Part shown: piece after piece, positions 1 through 43,933 of the stretch
Numbering within the stretch: position 1 is the first letter of the stretch
Layout of the letters: each line of letters opens with the position of its first letter
Source: Gemmata sp.
Lineage (GTDB): Bacteria > Planctomycetota > Planctomycetia > Gemmatales > Gemmataceae
NCBI GenBank assembly: GCA_025055115.1
Contig: JANWYJ010000085.1
Span: 1-43,933, forward strand
Reading direction: 5' to 3'
Length of the DNA stretch: 43,933 bases
The notes under the pieces: generated by a model
Database searches by the model: none
The model's input: only the letters and a program-made list of their open reading frames with translations
What the model was told of the DNA's origin: nothing
Position numbers and translations under genes: made by a program

Positions 1-9
1 TTGTGAGCA

Positions 10-40
10 AACCGGGCCGTGGAAGGAAGTTGGCCCGGTT
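10..40 (-). terminator. Hairpin after the response regulator gene
   Basis: A perfect 9-bp inverted repeat (AACCGGGCC at 10-18 and GGCCCGGTT at 32-40, 13-nt loop) lies four bases beyond the stop codon of the response regulator read on the - strand. The stem is GC-rich but is followed only by TTTGCT, so the U-tract is weak. A rho-independent-type terminator or an mRNA 3' stabiliser are both possible. Confidence 0.55.
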
Positions 41-44
41 GAAT

Positions 45-434
45 TTACGGCTGGTGAGTGGCCAAGATGGTTTGAACAACGCTCAGCAATTGTTCTTTCG
101 TGTAGGGTTTGGCTAGGTAGCCATCGGCTCCGTGGTGAGGAAAATCGGCCTCCGGGCGGCCGCTGGTGAGGATGAGGCGCGACTGCGGGGTGAGGTTACG
201 GAGTTGAGGAATCAGTTCAAGGCCCGTTTGGTCGGGCAGTGTGTAATCCACGATGATCAACGTAAACGGTTCGGTAGCACCCTGCACACCGGCTAGCGCA
301 TCAGCGGCCGTAATCGCTTCTTCCACCAGAAACTGATTCCGCTCCAACATCAAGCGTGTGACGGCCCGCACCACCTGTTCATCGTCGACTATCAGAACCC
401 GCTGTCGCGCAGGGGTTTCAACCGTCGCGGCCAT
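45..434 (-). CDS. Single-domain response regulator (REC)
   Basis: A 129-residue stand-alone receiver domain of the CheY type, with no output domain. Acidic residues D17-D18 (in VLIVDDE), the phospho-acceptor D63 (in IIVDYTLPD), the switch residue near T90-S91 and the conserved K109 (LAKPY) are all present, so it should be phosphorylatable. The start is set at the ATG at 434 because the receiver fold begins about ten residues later; upstream in-frame ATGs at 470 and 548 would add a tail without domain character and run into the end of the upstream gene. It follows the DapA-like gene on the same strand with a 64-nt gap and may be cotranscribed. The partner kinase is unknown; the hybrid kinase at 32588 is one candidate in this window, but nothing in the sequence links them. 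Confidence 0.85.
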   Translation of the reverse strand: MAATVETPARQRVLIVDDEQVVRAVTRLMLERNQFLVEEAITAADALAGVQGATEPFTLIIVDYTLPDQTGLELIPQLRNLTPQSRLILTSGRPEADFPHHGADGYLAKPYTKEQLLSVVQTILATHQP

Positions 435-498
435 ATGACAACTCCATGAAGCTAACTCGGTCAAATTCATCCGGCTTTCATCGGCCGCGATGAATCGC

Positions 499-1461
499 TT
501 AGCTTGTTGCGATGCCCAACTGTCGGGCGATACCGCGGAGTAGCTCATAGTCGGAAGCTGGTCGTGTTGGGCTTTGTGGGTGGGTGGTATCGCTGGCGAT
601 CCAGCCGCGCAGCTTCAGAAACATCGCCGCGGAATGCTTGTATGCCGGCACCGGTTCACGGAACGCTAAAAAACCTAAATATTGCAACACATCGTTCAGC
701 TCGTAGAAGCGAATGTCGCCTTCGAACCAATAGCGGTCGCGGAGAGCAAAAAGATCAGGAGCGAACGTACTCAAACCGAGTAAGTAATCGCTGCCGTACA
801 TGATCATGTCGATGCCTAAGTCGTTGCCGGTGAAGATTTTAAAGTCAGGACGGACTGCGTCCCGCAACTGCAGCCGCTGCCACTCCCACTCCCGGCGCAG
901 CGACGAATGCTTGGCACCGATGCATTGGCGAATGGTCATCAATCCCCGGAAGGCGTCGAGACTATAAATCGCTCCAAAGGGAGCAAACATCGTGCCTAAT
1001 TCAAAGGCGATAAACTGATCGCAATCCCGGCCGATCGCCTCGTATGCCGCAATCAGTTCCGCCTCGGGCAACCGGGTCAGACCATAACTTTGAAAAATCA
1101 CCGGCGTACCGCCCCGCGCGGTGATAGCATCCACCGCGCGCCGGTACCCATCAAGATCGAACGACGCTCCCGGGTTGTCACTCACAAATGCCCCCGCCAC
1201 AAAAGATTTCCCACCCAAAGCCGAACGAATTGCATCTAAAGTCGCAATTTTCTGTTGTGGCGATAACAGATGGCCAAAGCCCGTATCCATGTTGATGGCA
1301 GGAATCAGTCCGGCTTCGGCCGTCCGCACACAGTGGGCCGTAAACCCCGGCCAATCGATGGCACCATCGGCCGTAAACGGCAACAAGACCGCGGAAATTC
1401 CGGTGATGCGACGGCGGGGGCGAATCATCGCCACGGGGTTGATCGGCTCCAGAGCAGTCAT
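499..1461 (-). CDS. Dihydrodipicolinate synthase-family (DapA-like) aldolase
   Basis: A 320-residue protein of the DHDPS/N-acetylneuraminate lyase family of class I aldolases, which act on a keto acid through a Schiff-base lysine. I place the lysine at K184 (in IGAKHSS) and the helper tyrosine at Y126 (in FQSYGL). The usual GTTGE substrate-carboxylate motif of true DapA is replaced by a MDTGF stretch near residue 58, so the substrate is probably not pyruvate plus aspartate semialdehyde. Start ATG at 1461 is supported by GAGAGGAA six bases upstream; a longer frame to 1512 lacks a ribosome binding site. It is divergent from the PLP enzyme at 1688, so both may share a regulatory region. A TATAAG hexamer at 1515-1520 (- strand) could be its -10 box, without a good -35. 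Exact reaction unknown. Confidence 0.82.
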
Positions 1462-1687
1462 CGCGGTTCCTCTCAGTGGAGTTGGATGAACATTGTGGTG
1501 TGGGGGCATCATCGCTTATACACAGCGAGTGCGGCGAAGGAAGAAAAGATTCCTACGGATTCCTCGAAATTCGGCTTGCCGTGGTCCGTGCGAGCGTTGG
1601 CGGAAGCAAGACGAAGGCTTTCTGGCAGGTGAACCTGGTTCGGCATATGATTCTGCACAGTTGAGCTACTTGGATACGGGAATTTTC

Positions 1688-2644
1688 ATGTCCACTTATG
1701 CTTGTGACGCAGCGGCGATCCGCGACGCGGCCCAACGTCTGGCCGGGATCGTTCACCGCACCCCGGTGATGACCTCCGAGACTTTCAATCGGTTATCAGG
1801 GAAGCAGCTCTTCTTCAAATGCGAAAACTTGCAGAAAGCGGGGGCGTTTAAGTATCGTGGGGCCACCAATGCGGTGTGCCGACTCTCGGCTGCGGCGGCC
1901 GCCAACGGGGTAGTCACACATTCCAGCGGCAACCATGCGCAGGCGTTGGCCCTGGCGGCCCGTCGGCGGGGTATTCCGGCGTATATCGTGATGCCGAAAA
2001 CAGCCCCGGCGGTGAAGAAAGCCGCAGTCGAAGGCTACGGTGGCCGCGTGACCCTCTGCGAACCCACCCTGACCGACCGTGAACGCACCGCCAACGAACT
2101 GGTGGCCCAAACCGGAGCAACGCTCATTCCCCCCTTCGATCATCCCGATGTCATCGCCGGTCAGGGAACCACCGCGTTAGAATTGCTCGAAGACGTACCC
2201 GACCTCGACGCGATGATCGTTTGCGTGGGGGGCGGAGGGCTGATCGCCGGTTGCACCATTGCCGCCCACAGCCTCCGACCGGCTCTTCGTGTCTTTGGTG
2301 CCGAACCCAGCGGAGCCGACGACGCGGCCCGTTCCAAAGCGGCCGGTCAGTGGTTGCCTCAAACCAACCCCAATACCATCGCCGATGGACTCCTCACCAG
2401 TACCGGTCAGCTCACTTGGCCAGTGATTCGCGATCGGGTCGAACGTATCTTCACGGTCAGTGACGACGAAATCCGTGCCACCATGCGGCTGGTGTGGGAG
2501 CGAATGAAACTCATCGTCGAACCCAGTGGCGCGGTGGCGGCCGCGGTCGCTCTCAGCGAGGCCTTCCGAGCGGTCCGCGATATTCACAAAGTGGGTGTGA
2601 TCTTCAGTGGCGGAAACGTGAATCTAGACCGACTCTATTGGTAA
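1688..2644 (+). CDS. PLP-dependent serine/threonine dehydratase or serine racemase family
   Basis: A 318-residue fold-type II PLP enzyme. The Schiff-base lysine is K55 in KAGAFKYRGA, the SSGNHAQA loop binds the substrate carboxylate, and the glycine-rich CVGGGGLIAG loop binds the cofactor phosphate. Length matches the single-domain group (serine racemase, threo-3-hydroxyaspartate ammonia-lyase, catabolic threonine dehydratase) with no C-terminal ACT regulatory domain, so it should not be feedback-controlled like biosynthetic IlvA. The group cannot be resolved from sequence alone. The ATG at 1688 is preceded by GGGAA; the frame is open back to 1493 but that part has no family character. The last five codons and the stop are copied again directly downstream (2648-2665). 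Confidence 0.85.
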   Translation: MSTYACDAAAIRDAAQRLAGIVHRTPVMTSETFNRLSGKQLFFKCENLQKAGAFKYRGATNAVCRLSAAAAANGVVTHSSGNHAQALALAARRRGIPAYIVMPKTAPAVKKAAVEGYGGRVTLCEPTLTDRERTANELVAQTGATLIPPFDHPDVIAGQGTTALELLEDVPDLDAMIVCVGGGGLIAGCTIAAHSLRPALRVFGAEPSGADDAARSKAAGQWLPQTNPNTIADGLLTSTGQLTWPVIRDRVERIFTVSDDEIRATMRLVWERMKLIVEPSGAVAAAVALSEAFRAVRDIHKVGVIFSGGNVNLDRLYW

Positions 2645-2665
2645 CTGGACCGACTCTATTGGTAA
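2627..2665 (+). repeat. Tandem copy of a gene end including the stop codon
   Basis: GACCGACTCTATTGGTAA at 2627-2644 (the last codons DRLYW and the stop of the PLP enzyme) recurs exactly at 2648-2665, a 21-bp period. The second copy again reads DRLYW-stop but lies beyond the real stop. Confidence 0.9.
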
Positions 2666-2716
2666 ATTGCTGAAATTACCGCCGTCTATTGACCGGCGCG
2701 TGGCGGGGCCGTGTAA

Positions 2717-2740
2717 CTGGGCAAACTTCTGGGCAAACTT
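2717..2740 (+). repeat. 12-bp perfect tandem duplication
   Basis: CTGGGCAAACTT occurs twice head to tail (2717-2728 and 2729-2740) in the spacer between the PLP enzyme and the P-loop kinase. It is the second micro-duplication in this 167-bp spacer. Confidence 0.9.
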
Positions 2741-2811
2741 TACGGGTGACCTCATTCTCCGCACGCGGAGAAACCACATTCGGCAGCGCATCGACCGATC
2801 GAGAGCCAGCC

Positions 2812-3339
2812 GTGTTGATTGTGATGGCCGGATTACCAGGTACAGGGAAAAGCACGCTGGCTGGGCGGCTTGCCGATGCCCTGCCGGCCGTGGTCTTGTC
2901 GAAGGATGTCGTTCGTGCCGCGTTGTTCCCCCCACCGGTACTCGATTATTCGCCCGCTCAGGATGAAATCGCCATGACCGCGATTTACCATGCTGCCGAG
3001 CTGATCCTACGGACCAACCCGCGGCAGCACGTCATTCTTGATGGTCGAACATTTCGCAAACGGGGACAGTGGGCGCCTGTTCAGAAATTGGTCGCGGTTG
3101 TGAACGTTCCGCTGGCGGTGCTGGAATGTGTCTGTTCCGATGACATCGCCTGCCAGCGGATCGCCGAAGATGCCAGGATCGGTACCCATCTGGCCAAAAA
3201 TCGTACACCTTGGCTTTACTTTCAGGTCCAAGCCGAGGCTGTGCCTTTGGCAGTTCCCCGGCTGACGCTGGACACCGGAATACTTCCGTTGGAGGACTGT
3301 GTCCGCCAGGCGATGGCGTACGTTCAGTCGATGGGGTGA
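2812..3339 (+). CDS. P-loop kinase-like ATP-binding protein (AAA_33 type)
   Basis: A 175-residue small ATPase of the predicted-kinase group related to polynucleotide kinase and zeta toxin. A hydrophobic strand leads into the Walker A motif GLPGTGKST (residues about 14-22), followed by LSKDVVRAAL and the second-strand motif VILDGRTFRK; the arginine-rich HLAKNRTPW region could form the lid. Substrate unknown. The start is uncertain: GTG at 2812 has GAGAG six bases upstream and keeps the first beta-strand, whereas the ATG at 2824 would cut into it. An ATG at 2689 would add a tail that reads through the spacer duplications, so I reject it. It ends 2 bp from the stop of the convergent WD40 gene. 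No antitoxin-like partner is adjacent. Confidence 0.72.
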   Translation: MLIVMAGLPGTGKSTLAGRLADALPAVVLSKDVVRAALFPPPVLDYSPAQDEIAMTAIYHAAELILRTNPRQHVILDGRTFRKRGQWAPVQKLVAVVNVPLAVLECVCSDDIACQRIAEDARIGTHLAKNRTPWLYFQVQAEAVPLAVPRLTLDTGILPLEDCVRQAMAYVQSMG

Positions 3340-3341
3340 AG

Positions 3342-5501
3342 TTACTTGGGCATCGGCATTGAAGCAGGTGCGGTAGCGTTTTTGAGTTTCTCGACGGTCG
3401 CTTTCGCGGTGGCCAGTTCGGCGTTGGCTGCGTCGAGGGTGGCTTTGGTCGAAGCGACTTCAGCGTTGGCTGCGTCGAGGGCCGTTTTGGTAGCTGCCAC
3501 CGCGTCGGTCGCAGGCTTGACCATCGGCATCAGCTCTGCGACTTTCTTCTGATAGGCCGCGACTTGCGCCATGGCCTCGGCGTGGGTTTTGGAGTGCAGG
3601 GCGAATTGGTCTTGCGCAGTTTTGAGCGTGGCGGCGGTCTCGGTGGCTGTTTTTTTGGCCTTATCCCATTCTGCGGTGGCGGCGGCGAGGACCTCGGCTT
3701 TCTTTTTGGCCAGTGTGGCTAGTTCGGTATTGTCCGGGGCTTTGGCGGACGCTTCCGCAAGTGTTTTCGCCGCAAGGTTTTCCGCATTCACCAATACCTC
3801 CCAAGCCACGGCTTTGGCGGCGGCGGCTTGGGCCGGTGGGGTGGCTTGATCGACGGCGGTTTTCGCCGCGTTCATCTGGGTCTGGGCGGCGGTGGCGGTG
3901 GCGGTGGCATCGGTGACCATCTTTTGGGCGCTGGCCAGGTCGGCAGTGATTTTGTTCGCCTTGGCAACAGCGGCATTGTGGGCGTCGCTGGCGGTTTTGG
4001 CTTTCTGAACGGCCGCGTCGTAGGCGGTTTGCGCGCTGGTGAGTTTCGTTTGCAGGGCTGCGACAACCGCTTCGGCTTGCTTGAGCCGTTCGGCGGCCGA
4101 CGGCGGGTTGGCGTCGAAGTTGGCCACGGCTTTGGCGTCGGCAGTCGTCCACGCTTTGACTGTGCCGCTCCAATCTCCGGCGATGACGCGGGCATTGTCG
4201 TGTGTGACCGCGACTTGCAGTCCTAAATCCGGGAGAGCTTCGAACGTTTTCTGGAGAGTTCCGTTTTGGTCCCACAGTTTGGTGATTTTATCGCGTCCGG
4301 TGGTCGCGAGGCGGCCATCGTGGGTGAAATGAATGGATGTTGTACCCCCCGGATGCGCGTTCCAGTTCTTCAAGAGCGTGCCGTTTTCCATTTCCCACAA
4401 ACGCACGCTGGCATCTTCGCTGGCCGTCGCCAGGACGTTGGAATCATCCCGCCACGATAGATCGGTAATCATCGCGGTGTGGCCACGCAGGGCGAAGAAT
4501 TCACGCCCGGTGTAGGCTTCCCACACCCACACCCCCCCGTTGCGGTCGCCTGTGGCCAAAAGCACACCATCGGGGCTGAATTCGACAGCCGTGACCCAAT
4601 CGGTGTGTTTTTTGATTTCGTGAAGCACTGAGCCGTCGGCGGTGGAATAGACGCGGACAATCTTCGAGGGGCTGCCGACGGCGATCTGGGTTTGGTCGGC
4701 GGAAATGTCGGCGGCGAGAATCGCGTCGTTTTCGAGGCCAACTTCAAGCACTTTCTCCCCGGTTTGGACTTTGTACAGCACCGCTTTGCCGGCTTGCCCG
4801 CCGCGGCCTCCGGCGACCAGTAACAACTGCGCATTGCGGGAGAACTTCAGGCTGTGGATTTGCCCATGCTCAAAGGGAAGAAAGCCGAAAAGTTCGCCCG
4901 TATCGGTGTTGTAAAGGATCACCTGTTTTTGACCGCCGATCGCCACCAGTGGTGCCCAGGGGCTTGTCGCCATCGCCAGAATGGCGCCGGGGCGACGTGC
5001 TCTCACGATCGGATCGAGCTTAAGCTGTCCGAGTTGGGGCAGGGGGGGCGGTCCCTCGGGCCGGCCTTTGACGATGGACTTCAGGCCGATGTCGGTATTC
5101 TTGGGGGGCAGCACCACTTTGCTGGTGGCGTTGGCTCGTGCACCTTGTTCGATCCACAGTTTGAGGATGGCGAGTTTATCATCGGGTATTTTGTTGCCAC
5201 TGGGGGGCATCTTTGGTTCTTCGAGGTGGGCGGCGAGGGTATAGAGCCGGGATTTCGCCGGATTGCCGGGCACGACCACGGCTCCCGAGGAGCCGCCCTG
5301 ATTCATGGCGGCATAGGTGGCGAGGTTGAGGTCGCCCTTTTGTTTGTCGTTACCGTGGCAGTTGATGCAATATTGTTTAGCGATCGGTAGAATGTCGTCG
5401 TCGTAGGTGGGGTTCTGAGCATCCGCCAGCACGCGTGCGGGGCCGGTGAAGCTGCCCAGGGCCACCACAACGCCAACGATGTTGAAAACCCAGCGGTTCA
5501 T
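3342..5501 (-). CDS. Exported PSCyt1-type cytochrome c with WD40 propeller and coiled-coil tail
   Basis: A 719-residue secreted protein. Order: signal peptide (1-26); planctomycete cytochrome domain PSCyt1 (about 33-120) with heme motif CINCH at 45-49 and the distal MPPSGNKIPDDKLAILKLWI stretch; seven or so WD40 blades (about 165-470); then an Ala-rich coiled coil (about 475-705). It probably acts in the periplasm as an electron-carrying or scaffold protein; the actual reaction is not known for the family. Start ATG 5501 has GAGGA nine bases upstream. It is the last gene of the four-gene block read from 12017. The coiled coil contains a 42-bp (14-residue) internal repeat. Its stop is 2 bp from that of the convergent P-loop kinase. 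Confidence 0.88.
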   Translation of the reverse strand: MNRWVFNIVGVVVALGSFTGPARVLADAQNPTYDDDILPIAKQYCINCHGNDKQKGDLNLATYAAMNQGGSSGAVVVPGNPAKSRLYTLAAHLEEPKMPPSGNKIPDDKLAILKLWIEQGARANATSKVVLPPKNTDIGLKSIVKGRPEGPPPLPQLGQLKLDPIVRARRPGAILAMATSPWAPLVAIGGQKQVILYNTDTGELFGFLPFEHGQIHSLKFSRNAQLLLVAGGRGGQAGKAVLYKVQTGEKVLEVGLENDAILAADISADQTQIAVGSPSKIVRVYSTADGSVLHEIKKHTDWVTAVEFSPDGVLLATGDRNGGVWVWEAYTGREFFALRGHTAMITDLSWRDDSNVLATASEDASVRLWEMENGTLLKNWNAHPGGTTSIHFTHDGRLATTGRDKITKLWDQNGTLQKTFEALPDLGLQVAVTHDNARVIAGDWSGTVKAWTTADAKAVANFDANPPSAAERLKQAEAVVAALQTKLTSAQTAYDAAVQKAKTASDAHNAAVAKANKITADLASAQKMVTDATATATAAQTQMNAAKTAVDQATPPAQAAAAKAVAWEVLVNAENLAAKTLAEASAKAPDNTELATLAKKKAEVLAAATAEWDKAKKTATETAATLKTAQDQFALHSKTHAEAMAQVAAYQKKVAELMPMVKPATDAVAATKTALDAANAEVASTKATLDAANAELATAKATVEKLKNATAPASMPMPK
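3421..3480 (-). repeat. 42-bp period repeat coding for coiled-coil heptads
   Basis: GCGTTGGCTGCGTCGAGG occurs at 3421-3438 and 3463-3480, coding the repeated TLDAANAE segment of the WD40 protein's tail. The 14-residue period equals two heptads, so expansion keeps the coiled-coil register. Confidence 0.8.
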
Positions 5502-5573
5502 GCCAAAATCCTCAGCGAATCATGATGCGTGGCCGTTGGCGGGTCTATTGTTCCGCCGCCGGTGGGTTGTGGG

Positions 5574-7991
5574 TTAGTGGTTGAACATGAACTCTCGGGA
5601 GTTCAGGATGGCCCAGAAAACATCTTCGAGCGCTTGCTGTTTGTTGGGCGATTGGTCGACCAAGGACAGCAGCCGTTCGAGTTCTTCGGCTCGGGGGGGG
5701 CGAGTCAGGGCGCGGATGTACAGATATTCGATGATCTGGGCGGGGGTTTTCTTCTGTTGCAGCCACTGGCCCACGAGATTGCCTTCACGAATTTTCGGCT
5801 CGACGGTGTTGCCGTTGAGCAGATGCAGGCTCTGCGACAAGGTGGGTTCGAGGCGGACTTCGCAGGAGCAAACGCTTTCCCGCGTCGGGCGGCCGAAGGT
5901 GGTCAGGAAGTAGGTGGTGGTGGAGCCATCGGCGATCTGGACGGCGCGGGCACCCAAGGGCAGGCCGCCGAATTTGTTCTTGGTGTCGGTCACTTGGGTG
6001 ATGATGTCGAGCATGGTTTCGGCGCGGATGCGGCGGATGGGTCCGCGGGCGAAATTGCGCGTGTCGCTTTCATTGGTTGGTGTGGGGGTTGTGCTGCGCT
6101 GGTAGGTCTGCGAGGTGCAGATATCTTTGACGAGTTTCTTGAAGTCGTACTTGTAGGTCGTGAAACGTCGGCCCAGTTCATCGAGCAGTTCTTGATTGCT
6201 GGCGGGGTTGGAAATGCGCACATCATCGACCGGATCGATAATCCCTTGGCCGAAGAAGTGATTCCACACCATGTTGGCGAGGTTTTTGGCGAAATAGGGG
6301 TTATCTGGGCTGGCGAGCCATCGGGCCAGCACCTCGCGGCGGTCTTTGCCAGCAACATCGGCTTCGGCACCGCCTAAGAACTTGGGTTTCATCGGGCGGC
6401 GATGCACCGGGTGGTTGACCTCACCACCGCCGCTATTGAAAACAATCACTTCCCGCGGATCGTCGCCGCCTTTGCGGCCCACTTGGGTGAAGAAGCTGGC
6501 GAAGCCGTAGTAATCGTCCATCGTCCAGCGGTCGAAGGGGTGGTTGTGACATTGGGCGCACTGAATCCGCATGCCCATGAACACTTGGGCGACGTTTTCG
6601 GTGATTTTCAGGACGTCGTTTTCGATCTGGTAGTAATTGGTCGCCGGGTTTTTGAACGTGCCGCCACTGGCGCTGAGCAGTTCTTGAACCCACTCGTTGG
6701 TCGGTACATTTTTCGCAATCTTGTCTTGCAGCCAGTTGTAGTAGAGCAACATGGCCTTATAGCTGACTTGATTGGTCGACCGAATCTGCAGCAGTTCGGC
6801 CCACTTCAGCACCCACAATTCGGCGAATTCTTTCCGTTCCAGAAGCTCGTCGATGAGCAGTTCGCGTTTGTTGGGCAGAGTGGACACCATGAAGCGGGCA
6901 TATTCTTCCGGAGTGGGCAGAAGCCCGGTGATATCCAGATAGACGCGGCGAATGAAGGTGGAGTCGTCGCAGCGGCCGCTGGGTTCGATGCGGAGTTTTT
7001 TCAGCTTCGCATGCACGAGCGTGTCGATGTAGTTATTCTCGGGGGGATTTTTCCACTCAAACTGCAGACCTTTGGGTAGGGTGATAAAGGGGACCCCGAT
7101 GGTGAACGTATGGAAGCGCGCCATGATGAACGCTTCTCCCCGTTCGCCGGCGGTAACGGTGCCATCGCCCTCAGCGGCAATTTTCGCCGCGGTGTCATTG
7201 TTGCTCAAAAACAAGGCCAGCGACGTGACATCGCGATCGGTGCCATCGGAATATTTGGCCCGGACGATAATGCGTTGGGTTTCACCGCGGCCGTCGAGCA
7301 CCGCTGACGGTGGGAAGACTTCCAGGCTCACCGGCAGGGCGACATCGGGTTTGTCGAAGGGGGCATCGGCTTCGAGCCAGCGGATGAGGGTTTGGTAGTA
7401 TTCGTCGCCTTCTTTGATCTTTTGCCCGCCCGTATGGGGGACTTTGCCGGTGGCTTTCTCGATCAGCAGGCTCTCGGCGGGCACGGCGAGATTGATACGT
7501 CGGCCGCTCAATTCGCGCGTCAGTCGGTAGTAATCGCCTTCGGGATCGAAGCCAAACAGGGAAAGGCGGAAGCCATCTTTGCCGCGGGCGGCCCCATGGC
7601 ACCCCCCCGCGTTGCATCCGGCACGCATGAACACGGGCATCACGTCTTGCTTGAAAGAAATGGGCCGGTCTTCTTGGGCTTTCGTCACTTTCACCGGGAT
7701 GGTGACGGTTTGTTCGCCCCAACGCACATGCATTTCCGTACTACCGTCGGCCACCGGATAGACGGTGGAACCTTGCCGCTTGACCAACGCGGGGTTGGCA
7801 AAGCTCACCTGCGCTTGCCCTGTGACATCGCGGGTGATGCCGTCGGGTTGGGTCCACTGCACGATGAACGACTGTCGGTCGCGGGCGGTTTCGAGGTTGA
7901 TATCGGGTGGATAAACCGCCAGTTTCTGGGCGTACGATACGCCCCCACTGGTGAGCAGAACGCTGAGTGAAACGAGGTAAGCGAATCGCAT
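5574..7991 (-). CDS. Exported DUF1549/DUF1553 (PSCyt2/PSD1) protein
   Basis: An 805-residue planctomycete surface or periplasmic protein. Order: signal peptide (about 1-22), bacterial Ig-like stretch, a cytochrome-like region with an unusual CX4CH motif (CNAGGCH), a second Ig-like stretch, DUF1549 with the motif CAQCHNHPFDRW, and C-terminal DUF1553 (MVWNHFFGQGI, TFGRPTRESVCSCE). The conserved cysteine-histidine motifs suggest heme or metal binding, but no activity is established for these families. Start ATG 7991 is chosen because GAGG lies nine bases upstream; an ATG at 8006 has no such site. It lies between the PPC gene (upstream) and the WD40 gene (72 nt downstream), and cotranscription is likely. 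The typical DUF1501 partner is in the same block. Confidence 0.9.
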   Translation of the reverse strand: MRFAYLVSLSVLLTSGGVSYAQKLAVYPPDINLETARDRQSFIVQWTQPDGITRDVTGQAQVSFANPALVKRQGSTVYPVADGSTEMHVRWGEQTVTIPVKVTKAQEDRPISFKQDVMPVFMRAGCNAGGCHGAARGKDGFRLSLFGFDPEGDYYRLTRELSGRRINLAVPAESLLIEKATGKVPHTGGQKIKEGDEYYQTLIRWLEADAPFDKPDVALPVSLEVFPPSAVLDGRGETQRIIVRAKYSDGTDRDVTSLALFLSNNDTAAKIAAEGDGTVTAGERGEAFIMARFHTFTIGVPFITLPKGLQFEWKNPPENNYIDTLVHAKLKKLRIEPSGRCDDSTFIRRVYLDITGLLPTPEEYARFMVSTLPNKRELLIDELLERKEFAELWVLKWAELLQIRSTNQVSYKAMLLYYNWLQDKIAKNVPTNEWVQELLSASGGTFKNPATNYYQIENDVLKITENVAQVFMGMRIQCAQCHNHPFDRWTMDDYYGFASFFTQVGRKGGDDPREVIVFNSGGGEVNHPVHRRPMKPKFLGGAEADVAGKDRREVLARWLASPDNPYFAKNLANMVWNHFFGQGIIDPVDDVRISNPASNQELLDELGRRFTTYKYDFKKLVKDICTSQTYQRSTTPTPTNESDTRNFARGPIRRIRAETMLDIITQVTDTKNKFGGLPLGARAVQIADGSTTTYFLTTFGRPTRESVCSCEVRLEPTLSQSLHLLNGNTVEPKIREGNLVGQWLQQKKTPAQIIEYLYIRALTRPPRAEELERLLSLVDQSPNKQQALEDVFWAILNSREFMFNH

Positions 7992-8087
7992 GTTGTCGAA
8001 CCTCATGCGGCTTTTACAGTGTACGGTGGAAGCGATGATGGCTGTCTGCTGTCAGCTCGGCCACGTTCTCGCATTGTTGGGGCAGCG

Positions 8088-10583
8088 TCACTTCTTCGGC
8101 TCTTCCTTTTTGGGTGTGGGAGTGCCTGCCTGGGCGGCCTTTTCGCGCTCTTCGGCCTCTTTGCGAAGCTGTTCCAGTCGGGTCAGGCGTTTGGGGGGCA
8201 TGTCCGTTTTGGGTGGCGGGGTGGGGGTGGGGGGCGGTGTCGGGGTAGTCGCCACTTTGGGCGGTAACGGCGCATCGATCCGCAGTTGCGTTCCCCCGGT
8301 GTTGCCGATGATGGTTTCACCGTCTTTGACAATCACCACTTGGGCATACACCCCATGCTGCCCGACGGGGCTGGTCTTGTCGGCGGCAATCGGGATCGCG
8401 AATTCCTTCGTGTCTTTGGTGATTTCCACCACCGGTGCCGTGGTCTTGGCCGGTAGGCCAATGAGCGTCACTTTCGCCGGACCTTCAAACGGCGTGTTGA
8501 CCGTCACTTTGCAGAATAACTGCGTTTCTTGCCCCTGTTCGACCGCGGGACGTTCCATCGTCAACGACACAAACGGCACGGCCACTTCGAGGGTGAAAAG
8601 TTGGCTGGCGGTCCACACCGGGCCTCGGCCCGCGTCGGCGACGGCGTGAACCGCCGTTTTCCACTTCCGCGGCGCGGCGTTGGGAGCCGCGTTCATTGGC
8701 AAGACACACTCGGTTTGCCCCTCCGGAATCACGGCCGAGCCTTGAATCCCCAGTCCTGGGGGGGTCCAGAGTGGGAAAACCGTGATGGCCCCTTTGAAAC
8801 CTTCCGCACGCTTGGCCACCACCCGCAGGTTGTACGAACCGTTTTGCACCAACGGCACTTTCGGTTCGATCACTTCAATCGAATACGGGGCTGCTTCCCC
8901 GACAGCGACCGCGGTACGGTCAAAAAAGTGCCGCATGAAGGGGGTATTGTTGATGCCAACGCTGAAGACCGCGTCGAAGGTGGTTTGGCTGGGCACCGGG
9001 GCCTTCGGATCGGTGTGGGTGGCCGTGATGGCGGTCAGCCCACCGCCGAGGGGGGCATCCGGCTTGGCTTCCAGAACCACCGGCAGAATGTTCAACCCCG
9101 CTTCGAGAGTTTCAGCGCTGACGGTCACTCCGGGTGGCAGTTGCTCAAAGCCGATAGTCAATGGACCGCCGAAGTCGACCCGGTTGGCGATCACCACGGT
9201 GGCGTAACGACCGCCGCGGGGAACAGTGATCGTTTGCCGCTCTTGATTCAAAGGGTTATTGCCATCGACCCGGGGAATCGTTGTGGTCACCAACGGCTGG
9301 ATCGGGGTGATTTCGACTCGGTAGAAGTAATCAGGGCCGCCTTTGTTGAGGTGGTCGCGAACCCACAGGGTGTACTCGCCATCTGCGGGCACGGTGAAGC
9401 GCAGATAGCTATCTGGCCCGCCGCTATCGTCGTTGGCGGCCAGCCCTGCGCCGGTGGCGTTACCCACGGTAAGAACGGGATCAAGCGGCGAGCCGAGTTG
9501 CCGGGCATAGCAGCGGATGTCGAAAACTTGCCCTTTTTGAGCGGTGAACTTGAAGAAATCGCTTTCGCCGGCTTTGGCGATGATGCCATTGAAGGCTCCT
9601 GGGGCCGTGCCGGGTGTCGCGGTGGCGATACTGTTGTTATTCCCCGTTTCGTTGACACTCGGCAGATCGATGACTCGAAACGTAAAGCCAGTGGGTGCAA
9701 TACCTTCGGGCGTCTGGCAATGGAGGCGCCAGTGCGGCTGCGGCTTCTCGGGCAGCTTCACTTTCTGTTGGATGGGTCCGGTGGGATCGCCAAGAAAAGT
9801 CACCTCCAACTCAGCGCCCGGTTTTCCACCAGCAGGGAAGACCGCAGTCGGTCGGGGAAATGTTCCCACATGCAGACGGTATTGGCACGACGGATTCCCG
9901 CCGTAGGCGCTTTCGCGGACTTGGATGATGTACTTGCCATCCGCCGGAACCACAATCGAGCAGCCCCCATCTTGCCCGGTGAGGGGGGAATCGTCGCCCG
10001 TGGCCAATTCAAACCGCCGGGCATCCAAAATCGCCACATACGGATCGAAGAAAGTATTGCCAATTCGCATCCCCTCCACTTCCACCGACAACCGCTGCCC
10101 CTTTTTGCACTCGACCACAAAATAATCCTGATCCTCGTTGTCGATGACCCCATGAACGGTCACATTCAAGGGAATCGGCTGCGGTTTGTCGAATTCGCTA
10201 TTCGGTTCGGTCTCGGCAATCACCGGCAACGCCCCGACCCAGAAGGTCCGCAGTTCGGAAATGCCAGTGGCGGTGCGGACGCGAAAGGCGTGTTCACCCA
10301 GCCGGCAATCGGGGGCAATAGCCACCGTGACTTTCAGGGTGGTATCCGTGACAACTTCCAGCTTCTTGACGCGGATTCCCGGATAGTACACGAGCACTTC
10401 CTGAGCGTCCGCCAACCGGGCACCTGAGAAAATCAGTTCCACGTCCGTGCCCCGTTGCGCTCCCCGCGGCTGAATGATGCCCAGCGCTGGCGAGGCCGCC
10501 TCCAGTGACGATACTCCCCCCAGACACACAGCCAGTCCGCACAACCACGGCACGAAACGTTGGGTTCGTTGTTGCTGGTTCAT
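8088..10583 (-). CDS. Exported protein with two PPC (pre-peptidase C-terminal) domains
   Basis: An 831-residue secreted protein: signal peptide (1-29), an IPT/TIG-like beta domain (about 32-118), a first PPC domain (about 128-235) and a second (about 315-425) with the typical SDFFKFTAQKGQ and VPADGEYTLWV motifs, then further beta-sandwich regions and a Pro/Thr/Lys-rich C-terminal tail. PPC domains usually accompany secreted enzymes, but here no catalytic domain is visible, so a structural or ligand-binding role in the envelope is the simplest reading. Start ATG 10583 has GAGAAAG seven bases upstream. Second gene in the DUF1501-led block. The long proline run (PTPPPTPTPPPK) probably spans or contacts the wall. 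Confidence 0.85.
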   Translation of the reverse strand: MNQQQRTQRFVPWLCGLAVCLGGVSSLEAASPALGIIQPRGAQRGTDVELIFSGARLADAQEVLVYYPGIRVKKLEVVTDTTLKVTVAIAPDCRLGEHAFRVRTATGISELRTFWVGALPVIAETEPNSEFDKPQPIPLNVTVHGVIDNEDQDYFVVECKKGQRLSVEVEGMRIGNTFFDPYVAILDARRFELATGDDSPLTGQDGGCSIVVPADGKYIIQVRESAYGGNPSCQYRLHVGTFPRPTAVFPAGGKPGAELEVTFLGDPTGPIQQKVKLPEKPQPHWRLHCQTPEGIAPTGFTFRVIDLPSVNETGNNNSIATATPGTAPGAFNGIIAKAGESDFFKFTAQKGQVFDIRCYARQLGSPLDPVLTVGNATGAGLAANDDSGGPDSYLRFTVPADGEYTLWVRDHLNKGGPDYFYRVEITPIQPLVTTTIPRVDGNNPLNQERQTITVPRGGRYATVVIANRVDFGGPLTIGFEQLPPGVTVSAETLEAGLNILPVVLEAKPDAPLGGGLTAITATHTDPKAPVPSQTTFDAVFSVGINNTPFMRHFFDRTAVAVGEAAPYSIEVIEPKVPLVQNGSYNLRVVAKRAEGFKGAITVFPLWTPPGLGIQGSAVIPEGQTECVLPMNAAPNAAPRKWKTAVHAVADAGRGPVWTASQLFTLEVAVPFVSLTMERPAVEQGQETQLFCKVTVNTPFEGPAKVTLIGLPAKTTAPVVEITKDTKEFAIPIAADKTSPVGQHGVYAQVVIVKDGETIIGNTGGTQLRIDAPLPPKVATTPTPPPTPTPPPKTDMPPKRLTRLEQLRKEAEEREKAAQAGTPTPKKEEPKK

Positions 10584-10661
10584 CGTTGCTTTCTCAGGTC
10601 GTTCTGACAGGGAACATCAACGCCACGGGGCGGGTGAGTTTGTGAAACATGGCACAAGCGG

Positions 10662-10684
10662 CGGACCTCGTGGTACGAGGTCCG
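10662..10684 (-). terminator. Hairpin in the DUF1501-PPC spacer
   Basis: A 9-bp perfect stem (CGGACCTCG at 10662-10670, CGAGGTCCG at 10676-10684) with a 5-nt loop lies in the 129-bp spacer between the DUF1501 and PPC genes. There is no T-run on the - strand side, so it may be a processing or attenuation hairpin rather than a full terminator. Confidence 0.5.
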
Positions 10685-10712
10685 GCAAAACGCTGTTGCG
10701 TGCCAGGGAACG

Positions 10713-12017
10713 CTAGGCGAGCAATTCCTTGCGGGTGTGGCCTTCGCGGACAATGTCGATGGGCCGATCGCCGGGCGACATCAGCTTCTTGTCGGCGTCG
10801 ATGCCCAAGCAGTGATAGACCGTATGGGCCAGGTCTTCGACGGAGAGAGCGTCTTGGTCCGGTTCGCTGGCGGTAGCGTCGGAACGGCCGTAGATGAAGC
10901 CTTTCTTGATACCGCCGCCGGCCAGAACCACGGAGAACACCTTGGGCCAGTGGTCGCGGCCGGCGGTGCCATTGATTTTCGGTGTACGGCCGAATTCGCT
11001 ACTGACCATCACCAAGGTGCTATCGAGTAAGCCACGATCTTTCAGGTCGGTGATCAGCGTGGCGAAGGCCTGGTCAAAGGCGGGCAGTTGGCTTTTGATG
11101 CCGGCGGCGATGTTGCCATGCATATCCCAGCCGCCGTAGGTCAGGGTGACGAAGCGCACACCGGCTTCAATCAGCCGCCGGGCCATCAGCAGGCGTTGCC
11201 CCGCGGGATTGCGGCCGTAGGTGTCGCGGAGTTTGGCATCTTCCTTGTTGATGTCGAAGGCTTCGCGGGCTTTTTCGCTAGCGATCAACCCATAGGCGCG
11301 TTGGTAGAAGGTGTCCATCGCGGCGATGTTATCGCTTTTCTCTTTGGCAGCAAAATGGGCATTGACCGCATCGAGCATGGTGCGGCGGGTGGTGAAGCGT
11401 TCGGGGGTGACGCCATTGGGCAAAGCCAAGTCTTGGACGCGGAAACCGGGGTTGGCCGGGTCGCTGCCGAGGCTGAAGGGGGCATAAGCCGACGACAAAT
11501 AGCCACTGCCGGCGTCGGGCGCAGGCATACTGGGAATAGCCACATACGGCGGCAGGTTGTTGCGAACTCCCAATTCGTGGCTCACCACACTGCCCAGACT
11601 CGGATACTGAATCGCTGGGCTGGGCCGATACCCGGTGAACATGTTGTGGGTACCGCGTTCGTGAGCCGCTTCCCCGTGCGACATGGCTCGGCAGACGGTA
11701 ATCAGGTCGGCGATGGCCGCCGTTTTCGGCAAGCATTCGTTGAAGACTTCGCCCTCGATCTTGGTTTTCACCACACCCATCGGTCCGCGATACTCGACCG
11801 GAGCGTTGGGCTTGGGGTCCCACGTCTCCTGGTGAGCCGAACCGCCGGGTAAGAAAATGTGGATGCAGGCCTCCGCTTTGGGTTTCTTCGCTGCCGGTTC
11901 CGCCGCTTGTAAGCGCAGGTAGTGGTCGAGAGTTAACCCCAACGCGCCAACAGCGCCCACGTGGAGAAACATCCGCCGGTTCAAGGGCGACCCCGGGCAA
12001 CGCGACAACAGATTCAT
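10713..12017 (-). CDS. DUF1501 family exported protein
   Basis: A 434-residue member of DUF1501, a family related to the alkaline phosphatase/sulfatase fold and typical of planctomycetes. The N-terminus has RRMFLHVGAVGALGL, which fits a Tat-type signal although only a partial consensus. Conserved motifs visible are FLPGGSAHQETWDPKP, AHERGTHNMFTGY, TLTYGGWDMHGN and SSEFGRTPKINGTAGRDHWP; the Asp/His residues in them would be metal ligands by analogy with the superfamily. Substrate unknown. Start ATG 12017 has AGGAG eight bases upstream; the frame stays open to 12179 but that part overlaps the promoter. First gene of the block that continues with the PPC, DUF1549/1553 and WD40 genes. Confidence 0.9.
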   Translation of the reverse strand: MNLLSRCPGSPLNRRMFLHVGAVGALGLTLDHYLRLQAAEPAAKKPKAEACIHIFLPGGSAHQETWDPKPNAPVEYRGPMGVVKTKIEGEVFNECLPKTAAIADLITVCRAMSHGEAAHERGTHNMFTGYRPSPAIQYPSLGSVVSHELGVRNNLPPYVAIPSMPAPDAGSGYLSSAYAPFSLGSDPANPGFRVQDLALPNGVTPERFTTRRTMLDAVNAHFAAKEKSDNIAAMDTFYQRAYGLIASEKAREAFDINKEDAKLRDTYGRNPAGQRLLMARRLIEAGVRFVTLTYGGWDMHGNIAAGIKSQLPAFDQAFATLITDLKDRGLLDSTLVMVSSEFGRTPKINGTAGRDHWPKVFSVVLAGGGIKKGFIYGRSDATASEPDQDALSVEDLAHTVYHCLGIDADKKLMSPGDRPIDIVREGHTRKELLA

Positions 12018-12166
12018 CGGCAGTACTCCTGTCGAGAGGCGGTAAGGGTGTAATGGTGAGGAAATTGGGACGAAAAACCGAATTTTTAATCGAGCAACGC
12101 GCTCGGGAGGGCAGCGTAGGAGAGAAATTTCGCCATGTAGCAAAGATTCTTCAGCAGCAATATCTA

Positions 12167-12195
12167 GATATAGCCACAAAAAGCAGTGCCGTCAA
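12167..12195 (-). promoter_or_regulatory. Sigma70-like promoter for the DUF1501 block
   Basis: Read on the - strand, TTGACG (12190-12195) and TATATC (12167-12172) are 17 bp apart. A transcript starting here would have about 140 nt of leader before the DUF1501 start at 12017. The other two boxes in this spacer (TTGACA and TATAAT on the + strand) are only 9 bp apart and do not pair. Confidence 0.5.
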
Positions 12196-12228
12196 TTCTA
12201 AGATCGGGTTTCATTGACAGAAGCCTCC

Positions 12229-12234
12229 TATAAT
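12229..12234 (+). promoter_or_regulatory. Possible -10 box for the alpha/beta hydrolase
   Basis: A perfect TATAAT lies 69 bases upstream of the ATG at 12304. No convincing -35 hexamer is found at 16-18 bp, so this is a weak call based on the consensus -10 alone. Confidence 0.3.
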
Positions 12235-12303
12235 CCCCGAGGCTTTTGTGAATGAGATGTGAAGATCGTCCGGTTGATACTTCCTAGCTGCGGAGTGTTC
12301 AGC

Positions 12304-13125
12304 ATGAATCCTTACCCATTACGAATCGTGGCCGGGATGGTCTTGTTGGTCGCTATCGCCGGCACTGGCCCCCAGGTGGCGCTAGGGCAAGCGGAGAAAA
12401 AATACGGACTCATCGAGAAGAAGACCTATGAGTTCAAAGAGGCCAATAAAGAGATGGAATATGCGCAATACATTCCTTCCCAATACGATCCGCAGAAGAA
12501 GTATCCACTGATCATTGCCCTCCACGGGTTAGGAGGCCATCCGCAGCAGTTCATCCGCACGCGGGGGCTGACACAAGAGGCTGAGAAACGGGGGTATATT
12601 GTCGCGGCTCCAATGGGCTACAACACGCGCGGCTGGTATGGGGCACCCGTTCCCAAATTCACAGCCAAAAACGACGACCCGGCCAATCTGGCCGAGCTGA
12701 GCGAAAAAGACGTGATGAACGTTCTGGAACTGATGAAGAAAAACTACAACATCAACCGCGAACGTATCTACCTGATGGGGCACTCGATGGGAGGCGGCGG
12801 AACCATCCACATTGGCCTCAAATATGCCGACGAATGGGCTGCCCTCGCCCCCATCGCCCCAGCCATCTTTGGCCATCGCCCCAGCGAACTCGAAAAGATT
12901 AAAACGATGCCGATTATCCTCGTTCAAGGAGCGAAAGATTCTCTCGTTCGCCCCGAGTTCGTCCGTCCGTGGGCCGAGCAGATGAAGAAACTGGAAATGA
13001 CCCACGAATACCTCGAAGTGCCCGATGGCGATCACGGCAACGTTGTCGGCTCGCAGATGACGAAGATTTTCGATTTCTTCGATAAGCACGCACGGCCCCA
13101 CCCGCAGAACCCGCAGAAAAAATAA
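12304..13125 (+). CDS. Exported alpha/beta hydrolase (polyhydroxyalkanoate-depolymerase/esterase-like)
   Basis: A 273-residue secreted hydrolase. Signal peptide (1-29), then the alpha/beta fold with LIIALHGLGG (oxyanion strand), nucleophile S161 in GHSMGG, acid D212 in QGAKDS and catalytic histidine H244 in DGDHG, a complete triad in the right order. It resembles the LpqC/poly(3-hydroxybutyrate) depolymerase and prolyl-oligopeptidase-like esterases; the natural ester is unknown. The ATG at 12304 starts a clean signal peptide; an upstream in-frame ATG at 12259 is possible but would place 15 polar residues ahead of it. Divergent from DUF1501. The C-terminus ends in a NPQNPQKK tail, and the final codons with the stop are imperfectly repeated just downstream (13133-13148). 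Confidence 0.85.
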   Translation: MNPYPLRIVAGMVLLVAIAGTGPQVALGQAEKKYGLIEKKTYEFKEANKEMEYAQYIPSQYDPQKKYPLIIALHGLGGHPQQFIRTRGLTQEAEKRGYIVAAPMGYNTRGWYGAPVPKFTAKNDDPANLAELSEKDVMNVLELMKKNYNINRERIYLMGHSMGGGGTIHIGLKYADEWAALAPIAPAIFGHRPSELEKIKTMPIILVQGAKDSLVRPEFVRPWAEQMKKLEMTHEYLEVPDGDHGNVVGSQMTKIFDFFDKHARPHPQNPQKK

Positions 13126-13148
13126 AAAATCTCAGAAAAATAAAAAAT
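13114..13148 (+). repeat. Imperfect tandem copy of a gene end with its stop codon
   Basis: CAGAAAAAATAAAAAAT (13114-13130, containing the stop of the hydrolase) recurs as CAGAAAAATAAAAAAT at 13133-13148, one A shorter. A smaller CCCGCAGAA duplication sits just before it inside the gene. Confidence 0.75.
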
Positions 13149-13193
13149 TGTCCCCCACGGCCGAAAAAGATTGCGCATAATAGGAGTGTACGG

Positions 13194-14081
13194 GTGAACA
13201 CAATGGCGATCGCCAGTTTCGATATTGAAGAACATCACCGCATCGAAGCGGCGGTGGGACTGGCGATCACACCACAATTACGCGCTGAATATGCGTCACG
13301 CATGGAGCAGGCGACACGCCGGTTGATGGACCAACTCGCAGCGCAGAACATTCGTGGCACGTTCTTCATCGTCGGAGAAATCGCCCGCACGCATCCGCAG
13401 CTGGTTCGCGATCTGCATGCCGCGGGGCATGAAATCGGTTCACACAGCTGGGATCATCGTCGCGTGCACCGGTTCCAACCTGCGACGTTTCGCGCCGATT
13501 TGCTCACCAGCAAAGATGCGCTCGAACAAACCATCGGCGCGCCCATCGTTGGCTTTCGCGCGCCGACTTTCAGCGTGATGAAAGAAACCGCGTGGGCCAT
13601 CGACGTACTCGCCGATTGCGGTTTCGAGTACGACAGCTCGATCTTCCCAGTGCGGCACGATCGTTATGGAGTGGCCGACGCGCCCCGGGGGCCGTTTGTA
13701 GTCGTTGGGCCAGAGCGAGAAATGCTGGAGCTACCTCCGCTGACCTACCGGATGGCGGGTCTCAATCTCCCCGTGGCTGGGGGCGGGTACTTTCGACTGT
13801 TCCCAGTCGTCATGATGAAAGCTGGTCTGCGGCAAATGGCGCGCGGACCGGCTCCCCAAGTTGGCATGCTTTACTTCCATCCGTGGGAGTTCGATCCCGA
13901 TCAACCACGGCTGCCTCTGCGCGGCCTGTCACGCTGGCGAACGTATGTCGGTATGCGACGAACGATGCAGCGGCTCACGCAGCTACTGAAGAGTTTTACC
14001 TTTCACCGAGCTATTGATGTGGTTCGTGCGATTCGCGCGGCCGGTTATCAACTGCCCCGCTACCGGCTCGCAGCGGCTTGA
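13194..14081 (+). CDS. Polysaccharide deacetylase, NodB fold with DUF3473
   Basis: A 295-residue carbohydrate esterase-4 type enzyme expected to remove N- or O-acetyl groups from a polysaccharide. The catalytic Asp is D10 (SFDIEE) and the metal ligands are H84 and H88 in HSWDH; the C-terminal DUF3473 part shows GGGYFRLFP and YFHPWEFDPDQPR. This subfamily (TIGR03006-like) is usually found in exopolysaccharide loci, sometimes with exosortase/PEP-CTERM genes; none are seen here. No signal peptide, so it is probably cytoplasmic. The GTG at 13194 has AGGAG seven bases upstream; ATG at 13203 would be 16 away. It is separated from the hydrolase by 68 bp. Its last 99 bases overlap the tail of the convergent membrane protein gene. 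Confidence 0.87.
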   Translation: MNTMAIASFDIEEHHRIEAAVGLAITPQLRAEYASRMEQATRRLMDQLAAQNIRGTFFIVGEIARTHPQLVRDLHAAGHEIGSHSWDHRRVHRFQPATFRADLLTSKDALEQTIGAPIVGFRAPTFSVMKETAWAIDVLADCGFEYDSSIFPVRHDRYGVADAPRGPFVVVGPEREMLELPPLTYRMAGLNLPVAGGGYFRLFPVVMMKAGLRQMARGPAPQVGMLYFHPWEFDPDQPRLPLRGLSRWRTYVGMRRTMQRLTQLLKSFTFHRAIDVVRAIRAAGYQLPRYRLAAA

Positions 14082-14549
14082 CCGTGTCATGCCCGAGGCC
14101 GTCGTCCTTTCGTTGGTCGGTGACTGAAGAGCCAACAAACATCGCTTGGGAATTTTGAACCCAAGAAGTTCGTAATGATTCTGACGCGCGGCTGGTGAGC
14201 ATTCAGTGTCCGCCGATTGCGTTTCCGCGTGATGGTTCTGACAGATCAACATATGGGTGTAGGAGGTGACAATCCCCAGTATCCCGCAGCCCAACACAAT
14301 TACCCCTATTGCGACCGGCGGGCGACGCCGGGCAATGAGGCACACCGCGGCTACAAAAACCCCCACCCCTGCGGTTTTGTAAAGGGCCAAACCCTTCCAG
14401 CCGTACTGCTCCAAGCACGCCGCCGCAAAGGGGTTGGCTTCAAAGGCGCTCGGATCGGACTGCAGGAGCGTGAAGGTCATCAGCCAATCCACAACGCTCA
14501 GAAACGCATAAAGAATCAACCCCAACCCGATTATCAGCGGCCATACCAT
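13983..14549 (-). CDS. Small membrane protein, DUF5658-like
   Basis: A 188-residue protein with four predicted membrane helices in the first 110 residues (starting MVWPLIIGLGLILYAF) and the motif DWLMTFTLLQ ... EANPFAA ... YKTAGVG, which fits the DUF5658 family of small membrane proteins of unknown function. The C-terminal 70 residues are polar and have no family character; they run antisense across the end of the deacetylase gene. Start ATG 14549 is set by the first helix; the frame is open to 14702 but those residues are coded by spacer repeats. No clear ribosome binding site. Function unknown. Confidence 0.6.
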   Translation of the reverse strand: MVWPLIIGLGLILYAFLSVVDWLMTFTLLQSDPSAFEANPFAAACLEQYGWKGLALYKTAGVGVFVAAVCLIARRRPPVAIGVIVLGCGILGIVTSYTHMLICQNHHAETQSADTECSPAARQNHYELLGFKIPKRCLLALQSPTNERTTASGMTRSSRCEPVAGQLITGRANRTNHINSSVKGKTLQ

Positions 14550-14948
14550 ACGCGCACCAAGGTGTTGCGGAAGGGAAAGCCCGCCTGGGCGACCCAGGCC
14601 AGTGTGGATGCCTCCACGGAGTAAGCCAGTACGCACGCCTCCACGGAGTGAATCGGACGGGTGGGAACCGATCAGGCCAGCCCGTGGCTGAGAATTCGCC
14701 ACGCCAGCGGCCAGTGGTTCTTTGAGGAGAAGTGTAGGTTATTTTCGCAGTTCATGTTGGGTAAAAAACGCTCGGCCCCGAGGTGTGCCATCACGGCGAC
14801 ACCGGGTGAAAAATGGTCCGCTTTCCGCCGCGATGACAGGCAGCGACCGGGGCGGTGAATTTCTGGCTGCCGTGTGGCACTCCCTGTTGGCTCATGAAAC
14901 CGGTAAACTAATCATCAAGGCTGCCACGGAGATGGAGAAAGGATCATC
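14550..14948. other. 399-bp spacer between divergent genes
   Basis: No gene is supported here. It holds an imperfect 27-bp tandem duplication (at 14599-14653) and the promoter region for the M16 peptidase; I cannot pick out a confident -35/-10 pair. TTGGCT and TAATCA, 16 bp apart close to the start, are only a weak candidate. Confidence 0.6.
14599..14653. repeat. 27-bp imperfect tandem repeat
   Basis: Two units sharing GCCTCCACGGAGT (14610-14622 and 14637-14649), each preceded by CCAGT, at a 27-bp period. Non-coding spacer upstream of the DUF5658-like gene. Confidence 0.75.
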
Positions 14949-17852
14949 ATGTCGCGTTTCGTGATCGGATGTGTGGGCATTTGTACACTTGCGGCTGTCA
15001 TTCCTCTGTCACCGACTTCGGGAAGTAACCATCCGCCGGTAACGGCGGCCGTGAAAACCGTAACGGCGGCCGTGAAAAAGTTGCCTAGCGCGCCGGTGGA
15101 TGCAGCCACCGATGCCCAAGCCCCGGCGTCACAAACCCCAGGTGCCACCAACGCTGATGCCGAATTGGTCAAGACCGCGCAAGGACTGTTCCAGAATCTC
15201 CGACGCTTCACCCTCGACAATGGGCTGCGCGTCTATCTGCTGCCGATCCAAAATGCCCCCACCGTCACCACCATGGTGGCCTATCGGGTAGGTTCTGCCG
15301 ACGAAGAGAAAGACCAAACCGGCCTGTCGCACTATCTCGAACATCTCATGTTCAAAGGCACAGCCAAGCTCTTTCCGGGTGACATCGACCGGCTCACCCA
15401 GCGCAACGGCGGCCAGAATAACGCCTACACCTCCGAAGATAAAACCGTCTACTTCTTCAACTTCGCAGCCGACCGCTGGCAGATCGCCTTGGAAATCGAA
15501 GCCGATCGGATGCGGAACATCCGCATCGACGAAAAGCATGAATTCGAGCAGGAGAAAGGCGCTGTCATTGCGGAACTTGATGCCGGCGAGGATCAACCGT
15601 GGGATTTAGAATACAAGACGCTCCTGACGCTGCTGTGGCCGAAAGATTCGCCGTATTCGCATCCGGTCATCGGGCAACGCGAACATGTCCGCGGAGCCAC
15701 CGCTGAGATCATCAAACGACACTACGACAAATGGTACTACCCCAACAACGCTGCCTTGGTCGTGGTTGGGGGCTTCGATCCTGACGAAGCTACCAAAAAG
15801 ATCAAGGAGCTATTTGGCCCCATTCCCTCCGGTGAGCTGCCACCGCGGAAAAAACCGACCTTCTATCCCGAACGTCAACAACCCATTCGCAAGGAGTTGG
15901 AATCGAAATTCGATGTTCCGCGCCTGATGATCGGCTTCAACGGCGTCACTGTGGGCAGCGCGGAAGACCCAGTGTTGGATGTCATTCACATGATCCTCTC
16001 TGGCGGGAAAACCTCTCGGTTGTACCGCAAGCTAGTGGAAGACGAACGCATCGCTGCCCAAGTCGATACCGGCAACGAATCGGGCCGCTATCCTGGCTGG
16101 TTTGGCATCTATGTCGAACTGTTGAAAGGCAAAGATCGCCCCAAGGCCGAAGAACTGGTGTTCGCGGAGTTACGGAAACTGGCCACCGAACCGATCAGCG
16201 ATGCAGAACTCAACCGGGCGCGGCGGAAGATTCTCGCGTCGTTCATCTTCTCGCGGGAAAGTGTCATGTCGATGGCACGAGCCATTGCCGACACGAGCAT
16301 CTACCCGGTCGCGGAGGATGTCGCCACCTTCTTCAAGCAATATCTCGAGGCGGTTTTGAAAGTATCCAAGGACGACATTCAACGTGTCGCGAAACAGTAC
16401 CTCGACCCCAACAAAGCTGCAATCGTCTGGAGTGTACCCAAAGATGAGAAGAAGCAAGGTCGCCAGGCGCCGGCTCGCCCTGAGCCAGCCCGTCCGGCCC
16501 TACTAGCTCGGCCTAGCGGAAAATGGCCTCTGGCAGCACGCCACCACGAGCGCGCCGAAGGTGGTGGCGGGGCCGGGTCATTTTCGCTTGCGGCAGCACA
16601 GCGCGTCGTTCTCCCCAATGGGCTGACGGTCATTTTGCTGGAAGACCACCGTTTGCCAATTGTGGTGGCATCGCTGGAAGTTGCGGATGTCCGGCTGCGG
16701 GAACCCGCGGAGAAACTGGGTGTGGCCACCCTCATGGGCAACTTGCTCGAAGAGGGAACGACCAAACGCACCGGGAAAGAGATCGCCACATTGATCGAAG
16801 ATACTGGTGGTAGTTTGTCGTTAGGAGCTACGGGTGGCACGGTCCGTGTATTGACGCCCGATACCGACTTGGGTCTGGGGCTACTGTTCGAATGCCTCAA
16901 AACACCCAGCTTTCCGGCCGATGCCCTGGAACGCAACCGTGAACAGCAACTTTCTGCGATTGCCGATGCCGAAACACAACCGCGGACACGGGCGCGGCAG
17001 CTGTTTCTGTCCACCGTTTATGGTGACCATCCCCTGGGCCGACCGTCGCTGGGCCAACGGGAGATTGTCGAGAAACTGACCGCCGACGATGTCCGAGCCT
17101 TTCATGCGCAAGCGTTTGCTCCGAACTTCTCCACCATCGCCATCGTCGGCGATTTCCCAAGCCGGGAGATGATGAAGAAGATTGAGGCTCTCAGTCGCGA
17201 CTGGAAAAAATCGACAGCCGCCAAACCGGAGCTGAAGGCTCCGCCACCACCGCAAGGCGGTGAGAAGATCGTCAGCGATGCCAACGCCGCGCAAGTTCAC
17301 GTCTTCCTCGGCCATCTGGGCATCACGCGGAACAATCCTGATTACTACAAGCTGTTGGTGATGGATAATGTCTTGGGGGTGGGTCCGGGCTTCACCGATC
17401 GGTTGTCGGCCACCATCCGCGACCGGCTGGGGCTGGCGTATACCGTGACGGCCAGCATCACGGGTTCGGCGGGGAAAGAACCTGGGGCTTTCACCGGTTT
17501 TGTGGGCACTTTCCCCAAGAACTATCTCGATGTGAAACGGGCGTTCCTCAAGGAAATCGACAAGATGCGCGACGAATTGCCCACACCCCAGGAAGTCGAG
17601 GATGCCAAGAAGTACCTGCTGGGCAGCTTACCGTTCCGCTTTACGACGCTCTCAGCGATTGCCAGCGAACTGCTTGCGGCCGAACGCCACGGCTTGGGTT
17701 TCAACTACTTGGAAAAATTCCGCCAGGAAGTGGCTGCGGTCAGCCCTGCTGATGTGCAAGCGGTGGCGAAACAGTATCTCAACCCCCAGGGCCTGGTGAT
17801 CGTCGCAGTCGGGGCCATCGACCACCATGGTAAGCCGTTGGCGAAGAAATAG
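14949..17852 (+). CDS. Exported M16 family metallopeptidase, two-domain
   Basis: A 967-residue secreted zinc peptidase of the pitrilysin/insulinase family. Signal peptide (1-24), then a linker with a duplicated VTAAVK motif (about 31-43), N-terminal M16 domain with the inverted zincin motif HYLEH at 128-132 (H128 and H132 ligands, E131 catalytic) and the third ligand near E209 (AVIAEL). A second pair of M16 domains from about residue 550 lacks HxxEH (LLEEGTTKRTGKE in its place) but has the RDRLGLAY motif, matching the usual active-inactive pairing that forms the peptide chamber. A low-complexity Gly/Arg/Ala linker (about 510-545) joins the halves. Start ATG 14949 has AAAGGA six bases upstream. 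The end of the gene, with its stop, is copied twice downstream. Confidence 0.9.
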   Translation: MSRFVIGCVGICTLAAVIPLSPTSGSNHPPVTAAVKTVTAAVKKLPSAPVDAATDAQAPASQTPGATNADAELVKTAQGLFQNLRRFTLDNGLRVYLLPIQNAPTVTTMVAYRVGSADEEKDQTGLSHYLEHLMFKGTAKLFPGDIDRLTQRNGGQNNAYTSEDKTVYFFNFAADRWQIALEIEADRMRNIRIDEKHEFEQEKGAVIAELDAGEDQPWDLEYKTLLTLLWPKDSPYSHPVIGQREHVRGATAEIIKRHYDKWYYPNNAALVVVGGFDPDEATKKIKELFGPIPSGELPPRKKPTFYPERQQPIRKELESKFDVPRLMIGFNGVTVGSAEDPVLDVIHMILSGGKTSRLYRKLVEDERIAAQVDTGNESGRYPGWFGIYVELLKGKDRPKAEELVFAELRKLATEPISDAELNRARRKILASFIFSRESVMSMARAIADTSIYPVAEDVATFFKQYLEAVLKVSKDDIQRVAKQYLDPNKAAIVWSVPKDEKKQGRQAPARPEPARPALLARPSGKWPLAARHHERAEGGGGAGSFSLAAAQRVVLPNGLTVILLEDHRLPIVVASLEVADVRLREPAEKLGVATLMGNLLEEGTTKRTGKEIATLIEDTGGSLSLGATGGTVRVLTPDTDLGLGLLFECLKTPSFPADALERNREQQLSAIADAETQPRTRARQLFLSTVYGDHPLGRPSLGQREIVEKLTADDVRAFHAQAFAPNFSTIAIVGDFPSREMMKKIEALSRDWKKSTAAKPELKAPPPPQGGEKIVSDANAAQVHVFLGHLGITRNNPDYYKLLVMDNVLGVGPGFTDRLSATIRDRLGLAYTVTASITGSAGKEPGAFTGFVGTFPKNYLDVKRAFLKEIDKMRDELPTPQEVEDAKKYLLGSLPFRFTTLSAIASELLAAERHGLGFNYLEKFRQEVAAVSPADVQAVAKQYLNPQGLVIVAVGAIDHHGKPLAKK
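15039..15078 (+). repeat. In-frame 21-bp-period tandem duplication in the M16 leader
   Basis: GTAACGGCGGCCGTGAAAA at 15039-15057 and again at 15060-15078 codes the VTAAVK-TVTAAVK repeat just after the signal peptide. Same scale and period as the spacer duplications, but here in a coding linker. Confidence 0.85.
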
Positions 17853-17935
17853 CCCGCGGAAAACCTTTCATGGTAAGCCGTGGACGAAGAACATGGTAAG
17901 CCGTTGGTGAAGAAATAGCCCTCGCAAAACCTTCC
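17826..17935 (+). repeat. Triplicated gene end of the M16 peptidase
   Basis: The segment starting CATGGTAAGCCGTTGG at 17826 (end of the coding region, stop at 17850-17852, and the following CCCGCGGAAAACCTT) is repeated partially at 17869-17891 and almost fully at 17892-17935, where GAAGAAATAG again ends in a stop triplet. Copies differ by a few substitutions, so the duplication is not brand new. Confidence 0.88.
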
Positions 17936-17998
17936 GGCGTGGGGCAGCGTAGAATTGTTCAGAAGCCTCGGACCGTTTCTTGTGCGGAGCCGCGGATC

Positions 17999-19600
17999 AT
18001 GAGTTCAAATACGAATCCCCTCGGGTCGATGAATCCGGAGTATTCCCTGACTGCCCCCAGTGGTGGTGGTTGGGGAGCGACGTTCAAGTTGATCGTCCCG
18101 TTGGTGGTCTTGGCCGGGTTGGTTTTTGGTATCACCTTCATTTTGATGTACACACCGACGCCTGAAGAGAAAGAAACCAAAACGAACGCGCCCAGCGGCA
18201 GTACCGGAGGGCCGCCGCTGTACTTTTTCACCAGCGCCCGCAGTTGGGACCCTCCCCAACTCACCGGACCTTACCGGAACTTGTGGTTGCTGGCGCCTTC
18301 GGCGAATAAAGAGCCGTCGCAAGACCCTCTGAAGTTCAACTTCACCGCGCAAGACCGTCTCTTCCAAGGCTTCTACGAACCTGGCGATACGCTGCGACGC
18401 ACCCAATTTTGGTTCGAGAATCGCAACAAAGCGCCGGTGATCATGGAACTGAAGGACCTCAGTTGCACCGCGTGTACTGGCGGCCGGGTGATTGCCATTC
18501 CGCCGGCGGTTACCCGCAACCTGCTGCACCACGTCGCGCTGGCGGCACTTCCGGTCGGGCCGTTTCACGCCTTCGGAGTCGGCCTGACGCAACCGGCCAC
18601 CGAGCTATCCTTGCATACCCTTCCTTATGCTCAGGAGCGTTTGCCGCCGGAATCCCGCGATGTGTCGTTTCAGCATTATCGTGAGCAGCCCGTGGCGTTC
18701 AAAATCCCGGCGGCCCCGACGCCCGAAGACAAATGGGCACCGCAATGGGGTATTCTCGAACTCACCTTCAAAGTCGGGGGCGATCAAACCAAATCGATCA
18801 GTGCCGATTTCGCGGTTCAGGTGGAAGGCAGCAAGCAGTTTGTCGGCAACCGCTTCCTCATCATGTACCACGCGGGCAAAGCGTGTGAATTGTCGCGAAC
18901 GAACATTGACTTGGGTCGAATTCCTCCTGAGGCGGGCGATCGGACTTATGACGTGCTCCTGTACTCCACAACCCGCGGCCCTGGCTCGGAATTCGGCGAC
19001 CTGGAAGAACCCCATAGCATCGTCCAATTCCTCAATGGGGCCACCGATCCGGCGCGTTTCGTTCAAGTGACCAAAGTGGAACGCATCGCGGATGATAACC
19101 TTGTCGATGTGGAAAGTCAGGTCAAGCAGCGGGTCCGCTCGGCGTATCGGCTGACGATCACCGTCCGGCCCAAGGTGGGGGAAGCCCGGCCCGACATCGG
19201 AGCCTTCGACCGGGTGTTGGCGATCACGGCTGGGGGTGTGACGCAACAGTTGAAGCTCAGCGGTATCATTATCGGGCCAGTGCGGCTGGAACCGCCGGCG
19301 CACGAAATTTCGCTTGCCAGCTTCCGCGGCGCGGAGGTGTTCCGCTACGAGGCCAAATTGGTCACCGAGCGGGCCGGCATCGAACTGGAAGTTCTTCCGG
19401 CAGAATCCAAGCCGGAAAACTTCGTCTACGAACTCGAACGCCTCCCCGACAACGGCAATCAAGGGCAATACAAGTTGAAAATCACCATCCCCAAAGGCCA
19501 GTTTGGACAAGTGCGTGGGGAGATTGTGCTGCAAGTGAAAGGACCCGGTGCGCAAAAGATGCGCATTCCCCTGCGCGGATTGGCCATTTCGTCGAAATGA
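17999..19600 (+). CDS. Membrane-anchored DUF1573-like protein
   Basis: A 533-residue protein with a short cytoplasmic N-terminus, one membrane helix at about 29-50 (LIVPLVVLAGLVFGITFILM) and a large external part. Residues about 115-190 show a FWFENRNKAPVIMELKDLSC pattern like DUF1573/ASH-type beta domains, which often sit in planctomycete envelope proteins; later repeats (about 280-530) look like similar beta-sandwich modules ending in GQVRGEIVLQVKG. Role unknown. Start ATG 17999 is preceded by GGAG; an upstream ATG at 17939 is inside the duplicated gene-end spacer. It may be cotranscribed with the cytochrome lipoprotein downstream, though 184 bp separate them. Confidence 0.75.
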   Translation: MSSNTNPLGSMNPEYSLTAPSGGGWGATFKLIVPLVVLAGLVFGITFILMYTPTPEEKETKTNAPSGSTGGPPLYFFTSARSWDPPQLTGPYRNLWLLAPSANKEPSQDPLKFNFTAQDRLFQGFYEPGDTLRRTQFWFENRNKAPVIMELKDLSCTACTGGRVIAIPPAVTRNLLHHVALAALPVGPFHAFGVGLTQPATELSLHTLPYAQERLPPESRDVSFQHYREQPVAFKIPAAPTPEDKWAPQWGILELTFKVGGDQTKSISADFAVQVEGSKQFVGNRFLIMYHAGKACELSRTNIDLGRIPPEAGDRTYDVLLYSTTRGPGSEFGDLEEPHSIVQFLNGATDPARFVQVTKVERIADDNLVDVESQVKQRVRSAYRLTITVRPKVGEARPDIGAFDRVLAITAGGVTQQLKLSGIIIGPVRLEPPAHEISLASFRGAEVFRYEAKLVTERAGIELEVLPAESKPENFVYELERLPDNGNQGQYKLKITIPKGQFGQVRGEIVLQVKGPGAQKMRIPLRGLAISSK

Positions 19601-19635
19601 CAGCAAGCGGTGGGTGTGGTGGAGAGGGCGAAGTG

Positions 19636-19728
19636 GCTTGTGGGCTTTACCCAAGCCGCATAACCGGACCGGGTCGATAGGCATCTGCACTGGGACGTTC
19701 GCCCTTACTCGACACCCCGCCCACAAGC
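19636..19728 (+). ncRNA. Candidate structured leader RNA
   Basis: GCTTGTGGGC (19636-19645) pairs perfectly with GCCCACAAGC (19719-19728). Inside it, CGGGTCGA pairs with TCGA-CAC-CCCG (a 3-nt bulge). The nested arrangement ends 56 bases ahead of the cytochrome lipoprotein start. It does not match any riboswitch I recognise, there is no U-tract, and the pairing has not been tested by covariation. Confidence 0.35.
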
Positions 19729-19784
19729 GACCGAACTAATACCGTGGGACGGATTCCGCCCGGCTTATCCGAGGACCAACCCGT

Positions 19785-21605
19785 ATGATCCGTACACGCC
19801 ACGACTCACGGCTGAAGTTGGTGGGCTTGTTCGGCCTGTTCGCCACGTTCTTGGCCACAGCGTGTATCAGCCCGCCGGCCACGAAATCGTCGGCTCCGTC
19901 GGACGTGCAACCCGTGTCGGCGGTGGTTCCGGCGGCCGAGCCTTCACCATCCGGACACCCCGCACCGACCCGCGTTGGCGGAATGCCGTTGTTTGCCGCC
20001 TGGCCGAAAGACCGAAAACCCGATGTTGTCCTCATTCTCAGCGGGCAGACCTTTGGCTATTTGCAGCCCTGTGGTTGCAGCCGCCCGCAAATCGGCGGGT
20101 TGGAACGTCGCGCTATGCTCATCGACTCGTTGAAAGCCAAGGGGTGGCCGGTCGTGGGCATCGATCTGGGCGACCTGCACGCCGAAAAAACCATGCTGGC
20201 CCGCCAAGGTCAACTCAAATATGCCGCGACCATGCACGCCCTGCGCGAAATGGGTTACCTGGCCGTGGGCATTGGAGCTACCGAACTCAAACACGACCTT
20301 TATAAACTCATTGCCGAATACACACTCCAAAAAGAGCAGCGGCCATTCTTGTTGGCAGCCAACATTGTGGGAGTCGCCGACGGTCGGGTGATTCCACGAC
20401 ACGAGTATTTCCCTTCGCCCTCCAGCGCCGAGCGTGCGTTGATCGAGGCCATCGAAGTCGACAAGGTGGGGGACGTGACCGTCGGCGTGGCTGGGGTCGT
20501 TGGCAAGGCTTTGCAAGAAGAGAATCGCAAGAATAAATGGGACATTTCCATCGATTTCCCCAACGCCAAGGCGGCCTTAGAAAACATTGTGGCGACACTG
20601 GCCAAGCATCCGGCCAAGCCGCAACTGAACGTGTTGATCTTCCAAGGCCCCAGTACCGACGCGGCCAAGGTCGCCCAAGATTTCCCGCAGTTTCAGGTGA
20701 TCTTGTGCCAATCGGATACTGACTTGCCACCCCTACAACCCAGCCAACCCACCGGTACCACCACGCAAGTGGTTCAGGTCGGCCACCGTGGGCAACATGT
20801 CGGGGTGCTGGGCGGGTTCAAAAAGGCCGATGGTACCTTCGAGTTCCACTATCAACTGGTTCCACTGACCGAAGAATTCATCACCCCCGGAACCGAAGAA
20901 GAAGCGAAGAAACGCAATCCGGTGCTTCCGGTCCTCGAAGAGTACGCCCAGCAGGTGAAAGCGGCTAACCTCTTAAGCCAATATCCGCGAGTGCCCCATC
21001 CCGAGCAAATCAAGGCTCTGGACCTCAACCCCCCAGTCAAACTGACCTATGTGGGGTCCGCGGCGTGCCAGGCGTGCCATGAGGCCGAATACAAGAAGTG
21101 GAAAGAGCATCATCACAGCCATGCCATGGAGACTCTCGAACGCTACGCCAAGCGACCCAGCCTGCGGAATTTCGACGGCGAATGCGTGCAGTGCCATTCG
21201 GTGGGCTTCCGTTACCGCGATGGCTACGTCGACGACAAGACCACCCCGCATCTGCGCGATGTCGGCTGCGAAAGCTGCCACGGCCCCGGCAGTGGCCATG
21301 TGGCCGCGCCGAAGAATCCGCAGTTTTTGGCGTTTCTCTCGCCGTGGAAGCAACCGGATGCCCCCAAACTGCCGGATGTGGAATTTATGAACAAAATGGC
21401 GGATATCCCCGCAGCCGAACGCGGCAAAATCGCCCTTCCGCCGGCCCAGCAGATTCTCATCAACCGTGTCCAGAATCTATGCATCCAATGCCACGATCAC
21501 GAGGCCGACCCCCACTTCGACATCTATAAGAGCTGGCCGAAGGTGAACCACAGTGGCCTTGCGCCGGCGGGTGGCTGGCCGACCGAGGCCCCCAAAGCGA
21601 AGTAA
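19785..21605 (+). CDS. Lipoprotein joining a 5'-nucleotidase-like domain to a tetraheme cytochrome c
   Basis: A 606-residue exported lipoprotein: lipobox LATAC with C27; Pro/Ala-rich linker; a UshA/metallophosphatase-like domain (about 80-365) with LQPCGCSRPQIGGLERRA and GIDLGDLH motifs; then a cytochrome c554-like region with four CxxCH heme sites at 428-432, 467-471, 495-499 and 566-570. It should sit on the outer face of a membrane and carry electrons. The phosphatase half keeps only part of the metal-site motifs (DxH is not evident), so it may be non-catalytic. Start ATG 19785 has GAGG about 11 bases upstream. The CGCS...GGLERRA signature also occurs in other bacterial UshA-type cytochrome fusions. 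Its last codons and stop are copied 72 bp downstream. Confidence 0.87.
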   Translation: MIRTRHDSRLKLVGLFGLFATFLATACISPPATKSSAPSDVQPVSAVVPAAEPSPSGHPAPTRVGGMPLFAAWPKDRKPDVVLILSGQTFGYLQPCGCSRPQIGGLERRAMLIDSLKAKGWPVVGIDLGDLHAEKTMLARQGQLKYAATMHALREMGYLAVGIGATELKHDLYKLIAEYTLQKEQRPFLLAANIVGVADGRVIPRHEYFPSPSSAERALIEAIEVDKVGDVTVGVAGVVGKALQEENRKNKWDISIDFPNAKAALENIVATLAKHPAKPQLNVLIFQGPSTDAAKVAQDFPQFQVILCQSDTDLPPLQPSQPTGTTTQVVQVGHRGQHVGVLGGFKKADGTFEFHYQLVPLTEEFITPGTEEEAKKRNPVLPVLEEYAQQVKAANLLSQYPRVPHPEQIKALDLNPPVKLTYVGSAACQACHEAEYKKWKEHHHSHAMETLERYAKRPSLRNFDGECVQCHSVGFRYRDGYVDDKTTPHLRDVGCESCHGPGSGHVAAPKNPQFLAFLSPWKQPDAPKLPDVEFMNKMADIPAAERGKIALPPAQQILINRVQNLCIQCHDHEADPHFDIYKSWPKVNHSGLAPAGGWPTEAPKAK

Positions 21606-21699
21606 CCGACCACGAGTTGTAGCGGCCGGACCACCGCGGAAGAAATCCCCATGATGAAGGAGCCGAAGGCGAAGTAACCGACCACGAGTTGTAGCGGCC
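21597..21699 (+). repeat. 31-bp direct repeat of a gene end with its stop codon
   Basis: The 31 bp from 21597 (coding the last AK-stop and 22 bp beyond) recur exactly at 21669-21699, a 72-bp period. Just upstream of the second copy CCGAAGGCGAAGTAA again reads PKAK-stop, matching the gene's own APKAK-stop, so the duplicated homology extends beyond the exact match. Confidence 0.92.
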
Positions 21700-21711
21700 A
21701 CAGCTGTCATG

Positions 21712-21742
21712 CAGGCCCCGGGAGAATATCCTCCGGGGCCTG
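21712..21742. terminator. Hairpin between convergent cytochrome and aspS genes
   Basis: CAGGCCCCGG at 21712-21721 pairs with CCGGGGCCTG at 21733-21742, with further GAG/CTC pairs around one bulged G. It lies between two convergent genes and could serve both as a bidirectional terminator; no clear T-run on either side. Confidence 0.5.
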
Positions 21743-21818
21743 GGTGGAATAGCGCCTGGGGGGAATGGAATGACGATGTGTCAAGCCGCTATCTGGCAAC
21801 ACACCTCTCCGGACAGCG

Positions 21819-21912
21819 GGCGCTGAGTCGGCCAGGGCGTAATCGGCGCTGTCAGTTCTGTGGTGGTGGCGGTGGCAACCGGCGCTGAGTCGGCCAGGGC
21901 GTAATCGGCGCT
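21819..21912 (-). repeat. 32-bp direct repeat touching the aspS stop codon
   Basis: Two exact 32-bp copies, 21819-21850 and 21881-21912, at a 62-bp period. The copy at 21881 takes in two bases of the aspS stop codon (21911-21913). Each copy begins and ends with GGCGCT. Confidence 0.92.
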
Positions 21913-23851
21913 ACTGGCCTTCGCGTTGTTGCCGTTCCCGCAACAGTGCACGCGTGGCCGCGGTTAACTCGATACCCAGTTCCTGCATTTGCCGCTGTTC
22001 CACTGGGGCAGGGGCACCGGTCATCAGGTCGCGGGCGCGTTGGTTTTTGGGAAAGGCGATCACGTCGCGAATGTTGGTGGTCCCGGCGATGATCATGGCC
22101 CAGCGGTCAAGCCCCCAGGCGATGCCGCCGTGGGGCGGGGCACCACTTTGCAAGGCATCGAGCAGAAAACCAAAGCGCGCCTTGGCATCGTCGGGGGTCA
22201 TGCCGAAGATTTCAAAGACGCGGCTCTGAATGTCTTGACGGTGAATCCGGATGCTACCGCCGCCGACTTCGTAGCCGTTGAGCACCAGGTCGTAGGCTTT
22301 GGCCCGCACCTGACCGAGGGAATCGTTTTGCCACAAAAGGGGTAAGTCTTCATCCAGGGGAGCGGTGAAGGGGTGATGCATCGCGCTCCAGCGCTTCTCC
22401 TCGTCATCCCAGCCAAACATGGGAAAGTCGATGACCCACAGGAAGCGGAAATGCTCGGGTCGTGGTTGAAAAGGGACCGGGGTGTAGCTCTCTTTCTTCT
22501 TTTTGGCAGCCTCGACCTTCTTTTTCTCTGCGGCGTCGTGTTCCGCTTTCTCATCCCACCAATTCTTGTACAGCTTCAGACGGCTGGCCAGATAGGTGCG
22601 TAGTCCTCCGAGGGCGTCACACACCACGGCTTCAGAATCGGCAACAAACAGTAGGAGGTCGCCGTCGCTGGCCCCGAGGCGCTCGCAAAGTTGGGCTTTC
22701 AGCTCGGCGGGGAAGAACTTCTCGATCGACCCGATGAGCTGACCGCCTTCCACCTTCAACCACGCCAGCCCTTTGGCTTTGTAGGTTTCAACCACTTTGG
22801 GCAGCTCACCGCCGGGTTTTAGGGCTGTGTTGCTGAATTGGGTGGCAGCCCCGCGTGCGTTGATGGCCCGAACGACACCGCCGGCCGCGAGGGCATTTTT
22901 GAAGATGCTGAATTCGCTGGCGGCAGCGATCTCGCTAACATCAACGATTTCAAGACCATAGCGGAGGTCGGGTTTATCGGAGCCGTACTTGGCCCGGGCC
23001 TCGGCGTAGCTCATGCGCGGGAAGGGCGTCGTCAGTTTCACCCCCAGGCACTTCTCGAAGACCTCGACGGCGAGTTGTTCCATGAGAGTCAGGACATCGT
23101 CGCGTTCGACGAACGACATTTCGACATCGAGTTGGGTGAACTCGGGTTGTCGGTCGGCGCGGAGGTCTTCATCGCGCAGACAGCGAGCGATTTGGAAGTA
23201 GCGGTCGTAGCCGGCGATCATGAGCAGTTGCTTGTAAAGTTGCGGCGACTGTGGCAGGGCGTAAAATTCGCCGTGGAAAATGCGGCTGGGCACGAGGTAA
23301 TCGCGGGCCCCCTCGGGGGTGCTTTTGCCCAGCATGGGCGTTTCGACTTCCAGGAACTGGTGAGCATCCATGAAGTCGCGGATGACTTTGCACAGCCGGT
23401 GGCGCAGAAGAAGTGTGCGTTGCAGGGAGCGGCGGCGCAGGTCCAAGTAGCGATATTGCAGGCGGAGGTCTTCGTTGGGGAGTTCTTCATCGGGAAATTC
23501 GGTGACGGAAAACGGCAGCGGCGGGCAGGGGTTGAGAACGCGCAGAATTTTCGCTTCCACCTCAATGGCTCCGGTCGGGATGTCGGTTCGCTCGGCGCCG
23601 GCCAAGCGTTTCCGCACCACACCGGTGACTGATAGCACCCACTCCCGTTTCAGCAGTTCCGATTGCGCGAACAGTTCCGGATTGTCGGCTTCAAAAACGA
23701 TTTGCGTCAGGCCGTAGCGGTCACGCAGATCGACAAAGTTCTGATGGCCGAACTTGCGGGTGATGAGCACCCAGCCATTGAGTGTGACCGTCTGCCCGAC
23801 ATGCTCCTCGCGCAGGTCGTTGCAGGTGTGTGTGCGCTGCCATTGGGCCAT
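21911..23851 (-). CDS. aspS: Aspartyl-tRNA synthetase, bacterial type
   Basis: A 646-residue class IIb synthetase that charges tRNA-Asp (or Asp/Asn if the organism lacks AsnRS). An N-terminal OB-fold (GWVLITRKFGHQNFVDLRD) is followed by the catalytic core: motif 2 around RQPEFTQLDVEMSF, a GAD-type insertion domain of the bacterial AspRS in the middle, and motif 3 GIAWGLDRW. A Lys-rich insertion of about 20 residues (AEKKKVEAAKKKKE, near residue 455) lies before the class II core resumes and makes it longer than the usual 590 residues. Start ATG 23851 has GGAGAAGG just upstream; a possible -10 box lies at 23896. Discriminating versus nondiscriminating type cannot be told here. Confidence 0.95.
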   Translation of the reverse strand: MAQWQRTHTCNDLREEHVGQTVTLNGWVLITRKFGHQNFVDLRDRYGLTQIVFEADNPELFAQSELLKREWVLSVTGVVRKRLAGAERTDIPTGAIEVEAKILRVLNPCPPLPFSVTEFPDEELPNEDLRLQYRYLDLRRRSLQRTLLLRHRLCKVIRDFMDAHQFLEVETPMLGKSTPEGARDYLVPSRIFHGEFYALPQSPQLYKQLLMIAGYDRYFQIARCLRDEDLRADRQPEFTQLDVEMSFVERDDVLTLMEQLAVEVFEKCLGVKLTTPFPRMSYAEARAKYGSDKPDLRYGLEIVDVSEIAAASEFSIFKNALAAGGVVRAINARGAATQFSNTALKPGGELPKVVETYKAKGLAWLKVEGGQLIGSIEKFFPAELKAQLCERLGASDGDLLLFVADSEAVVCDALGGLRTYLASRLKLYKNWWDEKAEHDAAEKKKVEAAKKKKESYTPVPFQPRPEHFRFLWVIDFPMFGWDDEEKRWSAMHHPFTAPLDEDLPLLWQNDSLGQVRAKAYDLVLNGYEVGGGSIRIHRQDIQSRVFEIFGMTPDDAKARFGFLLDALQSGAPPHGGIAWGLDRWAMIIAGTTNIRDVIAFPKNQRARDLMTGAPAPVEQRQMQELGIELTAATRALLRERQQREGQ

Positions 23852-23895
23852 AAACCTTCTCCCGTCGGATTCCATCAATCCCTACGCGAAGCGTC

Positions 23896-23901
23896 ATTAT
23901 A
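23896..23901 (-). promoter_or_regulatory. -10 box of the aspS promoter
   Basis: A perfect TATAAT on the - strand, 44 bases ahead of the aspS start. No strong -35 hexamer is visible at 17 bp, so an activator or an extended element may help, or the -35 is simply degenerate. Confidence 0.4.
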
Positions 23902-24066
23902 GGGATACGAGACGAGCACCGGCGGTTCGGCACGGTCGTCTTGGTGCCGCCGCATCCGCGGCGGGGCGTTGGGGAACTTTGTCATTGTGTCGCGGCGGCT
24001 ACCATTCTTCTAGCATGTGGCGTGGGCCAGGATCGGTCAGGATCACCAACGGCGTGCGAATTTTGC

Positions 24067-24095
24067 TTGTCAGAGTGTTCCTTTCGGCCTAGCAT
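24067..24095 (+). promoter_or_regulatory. Sigma70-like promoter of the aminomuconate gene cluster
   Basis: TTGTCA (24067-24072) and TAGCAT (24090-24095) are spaced by 17 bp. The expected transcript start, 6-7 bases beyond the -10, falls on or next to the ATG at 24102, and there is no ribosome binding site ahead of that ATG. This implies a leaderless message. Confidence 0.45.
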
Positions 24096-24101
24096 GCGCG
24101 C

Positions 24102-24851
24102 ATGAACATCGACCTGTCCGGGAAAGCCGCGTTGGTGTGTGGTGGCTCACAAGGGATTGGTCTGGCCGCCGCCAAGGAATTGGCCGCGGCCGGTGCCTGT
24201 GTCACGGTGCTGGCCCGTACGGCTCCGCCGCAGGAATGCGGTTTCGGTTTTCTCCAGGCCGATGCCCAGCAAGTGGAAACGCTCATAGCCTCGTTAGAAG
24301 GGCAACTCGGTGGGCCGGCGCGGTTTCATATCGTGGTCAACAACAGCGGCGGCCCACCTCCCGGACCGATCACCGAAGCGACCATCGAGCAACTGCTGGC
24401 AGCCTTTCGGCAACATGTGCTGGCCTCGCATTTGATTACGCAATGGGTATTGCCGGGCATGCGAGCCGCCGGGTATGGCCGCATTATCAATGTCATCTCG
24501 ACCTCGGTGCGCGAGCCGATCCCCGGCTTGGGGGTGTCGAATACGATTCGTGGAGCGATGGCGGCGTGGGCCAAAACGCTCTCGCGCGAGGTGGGGCGCT
24601 GGGGGATCACGGTCAACAATGTGCTACCGGGGGCCACACAGACGGCCCGCCTGGAAGCGATTATTGCCCGGAAGGCGGCAACGACGTCGCGGGAGGAGGT
24701 GGAACGGGCGATGAAGGCCGAAATTCCCCTCGGGCGCTTTGGGACTCCCGAGGAGGTGGGCGGTGTCATTGCCTTTCTGGCTTCGCCGGCAGCCAGTTAC
24801 ATCAGTGGGGTGAGTGTGCCGGTTGATGGCGGGAGGTTGCAGAGTGTCTGA
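24102..24851 (+). CDS. SDR family protein with atypical active site
   Basis: A 249-residue Rossmann-fold oxidoreductase of the FabG-like superfamily. The NAD(P)-binding GGSQGIG loop (residues 14-20) and the VVNNSGG motif (about 85) are intact, and the C-terminal IAFLASPAASYISG matches. The catalytic YxxxK motif is missing: where it should be, the sequence reads GVSNTIRGAMAAWAK, as in the subgroup of SDRs that lack the usual tyrosine. So it may use other residues or act in binding rather than oxidation. It heads a tight cluster with the aldehyde dehydrogenase, RidA deaminase and 3-hydroxyanthranilate dioxygenase, and its stop overlaps the start of the dehydrogenase by 8 bp. Its step in that pathway is not evident. 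Confidence 0.83.
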   Translation: MNIDLSGKAALVCGGSQGIGLAAAKELAAAGACVTVLARTAPPQECGFGFLQADAQQVETLIASLEGQLGGPARFHIVVNNSGGPPPGPITEATIEQLLAAFRQHVLASHLITQWVLPGMRAAGYGRIINVISTSVREPIPGLGVSNTIRGAMAAWAKTLSREVGRWGITVNNVLPGATQTARLEAIIARKAATTSREEVERAMKAEIPLGRFGTPEEVGGVIAFLASPAASYISGVSVPVDGGRLQSV

Positions 24852-26298
24852 GCGGGAGCGATTCCTCAACTTCATCGGTGGTCGGTTCATTCCGCCGCAG
24901 GGGGGCGACTATTTACCCGTCTACGAACCGGCGACCGGGCAGGTGTACGCCGAAGTGGCCGCTTCCAGCCGCGACGATGTTCTGGCGGCCTGTGCGGCGG
25001 CCGAAGCGGCTTTCCCCGCGTGGCGCGATTGCCCGATCGAACAACGGGCCGCGCTACTCCAGACCATCGCCGACAAGATCGAAACCCACCTCGAAGACCT
25101 GGCCTATGCCGAATCGCAGGATACCGGCAAACCGGTCACGTTGGCACGCCGTGTCGATATTCCGCGGGCCGTGGCCAATTTTCGCTTCTTTGCCGCAGGG
25201 GTACAACACTTCGCCAGTGAGTGCCACCCCACGTCCGCCGATGTGCTCAACTATACGTTGCGGTCGCCACTGGGGGTTGTCGGTTGTATTTCGCCGTGGA
25301 ATCTACCGCTGTATTTGTTCACCTGGAAGATCGCTCCGGCACTGGCCGCGGGCAATTGCGTGATCGGCAAACCCAGCGAACTGACACCGGCCACCGCGAC
25401 GCGGCTGGCGCAACTGTGCTGGGAAGCCGGCCTGCCCCCCGGAGTGCTGAACATAGTCCACGGAACCGGAACGGACGCTGGCGAACCGATTTGTACCCAT
25501 CCAGCGGTGCGGGCCGTCTCGTTCACGGGGGGCACGAAAACCGGTGCCCGCATTGCCAGTGTCACCGCGCCGCTATTCAAAAAACTCTCCCTGGAGCTGG
25601 GGGGAAAGAACCCGGTTTTGATTTTGGACGATTGTGATCTGGAGATGGCCCTGGCCACCACTGTCCGTTCCGCTTTCGCCAACCAGGGTGAAATCTGTTT
25701 GTGCGGTTCGCGCGTGTTTGTTCATGATCGCATTTACGATCGCTTCAAGGCCGAATTCGTCGCCCGCGTGCAGAAGCTGGTCGTTGGCGACCCCCGCGAT
25801 GCTCGCACCGATCAAGGAGCGCTGATCTCCGAGTCGCACTGGGCGAAGGTGCAAAGCTATCTGGCTTTGGCTCGTGCGGAGGGGGGGACCATTCTGTGTG
25901 GCGGTGAGGTGGTGTCGCCGCCGGGGCGGTGCGCCGGTGGCTGGTTTCTGACGCCGGCGGTGATCGAAGGGCTGCCGGACCATTGCCGGACCAGCCAAGA
26001 GGAGATTTTCGGCCCCGTGGTGGCGCTGTATCGCTTCCACCACGATGATGAAGCGGTCCAACGGGCCAACGCCACGCCCTATGGCCTGGCGGCGGTGCTG
26101 TGGACCCGCTCGCTCGACCGCGCCCACCGCATCGCGGCTCAGTTGCAGGCCGGGATTGTCTGGGTCAACTGTTGGATGGTCCGCGACTTGCGCACGCCCT
26201 TCGGTGGGGTCAAGCAATCCGGTGTTGGTCGCGAAGGCGGATGGGAGGCGTTGCGGTTCTTCACCGAACCGAAGAATGTGTGTCTCCAGTTCTCCTGA
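24844..26298 (+). CDS. Aldehyde dehydrogenase, 2-aminomuconic/2-hydroxymuconic semialdehyde type
   Basis: A 484-residue NAD-dependent aldehyde dehydrogenase. The SPWNLPL motif at about 150-157, the general base E251 in LELGGKN and the nucleophile C285 in FANQGEICLCG are all present. Placed between the SDR and a RidA-type deaminase, with 3-hydroxyanthranilate dioxygenase just downstream, it best fits oxidation of 2-aminomuconate 6-semialdehyde to 2-aminomuconate; 2-hydroxymuconic semialdehyde is the main alternative. The start is GTG 24844, seven bases after GGGAGG and overlapping the SDR stop by 8 bp, which points to translational coupling. It ends 36 bp before the RidA gene. Confidence 0.87.
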   Translation: MSERERFLNFIGGRFIPPQGGDYLPVYEPATGQVYAEVAASSRDDVLAACAAAEAAFPAWRDCPIEQRAALLQTIADKIETHLEDLAYAESQDTGKPVTLARRVDIPRAVANFRFFAAGVQHFASECHPTSADVLNYTLRSPLGVVGCISPWNLPLYLFTWKIAPALAAGNCVIGKPSELTPATATRLAQLCWEAGLPPGVLNIVHGTGTDAGEPICTHPAVRAVSFTGGTKTGARIASVTAPLFKKLSLELGGKNPVLILDDCDLEMALATTVRSAFANQGEICLCGSRVFVHDRIYDRFKAEFVARVQKLVVGDPRDARTDQGALISESHWAKVQSYLALARAEGGTILCGGEVVSPPGRCAGGWFLTPAVIEGLPDHCRTSQEEIFGPVVALYRFHHDDEAVQRANATPYGLAAVLWTRSLDRAHRIAAQLQAGIVWVNCWMVRDLRTPFGGVKQSGVGREGGWEALRFFTEPKNVCLQFS

Positions 26299-26334
26299 GA
26301 ATTGAGGTCATTGGGCCTTCTCCGAGAGGATGCG

Positions 26335-26760
26335 ATGAGTGTGGTGAAGCGGAAGATTGTGTCCGAGCGGGCGGCGGAACCGGTTGGCGCGTATCCGCAT
26401 GCGTGGCAGGTTGGTTCGTTGTTGTTTCTGTCGGGTATTGGCCCCCGCGAACGCGGCCGCCCTACGATTCCGGGTGTTCAGCTCGATGCGGCCGGGCAAG
26501 TGGTCGCTTACGATATTGTCGAAGAAGCGAAAGCGGTGTTTCGCAATATCCGGTTCATCCTGGAAGATGCTGGTAGCCGCTGGGAGAACATCATCGATGT
26601 GACGGTCTTTCTCACGTCCATCGCCCGCGACTTCCACGCCTTCAACGCGGTGTATCGCGAATACTTCGCAGCGATCGAACCATGCCGCACGACGGTGGAG
26701 GTGAACCGGTTGCCCACGCCGATTCATGTCGAATTGAAGGTGATTGCGACTTTGGAATGA
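26335..26760 (+). CDS. RidA/YjgF-family deaminase, likely 2-aminomuconate deaminase
   Basis: A 141-residue RidA-type protein. The family hydrolyses enamine/imine intermediates; the subgroup beside aminomuconate semialdehyde dehydrogenase acts on 2-aminomuconate in 3-hydroxyanthranilate and 2-aminophenol degradation (AmnD/NbaF). Motifs seen: QVGSLLFLSGIGPR at the N-terminal strand and the signature TTVEVNRLPTPIHVELKVIA with the conserved Arg. It forms trimers in the family. Start ATG 26335 has AGAGG about six bases upstream. The neighbouring dehydrogenase and dioxygenase are the main basis for the narrower substrate call; the fold itself is certain. Confidence 0.82.
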   Translation: MSVVKRKIVSERAAEPVGAYPHAWQVGSLLFLSGIGPRERGRPTIPGVQLDAAGQVVAYDIVEEAKAVFRNIRFILEDAGSRWENIIDVTVFLTSIARDFHAFNAVYREYFAAIEPCRTTVEVNRLPTPIHVELKVIATLE

Positions 26761-26821
26761 CAGCGACCGTGGTCTTGTTCACCCAACGTTTTCTCCAACG
26801 GTTGTGACGAGGAACTCTCCC

Positions 26822-27400
26822 ATGCTGCGTGCACCGATCAACTTCCAACAATGGATCAACGATCACCGCGCACTGCTCCAGCCCCCCGTTGGCAACAAGC
26901 TCGTCTTTGAGGATGCTGACTTCATCGTGATGGTAGTCGGCTCCAATACGCGGCGCGATTATCACGTGAACGAGGGGGAGGAATTCTTCTATCAAGTCGA
27001 AGGCGACATGGTACTGAAGGTTCACGACAACGGTCAAATTGTCGATATTCCGATCAGGCAGGGGGAGATTTTCCTTCTGCCGCCGCGGGTGCCCCATTCC
27101 CCGCGCCGGCCGGCCCACACCGTGGGTTTGGTGATCGAGAAAAAACGTGAGCCGGGCCAACGCGACGGGTTCCAGTGGTATTGCGAGAACTGCGGCCACA
27201 AGCTGCATGAGGAATTTCTTCACGTCACGAACATCGTCACGCAGTTGCCGCCGCTGTTTGAGCGGTTTTATGGCGATGAAGCGAAGCGGCTGTGCCCGCG
27301 GTGCGGGACGCGCTTTCCTGATCCTGGCCCAGTTCCTTCAGCGGTCCAACCCCAGCCTGGCGGATCGGTTGCCCCTACGACACTTTCTTCAAGAACGTGA
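26822..27400 (+). CDS. nbaC: 3-hydroxyanthranilate 3,4-dioxygenase
   Basis: A 192-residue extradiol dioxygenase of the cupin fold that opens 3-hydroxyanthranilate to 2-amino-3-carboxymuconate semialdehyde with Fe(II) and O2. Metal ligands by position are H48 (RRDYHVNEGEE), E54 and H92 (VPHSPRRP). The C-terminal rubredoxin-like site of the bacterial type is complete: C121-C124 (CENC) and C158-C161 (CPRC). A Pro/Ser/Gly-rich tail of about 25 residues follows. Start ATG 26822 has GAGGA nine bases upstream. The last gene in the aminomuconate cluster; the decarboxylase (ACMSD) that should follow it in the pathway is not in this window. Its end overlaps that of the convergent NHL gene by 26 bp. Confidence 0.93.
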   Translation: MLRAPINFQQWINDHRALLQPPVGNKLVFEDADFIVMVVGSNTRRDYHVNEGEEFFYQVEGDMVLKVHDNGQIVDIPIRQGEIFLLPPRVPHSPRRPAHTVGLVIEKKREPGQRDGFQWYCENCGHKLHEEFLHVTNIVTQLPPLFERFYGDEAKRLCPRCGTRFPDPGPVPSAVQPQPGGSVAPTTLSSRT

Positions 27401-28445
27401 TCCGTCCCGTGCTGACCCATTCGACCACAAAGATGTTGCCGTCGCGATCGAAGCAGGCATCGTGCGGGTGAACAAATTTGCCCGCTGGCCACTCGCGGGG
27501 TTGCGTGCGTAGCGGTGGCCCTTGGTCTTTCCCCAAGCTGGCGACCACCCGTTGCCGCCATTGTTGGTCTTCGCCCAAATGGACGATGAGTTGATTGTTT
27601 TTGTCAAAAAGCGAAACGCGGGCGTGGAGATCGGCAACCAGCAGAATGTCGCCGCGGGTTTTGGCATGAGCGGGGAAGAGGACGACCGCGCCGGATTTCG
27701 TGGCGTCGATGGCTTGGCCGTCGAGCGTGAAGCGCTGCAAGCGGCCGTTGGCCCGATCACACACCACCAGCACTGGTTTTTTCGGGTCGCGGTCGTCGAG
27801 CCATTGACCGTGCGGCGTCCGCAGTTGCCCCAAGGCGGTGCCGGTGCCGCCAAAGACCTTCACAAGCCGGCCGTCTTTGTCGTAATTGAGCAGGTAGTGG
27901 GAGCCGTAGCCATCGCTGACATTGAAGCCGCCGTCGGGTAGCCAACAAATGTTGGTGGGGTTGTAAGGTTTTTGGGGGTCTTCGTACTCCGGGCATTCGG
28001 GGCGGCCTTTCTTCCACACGATCTCACCCCGAAGATTCGTCTTCACCACTTTCAACTCGGGTGTCCAGGTGTTGGCGAGGTAGATGAACTCCTCACGACC
28101 TTCCCGACGAATTTCAATGCCGTGGCCGCCCATATGCCAATCCTGGCCGAACGAACGGACAAACTTCCCCTTGGGATCGAATACCAACACCGTGTCTCGG
28201 TTGGCCTTCGTTCCCTTGGTGCCTTGCTGAGTGATGTAGACGAATCCCTGGGAGTCGATGGCGACGTTGTGCGTGGTCTGCCAGCTGTAATCGGGGGGAA
28301 GCTCGCCCCAATTGTGGTGGCACTCGTACTGAAAACCGTCTACGCCGATGACGGGGTTTTTCACATCGGCTTTCCGGGTCATTCCCAGAAGAATGGGTCC
28401 ACTTCCAGCGACGGCGGCACTGGCCAGAAATTCGCGACGATCCAT
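27375..28445 (-). CDS. Secreted NHL-repeat beta-propeller protein
   Basis: A 356-residue protein with a Tat-type leader MDRREFLASAAVAGSGPILLG and repeated NHL-like blades (for example FVYITQQGTKG, FIYLANTWTPELKV, GHGIEIRR, NIFVVEW) that make a six-bladed propeller similar to the peptidyl-alpha-hydroxyglycine lyase/6-bladed group. No catalytic residues can be assigned with confidence; ligand or protein binding on the cell surface is likely. The start is at the double-arginine ATG; upstream lies a 21-bp element shared, inverted, with the sulfatase promoter region. It runs convergently into the dioxygenase gene and divergently from the sulfatase. Confidence 0.83.
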   Translation of the reverse strand: MDRREFLASAAVAGSGPILLGMTRKADVKNPVIGVDGFQYECHHNWGELPPDYSWQTTHNVAIDSQGFVYITQQGTKGTKANRDTVLVFDPKGKFVRSFGQDWHMGGHGIEIRREGREEFIYLANTWTPELKVVKTNLRGEIVWKKGRPECPEYEDPQKPYNPTNICWLPDGGFNVSDGYGSHYLLNYDKDGRLVKVFGGTGTALGQLRTPHGQWLDDRDPKKPVLVVCDRANGRLQRFTLDGQAIDATKSGAVVLFPAHAKTRGDILLVADLHARVSLFDKNNQLIVHLGEDQQWRQRVVASLGKDQGPPLRTQPREWPAGKFVHPHDACFDRDGNIFVVEWVSTGRITFLKKVS

Positions 28446-28480
28446 GATGGAGAACTTCCCGTGAAAGAGAAAAGAGAAGG

Positions 28481-28621
28481 TGGTGTGAGTTTACGCCACG
28501 GGGCACTCCCACGCAACAACGGGTCGGCATGAAGTGTGGAGATTTCCTCCCAGGCTGGCAGCGCCGAAGCTATCCGGGAATCTGATCGCGGATGCCGCAG
28601 CCGTCGAGTAAACTCACACCA
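28481..28621. promoter_or_regulatory. Inverted 21-bp element between divergent NHL and sulfatase genes
   Basis: The 21 bp at 28601-28621 (core GTAAACTCACACCA) recur on the opposite strand at 28481-28501 with 19 of 21 matching. The copies lie 23 bases ahead of the sulfatase start and 35 ahead of the NHL start, in the same orientation relative to each gene. They probably are two promoters or two operator sites for one regulator. Confidence 0.6.
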
Positions 28622-28644
28622 GGCCTTTTCCCAGGAGTCTCGCC

Positions 28645-30030
28645 ATGCGACGCTGGTTTCTGACGTGGGCGGTTACGCTCGTGGTGGCTCTACCAGGCTT
28701 CACCGCGGAGCGGAAGAACGTGCTGCTGTTAATTGCCGACGATTTGGGCCTGGAAGTGGGGTGTTACGGCGACAAAGTGGCGAAAACGCCCCACATCGAC
28801 GCTCTGGCCAAAAGCGGGACACGCTTCACCCACGGTTTTGCCTCCGCGGCGTCATGCAGCGCCAGCCGCGGTACACTCTTGACCGGCATGCCCACGCACA
28901 TGTGCGGGCAGTATGGCCATGCGCACGCGGAACATAACTTCCACTCGTTTCGCCACGTGAAGGGATTGCCAGCGTTACTGGCACCCGCAGGCTACCGGTC
29001 CGGTGTGATCGCCAAGCTCCATGTGCAACCCCCAGAAGTATATCCCTTCGATGTGGCCTATGGCGGTAACGGCCGCAACCCGGTGCAGATCGCCGAGCAG
29101 GCTCGGAAATTCTTCGCCGATTGTGGCGACAAACCGTTCTTTCTGCTTGTCGGCTTTACCGATCCGCACCGCGCCGGCAAGGGTTTTGCCAACGAGGCCA
29201 AGTACCCCCCCGAAGTACCGGTAGTCCGCTTCGATCCCCAAACTCTCCCCGTGCCGTACTTTTTGCCCGACCAACCCGAAGTGCGCGCGGAATTGGCGGA
29301 GTATTATCAGGCCGTCGCCCGGTTGGATCATGGCGTGGGCTTGGTTCTGCAAGAATTGGCCAACGCTCGGCTCCACGACAACACCCTGGTCATTTTTCTC
29401 AGCGACAACGGCATTCCCTTCCCCGGAGCCAAAACCACGCTCTACGATCCGGGCATTCATCTGCCTCTCATCATCCGCAAGCCCGGGCAGAAACCGGGCA
29501 TCACCTGCCGGGCGATGGTCAGTTTTACCGATCTGGTGCCCACGATCCTGGATTGGTGCGGCGTCCAGCCGCCGCCCGCGGGCAAGAAGGGCTACAACCT
29601 CCCCGGGCGCTCCCTGTTGAGTGTGCTGGAACGCGAAAATCCGGACGGCTGGGAGACGATCTTCGCCTCGCATCAGTTTCACGAAATCACCATGTACTAC
29701 CCGATGCGCGTCATTCGCACACGGACCCATAAGTACATTCTGAACATCGCCCATGCTCTGGAATACCCCCACGCCAGCGACCTGTGGGCCTCGCCCACCT
29801 GGCAGGGCATCCTCCGACGCGGCGATCGGTTCATGGGCCAACGCGAAGTGGCGGCCTACCTGAAGCGTCCCAAAGAAGAGTTGTACGACCTCGAGAAAGA
29901 CCCCAACGAACTGACTAACCGCGCCTCGGATCCGAATTACACCAACATCCGTGACGAGCTGCGCCGTCAACTGCTCGAGTGGCGCAAGAAAACTCAGGAC
30001 CCGTGGTTGGTGAAGGAAATTCACGAGTGA
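28645..30030 (+). CDS. Exported sulfatase
   Basis: A 461-residue type I sulfatase, expected to hydrolyse sulfate esters of a polysaccharide or small molecule after its catalytic cysteine is converted to formylglycine. Signal peptide (1-20); metal ligands at ADD (32-33); the formylglycine site is C71 in CSASRGTLLTG, a C-x-A-S-R form; LSDNG later supplies further ligands. The C-terminus ends in YDLEKDPNELTNRASDP, typical of this planctomycete group. A formylglycine-generating enzyme must act in trans; none is in this window. Start ATG 28645 has AGGAG eight bases upstream. Divergent from the NHL protein, sharing an inverted upstream element. Substrate cannot be told from sequence. Confidence 0.92.
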   Translation: MRRWFLTWAVTLVVALPGFTAERKNVLLLIADDLGLEVGCYGDKVAKTPHIDALAKSGTRFTHGFASAASCSASRGTLLTGMPTHMCGQYGHAHAEHNFHSFRHVKGLPALLAPAGYRSGVIAKLHVQPPEVYPFDVAYGGNGRNPVQIAEQARKFFADCGDKPFFLLVGFTDPHRAGKGFANEAKYPPEVPVVRFDPQTLPVPYFLPDQPEVRAELAEYYQAVARLDHGVGLVLQELANARLHDNTLVIFLSDNGIPFPGAKTTLYDPGIHLPLIIRKPGQKPGITCRAMVSFTDLVPTILDWCGVQPPPAGKKGYNLPGRSLLSVLERENPDGWETIFASHQFHEITMYYPMRVIRTRTHKYILNIAHALEYPHASDLWASPTWQGILRRGDRFMGQREVAAYLKRPKEELYDLEKDPNELTNRASDPNYTNIRDELRRQLLEWRKKTQDPWLVKEIHE

Positions 30031-30144
30031 CGGACGAAAACCGGCCCCCCGCGGCCAAAGGTCTGGCCCAAATCCATTCCCGGTGCGGATCAGGACGATG
30101 GACCATGGAGCATCCGGCCGCGACTAGCCGGAAGCGGCAGGGCA

Positions 30145-32358
30145 TCACCGTCTTCTGGTCTGGAAGATTTCATCGAACTTGCGGGCCACCGACAGGAACG
30201 CCTTCAGCAGGATGGGATCGTACTCGTTTTGCAATTCGGTGCTGAGCAAACGGACCACCTGGTTGTGACTCAAGGCGGGGCGATGGGGTCGTTTGGTGCG
30301 CAGCGATTCGTAGACGGCCGTGAGAGCCACGACCCGTGCCGCCAGCGGAATCGCATTCCCACGTAACCCCTCGGGATAGCCGGTGCCATCCCACTTTTCG
30401 TGATGGCTGCGAATCACTTCCTGGGCCAACCCCAGCTCGGGCATCGCGGCGTTGTAGCGCTGGCCGATGTCGGCAACAACCGTGGTGCCCAGCACGGTAT
30501 GTTGCTGCACAATCGCTTGTTCTTCGGCATCGAGGGCTGCGGGCTTTTGCAAGATGGAACTGGGCAATAGCAGCATGCCGGCATCGTGCAGCGGCGCGAT
30601 GCGAACGAGTAAGTCCAGAAAAGCGGTATCGTGCAGGCGGGTGTACTCGCCCTCAGGTGGCACGGCTTCGGCGAGAGTGCGGACATAGCGCCCACAGAGT
30701 TCGTGATAGCCCCGGAGAATCACGCCCAGTTCTTCGAGCATCCGGCAGATGGCAAAGGCCAACGGTTCGGTGGGCGAAAGCCGGGCCAGTTCGCTGTCGC
30801 GCGCTGGAGCTGGCGTCGGATGGACGGTGGCGCTGTGGGTTCCCGATTGGGTGGAACTATTGCCCCGTCGGCCCAGCAACCCCCGGGCCCGAGCGACGAA
30901 TGCTGGCGGCAGAAAAGGTTTCTCGAGATAATCATCAGCCCCGGTCATCAGATAGCTGCCGAGCGATTCGGACGGCAGATCGCCAGATACCATGAGGGTG
31001 CGGGTCCGCGCGCTCATTTTTTCGTCGGCCCGCACACGGGCGAGAATTTCGGCCCCGCTCAGTTCGGGAATGTTGACATCCAGCACCAACAAATCGAAGG
31101 GGGCTTTCTCCAACTCGGCCCAGGCGGTTTTCCCGTCGCCGGCTTCAACGCAGATGCAATCACGCAGCAGACTGGCCATCAACCGCCGTAAGCGCGGATC
31201 ATCTTCCACGATCAGTACCCGTGGGGCGGAACCGGCATCCGCGGCTTGCCGCAACGAGACCCAACGGCCAAAACCGGCTAAAGTCGCGGCCACCGCGCGG
31301 GCCGATTGATAACGACGCTCGGGATCAGGGTCGGTCAGCTTGGCAATCATACTGACCAGCTCATCCGGCATTTCTGGGTTGGTTCGCCGCAAGTCCAAGG
31401 CTGGAGCTTGGAGCCGGCTGGTCAGATCATGAAACAGATGGCCGGTTTCCGGGAATGGCTCTTTGCCCGTCAACGCCCAATACATGGTGGCCCCAAGGCT
31501 GAAAAGATCGGCGCGGGCATCGACCAGGTGAGCATCTTGGGCCTGTTCGGGGGCCATGTAGCCCACGGTGCCCAGCACCAGCCCCGGTTCAGTCATCCGG
31601 TGGCTGGGACGGAGGGCCAACCCGAAATCGAGCAGTTTGGCCTGCCCATCAGGAGTGATGAGAATGTTACTGGGTTTGATGTCGCGGTGAACCAGCCCGA
31701 AGCGATGAGCTTCCGCCAGCGCCTCGGCCACCTGACGGAACAATTCGCAGACTCGATGTGGCGGCAACGGCCCCTGATTGACGACCCGGGTGTGAAGATC
31801 GGCTCCCGGGATCAGTTCCATGACATAATAGTCGCGCGGGGGGCCACCGCGGGGGCTGTACCGCCCAGCATCCAGACAACTGACAATATTGGGATGCTGC
31901 AGCTTCGCCACGGCCCGGGCTTCACCATAAAAACGGTGCAGCAAGCGCGGATTCGCCTCCGCCGACCGAGTCATGACCTTGACCGCCACCTGCCGCCGCA
32001 AATGCACATGTTCGGCCCGGTAGACAGTGCCCATCCCACCGCGGCCCAAAACGTCCAGCAGCCGGTAATGGCCCAAGACCAGTTCGTTCTCACCTCCCTG
32101 ACGGACCGTATCCGCTTGAAATGGCGTCAGAAGGTGGTTTTCGACCAACCGATCAAGAATATCCTCATGCCGCGATGGTTGCAGAATCTGCTGACGCACT
32201 TCCACCGGCAATTCATCCCATTCTTCGGGCAAAACGATCCATTTTTCGATCAGCCGCGTTAAACAGCCTTTCGGTTCGCTCCATTCCGCCGGCGGAATGC
32301 GTTCCCGGGGGGGAATGGGATCGTAATCCGCAGCGCATTGCGAGATGATCGACGACAT
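30145..32358 (-). CDS. Ser/Thr protein kinase - REC - HD-GYP fusion
   Basis: A 737-residue three-domain signalling protein. Kinase domain about 98-365: glycine loop GRGGMG at 105-110, K127, catalytic HRD at 224-226, DFG at 244-246 and APE at 269-271. Receiver domain about 380-495: acidic pocket D386-D387, phospho-acceptor D427, K480. HD-GYP-like domain about 530-735: HD at 591-592, HHEKWDGTGYP at 652-662. The lysine usually following HDxG (HDIGK) is a methionine here (HDAGM), so phosphodiesterase activity on cyclic di-GMP is uncertain. No membrane segment; cytosolic. Start ATG 32358 has GGAG six bases upstream. It is divergent from a hybrid histidine kinase (32588), a good candidate for the phosphate source of the REC domain. 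Confidence 0.9.
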   Translation of the reverse strand: MSSIISQCAADYDPIPPRERIPPAEWSEPKGCLTRLIEKWIVLPEEWDELPVEVRQQILQPSRHEDILDRLVENHLLTPFQADTVRQGGENELVLGHYRLLDVLGRGGMGTVYRAEHVHLRRQVAVKVMTRSAEANPRLLHRFYGEARAVAKLQHPNIVSCLDAGRYSPRGGPPRDYYVMELIPGADLHTRVVNQGPLPPHRVCELFRQVAEALAEAHRFGLVHRDIKPSNILITPDGQAKLLDFGLALRPSHRMTEPGLVLGTVGYMAPEQAQDAHLVDARADLFSLGATMYWALTGKEPFPETGHLFHDLTSRLQAPALDLRRTNPEMPDELVSMIAKLTDPDPERRYQSARAVAATLAGFGRWVSLRQAADAGSAPRVLIVEDDPRLRRLMASLLRDCICVEAGDGKTAWAELEKAPFDLLVLDVNIPELSGAEILARVRADEKMSARTRTLMVSGDLPSESLGSYLMTGADDYLEKPFLPPAFVARARGLLGRRGNSSTQSGTHSATVHPTPAPARDSELARLSPTEPLAFAICRMLEELGVILRGYHELCGRYVRTLAEAVPPEGEYTRLHDTAFLDLLVRIAPLHDAGMLLLPSSILQKPAALDAEEQAIVQQHTVLGTTVVADIGQRYNAAMPELGLAQEVIRSHHEKWDGTGYPEGLRGNAIPLAARVVALTAVYESLRTKRPHRPALSHNQVVRLLSTELQNEYDPILLKAFLSVARKFDEIFQTRRR

Positions 32359-32483
32359 CGGCAGCTCCGCTGATCAGTTCCAACAACCTGCAACTTTAGG
32401 ATGCATTGCCCGAAGATGCCACCCAGCGTGGGAAAATGCCCACATGTCCCCAATCCCGCTATCACTTGAGGCCGCACAGAATT

Positions 32484-32526
32484 ATTCCGCTCGCCGTGTA
32501 ATGATCATTCCGCTCGCCGTGCAATG
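32484..32526. repeat. 20-bp near-perfect tandem duplication
   Basis: ATTCCGCTCGCCGTGTAATG at 32484-32503 recurs with one change (T to C) at 32507-32526, in the spacer between the divergent kinase genes. Confidence 0.85.
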
Positions 32527-32587
32527 GGGCGGAAATCCCCAGCAAGTCACGCGGTGTGCTAGGGTTGTGGCAACTTTCTGTAACGCA

Positions 32588-34573
32588 ATGAGTGCTGCCA
32601 TGGCCGACGGTTGGGAGCAGCGATGGCTTGCAGACAAAACCGGTTCGATTTTCCGCAGCGATCCGGTCGCCACCGCCAATCTGCCAGAACTCGTCTTCAA
32701 CGCCCACCCAGCTCCGATGTGGGTATTCGACACCCGCTCGCTGCGGTTTCTGGCCGTCAACGACGCTGTCGTGATTCGCTATGGCTATTCCCGGGATGAG
32801 CTGCTGAATCTGACGCTGCGCGAAGTGGTGGCGGCGGAAACCACCGAGTGGCTACTGCGGGAATTGGCCTCCGAAACCCTGCTGCCGGGAACTGTGCTAA
32901 CCTGGCCGCACCGGACCAAAGCCGGTGTTCTGCTGCCCCTCGAAGCGATTGCTACCCCGTTGGCCGACCCCAATCGCCAGGCCTGGCTTGTCGTTGGGAC
33001 TGATATTACCGAGCGACGCCGAACCGAAGCGGCCCTTCGCCAAAGCGAAGAACACCTGCGCAACATCTTGGCCCACATCCCCTGTGGAGTGTTTTGGAAA
33101 GATCGGGCACTGATTTATCTGGGTTGCAACGACCAGTTTGCCCGCGACTGCGGTCTGAGCGTCGCCGGCGAGGTCGTAGGGCGAACGGATGACGACCTGA
33201 CCACCTGCACCGACGAAGTCGAACTCAGCCAAAGCCGCGATCTGCAAGTGATCCACAACGGCACCCCGTTACTCAATGTCGAAGAAACCCGGACGCGCCC
33301 CGACGGCATGAAAGCCACGTTGCTCATCAGCCGCGTCCCCATGCTCGATACCCACCAGCGAGTCATCGGCATTCTGGGGGTCTACCAAGATGTGACCGAA
33401 CTCAAACGGCTCGAAATTCAGTTCCGCCAAGCGCAGAAGATGGAAGCTATTGGCCGACTCGCCGGCGGGGTGGCCCACGATTTTAATAATTTGCTCACCA
33501 TCATCTCCGGCAATATCCATCTGATGCAAAGTGTACCGTCTGACGATCCGGAGTTTCCCCGCCTGTTGGAGGATGTTCGCGACGCCGCCGAACGCGCCGC
33601 CACCCTGACCCGACAGCTCCTCACCTTCAGCCGCAAACAACCCACCCGGCCCGAAGTCTGCGACCTCAACGCGATTATCACGGAGTTTCTCAGCATGCTC
33701 CGCCGCTTGATTGGTGACCGCGCCCGGATTTGCACCGAACTCCATGAACAACCCATTCCCGTCAAAGTCGACCGCAGCCAGATTGAACAAGTCCTGTTGA
33801 ATTTGGCCGTCAACGCCAAGGATGCCATGCCCCAGGGGGGAACGATCACGATTGCTACAACCGCTGAACTTGGCGGCGAGCGCTGGGCGGTACTGCGGGT
33901 CGCCGACACCGGCTGCGGTATGACCGAGGAGGTGAAAAAACACCTCTTCGAGCCGTTTTTCACCACCAAAGACGTGGGCAAGGGCACCGGGCTGGGGTTG
34001 GCCACCGTCTACGGCATCGTGCAAAAAGCCCGCGGTACGATTGATGTCGATTCGACCGTCGGTGTCGGAACAACCTTCACTATCCGCCTGCCGTGGTGCG
34101 ATGATCCCCCCAAGACTTCGACCACCTTGCCCAGCAGTTCTGTCGCGACGCGTCCCAATGCTGCCGTGCGGTCGATACTTCTGGTCGAGGATGAGGAACG
34201 GTTACGGAAAATGGCCCGCTTCACCCTCGAAGGGCAAGGTTTTTGCGTCTTTGAAGCCGATTGTGCCCATACCGCGCTACAGTTGCTCACCCCCGAGCGG
34301 TCGTGCGATTTGCTGATCACCGATATGGTGATGCCCGGTATGGACGGTCGGGCGCTGGCGGCGCAAGTGCGGACGCAGCGACCGGAAATCGGAGTGGTTT
34401 TTATCTCGGGTTTTGTGCCCGATCAGGAGCGGCTGGAGGGAGTGCCCGGAGCGTTATTCCTACCGAAACCCTTTACGCCCTTGGATTTAGTGAAAACGGT
34501 CGAACGGGCCTTGCGGCGTTGGCCGCCGGCGTCGCACACTGCTAGCCAACGGCGCTTTCCCGGTTCGTCCTAG
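32588..34573 (+). CDS. PAS-PAS hybrid histidine kinase with C-terminal REC
   Basis: A 661-residue cytosolic sensor kinase. Two PAS domains (about 33-145, ending in the [14 protein letters not shown] linker, and about 150-275), then HisKA with phospho-acceptor H297 in [11 protein letters not shown], HATPase with N409 ([12 protein letters not shown]), DTGCGM and GKGTGLGLA boxes, and a C-terminal receiver domain with D579 and K627. No membrane helix, so its signal is likely a soluble ligand or redox state. The start is chosen as ATG 32588; further upstream in-frame codons run through the spacer duplication and into the neighbouring gene's start, and ATG 32600 is an alternative. The REC-HDOD gene follows after 11 bases, so they form an operon. 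Confidence 0.88.
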
Positions 34574-34584
34574 GTATCTGTGCC

Positions 34585-35766
34585 ATGAGCGGTCGGGTTT
34601 TCCTGGTCACCCACGATGCAACGACGCAACGCTTGGTGTGGCAAGCTTTTGCGCCTGTCCAGCACGAATGGGAAATACTCTTCAGTCGCGGTGGACCGGA
34701 AGCATTGCGGCTTCTGGAGGGAGCCGCGTTCGACTCGGTCATCCTGGATGCGCAACTGGCCGGCATTTCTTGCACCGAGCTGCTATTGGAAGTGCGTCGA
34801 CGCCATCCGCGGACAGCACGCCTGGTGTTGGCCCCTGTGGGAAGTCCCGAGGTGGTCCAGTTGGTCGCGCTGGCCCATCGGGTATTACCCAAACCGTGCC
34901 CTGCGGCCGAGCTGGTCAACGCCGTCCAGCGGGCCTACTGTCTGCGGGAATTGCTCGGCAGTTCCTCGTTGGTGTCCGTCATTGGGCGGCTGACCAGTGT
35001 CCCGGCTTTGTCCACCCTCTACACGCAGATCGCCGACACCCTCATGCAGCCCGATTACTCCCTGGCCGCGGTGGGCGAGTTGGTTTCCCAAGACCTGGGT
35101 ATTGCTGCCCGTCTGCTGCAAATGGCCAACTCGGCTCTCGTCGGCCTGCGCAAGCCCGCGGCGACCCCCAGCCAAGCGGTGAAAATCCTTGGCGCGGACC
35201 TGACACGCACTCTCATTCTCGCAGCCGATCTGTTTTCCCGTTACAACCCCCAGATGCTACGGCCCTTCTCGATTGAACTGTTATGGGAACATAGTCAGGC
35301 GGTGGCTGAGCTGGCCGCTGCCATCGCCACCAGCGAACGCGCCGACGAACGGGTAGTCCGTGAATCGGCCCTCGCCGGGCTTCTTCACGATATTGGCCGA
35401 TTAACACTCGCCAGCCAACTGGCCGGCCCCTATCGGGAAGTGATGAACGCCATGCGGATCGACAATCTCCGCGCCGAAGACGCCGAACGGCAAGTTCTGG
35501 GAACGTCGCATGCGGAAGTCGGGGCCTATCTGTTGGGGTTATGGGGCCTGCCCGACGCGATTGTGGAAGCTGTGGCGTGGCACCATCACCCCAGCGGCTG
35601 CCCCAGCACCGGCTTTACCCCACTGACCGCGGTTCACGCCGCCGATACGATTCTACACGCTGCCGACAACGCCCAACCCGACGGCGAATACCTCGCCCGC
35701 TTGGGGCTGTCGTCGCGCTGGAGCGCCTGGCTGGCCTTGCGCGAAGCGCCGAAAGTGTTGACCTGA
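34585..35766 (+). CDS. REC-HDOD signalling protein
   Basis: A 393-residue protein with an N-terminal receiver-like domain (D55 and K103 kept, but only one of the paired acidic residues near position 11) and an HDOD domain from about 125 to 330 with H268-D269 in LLHDIGRL. HDOD proteins are a divergent branch of the HD superfamily with signalling roles, often acting downstream of two-component systems. It follows the hybrid kinase by 11 bases on the same strand, which makes it the likely output partner. The incomplete acidic pocket could mean weak or no phosphorylation. Start ATG 34585; no strong ribosome binding site (translational coupling is plausible). Confidence 0.86.
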   Translation: MSGRVFLVTHDATTQRLVWQAFAPVQHEWEILFSRGGPEALRLLEGAAFDSVILDAQLAGISCTELLLEVRRRHPRTARLVLAPVGSPEVVQLVALAHRVLPKPCPAAELVNAVQRAYCLRELLGSSSLVSVIGRLTSVPALSTLYTQIADTLMQPDYSLAAVGELVSQDLGIAARLLQMANSALVGLRKPAATPSQAVKILGADLTRTLILAADLFSRYNPQMLRPFSIELLWEHSQAVAELAAAIATSERADERVVRESALAGLLHDIGRLTLASQLAGPYREVMNAMRIDNLRAEDAERQVLGTSHAEVGAYLLGLWGLPDAIVEAVAWHHHPSGCPSTGFTPLTAVHAADTILHAADNAQPDGEYLARLGLSSRWSAWLALREAPKVLT

Positions 35767-35813
35767 AACAGTTTCCGACAAGCGCAGGCGCTCCAGCGGC
35801 CCGCCAGCCGACA

Positions 35814-36506
35814 TCACTTCTTGGCCAGGTTCTTAAACGTGATGTCCTGGAAAACGACGCGCATCTTCGGATAGCCAGCGTGCGCTTGGAAGGCGATAAT
35901 CCCCTCCAACGGTGCCGGTGCTCCTTCCGTCACCTTCCCGTCCTTGTCCTTTTTGCCGGGCAGTCGGGGAAAATCTTGATCGATCATCGTTTCGCCGTTG
36001 ATCTTAATCGTGATGCGGGTTCCTTGAGCACGAATGAAGTAGTCGTTGTAATCCGTTTCTTTCACCACTTTTTTGATCGTTTCGGGGTTGGCCGCTTTCA
36101 TCATTCCGCCGACACCTTCGCCATACAAACTGCCCCAATAGCCTTTGCCCACATCGACTTGGGGGCCACGGACCCGGAAAGGCTGTTTGCTGTCTTTGTC
36201 GAAACGCTCGCTGCGTATCTGAATGCCACTGTTGCCAATGCCGCCGTCGAGCAACACTTTGCAGGTCAATTCAAAATCGCTGTATTTGGTTTTGGAACAG
36301 AAGAAGGTGTTGTATTTGGGGTCTTCTTTGGTTTCCCCGATGATGGTTCGTGTTTTGGGGTCGAGTTTCCAAATGTCGTCGCGGCCTTCCCAATTGTCGG
36401 GTTGGAGGAAGTCCGCGGTGTCATCGGCACGCAGCCACGAGGCTGGCCCGAGCAGAGCCAAGAAACTCGTCAGGGAGGTGAGCCAGCGGGTACGGTTGGA
36501 GAGCAT
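35814..36506 (-). CDS. Secreted DUF1080 (3-keto-disaccharide hydrolase-like) protein
   Basis: A 230-residue exported protein: signal peptide (1-24), then a concanavalin-like jelly-roll of the DUF1080/3-keto-disaccharide hydrolase family with IGETKEDPKYNTFFCSKTKYSDFEL, NSGIQIRSERF and the C-terminal FQAHAGYPKMRVVFQDITFKNL. Many planctomycetes carry multiple copies, often beside sugar or sulfated-glycan genes. Substrate unknown. Start ATG 36506 has GGAG nine bases upstream; the frame continues to 36794 but that part is antisense to the transporter start. Divergent from the MFS transporter, so the two may be coregulated. Confidence 0.88.
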   Translation of the reverse strand: MLSNRTRWLTSLTSFLALLGPASWLRADDTADFLQPDNWEGRDDIWKLDPKTRTIIGETKEDPKYNTFFCSKTKYSDFELTCKVLLDGGIGNSGIQIRSERFDKDSKQPFRVRGPQVDVGKGYWGSLYGEGVGGMMKAANPETIKKVVKETDYNDYFIRAQGTRITIKINGETMIDQDFPRLPGKKDKDGKVTEGAPAPLEGIIAFQAHAGYPKMRVVFQDITFKNLAKK

Positions 36507-36720
36507 CGGCAGGACTCCGGGAGTGTAAGATGCGGGAGAAATCCCGGTACTTGTAACCGGGACGCAGACATGCTTACGCACCAGACCGCAGAACGCAAGG
36601 GGCGTGTTGCCAAGCGGTCCGAAAAGACCTACCCTCACACCATTGTCGGCTCCGCACGCAAAACGTGTTCCGCAGGGCCGACACCCTCCGCGAATCGCTG
36701 CACCCACCAAGGAGTTGCCT

Positions 36721-38253
36721 GTGTCGTCTGCTTTGGCCGGCGGTGCCGCCCTGGCACCTGTGACCCGTTGGCTGGTCCTGACGGTCGCTGCCATTGGTTT
36801 TCTCTTCGATACCTACGAACTGCTCATGTTCCCGGTCATCGGAGCGCAAGCCCTCGCGGAACTGTTACGAGTTCCGCCCACCGATGATGCCGTGCGGCTG
36901 TGGTCGGGCCGCATGCTGTGGATGGCGGCTCTCTCCGGCGGTATTTTCGGCCTTCTGGGCGGCTATCTGATCGACCAACTGGGCCGCAAAACCGTCATGG
37001 TCGGGAGCATCTTCGTCTACTCGCTGTCGCCGGTGGCGGCGGCGTATAGTACCGAATTGTGGCAGCTGGTCCTGTTCCGTTGCACAACCTTCATCGGTGT
37101 GTGTGTGGAATTGGTCGCCGCGGTGACGTGGCTGGCGGAACTGTTCACGGAGAAGCGACAACGCGAAATGGCCATTGGCTGGACCTTGGCCTTTGCGTCC
37201 TTGGGCGGTATCCTCGTCACCGAGGTGTTTAATGAAATCGTGGCCTTTCTCCAAGCCCACCCCGATGGGCTGGCATGGGTGCCCGTCCCGGTCGCCGCCT
37301 GGCGTTACACCCTGCTGACCGGGCTGATTCCCGGAGCACTGATACTCATCTTGATGCCGTTTGTTCCCGAAAGCCGCATCTGGCAAGAGCGTAAAGCCGC
37401 CGGCACACTCCAGCGCCCCAGTCTGCGTGAACTTTTCTCCCCGGCTTTGCGTCGGACAACGATCGTCACAACTCTATTGTCGGCATGTGGTTACGCGGCA
37501 GCCTTTGGCGCACTCCAACTGACGCCCCTGCAAATGGCCCCTGGGTTGCCCGCCCTGGACCCCATCAAAAAAGAATACCTGCCGCAAGTCAAAGCTGCGG
37601 AAAAACAACTCGCGGAAGCCCAAGAGCGACTCCAAAAAGCCAGCACCGCCGACAAGGCCTCCGCCGAGGCGGCCGTCCAAGCGGCTACCAAAGCCCTCGC
37701 CAATGCTCGCAAGCCCATCAACGACGAGATCAACGCCAAACGGGGCAACATTCAACGCTGGCAAGAACTCGGCGGTCTGACGGGGCGGATTCTCTTTGCC
37801 ATTTTGGTGGTGTATGTCGCTAGCCGCGTGTTGATTCGCATCTTCCTGCTACCCGGCGTGATCCTCTTTCCCCTCACCTACCTGGTACTTTACCAAAGCG
37901 ACTACACGATCTTCGCCATCGCCATCTTTGTCTGTGGTCTGCTAACGATCGCGCAGTTCAGCTACGTCAGCGAATATTTGCCGAAGGTGTTCCCGGTGCA
38001 CCTGCGTGGCACCGGCAGCGGATTTGCGACCAACGTCGGCGGTCGCATGCTGGGGACGATGGCCGCAACCCTCAACACCGAGTTGCTTGCCCCGCTGTTT
38101 TTCCCAGATGAAGGACCGGAGAAAAACCCCCTGCGCGTCGCGATGGCCGCGGCCATTATTGGCGGAGCCGTCTACGCTCTGGCCCTCGTGCTATCGTTTC
38201 TCCTGCCACCACCGCAGACCGAACAACCCCCACCATCCGCCGAGACAAGTTGA
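36721..38253 (+). CDS. MFS transporter with a periplasmic coiled-coil insertion
   Basis: A 510-residue major facilitator family transporter. N-terminal half: about six helices with the loop 2-3 motif GGYLIDQLGRKT and a VPESRIWQERKAAGTL central loop. After the seventh helix (about 243-265) comes an insertion of some 70 residues (about 275-345), rich in Ala, Lys, Glu and Gln with a heptad pattern, followed by five more helices (SYVSEYLPKVFPVHLRGTGSGFATNVGGR in helix 10-11). By topology this loop is on the periplasmic side. Substrate unknown; sugar or organic acid transport fits the family. The start is GTG 36721, six bases after AAGGAG, a strong site; an ATG at 36604 would add an unlikely polar tail. 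Divergent from the DUF1080 gene. Confidence 0.83.
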   Translation: MSSALAGGAALAPVTRWLVLTVAAIGFLFDTYELLMFPVIGAQALAELLRVPPTDDAVRLWSGRMLWMAALSGGIFGLLGGYLIDQLGRKTVMVGSIFVYSLSPVAAAYSTELWQLVLFRCTTFIGVCVELVAAVTWLAELFTEKRQREMAIGWTLAFASLGGILVTEVFNEIVAFLQAHPDGLAWVPVPVAAWRYTLLTGLIPGALILILMPFVPESRIWQERKAAGTLQRPSLRELFSPALRRTTIVTTLLSACGYAAAFGALQLTPLQMAPGLPALDPIKKEYLPQVKAAEKQLAEAQERLQKASTADKASAEAAVQAATKALANARKPINDEINAKRGNIQRWQELGGLTGRILFAILVVYVASRVLIRIFLLPGVILFPLTYLVLYQSDYTIFAIAIFVCGLLTIAQFSYVSEYLPKVFPVHLRGTGSGFATNVGGRMLGTMAATLNTELLAPLFFPDEGPEKNPLRVAMAAAIIGGAVYALALVLSFLLPPPQTEQPPPSAETS

Positions 38254-38289
38254 GTTGACGCCCCGGCGAACTTCCGCGAGCATGACGCT

Positions 38290-38694
38290 ATGGGAATGAG
38301 CATGAAGAAGTTCGCCGCCATCGTCCGGCACGCCGTCGAGTCGTTGCCCGACGAGATCAAAGCCCATCTTGAAAACGTCGTCATTGATGTGGAAGAAGAG
38401 CCGTCCGTCGAATTCCTCCGCCAAGCCGGTTTTACCGACGAGGAAATTGCCGCGGGGGAATCCCTGTACGGCTACTTCATGCCGCTGGAGGGTGTCAGCG
38501 CTACCGAGATGCTCGAAAACCCCAACCGCATCATCATTTTCCGCAATCCTTTGGAAGAAGACTTCCCCGACCCACACGATTTGCAGATCGAAATTCGCAA
38601 AACCGTCGTTCACGAAATTGCCCACCACTTCGGCCTGACCGACCGCGACCTCGAAAAATTCGACGACAACCCGAATCCCTTCCACGATCCGTGA
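38290..38694 (+). CDS. Small zincin-like metallopeptidase (metallopeptidase family protein)
   Basis: A 134-residue protein of the zincin_1 family (PF06262-like), with the signature HEIAHHFG at about residue 111 supplying two zinc ligands and the glutamate, and acidic residues further on. No signal peptide; likely cytosolic. Substrate unknown for the family. The ATG at 38290 is the first of three in-frame ATGs (38296 and 38302 are alternatives). It follows the transporter after 36 bases and may be cotranscribed. The end of the gene, with its stop, is copied 45 bp downstream. Confidence 0.82.
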   Translation: MGMSMKKFAAIVRHAVESLPDEIKAHLENVVIDVEEEPSVEFLRQAGFTDEEIAAGESLYGYFMPLEGVSATEMLENPNRIIIFRNPLEEDFPDPHDLQIEIRKTVVHEIAHHFGLTDRDLEKFDDNPNPFHDP

Positions 38695-38767
38695 TGGCCG
38701 CGCTGTGGCATCCGGCTGCACCTCGTTTCCGATCCGTGATGGCCGCGATGCCGCATCCGGCCGCACC
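38686..38767 (+). repeat. Imperfect 37-bp direct repeat of a gene end with its stop
   Basis: The end of the zincin gene from GATCCGTGATGGCCGC (38686) through the stop (38692-38694) and 28 bp beyond recurs at 38731-38767 with several substitutions, a 45-bp period. Confidence 0.88.
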
Positions 38768-38796
38768 GCTTTTCAGAAGCCATCTTGCCAACGACG

Positions 38797-38920
38797 CTAC
38801 CGCGGGCCACGCTCGACATACACCCCGCTCCCCATGGGGCAGCTGATCGGCTGGCCGTGATCTTGGTAGTCCGCGGTCTTCGCCTTGCACTTTTGCGCGG
38901 GCTTGGCTATCCCCCCCCAT
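38797..38920 (-). pseudogene. Possible small ORF interrupted at a G8 tract
   Basis: On the - strand an open frame with coding-like codon use ends at a TAG (38797-38799) and reads GQPISCPMGSGVYVERGPR before it. It has no in-frame ATG because a run of eight G (38911-38918) separates it from ATG 38918-38920; with seven G it would be a 40-residue cysteine-containing protein. It could be a sequencing error, a frameshifted remnant, a phase-variable gene, or chance. I do not recognise a family. Confidence 0.25.
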
Positions 38921-38952
38921 CCCCGCGGAAGATATTGTCGTGAGGCTTGAAT

Positions 38953-39906
38953 ATGCCCCTGCCGGTGGCGTTAAGTCTGACTGATGTAACGGTACGCTAT
39001 GGCGAGCGTGTAGCGCTGGATCGTGTCTGCTTGGAGGTTCATCGCGGTGAAATCGTCGGTTTGCTAGGCCCCAACGGCTCGGGCAAAAGTAGTACCCTCG
39101 CCGTGGCCGCGGGCCTTCTGGAGCCAGCTACGGGAACAGTCCAGATCGAAGGCCACAGCCGTGCTGCCGATCCTCAGGGCTTCGCCTTGCGTGTGGGTTT
39201 AGTTCCTCAAGAACCGGCTGTGTACGAAGAGTTCACAGCCTATGAGAATTTAATATTTTTCGGGGAACTGTATGGCTTGCGCGGAAGTGACTTGCGCCGT
39301 CGCGTGGTGCGCACACTGGCCCGGCTTCAACTCACCGAGCGGGCGCACGATCGGGTGGGGACCTTCTCTGGAGGGATGAAACAGCGGCTGAATCTGGCCA
39401 TCGCTCTGTTACACGACCCCCCCGTACTGTTGCTCGACGAACCGACGGCGGCTCTCGACCCAGCGAGCCGCGATGCGCTTCTGGCCGACCTGACCCGTTT
39501 TCGCGACGACGGCCACGCCATTCTGTTAACTACCCACCACATCGACGAAGCGGAAGGCGGCTGCGACCGCGTCGCTATCCTGGCGGGGGGGCGAGTGGTG
39601 GCCTGCGGGGCAGCGGCCGAGTTGCTCCGCCCCCGGCAGGCCGATCGCGCGATTCTCTATGGGCATCTCCGTACTCGGCCACCCAAATTCCTCGAAAAAG
39701 CTCTCCGCCGCCGCCTCGGTTCACAAGTGGAATTGGAAATCACCGGCCGCCGGCTCCGCCTTGCGGCGGACAGCCACGAAGAACTCGGCTATGCCCTCGC
39801 CACCCTGCTGGCTGATGGCGTCGAGTTGGAGGCGTACCGCACGCCGGCCGGAGCCTTAGAACGGGCATTGCGGGCCGATCACTCCGCGGGGGGGCATGGC
39901 GCGTGA
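38953..39906 (+). CDS. ABC transporter ATP-binding protein
   Basis: A 317-residue ABC ATPase of the ABC-2 export type (NatA/CcmA-like). Walker A GPNGSGKSS (about 38-46), Q-loop VPQEP, signature TFSGGMKQRL, Walker B VLLLDEPTAALD and the H-loop TTHH are all present; a C-terminal extension of about 90 residues follows. It powers the permease next to it. Start ATG 38953 has GAGG seven bases upstream. A TTG six bases earlier sits too close to that site. The stop overlaps the GTG start of the permease by 4 bp (GTGA). Confidence 0.93.
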   Translation: MPLPVALSLTDVTVRYGERVALDRVCLEVHRGEIVGLLGPNGSGKSSTLAVAAGLLEPATGTVQIEGHSRAADPQGFALRVGLVPQEPAVYEEFTAYENLIFFGELYGLRGSDLRRRVVRTLARLQLTERAHDRVGTFSGGMKQRLNLAIALLHDPPVLLLDEPTAALDPASRDALLADLTRFRDDGHAILLTTHHIDEAEGGCDRVAILAGGRVVACGAAAELLRPRQADRAILYGHLRTRPPKFLEKALRRRLGSQVELEITGRRLRLAADSHEELGYALATLLADGVELEAYRTPAGALERALRADHSAGGHGA

Positions 39907-41084
39907 GCCGCAAACTCGAACTGACCTTCAGTTGGGCACGCAAAGAGTGGCGCCGGTTCTGGACCGACCGCCGCGCCGCCCTGATGGGCTTAGCCGTTCC
40001 TATCGTGCTCGCCTCGGCCTTCGGTATCATCTTCCACCGAACGCCGCAACACAACACGAAACTTCCTGTGGTGGTTGTGCTCGAAGAATCCGGGCCATTC
40101 AGCCGACAGGTGGCCGATGATCTGCTGGCCTCAACGCGACTGGAAGCCCAAGAACTGCCCCGCGACGAAGCTGAGGCCCTGGTGGCGCGACGGCGTGCGG
40201 TGGCCATCGTCTTGCCTCGTGGGTTGGAACAGCTGCAACACTGGCAGCCGGATAGTCCCGGCGAACGCCCCGTTCTGGTTCTTCTGCACCATCCCGGTGC
40301 TAGCACGGAAATGCAATGGGCTGAAGGAGTTGTGACGGAAACCGTCATGCAACGGCTCGCCCGCGAGGCCTTCGGCGCCGATGCCAACGCGCTGGCGCCG
40401 CCGTTTGGCGTCCAAGCATCGGCTGTCACCCCGCACCCGCAGGCGCAATTCAACTCCTACACCCACAGTTTTTGCGGCATGACGATTCAGTACTTGCTGT
40501 TGTGGGGTATGGAAAGCGGGTTGCTGCTGTTGCGAGAACGGCAACGCCCCGTCTGGCTCCGCCTGCGAGCCGCCGCGGTGCCGTTGTCGTGCATCCTGAC
40601 CGGACAAGTCATCGCCACGGCCGCGGTCGCAATATTACAAATTGTCACCACCTTCACATTCGGCTACTTGGTCTTCGGGGTGAAGATCGAGGGTTCGCTC
40701 GTGGGCTTTGCGTTGTTGGCGGTCACGGCTGGCAGTTTGGCGGCGGCCACCGGTTTGACCGTTGCGGCTTTGGGCGGCACCGAAGAGCGCGCCCGCAGTG
40801 TCAGTATCCTGCTGATTCTGACCTTGGCCATGCTGGGCGGCTTATGGGTTCCGGGTTTTCTGCTGCCTGGGTGGGTCCGCGACATCGGCTGGCTGTTGCC
40901 TACCACCTGGGCGATGCACGGCCTGGAAAGCGTCACCTGGCAACGCGCCAGCCTGATGGAAGTTTTGCCGAGTATTGGAGTTGTGTTCGGATTCGCCAGT
41001 CTGTTACTTGTCCTGGCCACGGTGCGGTTAGGCCAGGCCGAACGGACTGGGCAACGCGGATTTGTTCAAGGAGCGATGCGATGA
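39903..41084 (+). CDS. ABC-2 type transporter permease
   Basis: A 393-residue permease with one N-terminal membrane helix (about 20-40), an external domain (about 45-200), and five or more C-terminal helices (for example LLLLRERQ ... SCILTGQVIATAAVAILQIVTTF; SILLILTLAMLGGLWVPGF). This layout and the FNSYTHSFCGMTIQY stretch fit the ABC2_membrane_3 family. The cargo is unknown. The GTG start overlaps the ATPase stop (GTGA), and its own stop overlaps the next start (ATGA), so the three genes are probably translated in a coupled way. An alternative ATG at 39896 is in a different frame. Confidence 0.87.
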   Translation: MSRKLELTFSWARKEWRRFWTDRRAALMGLAVPIVLASAFGIIFHRTPQHNTKLPVVVVLEESGPFSRQVADDLLASTRLEAQELPRDEAEALVARRRAVAIVLPRGLEQLQHWQPDSPGERPVLVLLHHPGASTEMQWAEGVVTETVMQRLAREAFGADANALAPPFGVQASAVTPHPQAQFNSYTHSFCGMTIQYLLLWGMESGLLLLRERQRPVWLRLRAAAVPLSCILTGQVIATAAVAILQIVTTFTFGYLVFGVKIEGSLVGFALLAVTAGSLAAATGLTVAALGGTEERARSVSILLILTLAMLGGLWVPGFLLPGWVRDIGWLLPTTWAMHGLESVTWQRASLMEVLPSIGVVFGFASLLLVLATVRLGQAERTGQRGFVQGAMR

Positions 41085-41683
41085 AACAATGGATGGCCTT
41101 CGCCGCGGGCTTGTGCATCGTCGGGCTTGGGGCGACCCAACCGCCGGCGGTCGCTGCGGAGCCTAAACCGCTTGAGCTGATCCTCGAAGATCAGTTTGAG
41201 CGAAAAGCCAACCTGACCGATCTGCGCGGGCAGGTCGTGATCTTGGTTTTCGGGGATCGTCGCGGCATGGATGCTTGCCGCACCTTGGGGGAACAACTCC
41301 ATGTCTGCTGGCATCCGACCGCCAAAGGGCAGCCGCCAGCCAAAGCCCAAACCGCCCCCGTAGTACCCCTCGAGGGGCTGAAACCTGGGCAAGTGGCCCC
41401 CAACGTGGTGGTGATTCCCGTCGCCTGTTGCGGGAAAGTCCCCACCGCCTTACGCGGTACCATCAGCCGGCAAATCGCCAAAGGTTGCCCCGATGTCGTG
41501 GTGTGGCTGGATTATACCGACACAATGAAGAACCTCTTTGGCCTCAGCTCCGGGGAAACCAATGTCGTGGTGATCGATACGCAAGGCATCGCGCGGTGGA
41601 AATTCAATGGCACCATCGACCAAACCAATATGGATAAGCTCGTCCAAACCGTGCAGACCCTGCGCCGCGAAGGGGTGAAGTAG
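41081..41683 (+). CDS. Secreted thioredoxin-fold (redoxin-like) protein
   Basis: A 200-residue exported protein: signal peptide (1-25, MKQWMAFAAGLCIVGLG...), then a thioredoxin-like fold (LEDQFERKANLTDLRGQVVILVFGDRRG, VVVIDTQGIARWKFNG) similar to AhpC/TSA redoxins. It has cysteines at FGDRRGMDACRT and VACCGK but no CxxC active site, so a disulfide oxidoreductase role is doubtful; a peroxidatic or purely structural role is possible. The ATG overlaps the permease stop (ATGA, 4 bp) and GGAG lies upstream. A longer frame reaching back to 40472 lies inside the permease gene and is a shadow. Confidence 0.82.
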   Translation: MKQWMAFAAGLCIVGLGATQPPAVAAEPKPLELILEDQFERKANLTDLRGQVVILVFGDRRGMDACRTLGEQLHVCWHPTAKGQPPAKAQTAPVVPLEGLKPGQVAPNVVVIPVACCGKVPTALRGTISRQIAKGCPDVVVWLDYTDTMKNLFGLSSGETNVVVIDTQGIARWKFNGTIDQTNMDKLVQTVQTLRREGVK

Positions 41684-41725
41684 ACCACCGGCCGTTGGAG
41701 CCTGCACGCACCCGAAGCTCGATAA

Positions 41726-41750
41726 AGTTCACTCCTGGGATAGGTGAACT
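41726..41750 (+). terminator. Short inverted repeat after the ABC operon
   Basis: AGTTCAC and GTGAACT form a 7-bp stem with an 11-nt loop 43 bases beyond the redoxin stop, followed by a T-rich but interrupted tract. Could equally be a regulator binding site. Confidence 0.35.
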
Positions 41751-41965
41751 GAAGTTTAATGTTCTATTCTCATCGTCAAATCGTCCTTTCACCCTCCTCA
41801 ACCGGTTTCGCGGTGGGCTGAGGGCCGATACCTACCCAAGCATTCCGGCGGGATGGCTAGCGTGTGATCATCCGTGGTCGTCGGTTGGCCGCGCGCAAGG
41901 CGGATGGAACAAGGGAGGCCGACCGGATGATCCCACCCCGCGCGAGTTACGCCTTCGGCGCAAAA

Positions 41966-42054
41966 GTTGCATTGTTGACGCACTTGCGTTGCATTGTTGA
42001 CGCAGTTGCATTGTTGATGCACGCAGTTGCATTGTTGATGCAATTGTTGACGCC
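41966..42054. repeat. 17-bp repeat array upstream of the prenyltransferase-repeat gene
   Basis: GTTGCATTGTTGACGCA occurs at 41966-41982 and 41988-42004, the variant with GATGCA at 42005-42021 and 42026-42042, and a partial unit ATTGTTGACGCC at 42043-42054. Starts are 22, 17 and 21 bp apart. The array ends 30 bases before the ATG at 42085. Confidence 0.9.
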
Positions 42055-42084
42055 ACTACGAATTCCACAAACCTGAGGAGAACT

Positions 42085-43227
42085 ATGTTTGCACTCACCC
42101 GACGCCAGTGGCTGCAATCGGCTGCACTATCACCCGTGGCGCTGACACTGTCTAGCGAATGGCGCTATTTCCGCGTTCTGGCGGCTCCCAGTGCCGAGGA
42201 GATTCAACCCGTCGTGGAGAAAGCTTTGGCCTTCTTCCGAACCAGCCAAAGAGAGGCGGGTAACTTCGGCGATCCGCGCGCCGGCGAACCAGGTCTGACC
42301 GCCCTGATCGTTGCCGCTTTGGTGAAAAACGGTGTGCCCGCCGACAATCCGGTGATCACCAAAGCCCTGAAGTATCTGGAATCGAAAGTCCAGAAGGACG
42401 GTGGCGTCTACGAGCGCGGCCTTTCCAACTACATGACGTGCCTGGCGATCATGACCTTCCAAGAAGTCAACCGCGACGGTAAGTACAACAAAACCATCGA
42501 CAACGCCGTCAAGTACGTCAAATCCCTTCAATTCGCCGATGGTTTAACCGAAGACAACCCCTACTACGGCGGGGCCGGCTACGATAAACCCAACGCTAAG
42601 GCCCGTCCGGATATGTCCAATACGCACTTTATGGTGGAGGCCTTGCTCGCCGCCGGAGTCAGTAAAGACGATCCGAGTATCACCCGGGCGTTGAAGTATA
42701 TCAGCCGGAGCCAGAACCTCGAAAGCGAATTCAACCAGTTGGCCTTCGCCAAGAAAGCCGGAGAAAACGACAAAGGCGGATTCGTCTACAACCTCGCCGA
42801 TGCCGACAACCCCAAAAGTGAGAGGCGCACACCCCAAGGCGGCTTGCGCAGCGAAGGCGCGATGACCTACGCGGGATTGAAGAGCTTCCTGTACGCCGGT
42901 GTCAGCAAAGACGACATCCGCGTGAAAGCCGCGATCGCCTGGATCCGCCGCAACTACACCGTGACCGAAAATCCCGGTCAGAAAGACGCGGGCTTGTACT
43001 ACTACTACCACACCTTCGCCAAAGCGATGGATGCCCTCGGCGAAGACCCCTTCGTCGATGCTAAAGGCATCAAACACGACTGGCGCCAAGAACTGTTCGA
43101 CGAACTCAAGAAACGGCAAAAAGACAACGGTAGCTGGGTCAATAGCAATGGGGCCTTCCTCGAAAGCCTCCCCGAACTCGCAACCGCCTTCGCCATACTG
43201 GCGCTCAGCTACTGTAAGAAGAAATAG
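42085..43227 (+). CDS. Secreted prenyltransferase/squalene-cyclase repeat protein
   Basis: A 380-residue exported protein. The leader TRRQWLQSAALSPVALTL is Tat-like. The rest is an alpha/alpha toroid of squalene-hopene cyclase/prenyltransferase repeats (KDGGVYERG, GGFVYNLAD, KDNGSWVNSNGAF) but it lacks the DxDD motif of the cyclases, so it is unlikely to be a terpene cyclase. Comparable short proteins are common in planctomycetes and have no assigned activity; substrate or protein binding is more likely. Start ATG 42085 has GAGGAG five bases upstream. Its own promoter region holds the 17-bp repeats. Confidence 0.85.
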   Translation: MFALTRRQWLQSAALSPVALTLSSEWRYFRVLAAPSAEEIQPVVEKALAFFRTSQREAGNFGDPRAGEPGLTALIVAALVKNGVPADNPVITKALKYLESKVQKDGGVYERGLSNYMTCLAIMTFQEVNRDGKYNKTIDNAVKYVKSLQFADGLTEDNPYYGGAGYDKPNAKARPDMSNTHFMVEALLAAGVSKDDPSITRALKYISRSQNLESEFNQLAFAKKAGENDKGGFVYNLADADNPKSERRTPQGGLRSEGAMTYAGLKSFLYAGVSKDDIRVKAAIAWIRRNYTVTENPGQKDAGLYYYYHTFAKAMDALGEDPFVDAKGIKHDWRQELFDELKKRQKDNGSWVNSNGAFLESLPELATAFAILALSYCKKK

Positions 43228-43908
43228 CAACTTGTCCGTCGACCAGGCCGTGGGTTGTTGGACCACAACTCACGGTTTTTGGTTGTTGAAACGCTGAAAG
43301 CTTCCGCTTCCACGGCCGATCGGCTCCACGGCCGATCGGCGGATCGTTCAACCCCTCATACGTTCAACCCCTCAGAGTCGCTGTGTCGGCCGACCCTCCG
43401 TGGAACCGACGACTGCGGCGTTCGCGCAAACTTGGGAATTGCCAAGCTTGGGAATAAGGACGCATGAACCAGCTTGGGAATGAGGACGCATGAACCAGGA
43501 TAGTGGGCGTTCCATCCACCCGACGGTCGCAGCGTTCGCGCAAACTTGGCCAGGGCAACCCCCGGTCCAGCGGATGCTCCCGTATGGCGGCTTGCCGGTT
43601 TACCTCCTTCTTCAACGGCTGTCACTTCCATGGTCCGGTCCAGCGGATGCTCCCGTATGGCGGCTTGCCGGTCGCGGCGTTCGGGCAAACTTGGCCAGGG
43701 CGACCCGACCAACCAACAGCCGACGGGCAAGCTTGGCCAGGGCAACCCGACCATCCAAAAACCGACACAACACCTGGCCGCAAGACAAGCGCACGAACCG
43801 GCCAGACGTGCCGGAAAGACAAGAACCGCCAGGCTTTCTGCCAACTCCCGCGGTTCACTAAGCCTTCGTGACAATAAGTTCACTGAGCCTTCGTGACAAT
43901 AAGTTGAC
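43228..43908. repeat. 681-bp mosaic of nested short direct repeats
   Basis: No gene is supported; the open frames here are repeat artefacts. Units seen: a perfect 16-bp tandem (43309-43324, 43325-43340); CGTTCAACCCCTCA twice (43345, 43361); a 26-bp tandem with one mismatch (43445-43470, 43471-43496); a 38-bp exact repeat (43562-43599, 43635-43672); GCGTTCGCGCAAACTTGG at 43418 and 43532, with a variant at 43677; a CTTGGCCAGGGC unit three times; and a 24-bp tandem (about 43858-43905) next to the tRNA. Confidence 0.85.
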
Positions 43909-43933
43909 GGGAGTGTATCGGAATCGAACCGAC
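43909..43933 (-). tRNA. 3' end of a tRNA, cut by the window edge
   Basis: Read on the - strand the last 25 bases give a T-arm (stem GTCGG/CCGAT with loop TTCGATT), a 7-base acceptor strand ACACTCC and a discriminator C at 43909. The anticodon lies outside the window. A C at position 73 would suit tRNA-His, but the identity is not settled. CCA is not encoded. Confidence 0.6.

Follow-up and report, generated by a model that had tools for sequence, protein, structure and literature searches.

Gene organization at the locus

The window, i.e. the whole stretch of 43,933 nucleotides of Gemmata sp. that was analysed, carries on its minus strand an open reading frame of 737 aa (30145-32358) in which a Ser/Thr kinase, a receiver and an HD-GYP domain are fused. 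The features of this gene and of its neighbours are listed below; E185 to K317 follow the residue numbering of the phosphodiesterase PmGH (PMC4159591).

30145 to 32358, minus strand: whole fusion gene, 737 aa, with N-terminal region, Ser/Thr kinase, receiver and degenerate HD-GYP domain (Pfam)
32089 to 32358, minus strand: N-terminal region, residues 1-90, conserved in part across 33 aligned members
31291 to 32067, minus strand: predicted Hanks-type Ser/Thr kinase domain, residues 98-356, with K127, HRD 224-226, DFG 244-246 and APE 269-271
30889 to 31218, minus strand: receiver domain, residues 381-490, with acidic residues 385-387, phospho-acceptor D427, S458 and K480
30148 to 30768, minus strand: degenerate HD-GYP domain, residues about 531-737 (Pfam HD_5 at 590-715)
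30574 to 30588, minus strand: HDAGM motif, residues 591-595; equivalents of H221 and D222 present, that of K225 replaced by M595
30400 to 30405, minus strand: HH pair H652/H653, equivalents of PmGH H276/H277, followed by GYP at 660-662
30316 to 30318, minus strand: A681, at the position of the lost metal ligand D305 (alignment to PmGH)
32600 (probable start) to 34573, plus strand: divergent hybrid histidine kinase, PAS-PAS-HisKA-HATPase-REC (Pfam, orthologue comparison)
34585 to 35766, plus strand: REC-HDOD protein, encoded after the hybrid kinase and belonging to the conserved neighbourhood (REC score just below the Pfam cut-off)

The three domains were all matched above the curated Pfam cut-offs: PF00069 at residues 98-356 (E 4e-46), PF00072 at 381-490 (E 3e-19) and PF13487, HD_5, at 590-715 (E 3e-21). 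An earlier sequence-only reading of this DNA had proposed the order kinase, receiver, HD-GYP, which is borne out by Pfam, without giving the strand; its choice of D427 as the receiver aspartate and its spelling of the HD motif as HDAGM were also correct. The N-terminal region (residues 1-90) gave no match in a Pfam search at E 0.01, and four of its residues (L71, L76, T78 and Q81) are invariant in an alignment of 33 chosen family members, 22 of the degenerate and 11 of the canonical kind described below. Since Pkinase, Response_reg and HD_5 were matched in all 33, the domain order is no assembly chimera, and a chance open reading frame is likewise ruled out.

The fusion protein is a predicted Hanks-type Ser/Thr kinase with a complete set of the motifs examined: the PF00069 match, the catalytic lysine, HRD and DFG are all present, and the kinase domain aligns best to PknA/PknB. 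The receiver, similarly, combines the PF00072 match with the acidic pair D386/D387, D427, S458 and K480. A structure model built from the 33 family sequences reached a mean pLDDT of 85.3 (only 38.6 for the single-sequence model), and of the 21 blocks of ten residues that begin at residue 531, 17 reached a pLDDT of 90; at a pTM of 0.53, the relative placement of the domains in the model is not trusted. When this model was searched with Foldseek, PknB structures ranked first and the best 50 of at least 2000 matches were kinases only, so that nothing can be drawn from the fold search on the HD-GYP part.

Compared with its nearest orthologue, the divergent hybrid histidine kinase probably starts at 32600 and not at the listed 32345; the listed start overlaps the start of the fusion, and 32600 leaves about 240 bases between the two genes. 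Window-type copies of the fusion were recognized in eight genomes, seven by their place in one clade of the tree described below and that of G006 by identity. In all eight, the hybrid kinase gene lies next to the fusion and points away from it (G017, G016, G011, G014, G018, G013, G006 and the window itself), and the REC-HDOD gene comes next on the same contig in seven, contig ends intervening in G018. Among the 14 window genes whose homologues were sought in the window-type neighbourhoods, only the fusion, the hybrid kinase and the REC-HDOD gene were represented at the fusion loci once the nearest relative was set aside, the compared stretches being 4 to 17 kb long. The pair of hybrid kinase and REC-HDOD is also found without a fusion within 12 kb, in G002, G008, G010 and G012. 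The suggestion, already made from the letters alone, that the neighbouring hybrid kinase is a plausible phosphorelay partner is supported by its adjacency in the eight window-type genomes. For the second degenerate type (C77) no neighbour was common to all seven loci compared, nearer relatives sharing some.

Two further gene groups were observed. Directly downstream of a canonical fusion, L254 encodes at 7996-9093 a DUF1559 protein with an N-terminal methylation motif; homologues occupy the same place in L253 and L255, and L116 ends before that position. In the window itself, a row of genes at 24102-27400 (SDR, aldehyde dehydrogenase, RidA-like and 3-hydroxyanthranilate dioxygenase-like, named by eye) resembles, also by eye, a kynurenine-type degradation cluster.

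The fusion family and its two kinds

Three kinase-REC-HD-GYP fusions are present in the genome to which the window belongs, an assembly of 100 contigs at 98% completeness. Over the REC-HD-GYP part, the window protein is 47% identical to the C77 copy (L115, 5918-8122, a 735-aa frame) and 38% identical to the C8 copy (L116, 7329-9620, 764 aa). The former is a second degenerate fusion, in which YDIGL replaces HDIGK (H221 lost, D222 kept); the latter is a canonical sister with HDIGK and ADVYDAL motifs, probably an active phosphodiesterase, and a natural control for the window protein. At E 1e-20 or better, this genome has 47 kinase-domain matches, counting that of the window. Of these, the kinases of the two other fusions are the nearest to that of the window (67% and 53%; the next reaches 46%), which fits a single fusion event followed by duplication. 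The same genome also encodes a partly altered HD-GYP protein (L006, 661-2160), with MDCGM at the HD motif and DVY kept, and no fused kinase or receiver by Pfam.

Matches at E 1e-40 or better were found in 45 of 79 genomes, the own one included. Together with the 33 fused members mentioned above, this answers the concern of the sequence-only reading that the fusion might be absent from related genomes. Of 91 family matches, 88 were analysed and three partial ones (in G009, G007 and G044) were left out; the short one in G009 may be another degenerate copy. L058 and L105 were excluded from the 88 rows, as their letter at the D305 column is missing, and four further loci duplicate rows already included. 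The remaining 86 rows were divided by that column into a canonical kind (D, 57 rows) and a degenerate kind (not D, 29 rows).

Kinase and HD-GYP lie in one frame in 26 of the 29 degenerate rows, the exceptions being L028, which is cut by the contig end, L031, whose kinase contains undetermined bases, and L072, whose kinase lies in another frame. For the canonical rows the figures are 46 fused of 57, one with the kinase in another frame, six without an upstream kinase and four cut short. The upstream kinase is absent from none of 28 readable degenerate rows versus six of 53 canonical ones, a contrast that is suggestive only. Four canonical REC-HD-GYP copies separated from a kinase (L040, L061, L062 and L065) represent an apparent fission of the fusion: no kinase lies within 1.5-1.7 kb upstream in G009, G005 and G013, and in G016 it lies in a different frame. 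The kinase residues, whose lack of conservation would have refuted the earlier reading, are conserved: all 26 degenerate rows with readable kinase letters have the catalytic lysine, HRD and DFG. The receiver aspartate is found in 26 of the 27 rows that have a receiver (E in L037).

A tree was calculated by a quick method from 56 REC-HD-GYP rows, with the 14 ligand and contact columns excluded and no root inferred; the degenerate L028, L072 and L031 (missing letters) were left out, and the canonical kind is represented by 30 hand-picked rows of its 57. All 26 degenerate rows used fall on the same side of a single branch (SH-aLRT 100); this branch is long (1.23), and the program warns of long branches meeting where the canonical row L087 adjoins the degenerate group. 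The degenerate kind is present in 18 of 19 genomes of the same genus and in one other genus (G025).

Beyond these relatives, a canonical REC-HD-GYP query found matches in 33 of 119 genomes drawn from the phylum, the own genome included. Of 40 such matches outside the own genome, 11 were opened, all of them without an in-frame kinase; the other 29 are known by frame length alone, five exceeding 500 aa. Furthermore, among the matches listed, one of 80 named loci has a kinase in frame, the Gemmata record L167. From both results the fusion looks confined to this order within the sampled genomes.

The HD-GYP active site and its possible roles

The conservation of the active-site positions in the two kinds, and their equivalents in the window protein, are given below.

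E185: canonical 44/57 (D in 4 more), degenerate 0/29; window I547
H189: canonical 54/57, degenerate 2/29 (27 lost); window Y551
H221: canonical 54/57, degenerate 13/29 (16 lost); window H591
D222: canonical 57/57, degenerate 29/29; window D592
K225: canonical 50/57, degenerate 0/29; window M595
H250: canonical 57/57, degenerate 29/29; window H620
H276: canonical 57/57, degenerate 29/29; window H652
H277: canonical 57/57, degenerate 29/29; window H653
Y285: degenerate 29/29; window Y661
D305: the defining column, D in all canonical rows, degenerate 0/29 by definition; window A681
R314: degenerate 29/29; window R690
K317: R in 29/29 degenerate rows; window R693

The window domain belongs to the HD-GYP family by its HD_5 match and its HHExxDGxGYP loop, and it lacks the full phosphodiesterase set of E185, H189, H221, D222, H250, H276, H277 and D305 with K225. 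The sequence-only reading had rightly seen an altered site in the change of K to M; the damage is wider, and I547, Y551 and A681 had been missed. The pattern expected of a receptor, catalytic ligands lost and nucleotide-contact positions kept, is found, Y661, R690 and R693 being invariant in the 29 rows. More generally, 35 of the 50 positions conserved in at least 90% of canonical rows stay so in the degenerate ones; the 15 losses include R544, H551, H591, D681 and D684 (canonical letters, window numbering; position 684 is E in the window), and the letters of the HH-E-DG-GYP stretch are retained. A Fisher test on the ligand classes gave p 0.008, with a ligand-to-site assignment that is our own.

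According to the parts of PMC4159591 consulted, D222 of PmGH bridges the G and M metals, E185 does so for M and H, and the H site has H189 among its ligands. The M-H iron pair may catalyse alone, and after EDTA treatment and soaking c-di-GMP stayed unhydrolysed in the subunit with G-site iron alone. From this we infer a G site made up of H250, H276 and H277 together with D222. The degenerate family has lost what PmGH needs for cleavage and has kept what could hold a nucleotide; this combination of lost catalytic ligands with four kept ligands and kept contact positions points to an input domain, i.e. a sensor.

In the proposed mechanism, which we put at just short of even chances, the kinase would be the output, and the receiver and a non-hydrolysing, c-di-GMP-binding HD-GYP domain would be the inputs. 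The activity of the Hanks-type kinase would be set by these two fused parts. D427 would take a phosphoryl group, most likely from the divergent hybrid histidine kinase, directly or via an HPt protein. With ligands of the M/H pair of catalytic metals gone, the HD-GYP domain would no longer hydrolyse c-di-GMP. It keeps the GYP tyrosine, the two guanine-contact positions and D222, H250, H276 and H277, the last four probably forming the G metal site, and would serve as a receptor for c-di-GMP or a related nucleotide. Nucleotide binding and phosphorylation would then alter kinase activity or the dimer state. The comparisons establish the fusion, the residue pattern, the selection, the grouping of the degenerate kind on the tree and the conserved neighbourhood, and from there we infer non-hydrolysis, ligand, direction of control and partner. 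The own genome can make the signal, as its two GGDEF matches both have GGEEF, and two PilZ matches indicate that other c-di-GMP receptors exist in it; a search of this genome for EAL domains gave no match, and at least three of its HD-GYP proteins (L003-L005) have the HDIGK motif.

The losses of E185, K225 and D305 in all 29 rows would also agree with a pure scaffold, in which nucleotide binding has been lost too, the HD-GYP part serves dimerisation or partner binding and the kinase is gated by the receiver only. Such functions are ascribed to HDOD domains, and the REC-HDOD protein encoded next to the hybrid kinase in window-type genomes also belongs to the HD superfamily. A scaffold, however, would have no need of the GYP loop, the two guanine-contact positions and D222, H250, H276 and H277, all of which are kept in every one of the 29 rows, and we consider this explanation unlikely. 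Much less is to be said for decay, in which the HD-GYP part would be drifting without a role. Two extra degenerate copies, L072 (G013, kinase in another frame) and L105 (G016, HD part ending early), do look broken, but 39 of 207 HD-GYP positions are invariant across the 29 degenerate rows, and dN/dS against the nearest orthologue (one pair) is 0.070 in the HD-GYP part, compared with 0.032 in the kinase, 0.019 in the receiver and 0.28 in the linker. By this one orthologue pair, the degenerate HD-GYP part is under purifying selection; a pseudogene was rejected on the same ratio, and decay is given hardly any weight.

The HD-GYP part might still have phosphodiesterase activity, through a changed site with one or two metals or on a different substrate (pGpG, cGAMP). 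Its best PDB sequence match is a cyclic di-GMP phosphodiesterase (4r8z), and the three best of five solved sequence relatives (4r8z, 5z7c and 4mcw) are named phosphodiesterases or phosphohydrolase. RpfG, moreover, is described in the consulted parts of PMC4159591 as a demonstrated enzyme without the E185 and H189 equivalents, so that ligand loss alone is no proof of a dead enzyme; PmGH E185A and D305A, too, keep some activity. Against this, all 29 rows further lack K225 and D305 and 16 lack H221 (it is kept in the window), and the same source portions report PmGH K225A, H189A and H221A to be essentially inactive. A phosphodiesterase of altered output, as suggested by the sequence-only reading, is on this evidence improbable; the conserved output is probably the kinase, with the HD-GYP part rather a sensor.

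Several points weigh on the preferred reading of a nucleotide-binding input. In PmGH, Y285A, R314A and K317A caused no substantial loss of activity (PMC4159591, parts consulted), so that the conservation of these contacts argues less strongly for binding than might be supposed. The M-site metal of PmGH contacts a substrate phosphate (same parts), and in the window-type domain this metal would be weakened or missing, which counts against the preferred reading. The activity of RpfG, the PilZ matches, the hybrid kinase and REC-HDOD pairs without a fusion, the long branches of the quick tree and the differences from DvhD given below count against it as well. The HD-GYP domain has probably been turned from an enzyme into a sensor, i.e. 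a retired phosphodiesterase. The observation of the fusion was correct and is conserved, and its interpretation should most likely be reversed: a kinase with a retired phosphodiesterase as its sensor. That this Ser/Thr kinase is directly gated at once by c-di-GMP and His-Asp phosphotransfer, a former phosphodiesterase having become its regulatory part when already fused to it, with the catalytic pair dropped and the metal site that holds c-di-GMP unhydrolysed retained, is put forward as a tentative possibility, on odds somewhat against it.

Significance and comparison with known systems

To our knowledge, the inputs of Gemmataceae Ser/Thr kinases are mostly unknown, and the fusion family would offer one such kinase whose two inputs can be named and for which a canonical sister, encoded by the same genome, provides a built-in control. 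If the proposal is true, three signalling systems (Ser/Thr kinase, phosphorelay and c-di-GMP) are joined in one chain, and c-di-GMP acts on a Hanks-type kinase via a fused former phosphodiesterase, a link absent from the literature searched. Among the papers listed by full-text searches, supplementary tables being outside their scope, no title or abstract describes the kinase-REC-HD-GYP architecture. The consulted text of PMC11032199 counts 98-140 Ser/Thr kinases per Gemmataceae proteome and a total of 307 architectures and does not name this one, which its supplement may list.

Several known systems share parts of the arrangement. PA4781-type response regulators consist of REC followed by HD-GYP, as in the window protein, but have no kinase in front and are phosphodiesterases. 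PknA/PknB-like Hanks kinases resemble it in a kinase domain with all catalytic motifs examined; by Pfam, the window protein has no PASTA domain and carries the receiver and HD-GYP instead. PmGH and other HD-GYP phosphodiesterases share the homologous domain with its GYP loop, and the canonical rows mostly keep their ligands, whereas window-type rows are without the equivalents of E185, K225 and D305, the window also without that of H189.

Control of a kinase by c-di-GMP through a fused domain is known from Myxococcus xanthus (SgmT, PMC3509222) and Caulobacter (ShkA, PMC7010744); these two proteins are histidine kinases with GGDEF and pseudo-receiver ligand domains, in contrast to the predicted Hanks-type kinase and HD-GYP domain described here. 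Finally, in the consulted part of PMC13090378, the degenerate HD-GYP of DvhD from Desulfovibrio vulgaris is a proven non-hydrolysing c-di-GMP receptor. The likeness lies in an HD-GYP domain without the catalytic ligand set acting as receptor and not as enzyme, which is shown there and proposed here. DvhD, however, is a dCache-PAS-HD-GYP protein with a periplasmic sensor and a periplasmic output, and Pfam finds in the window protein a Ser/Thr kinase and a receiver in place of dCache and PAS. Moreover, DvhD has SQ for HD, no HH pair and metal-free binding according to the same part of that source, whereas the window type keeps D222, H250 and the HH pair.
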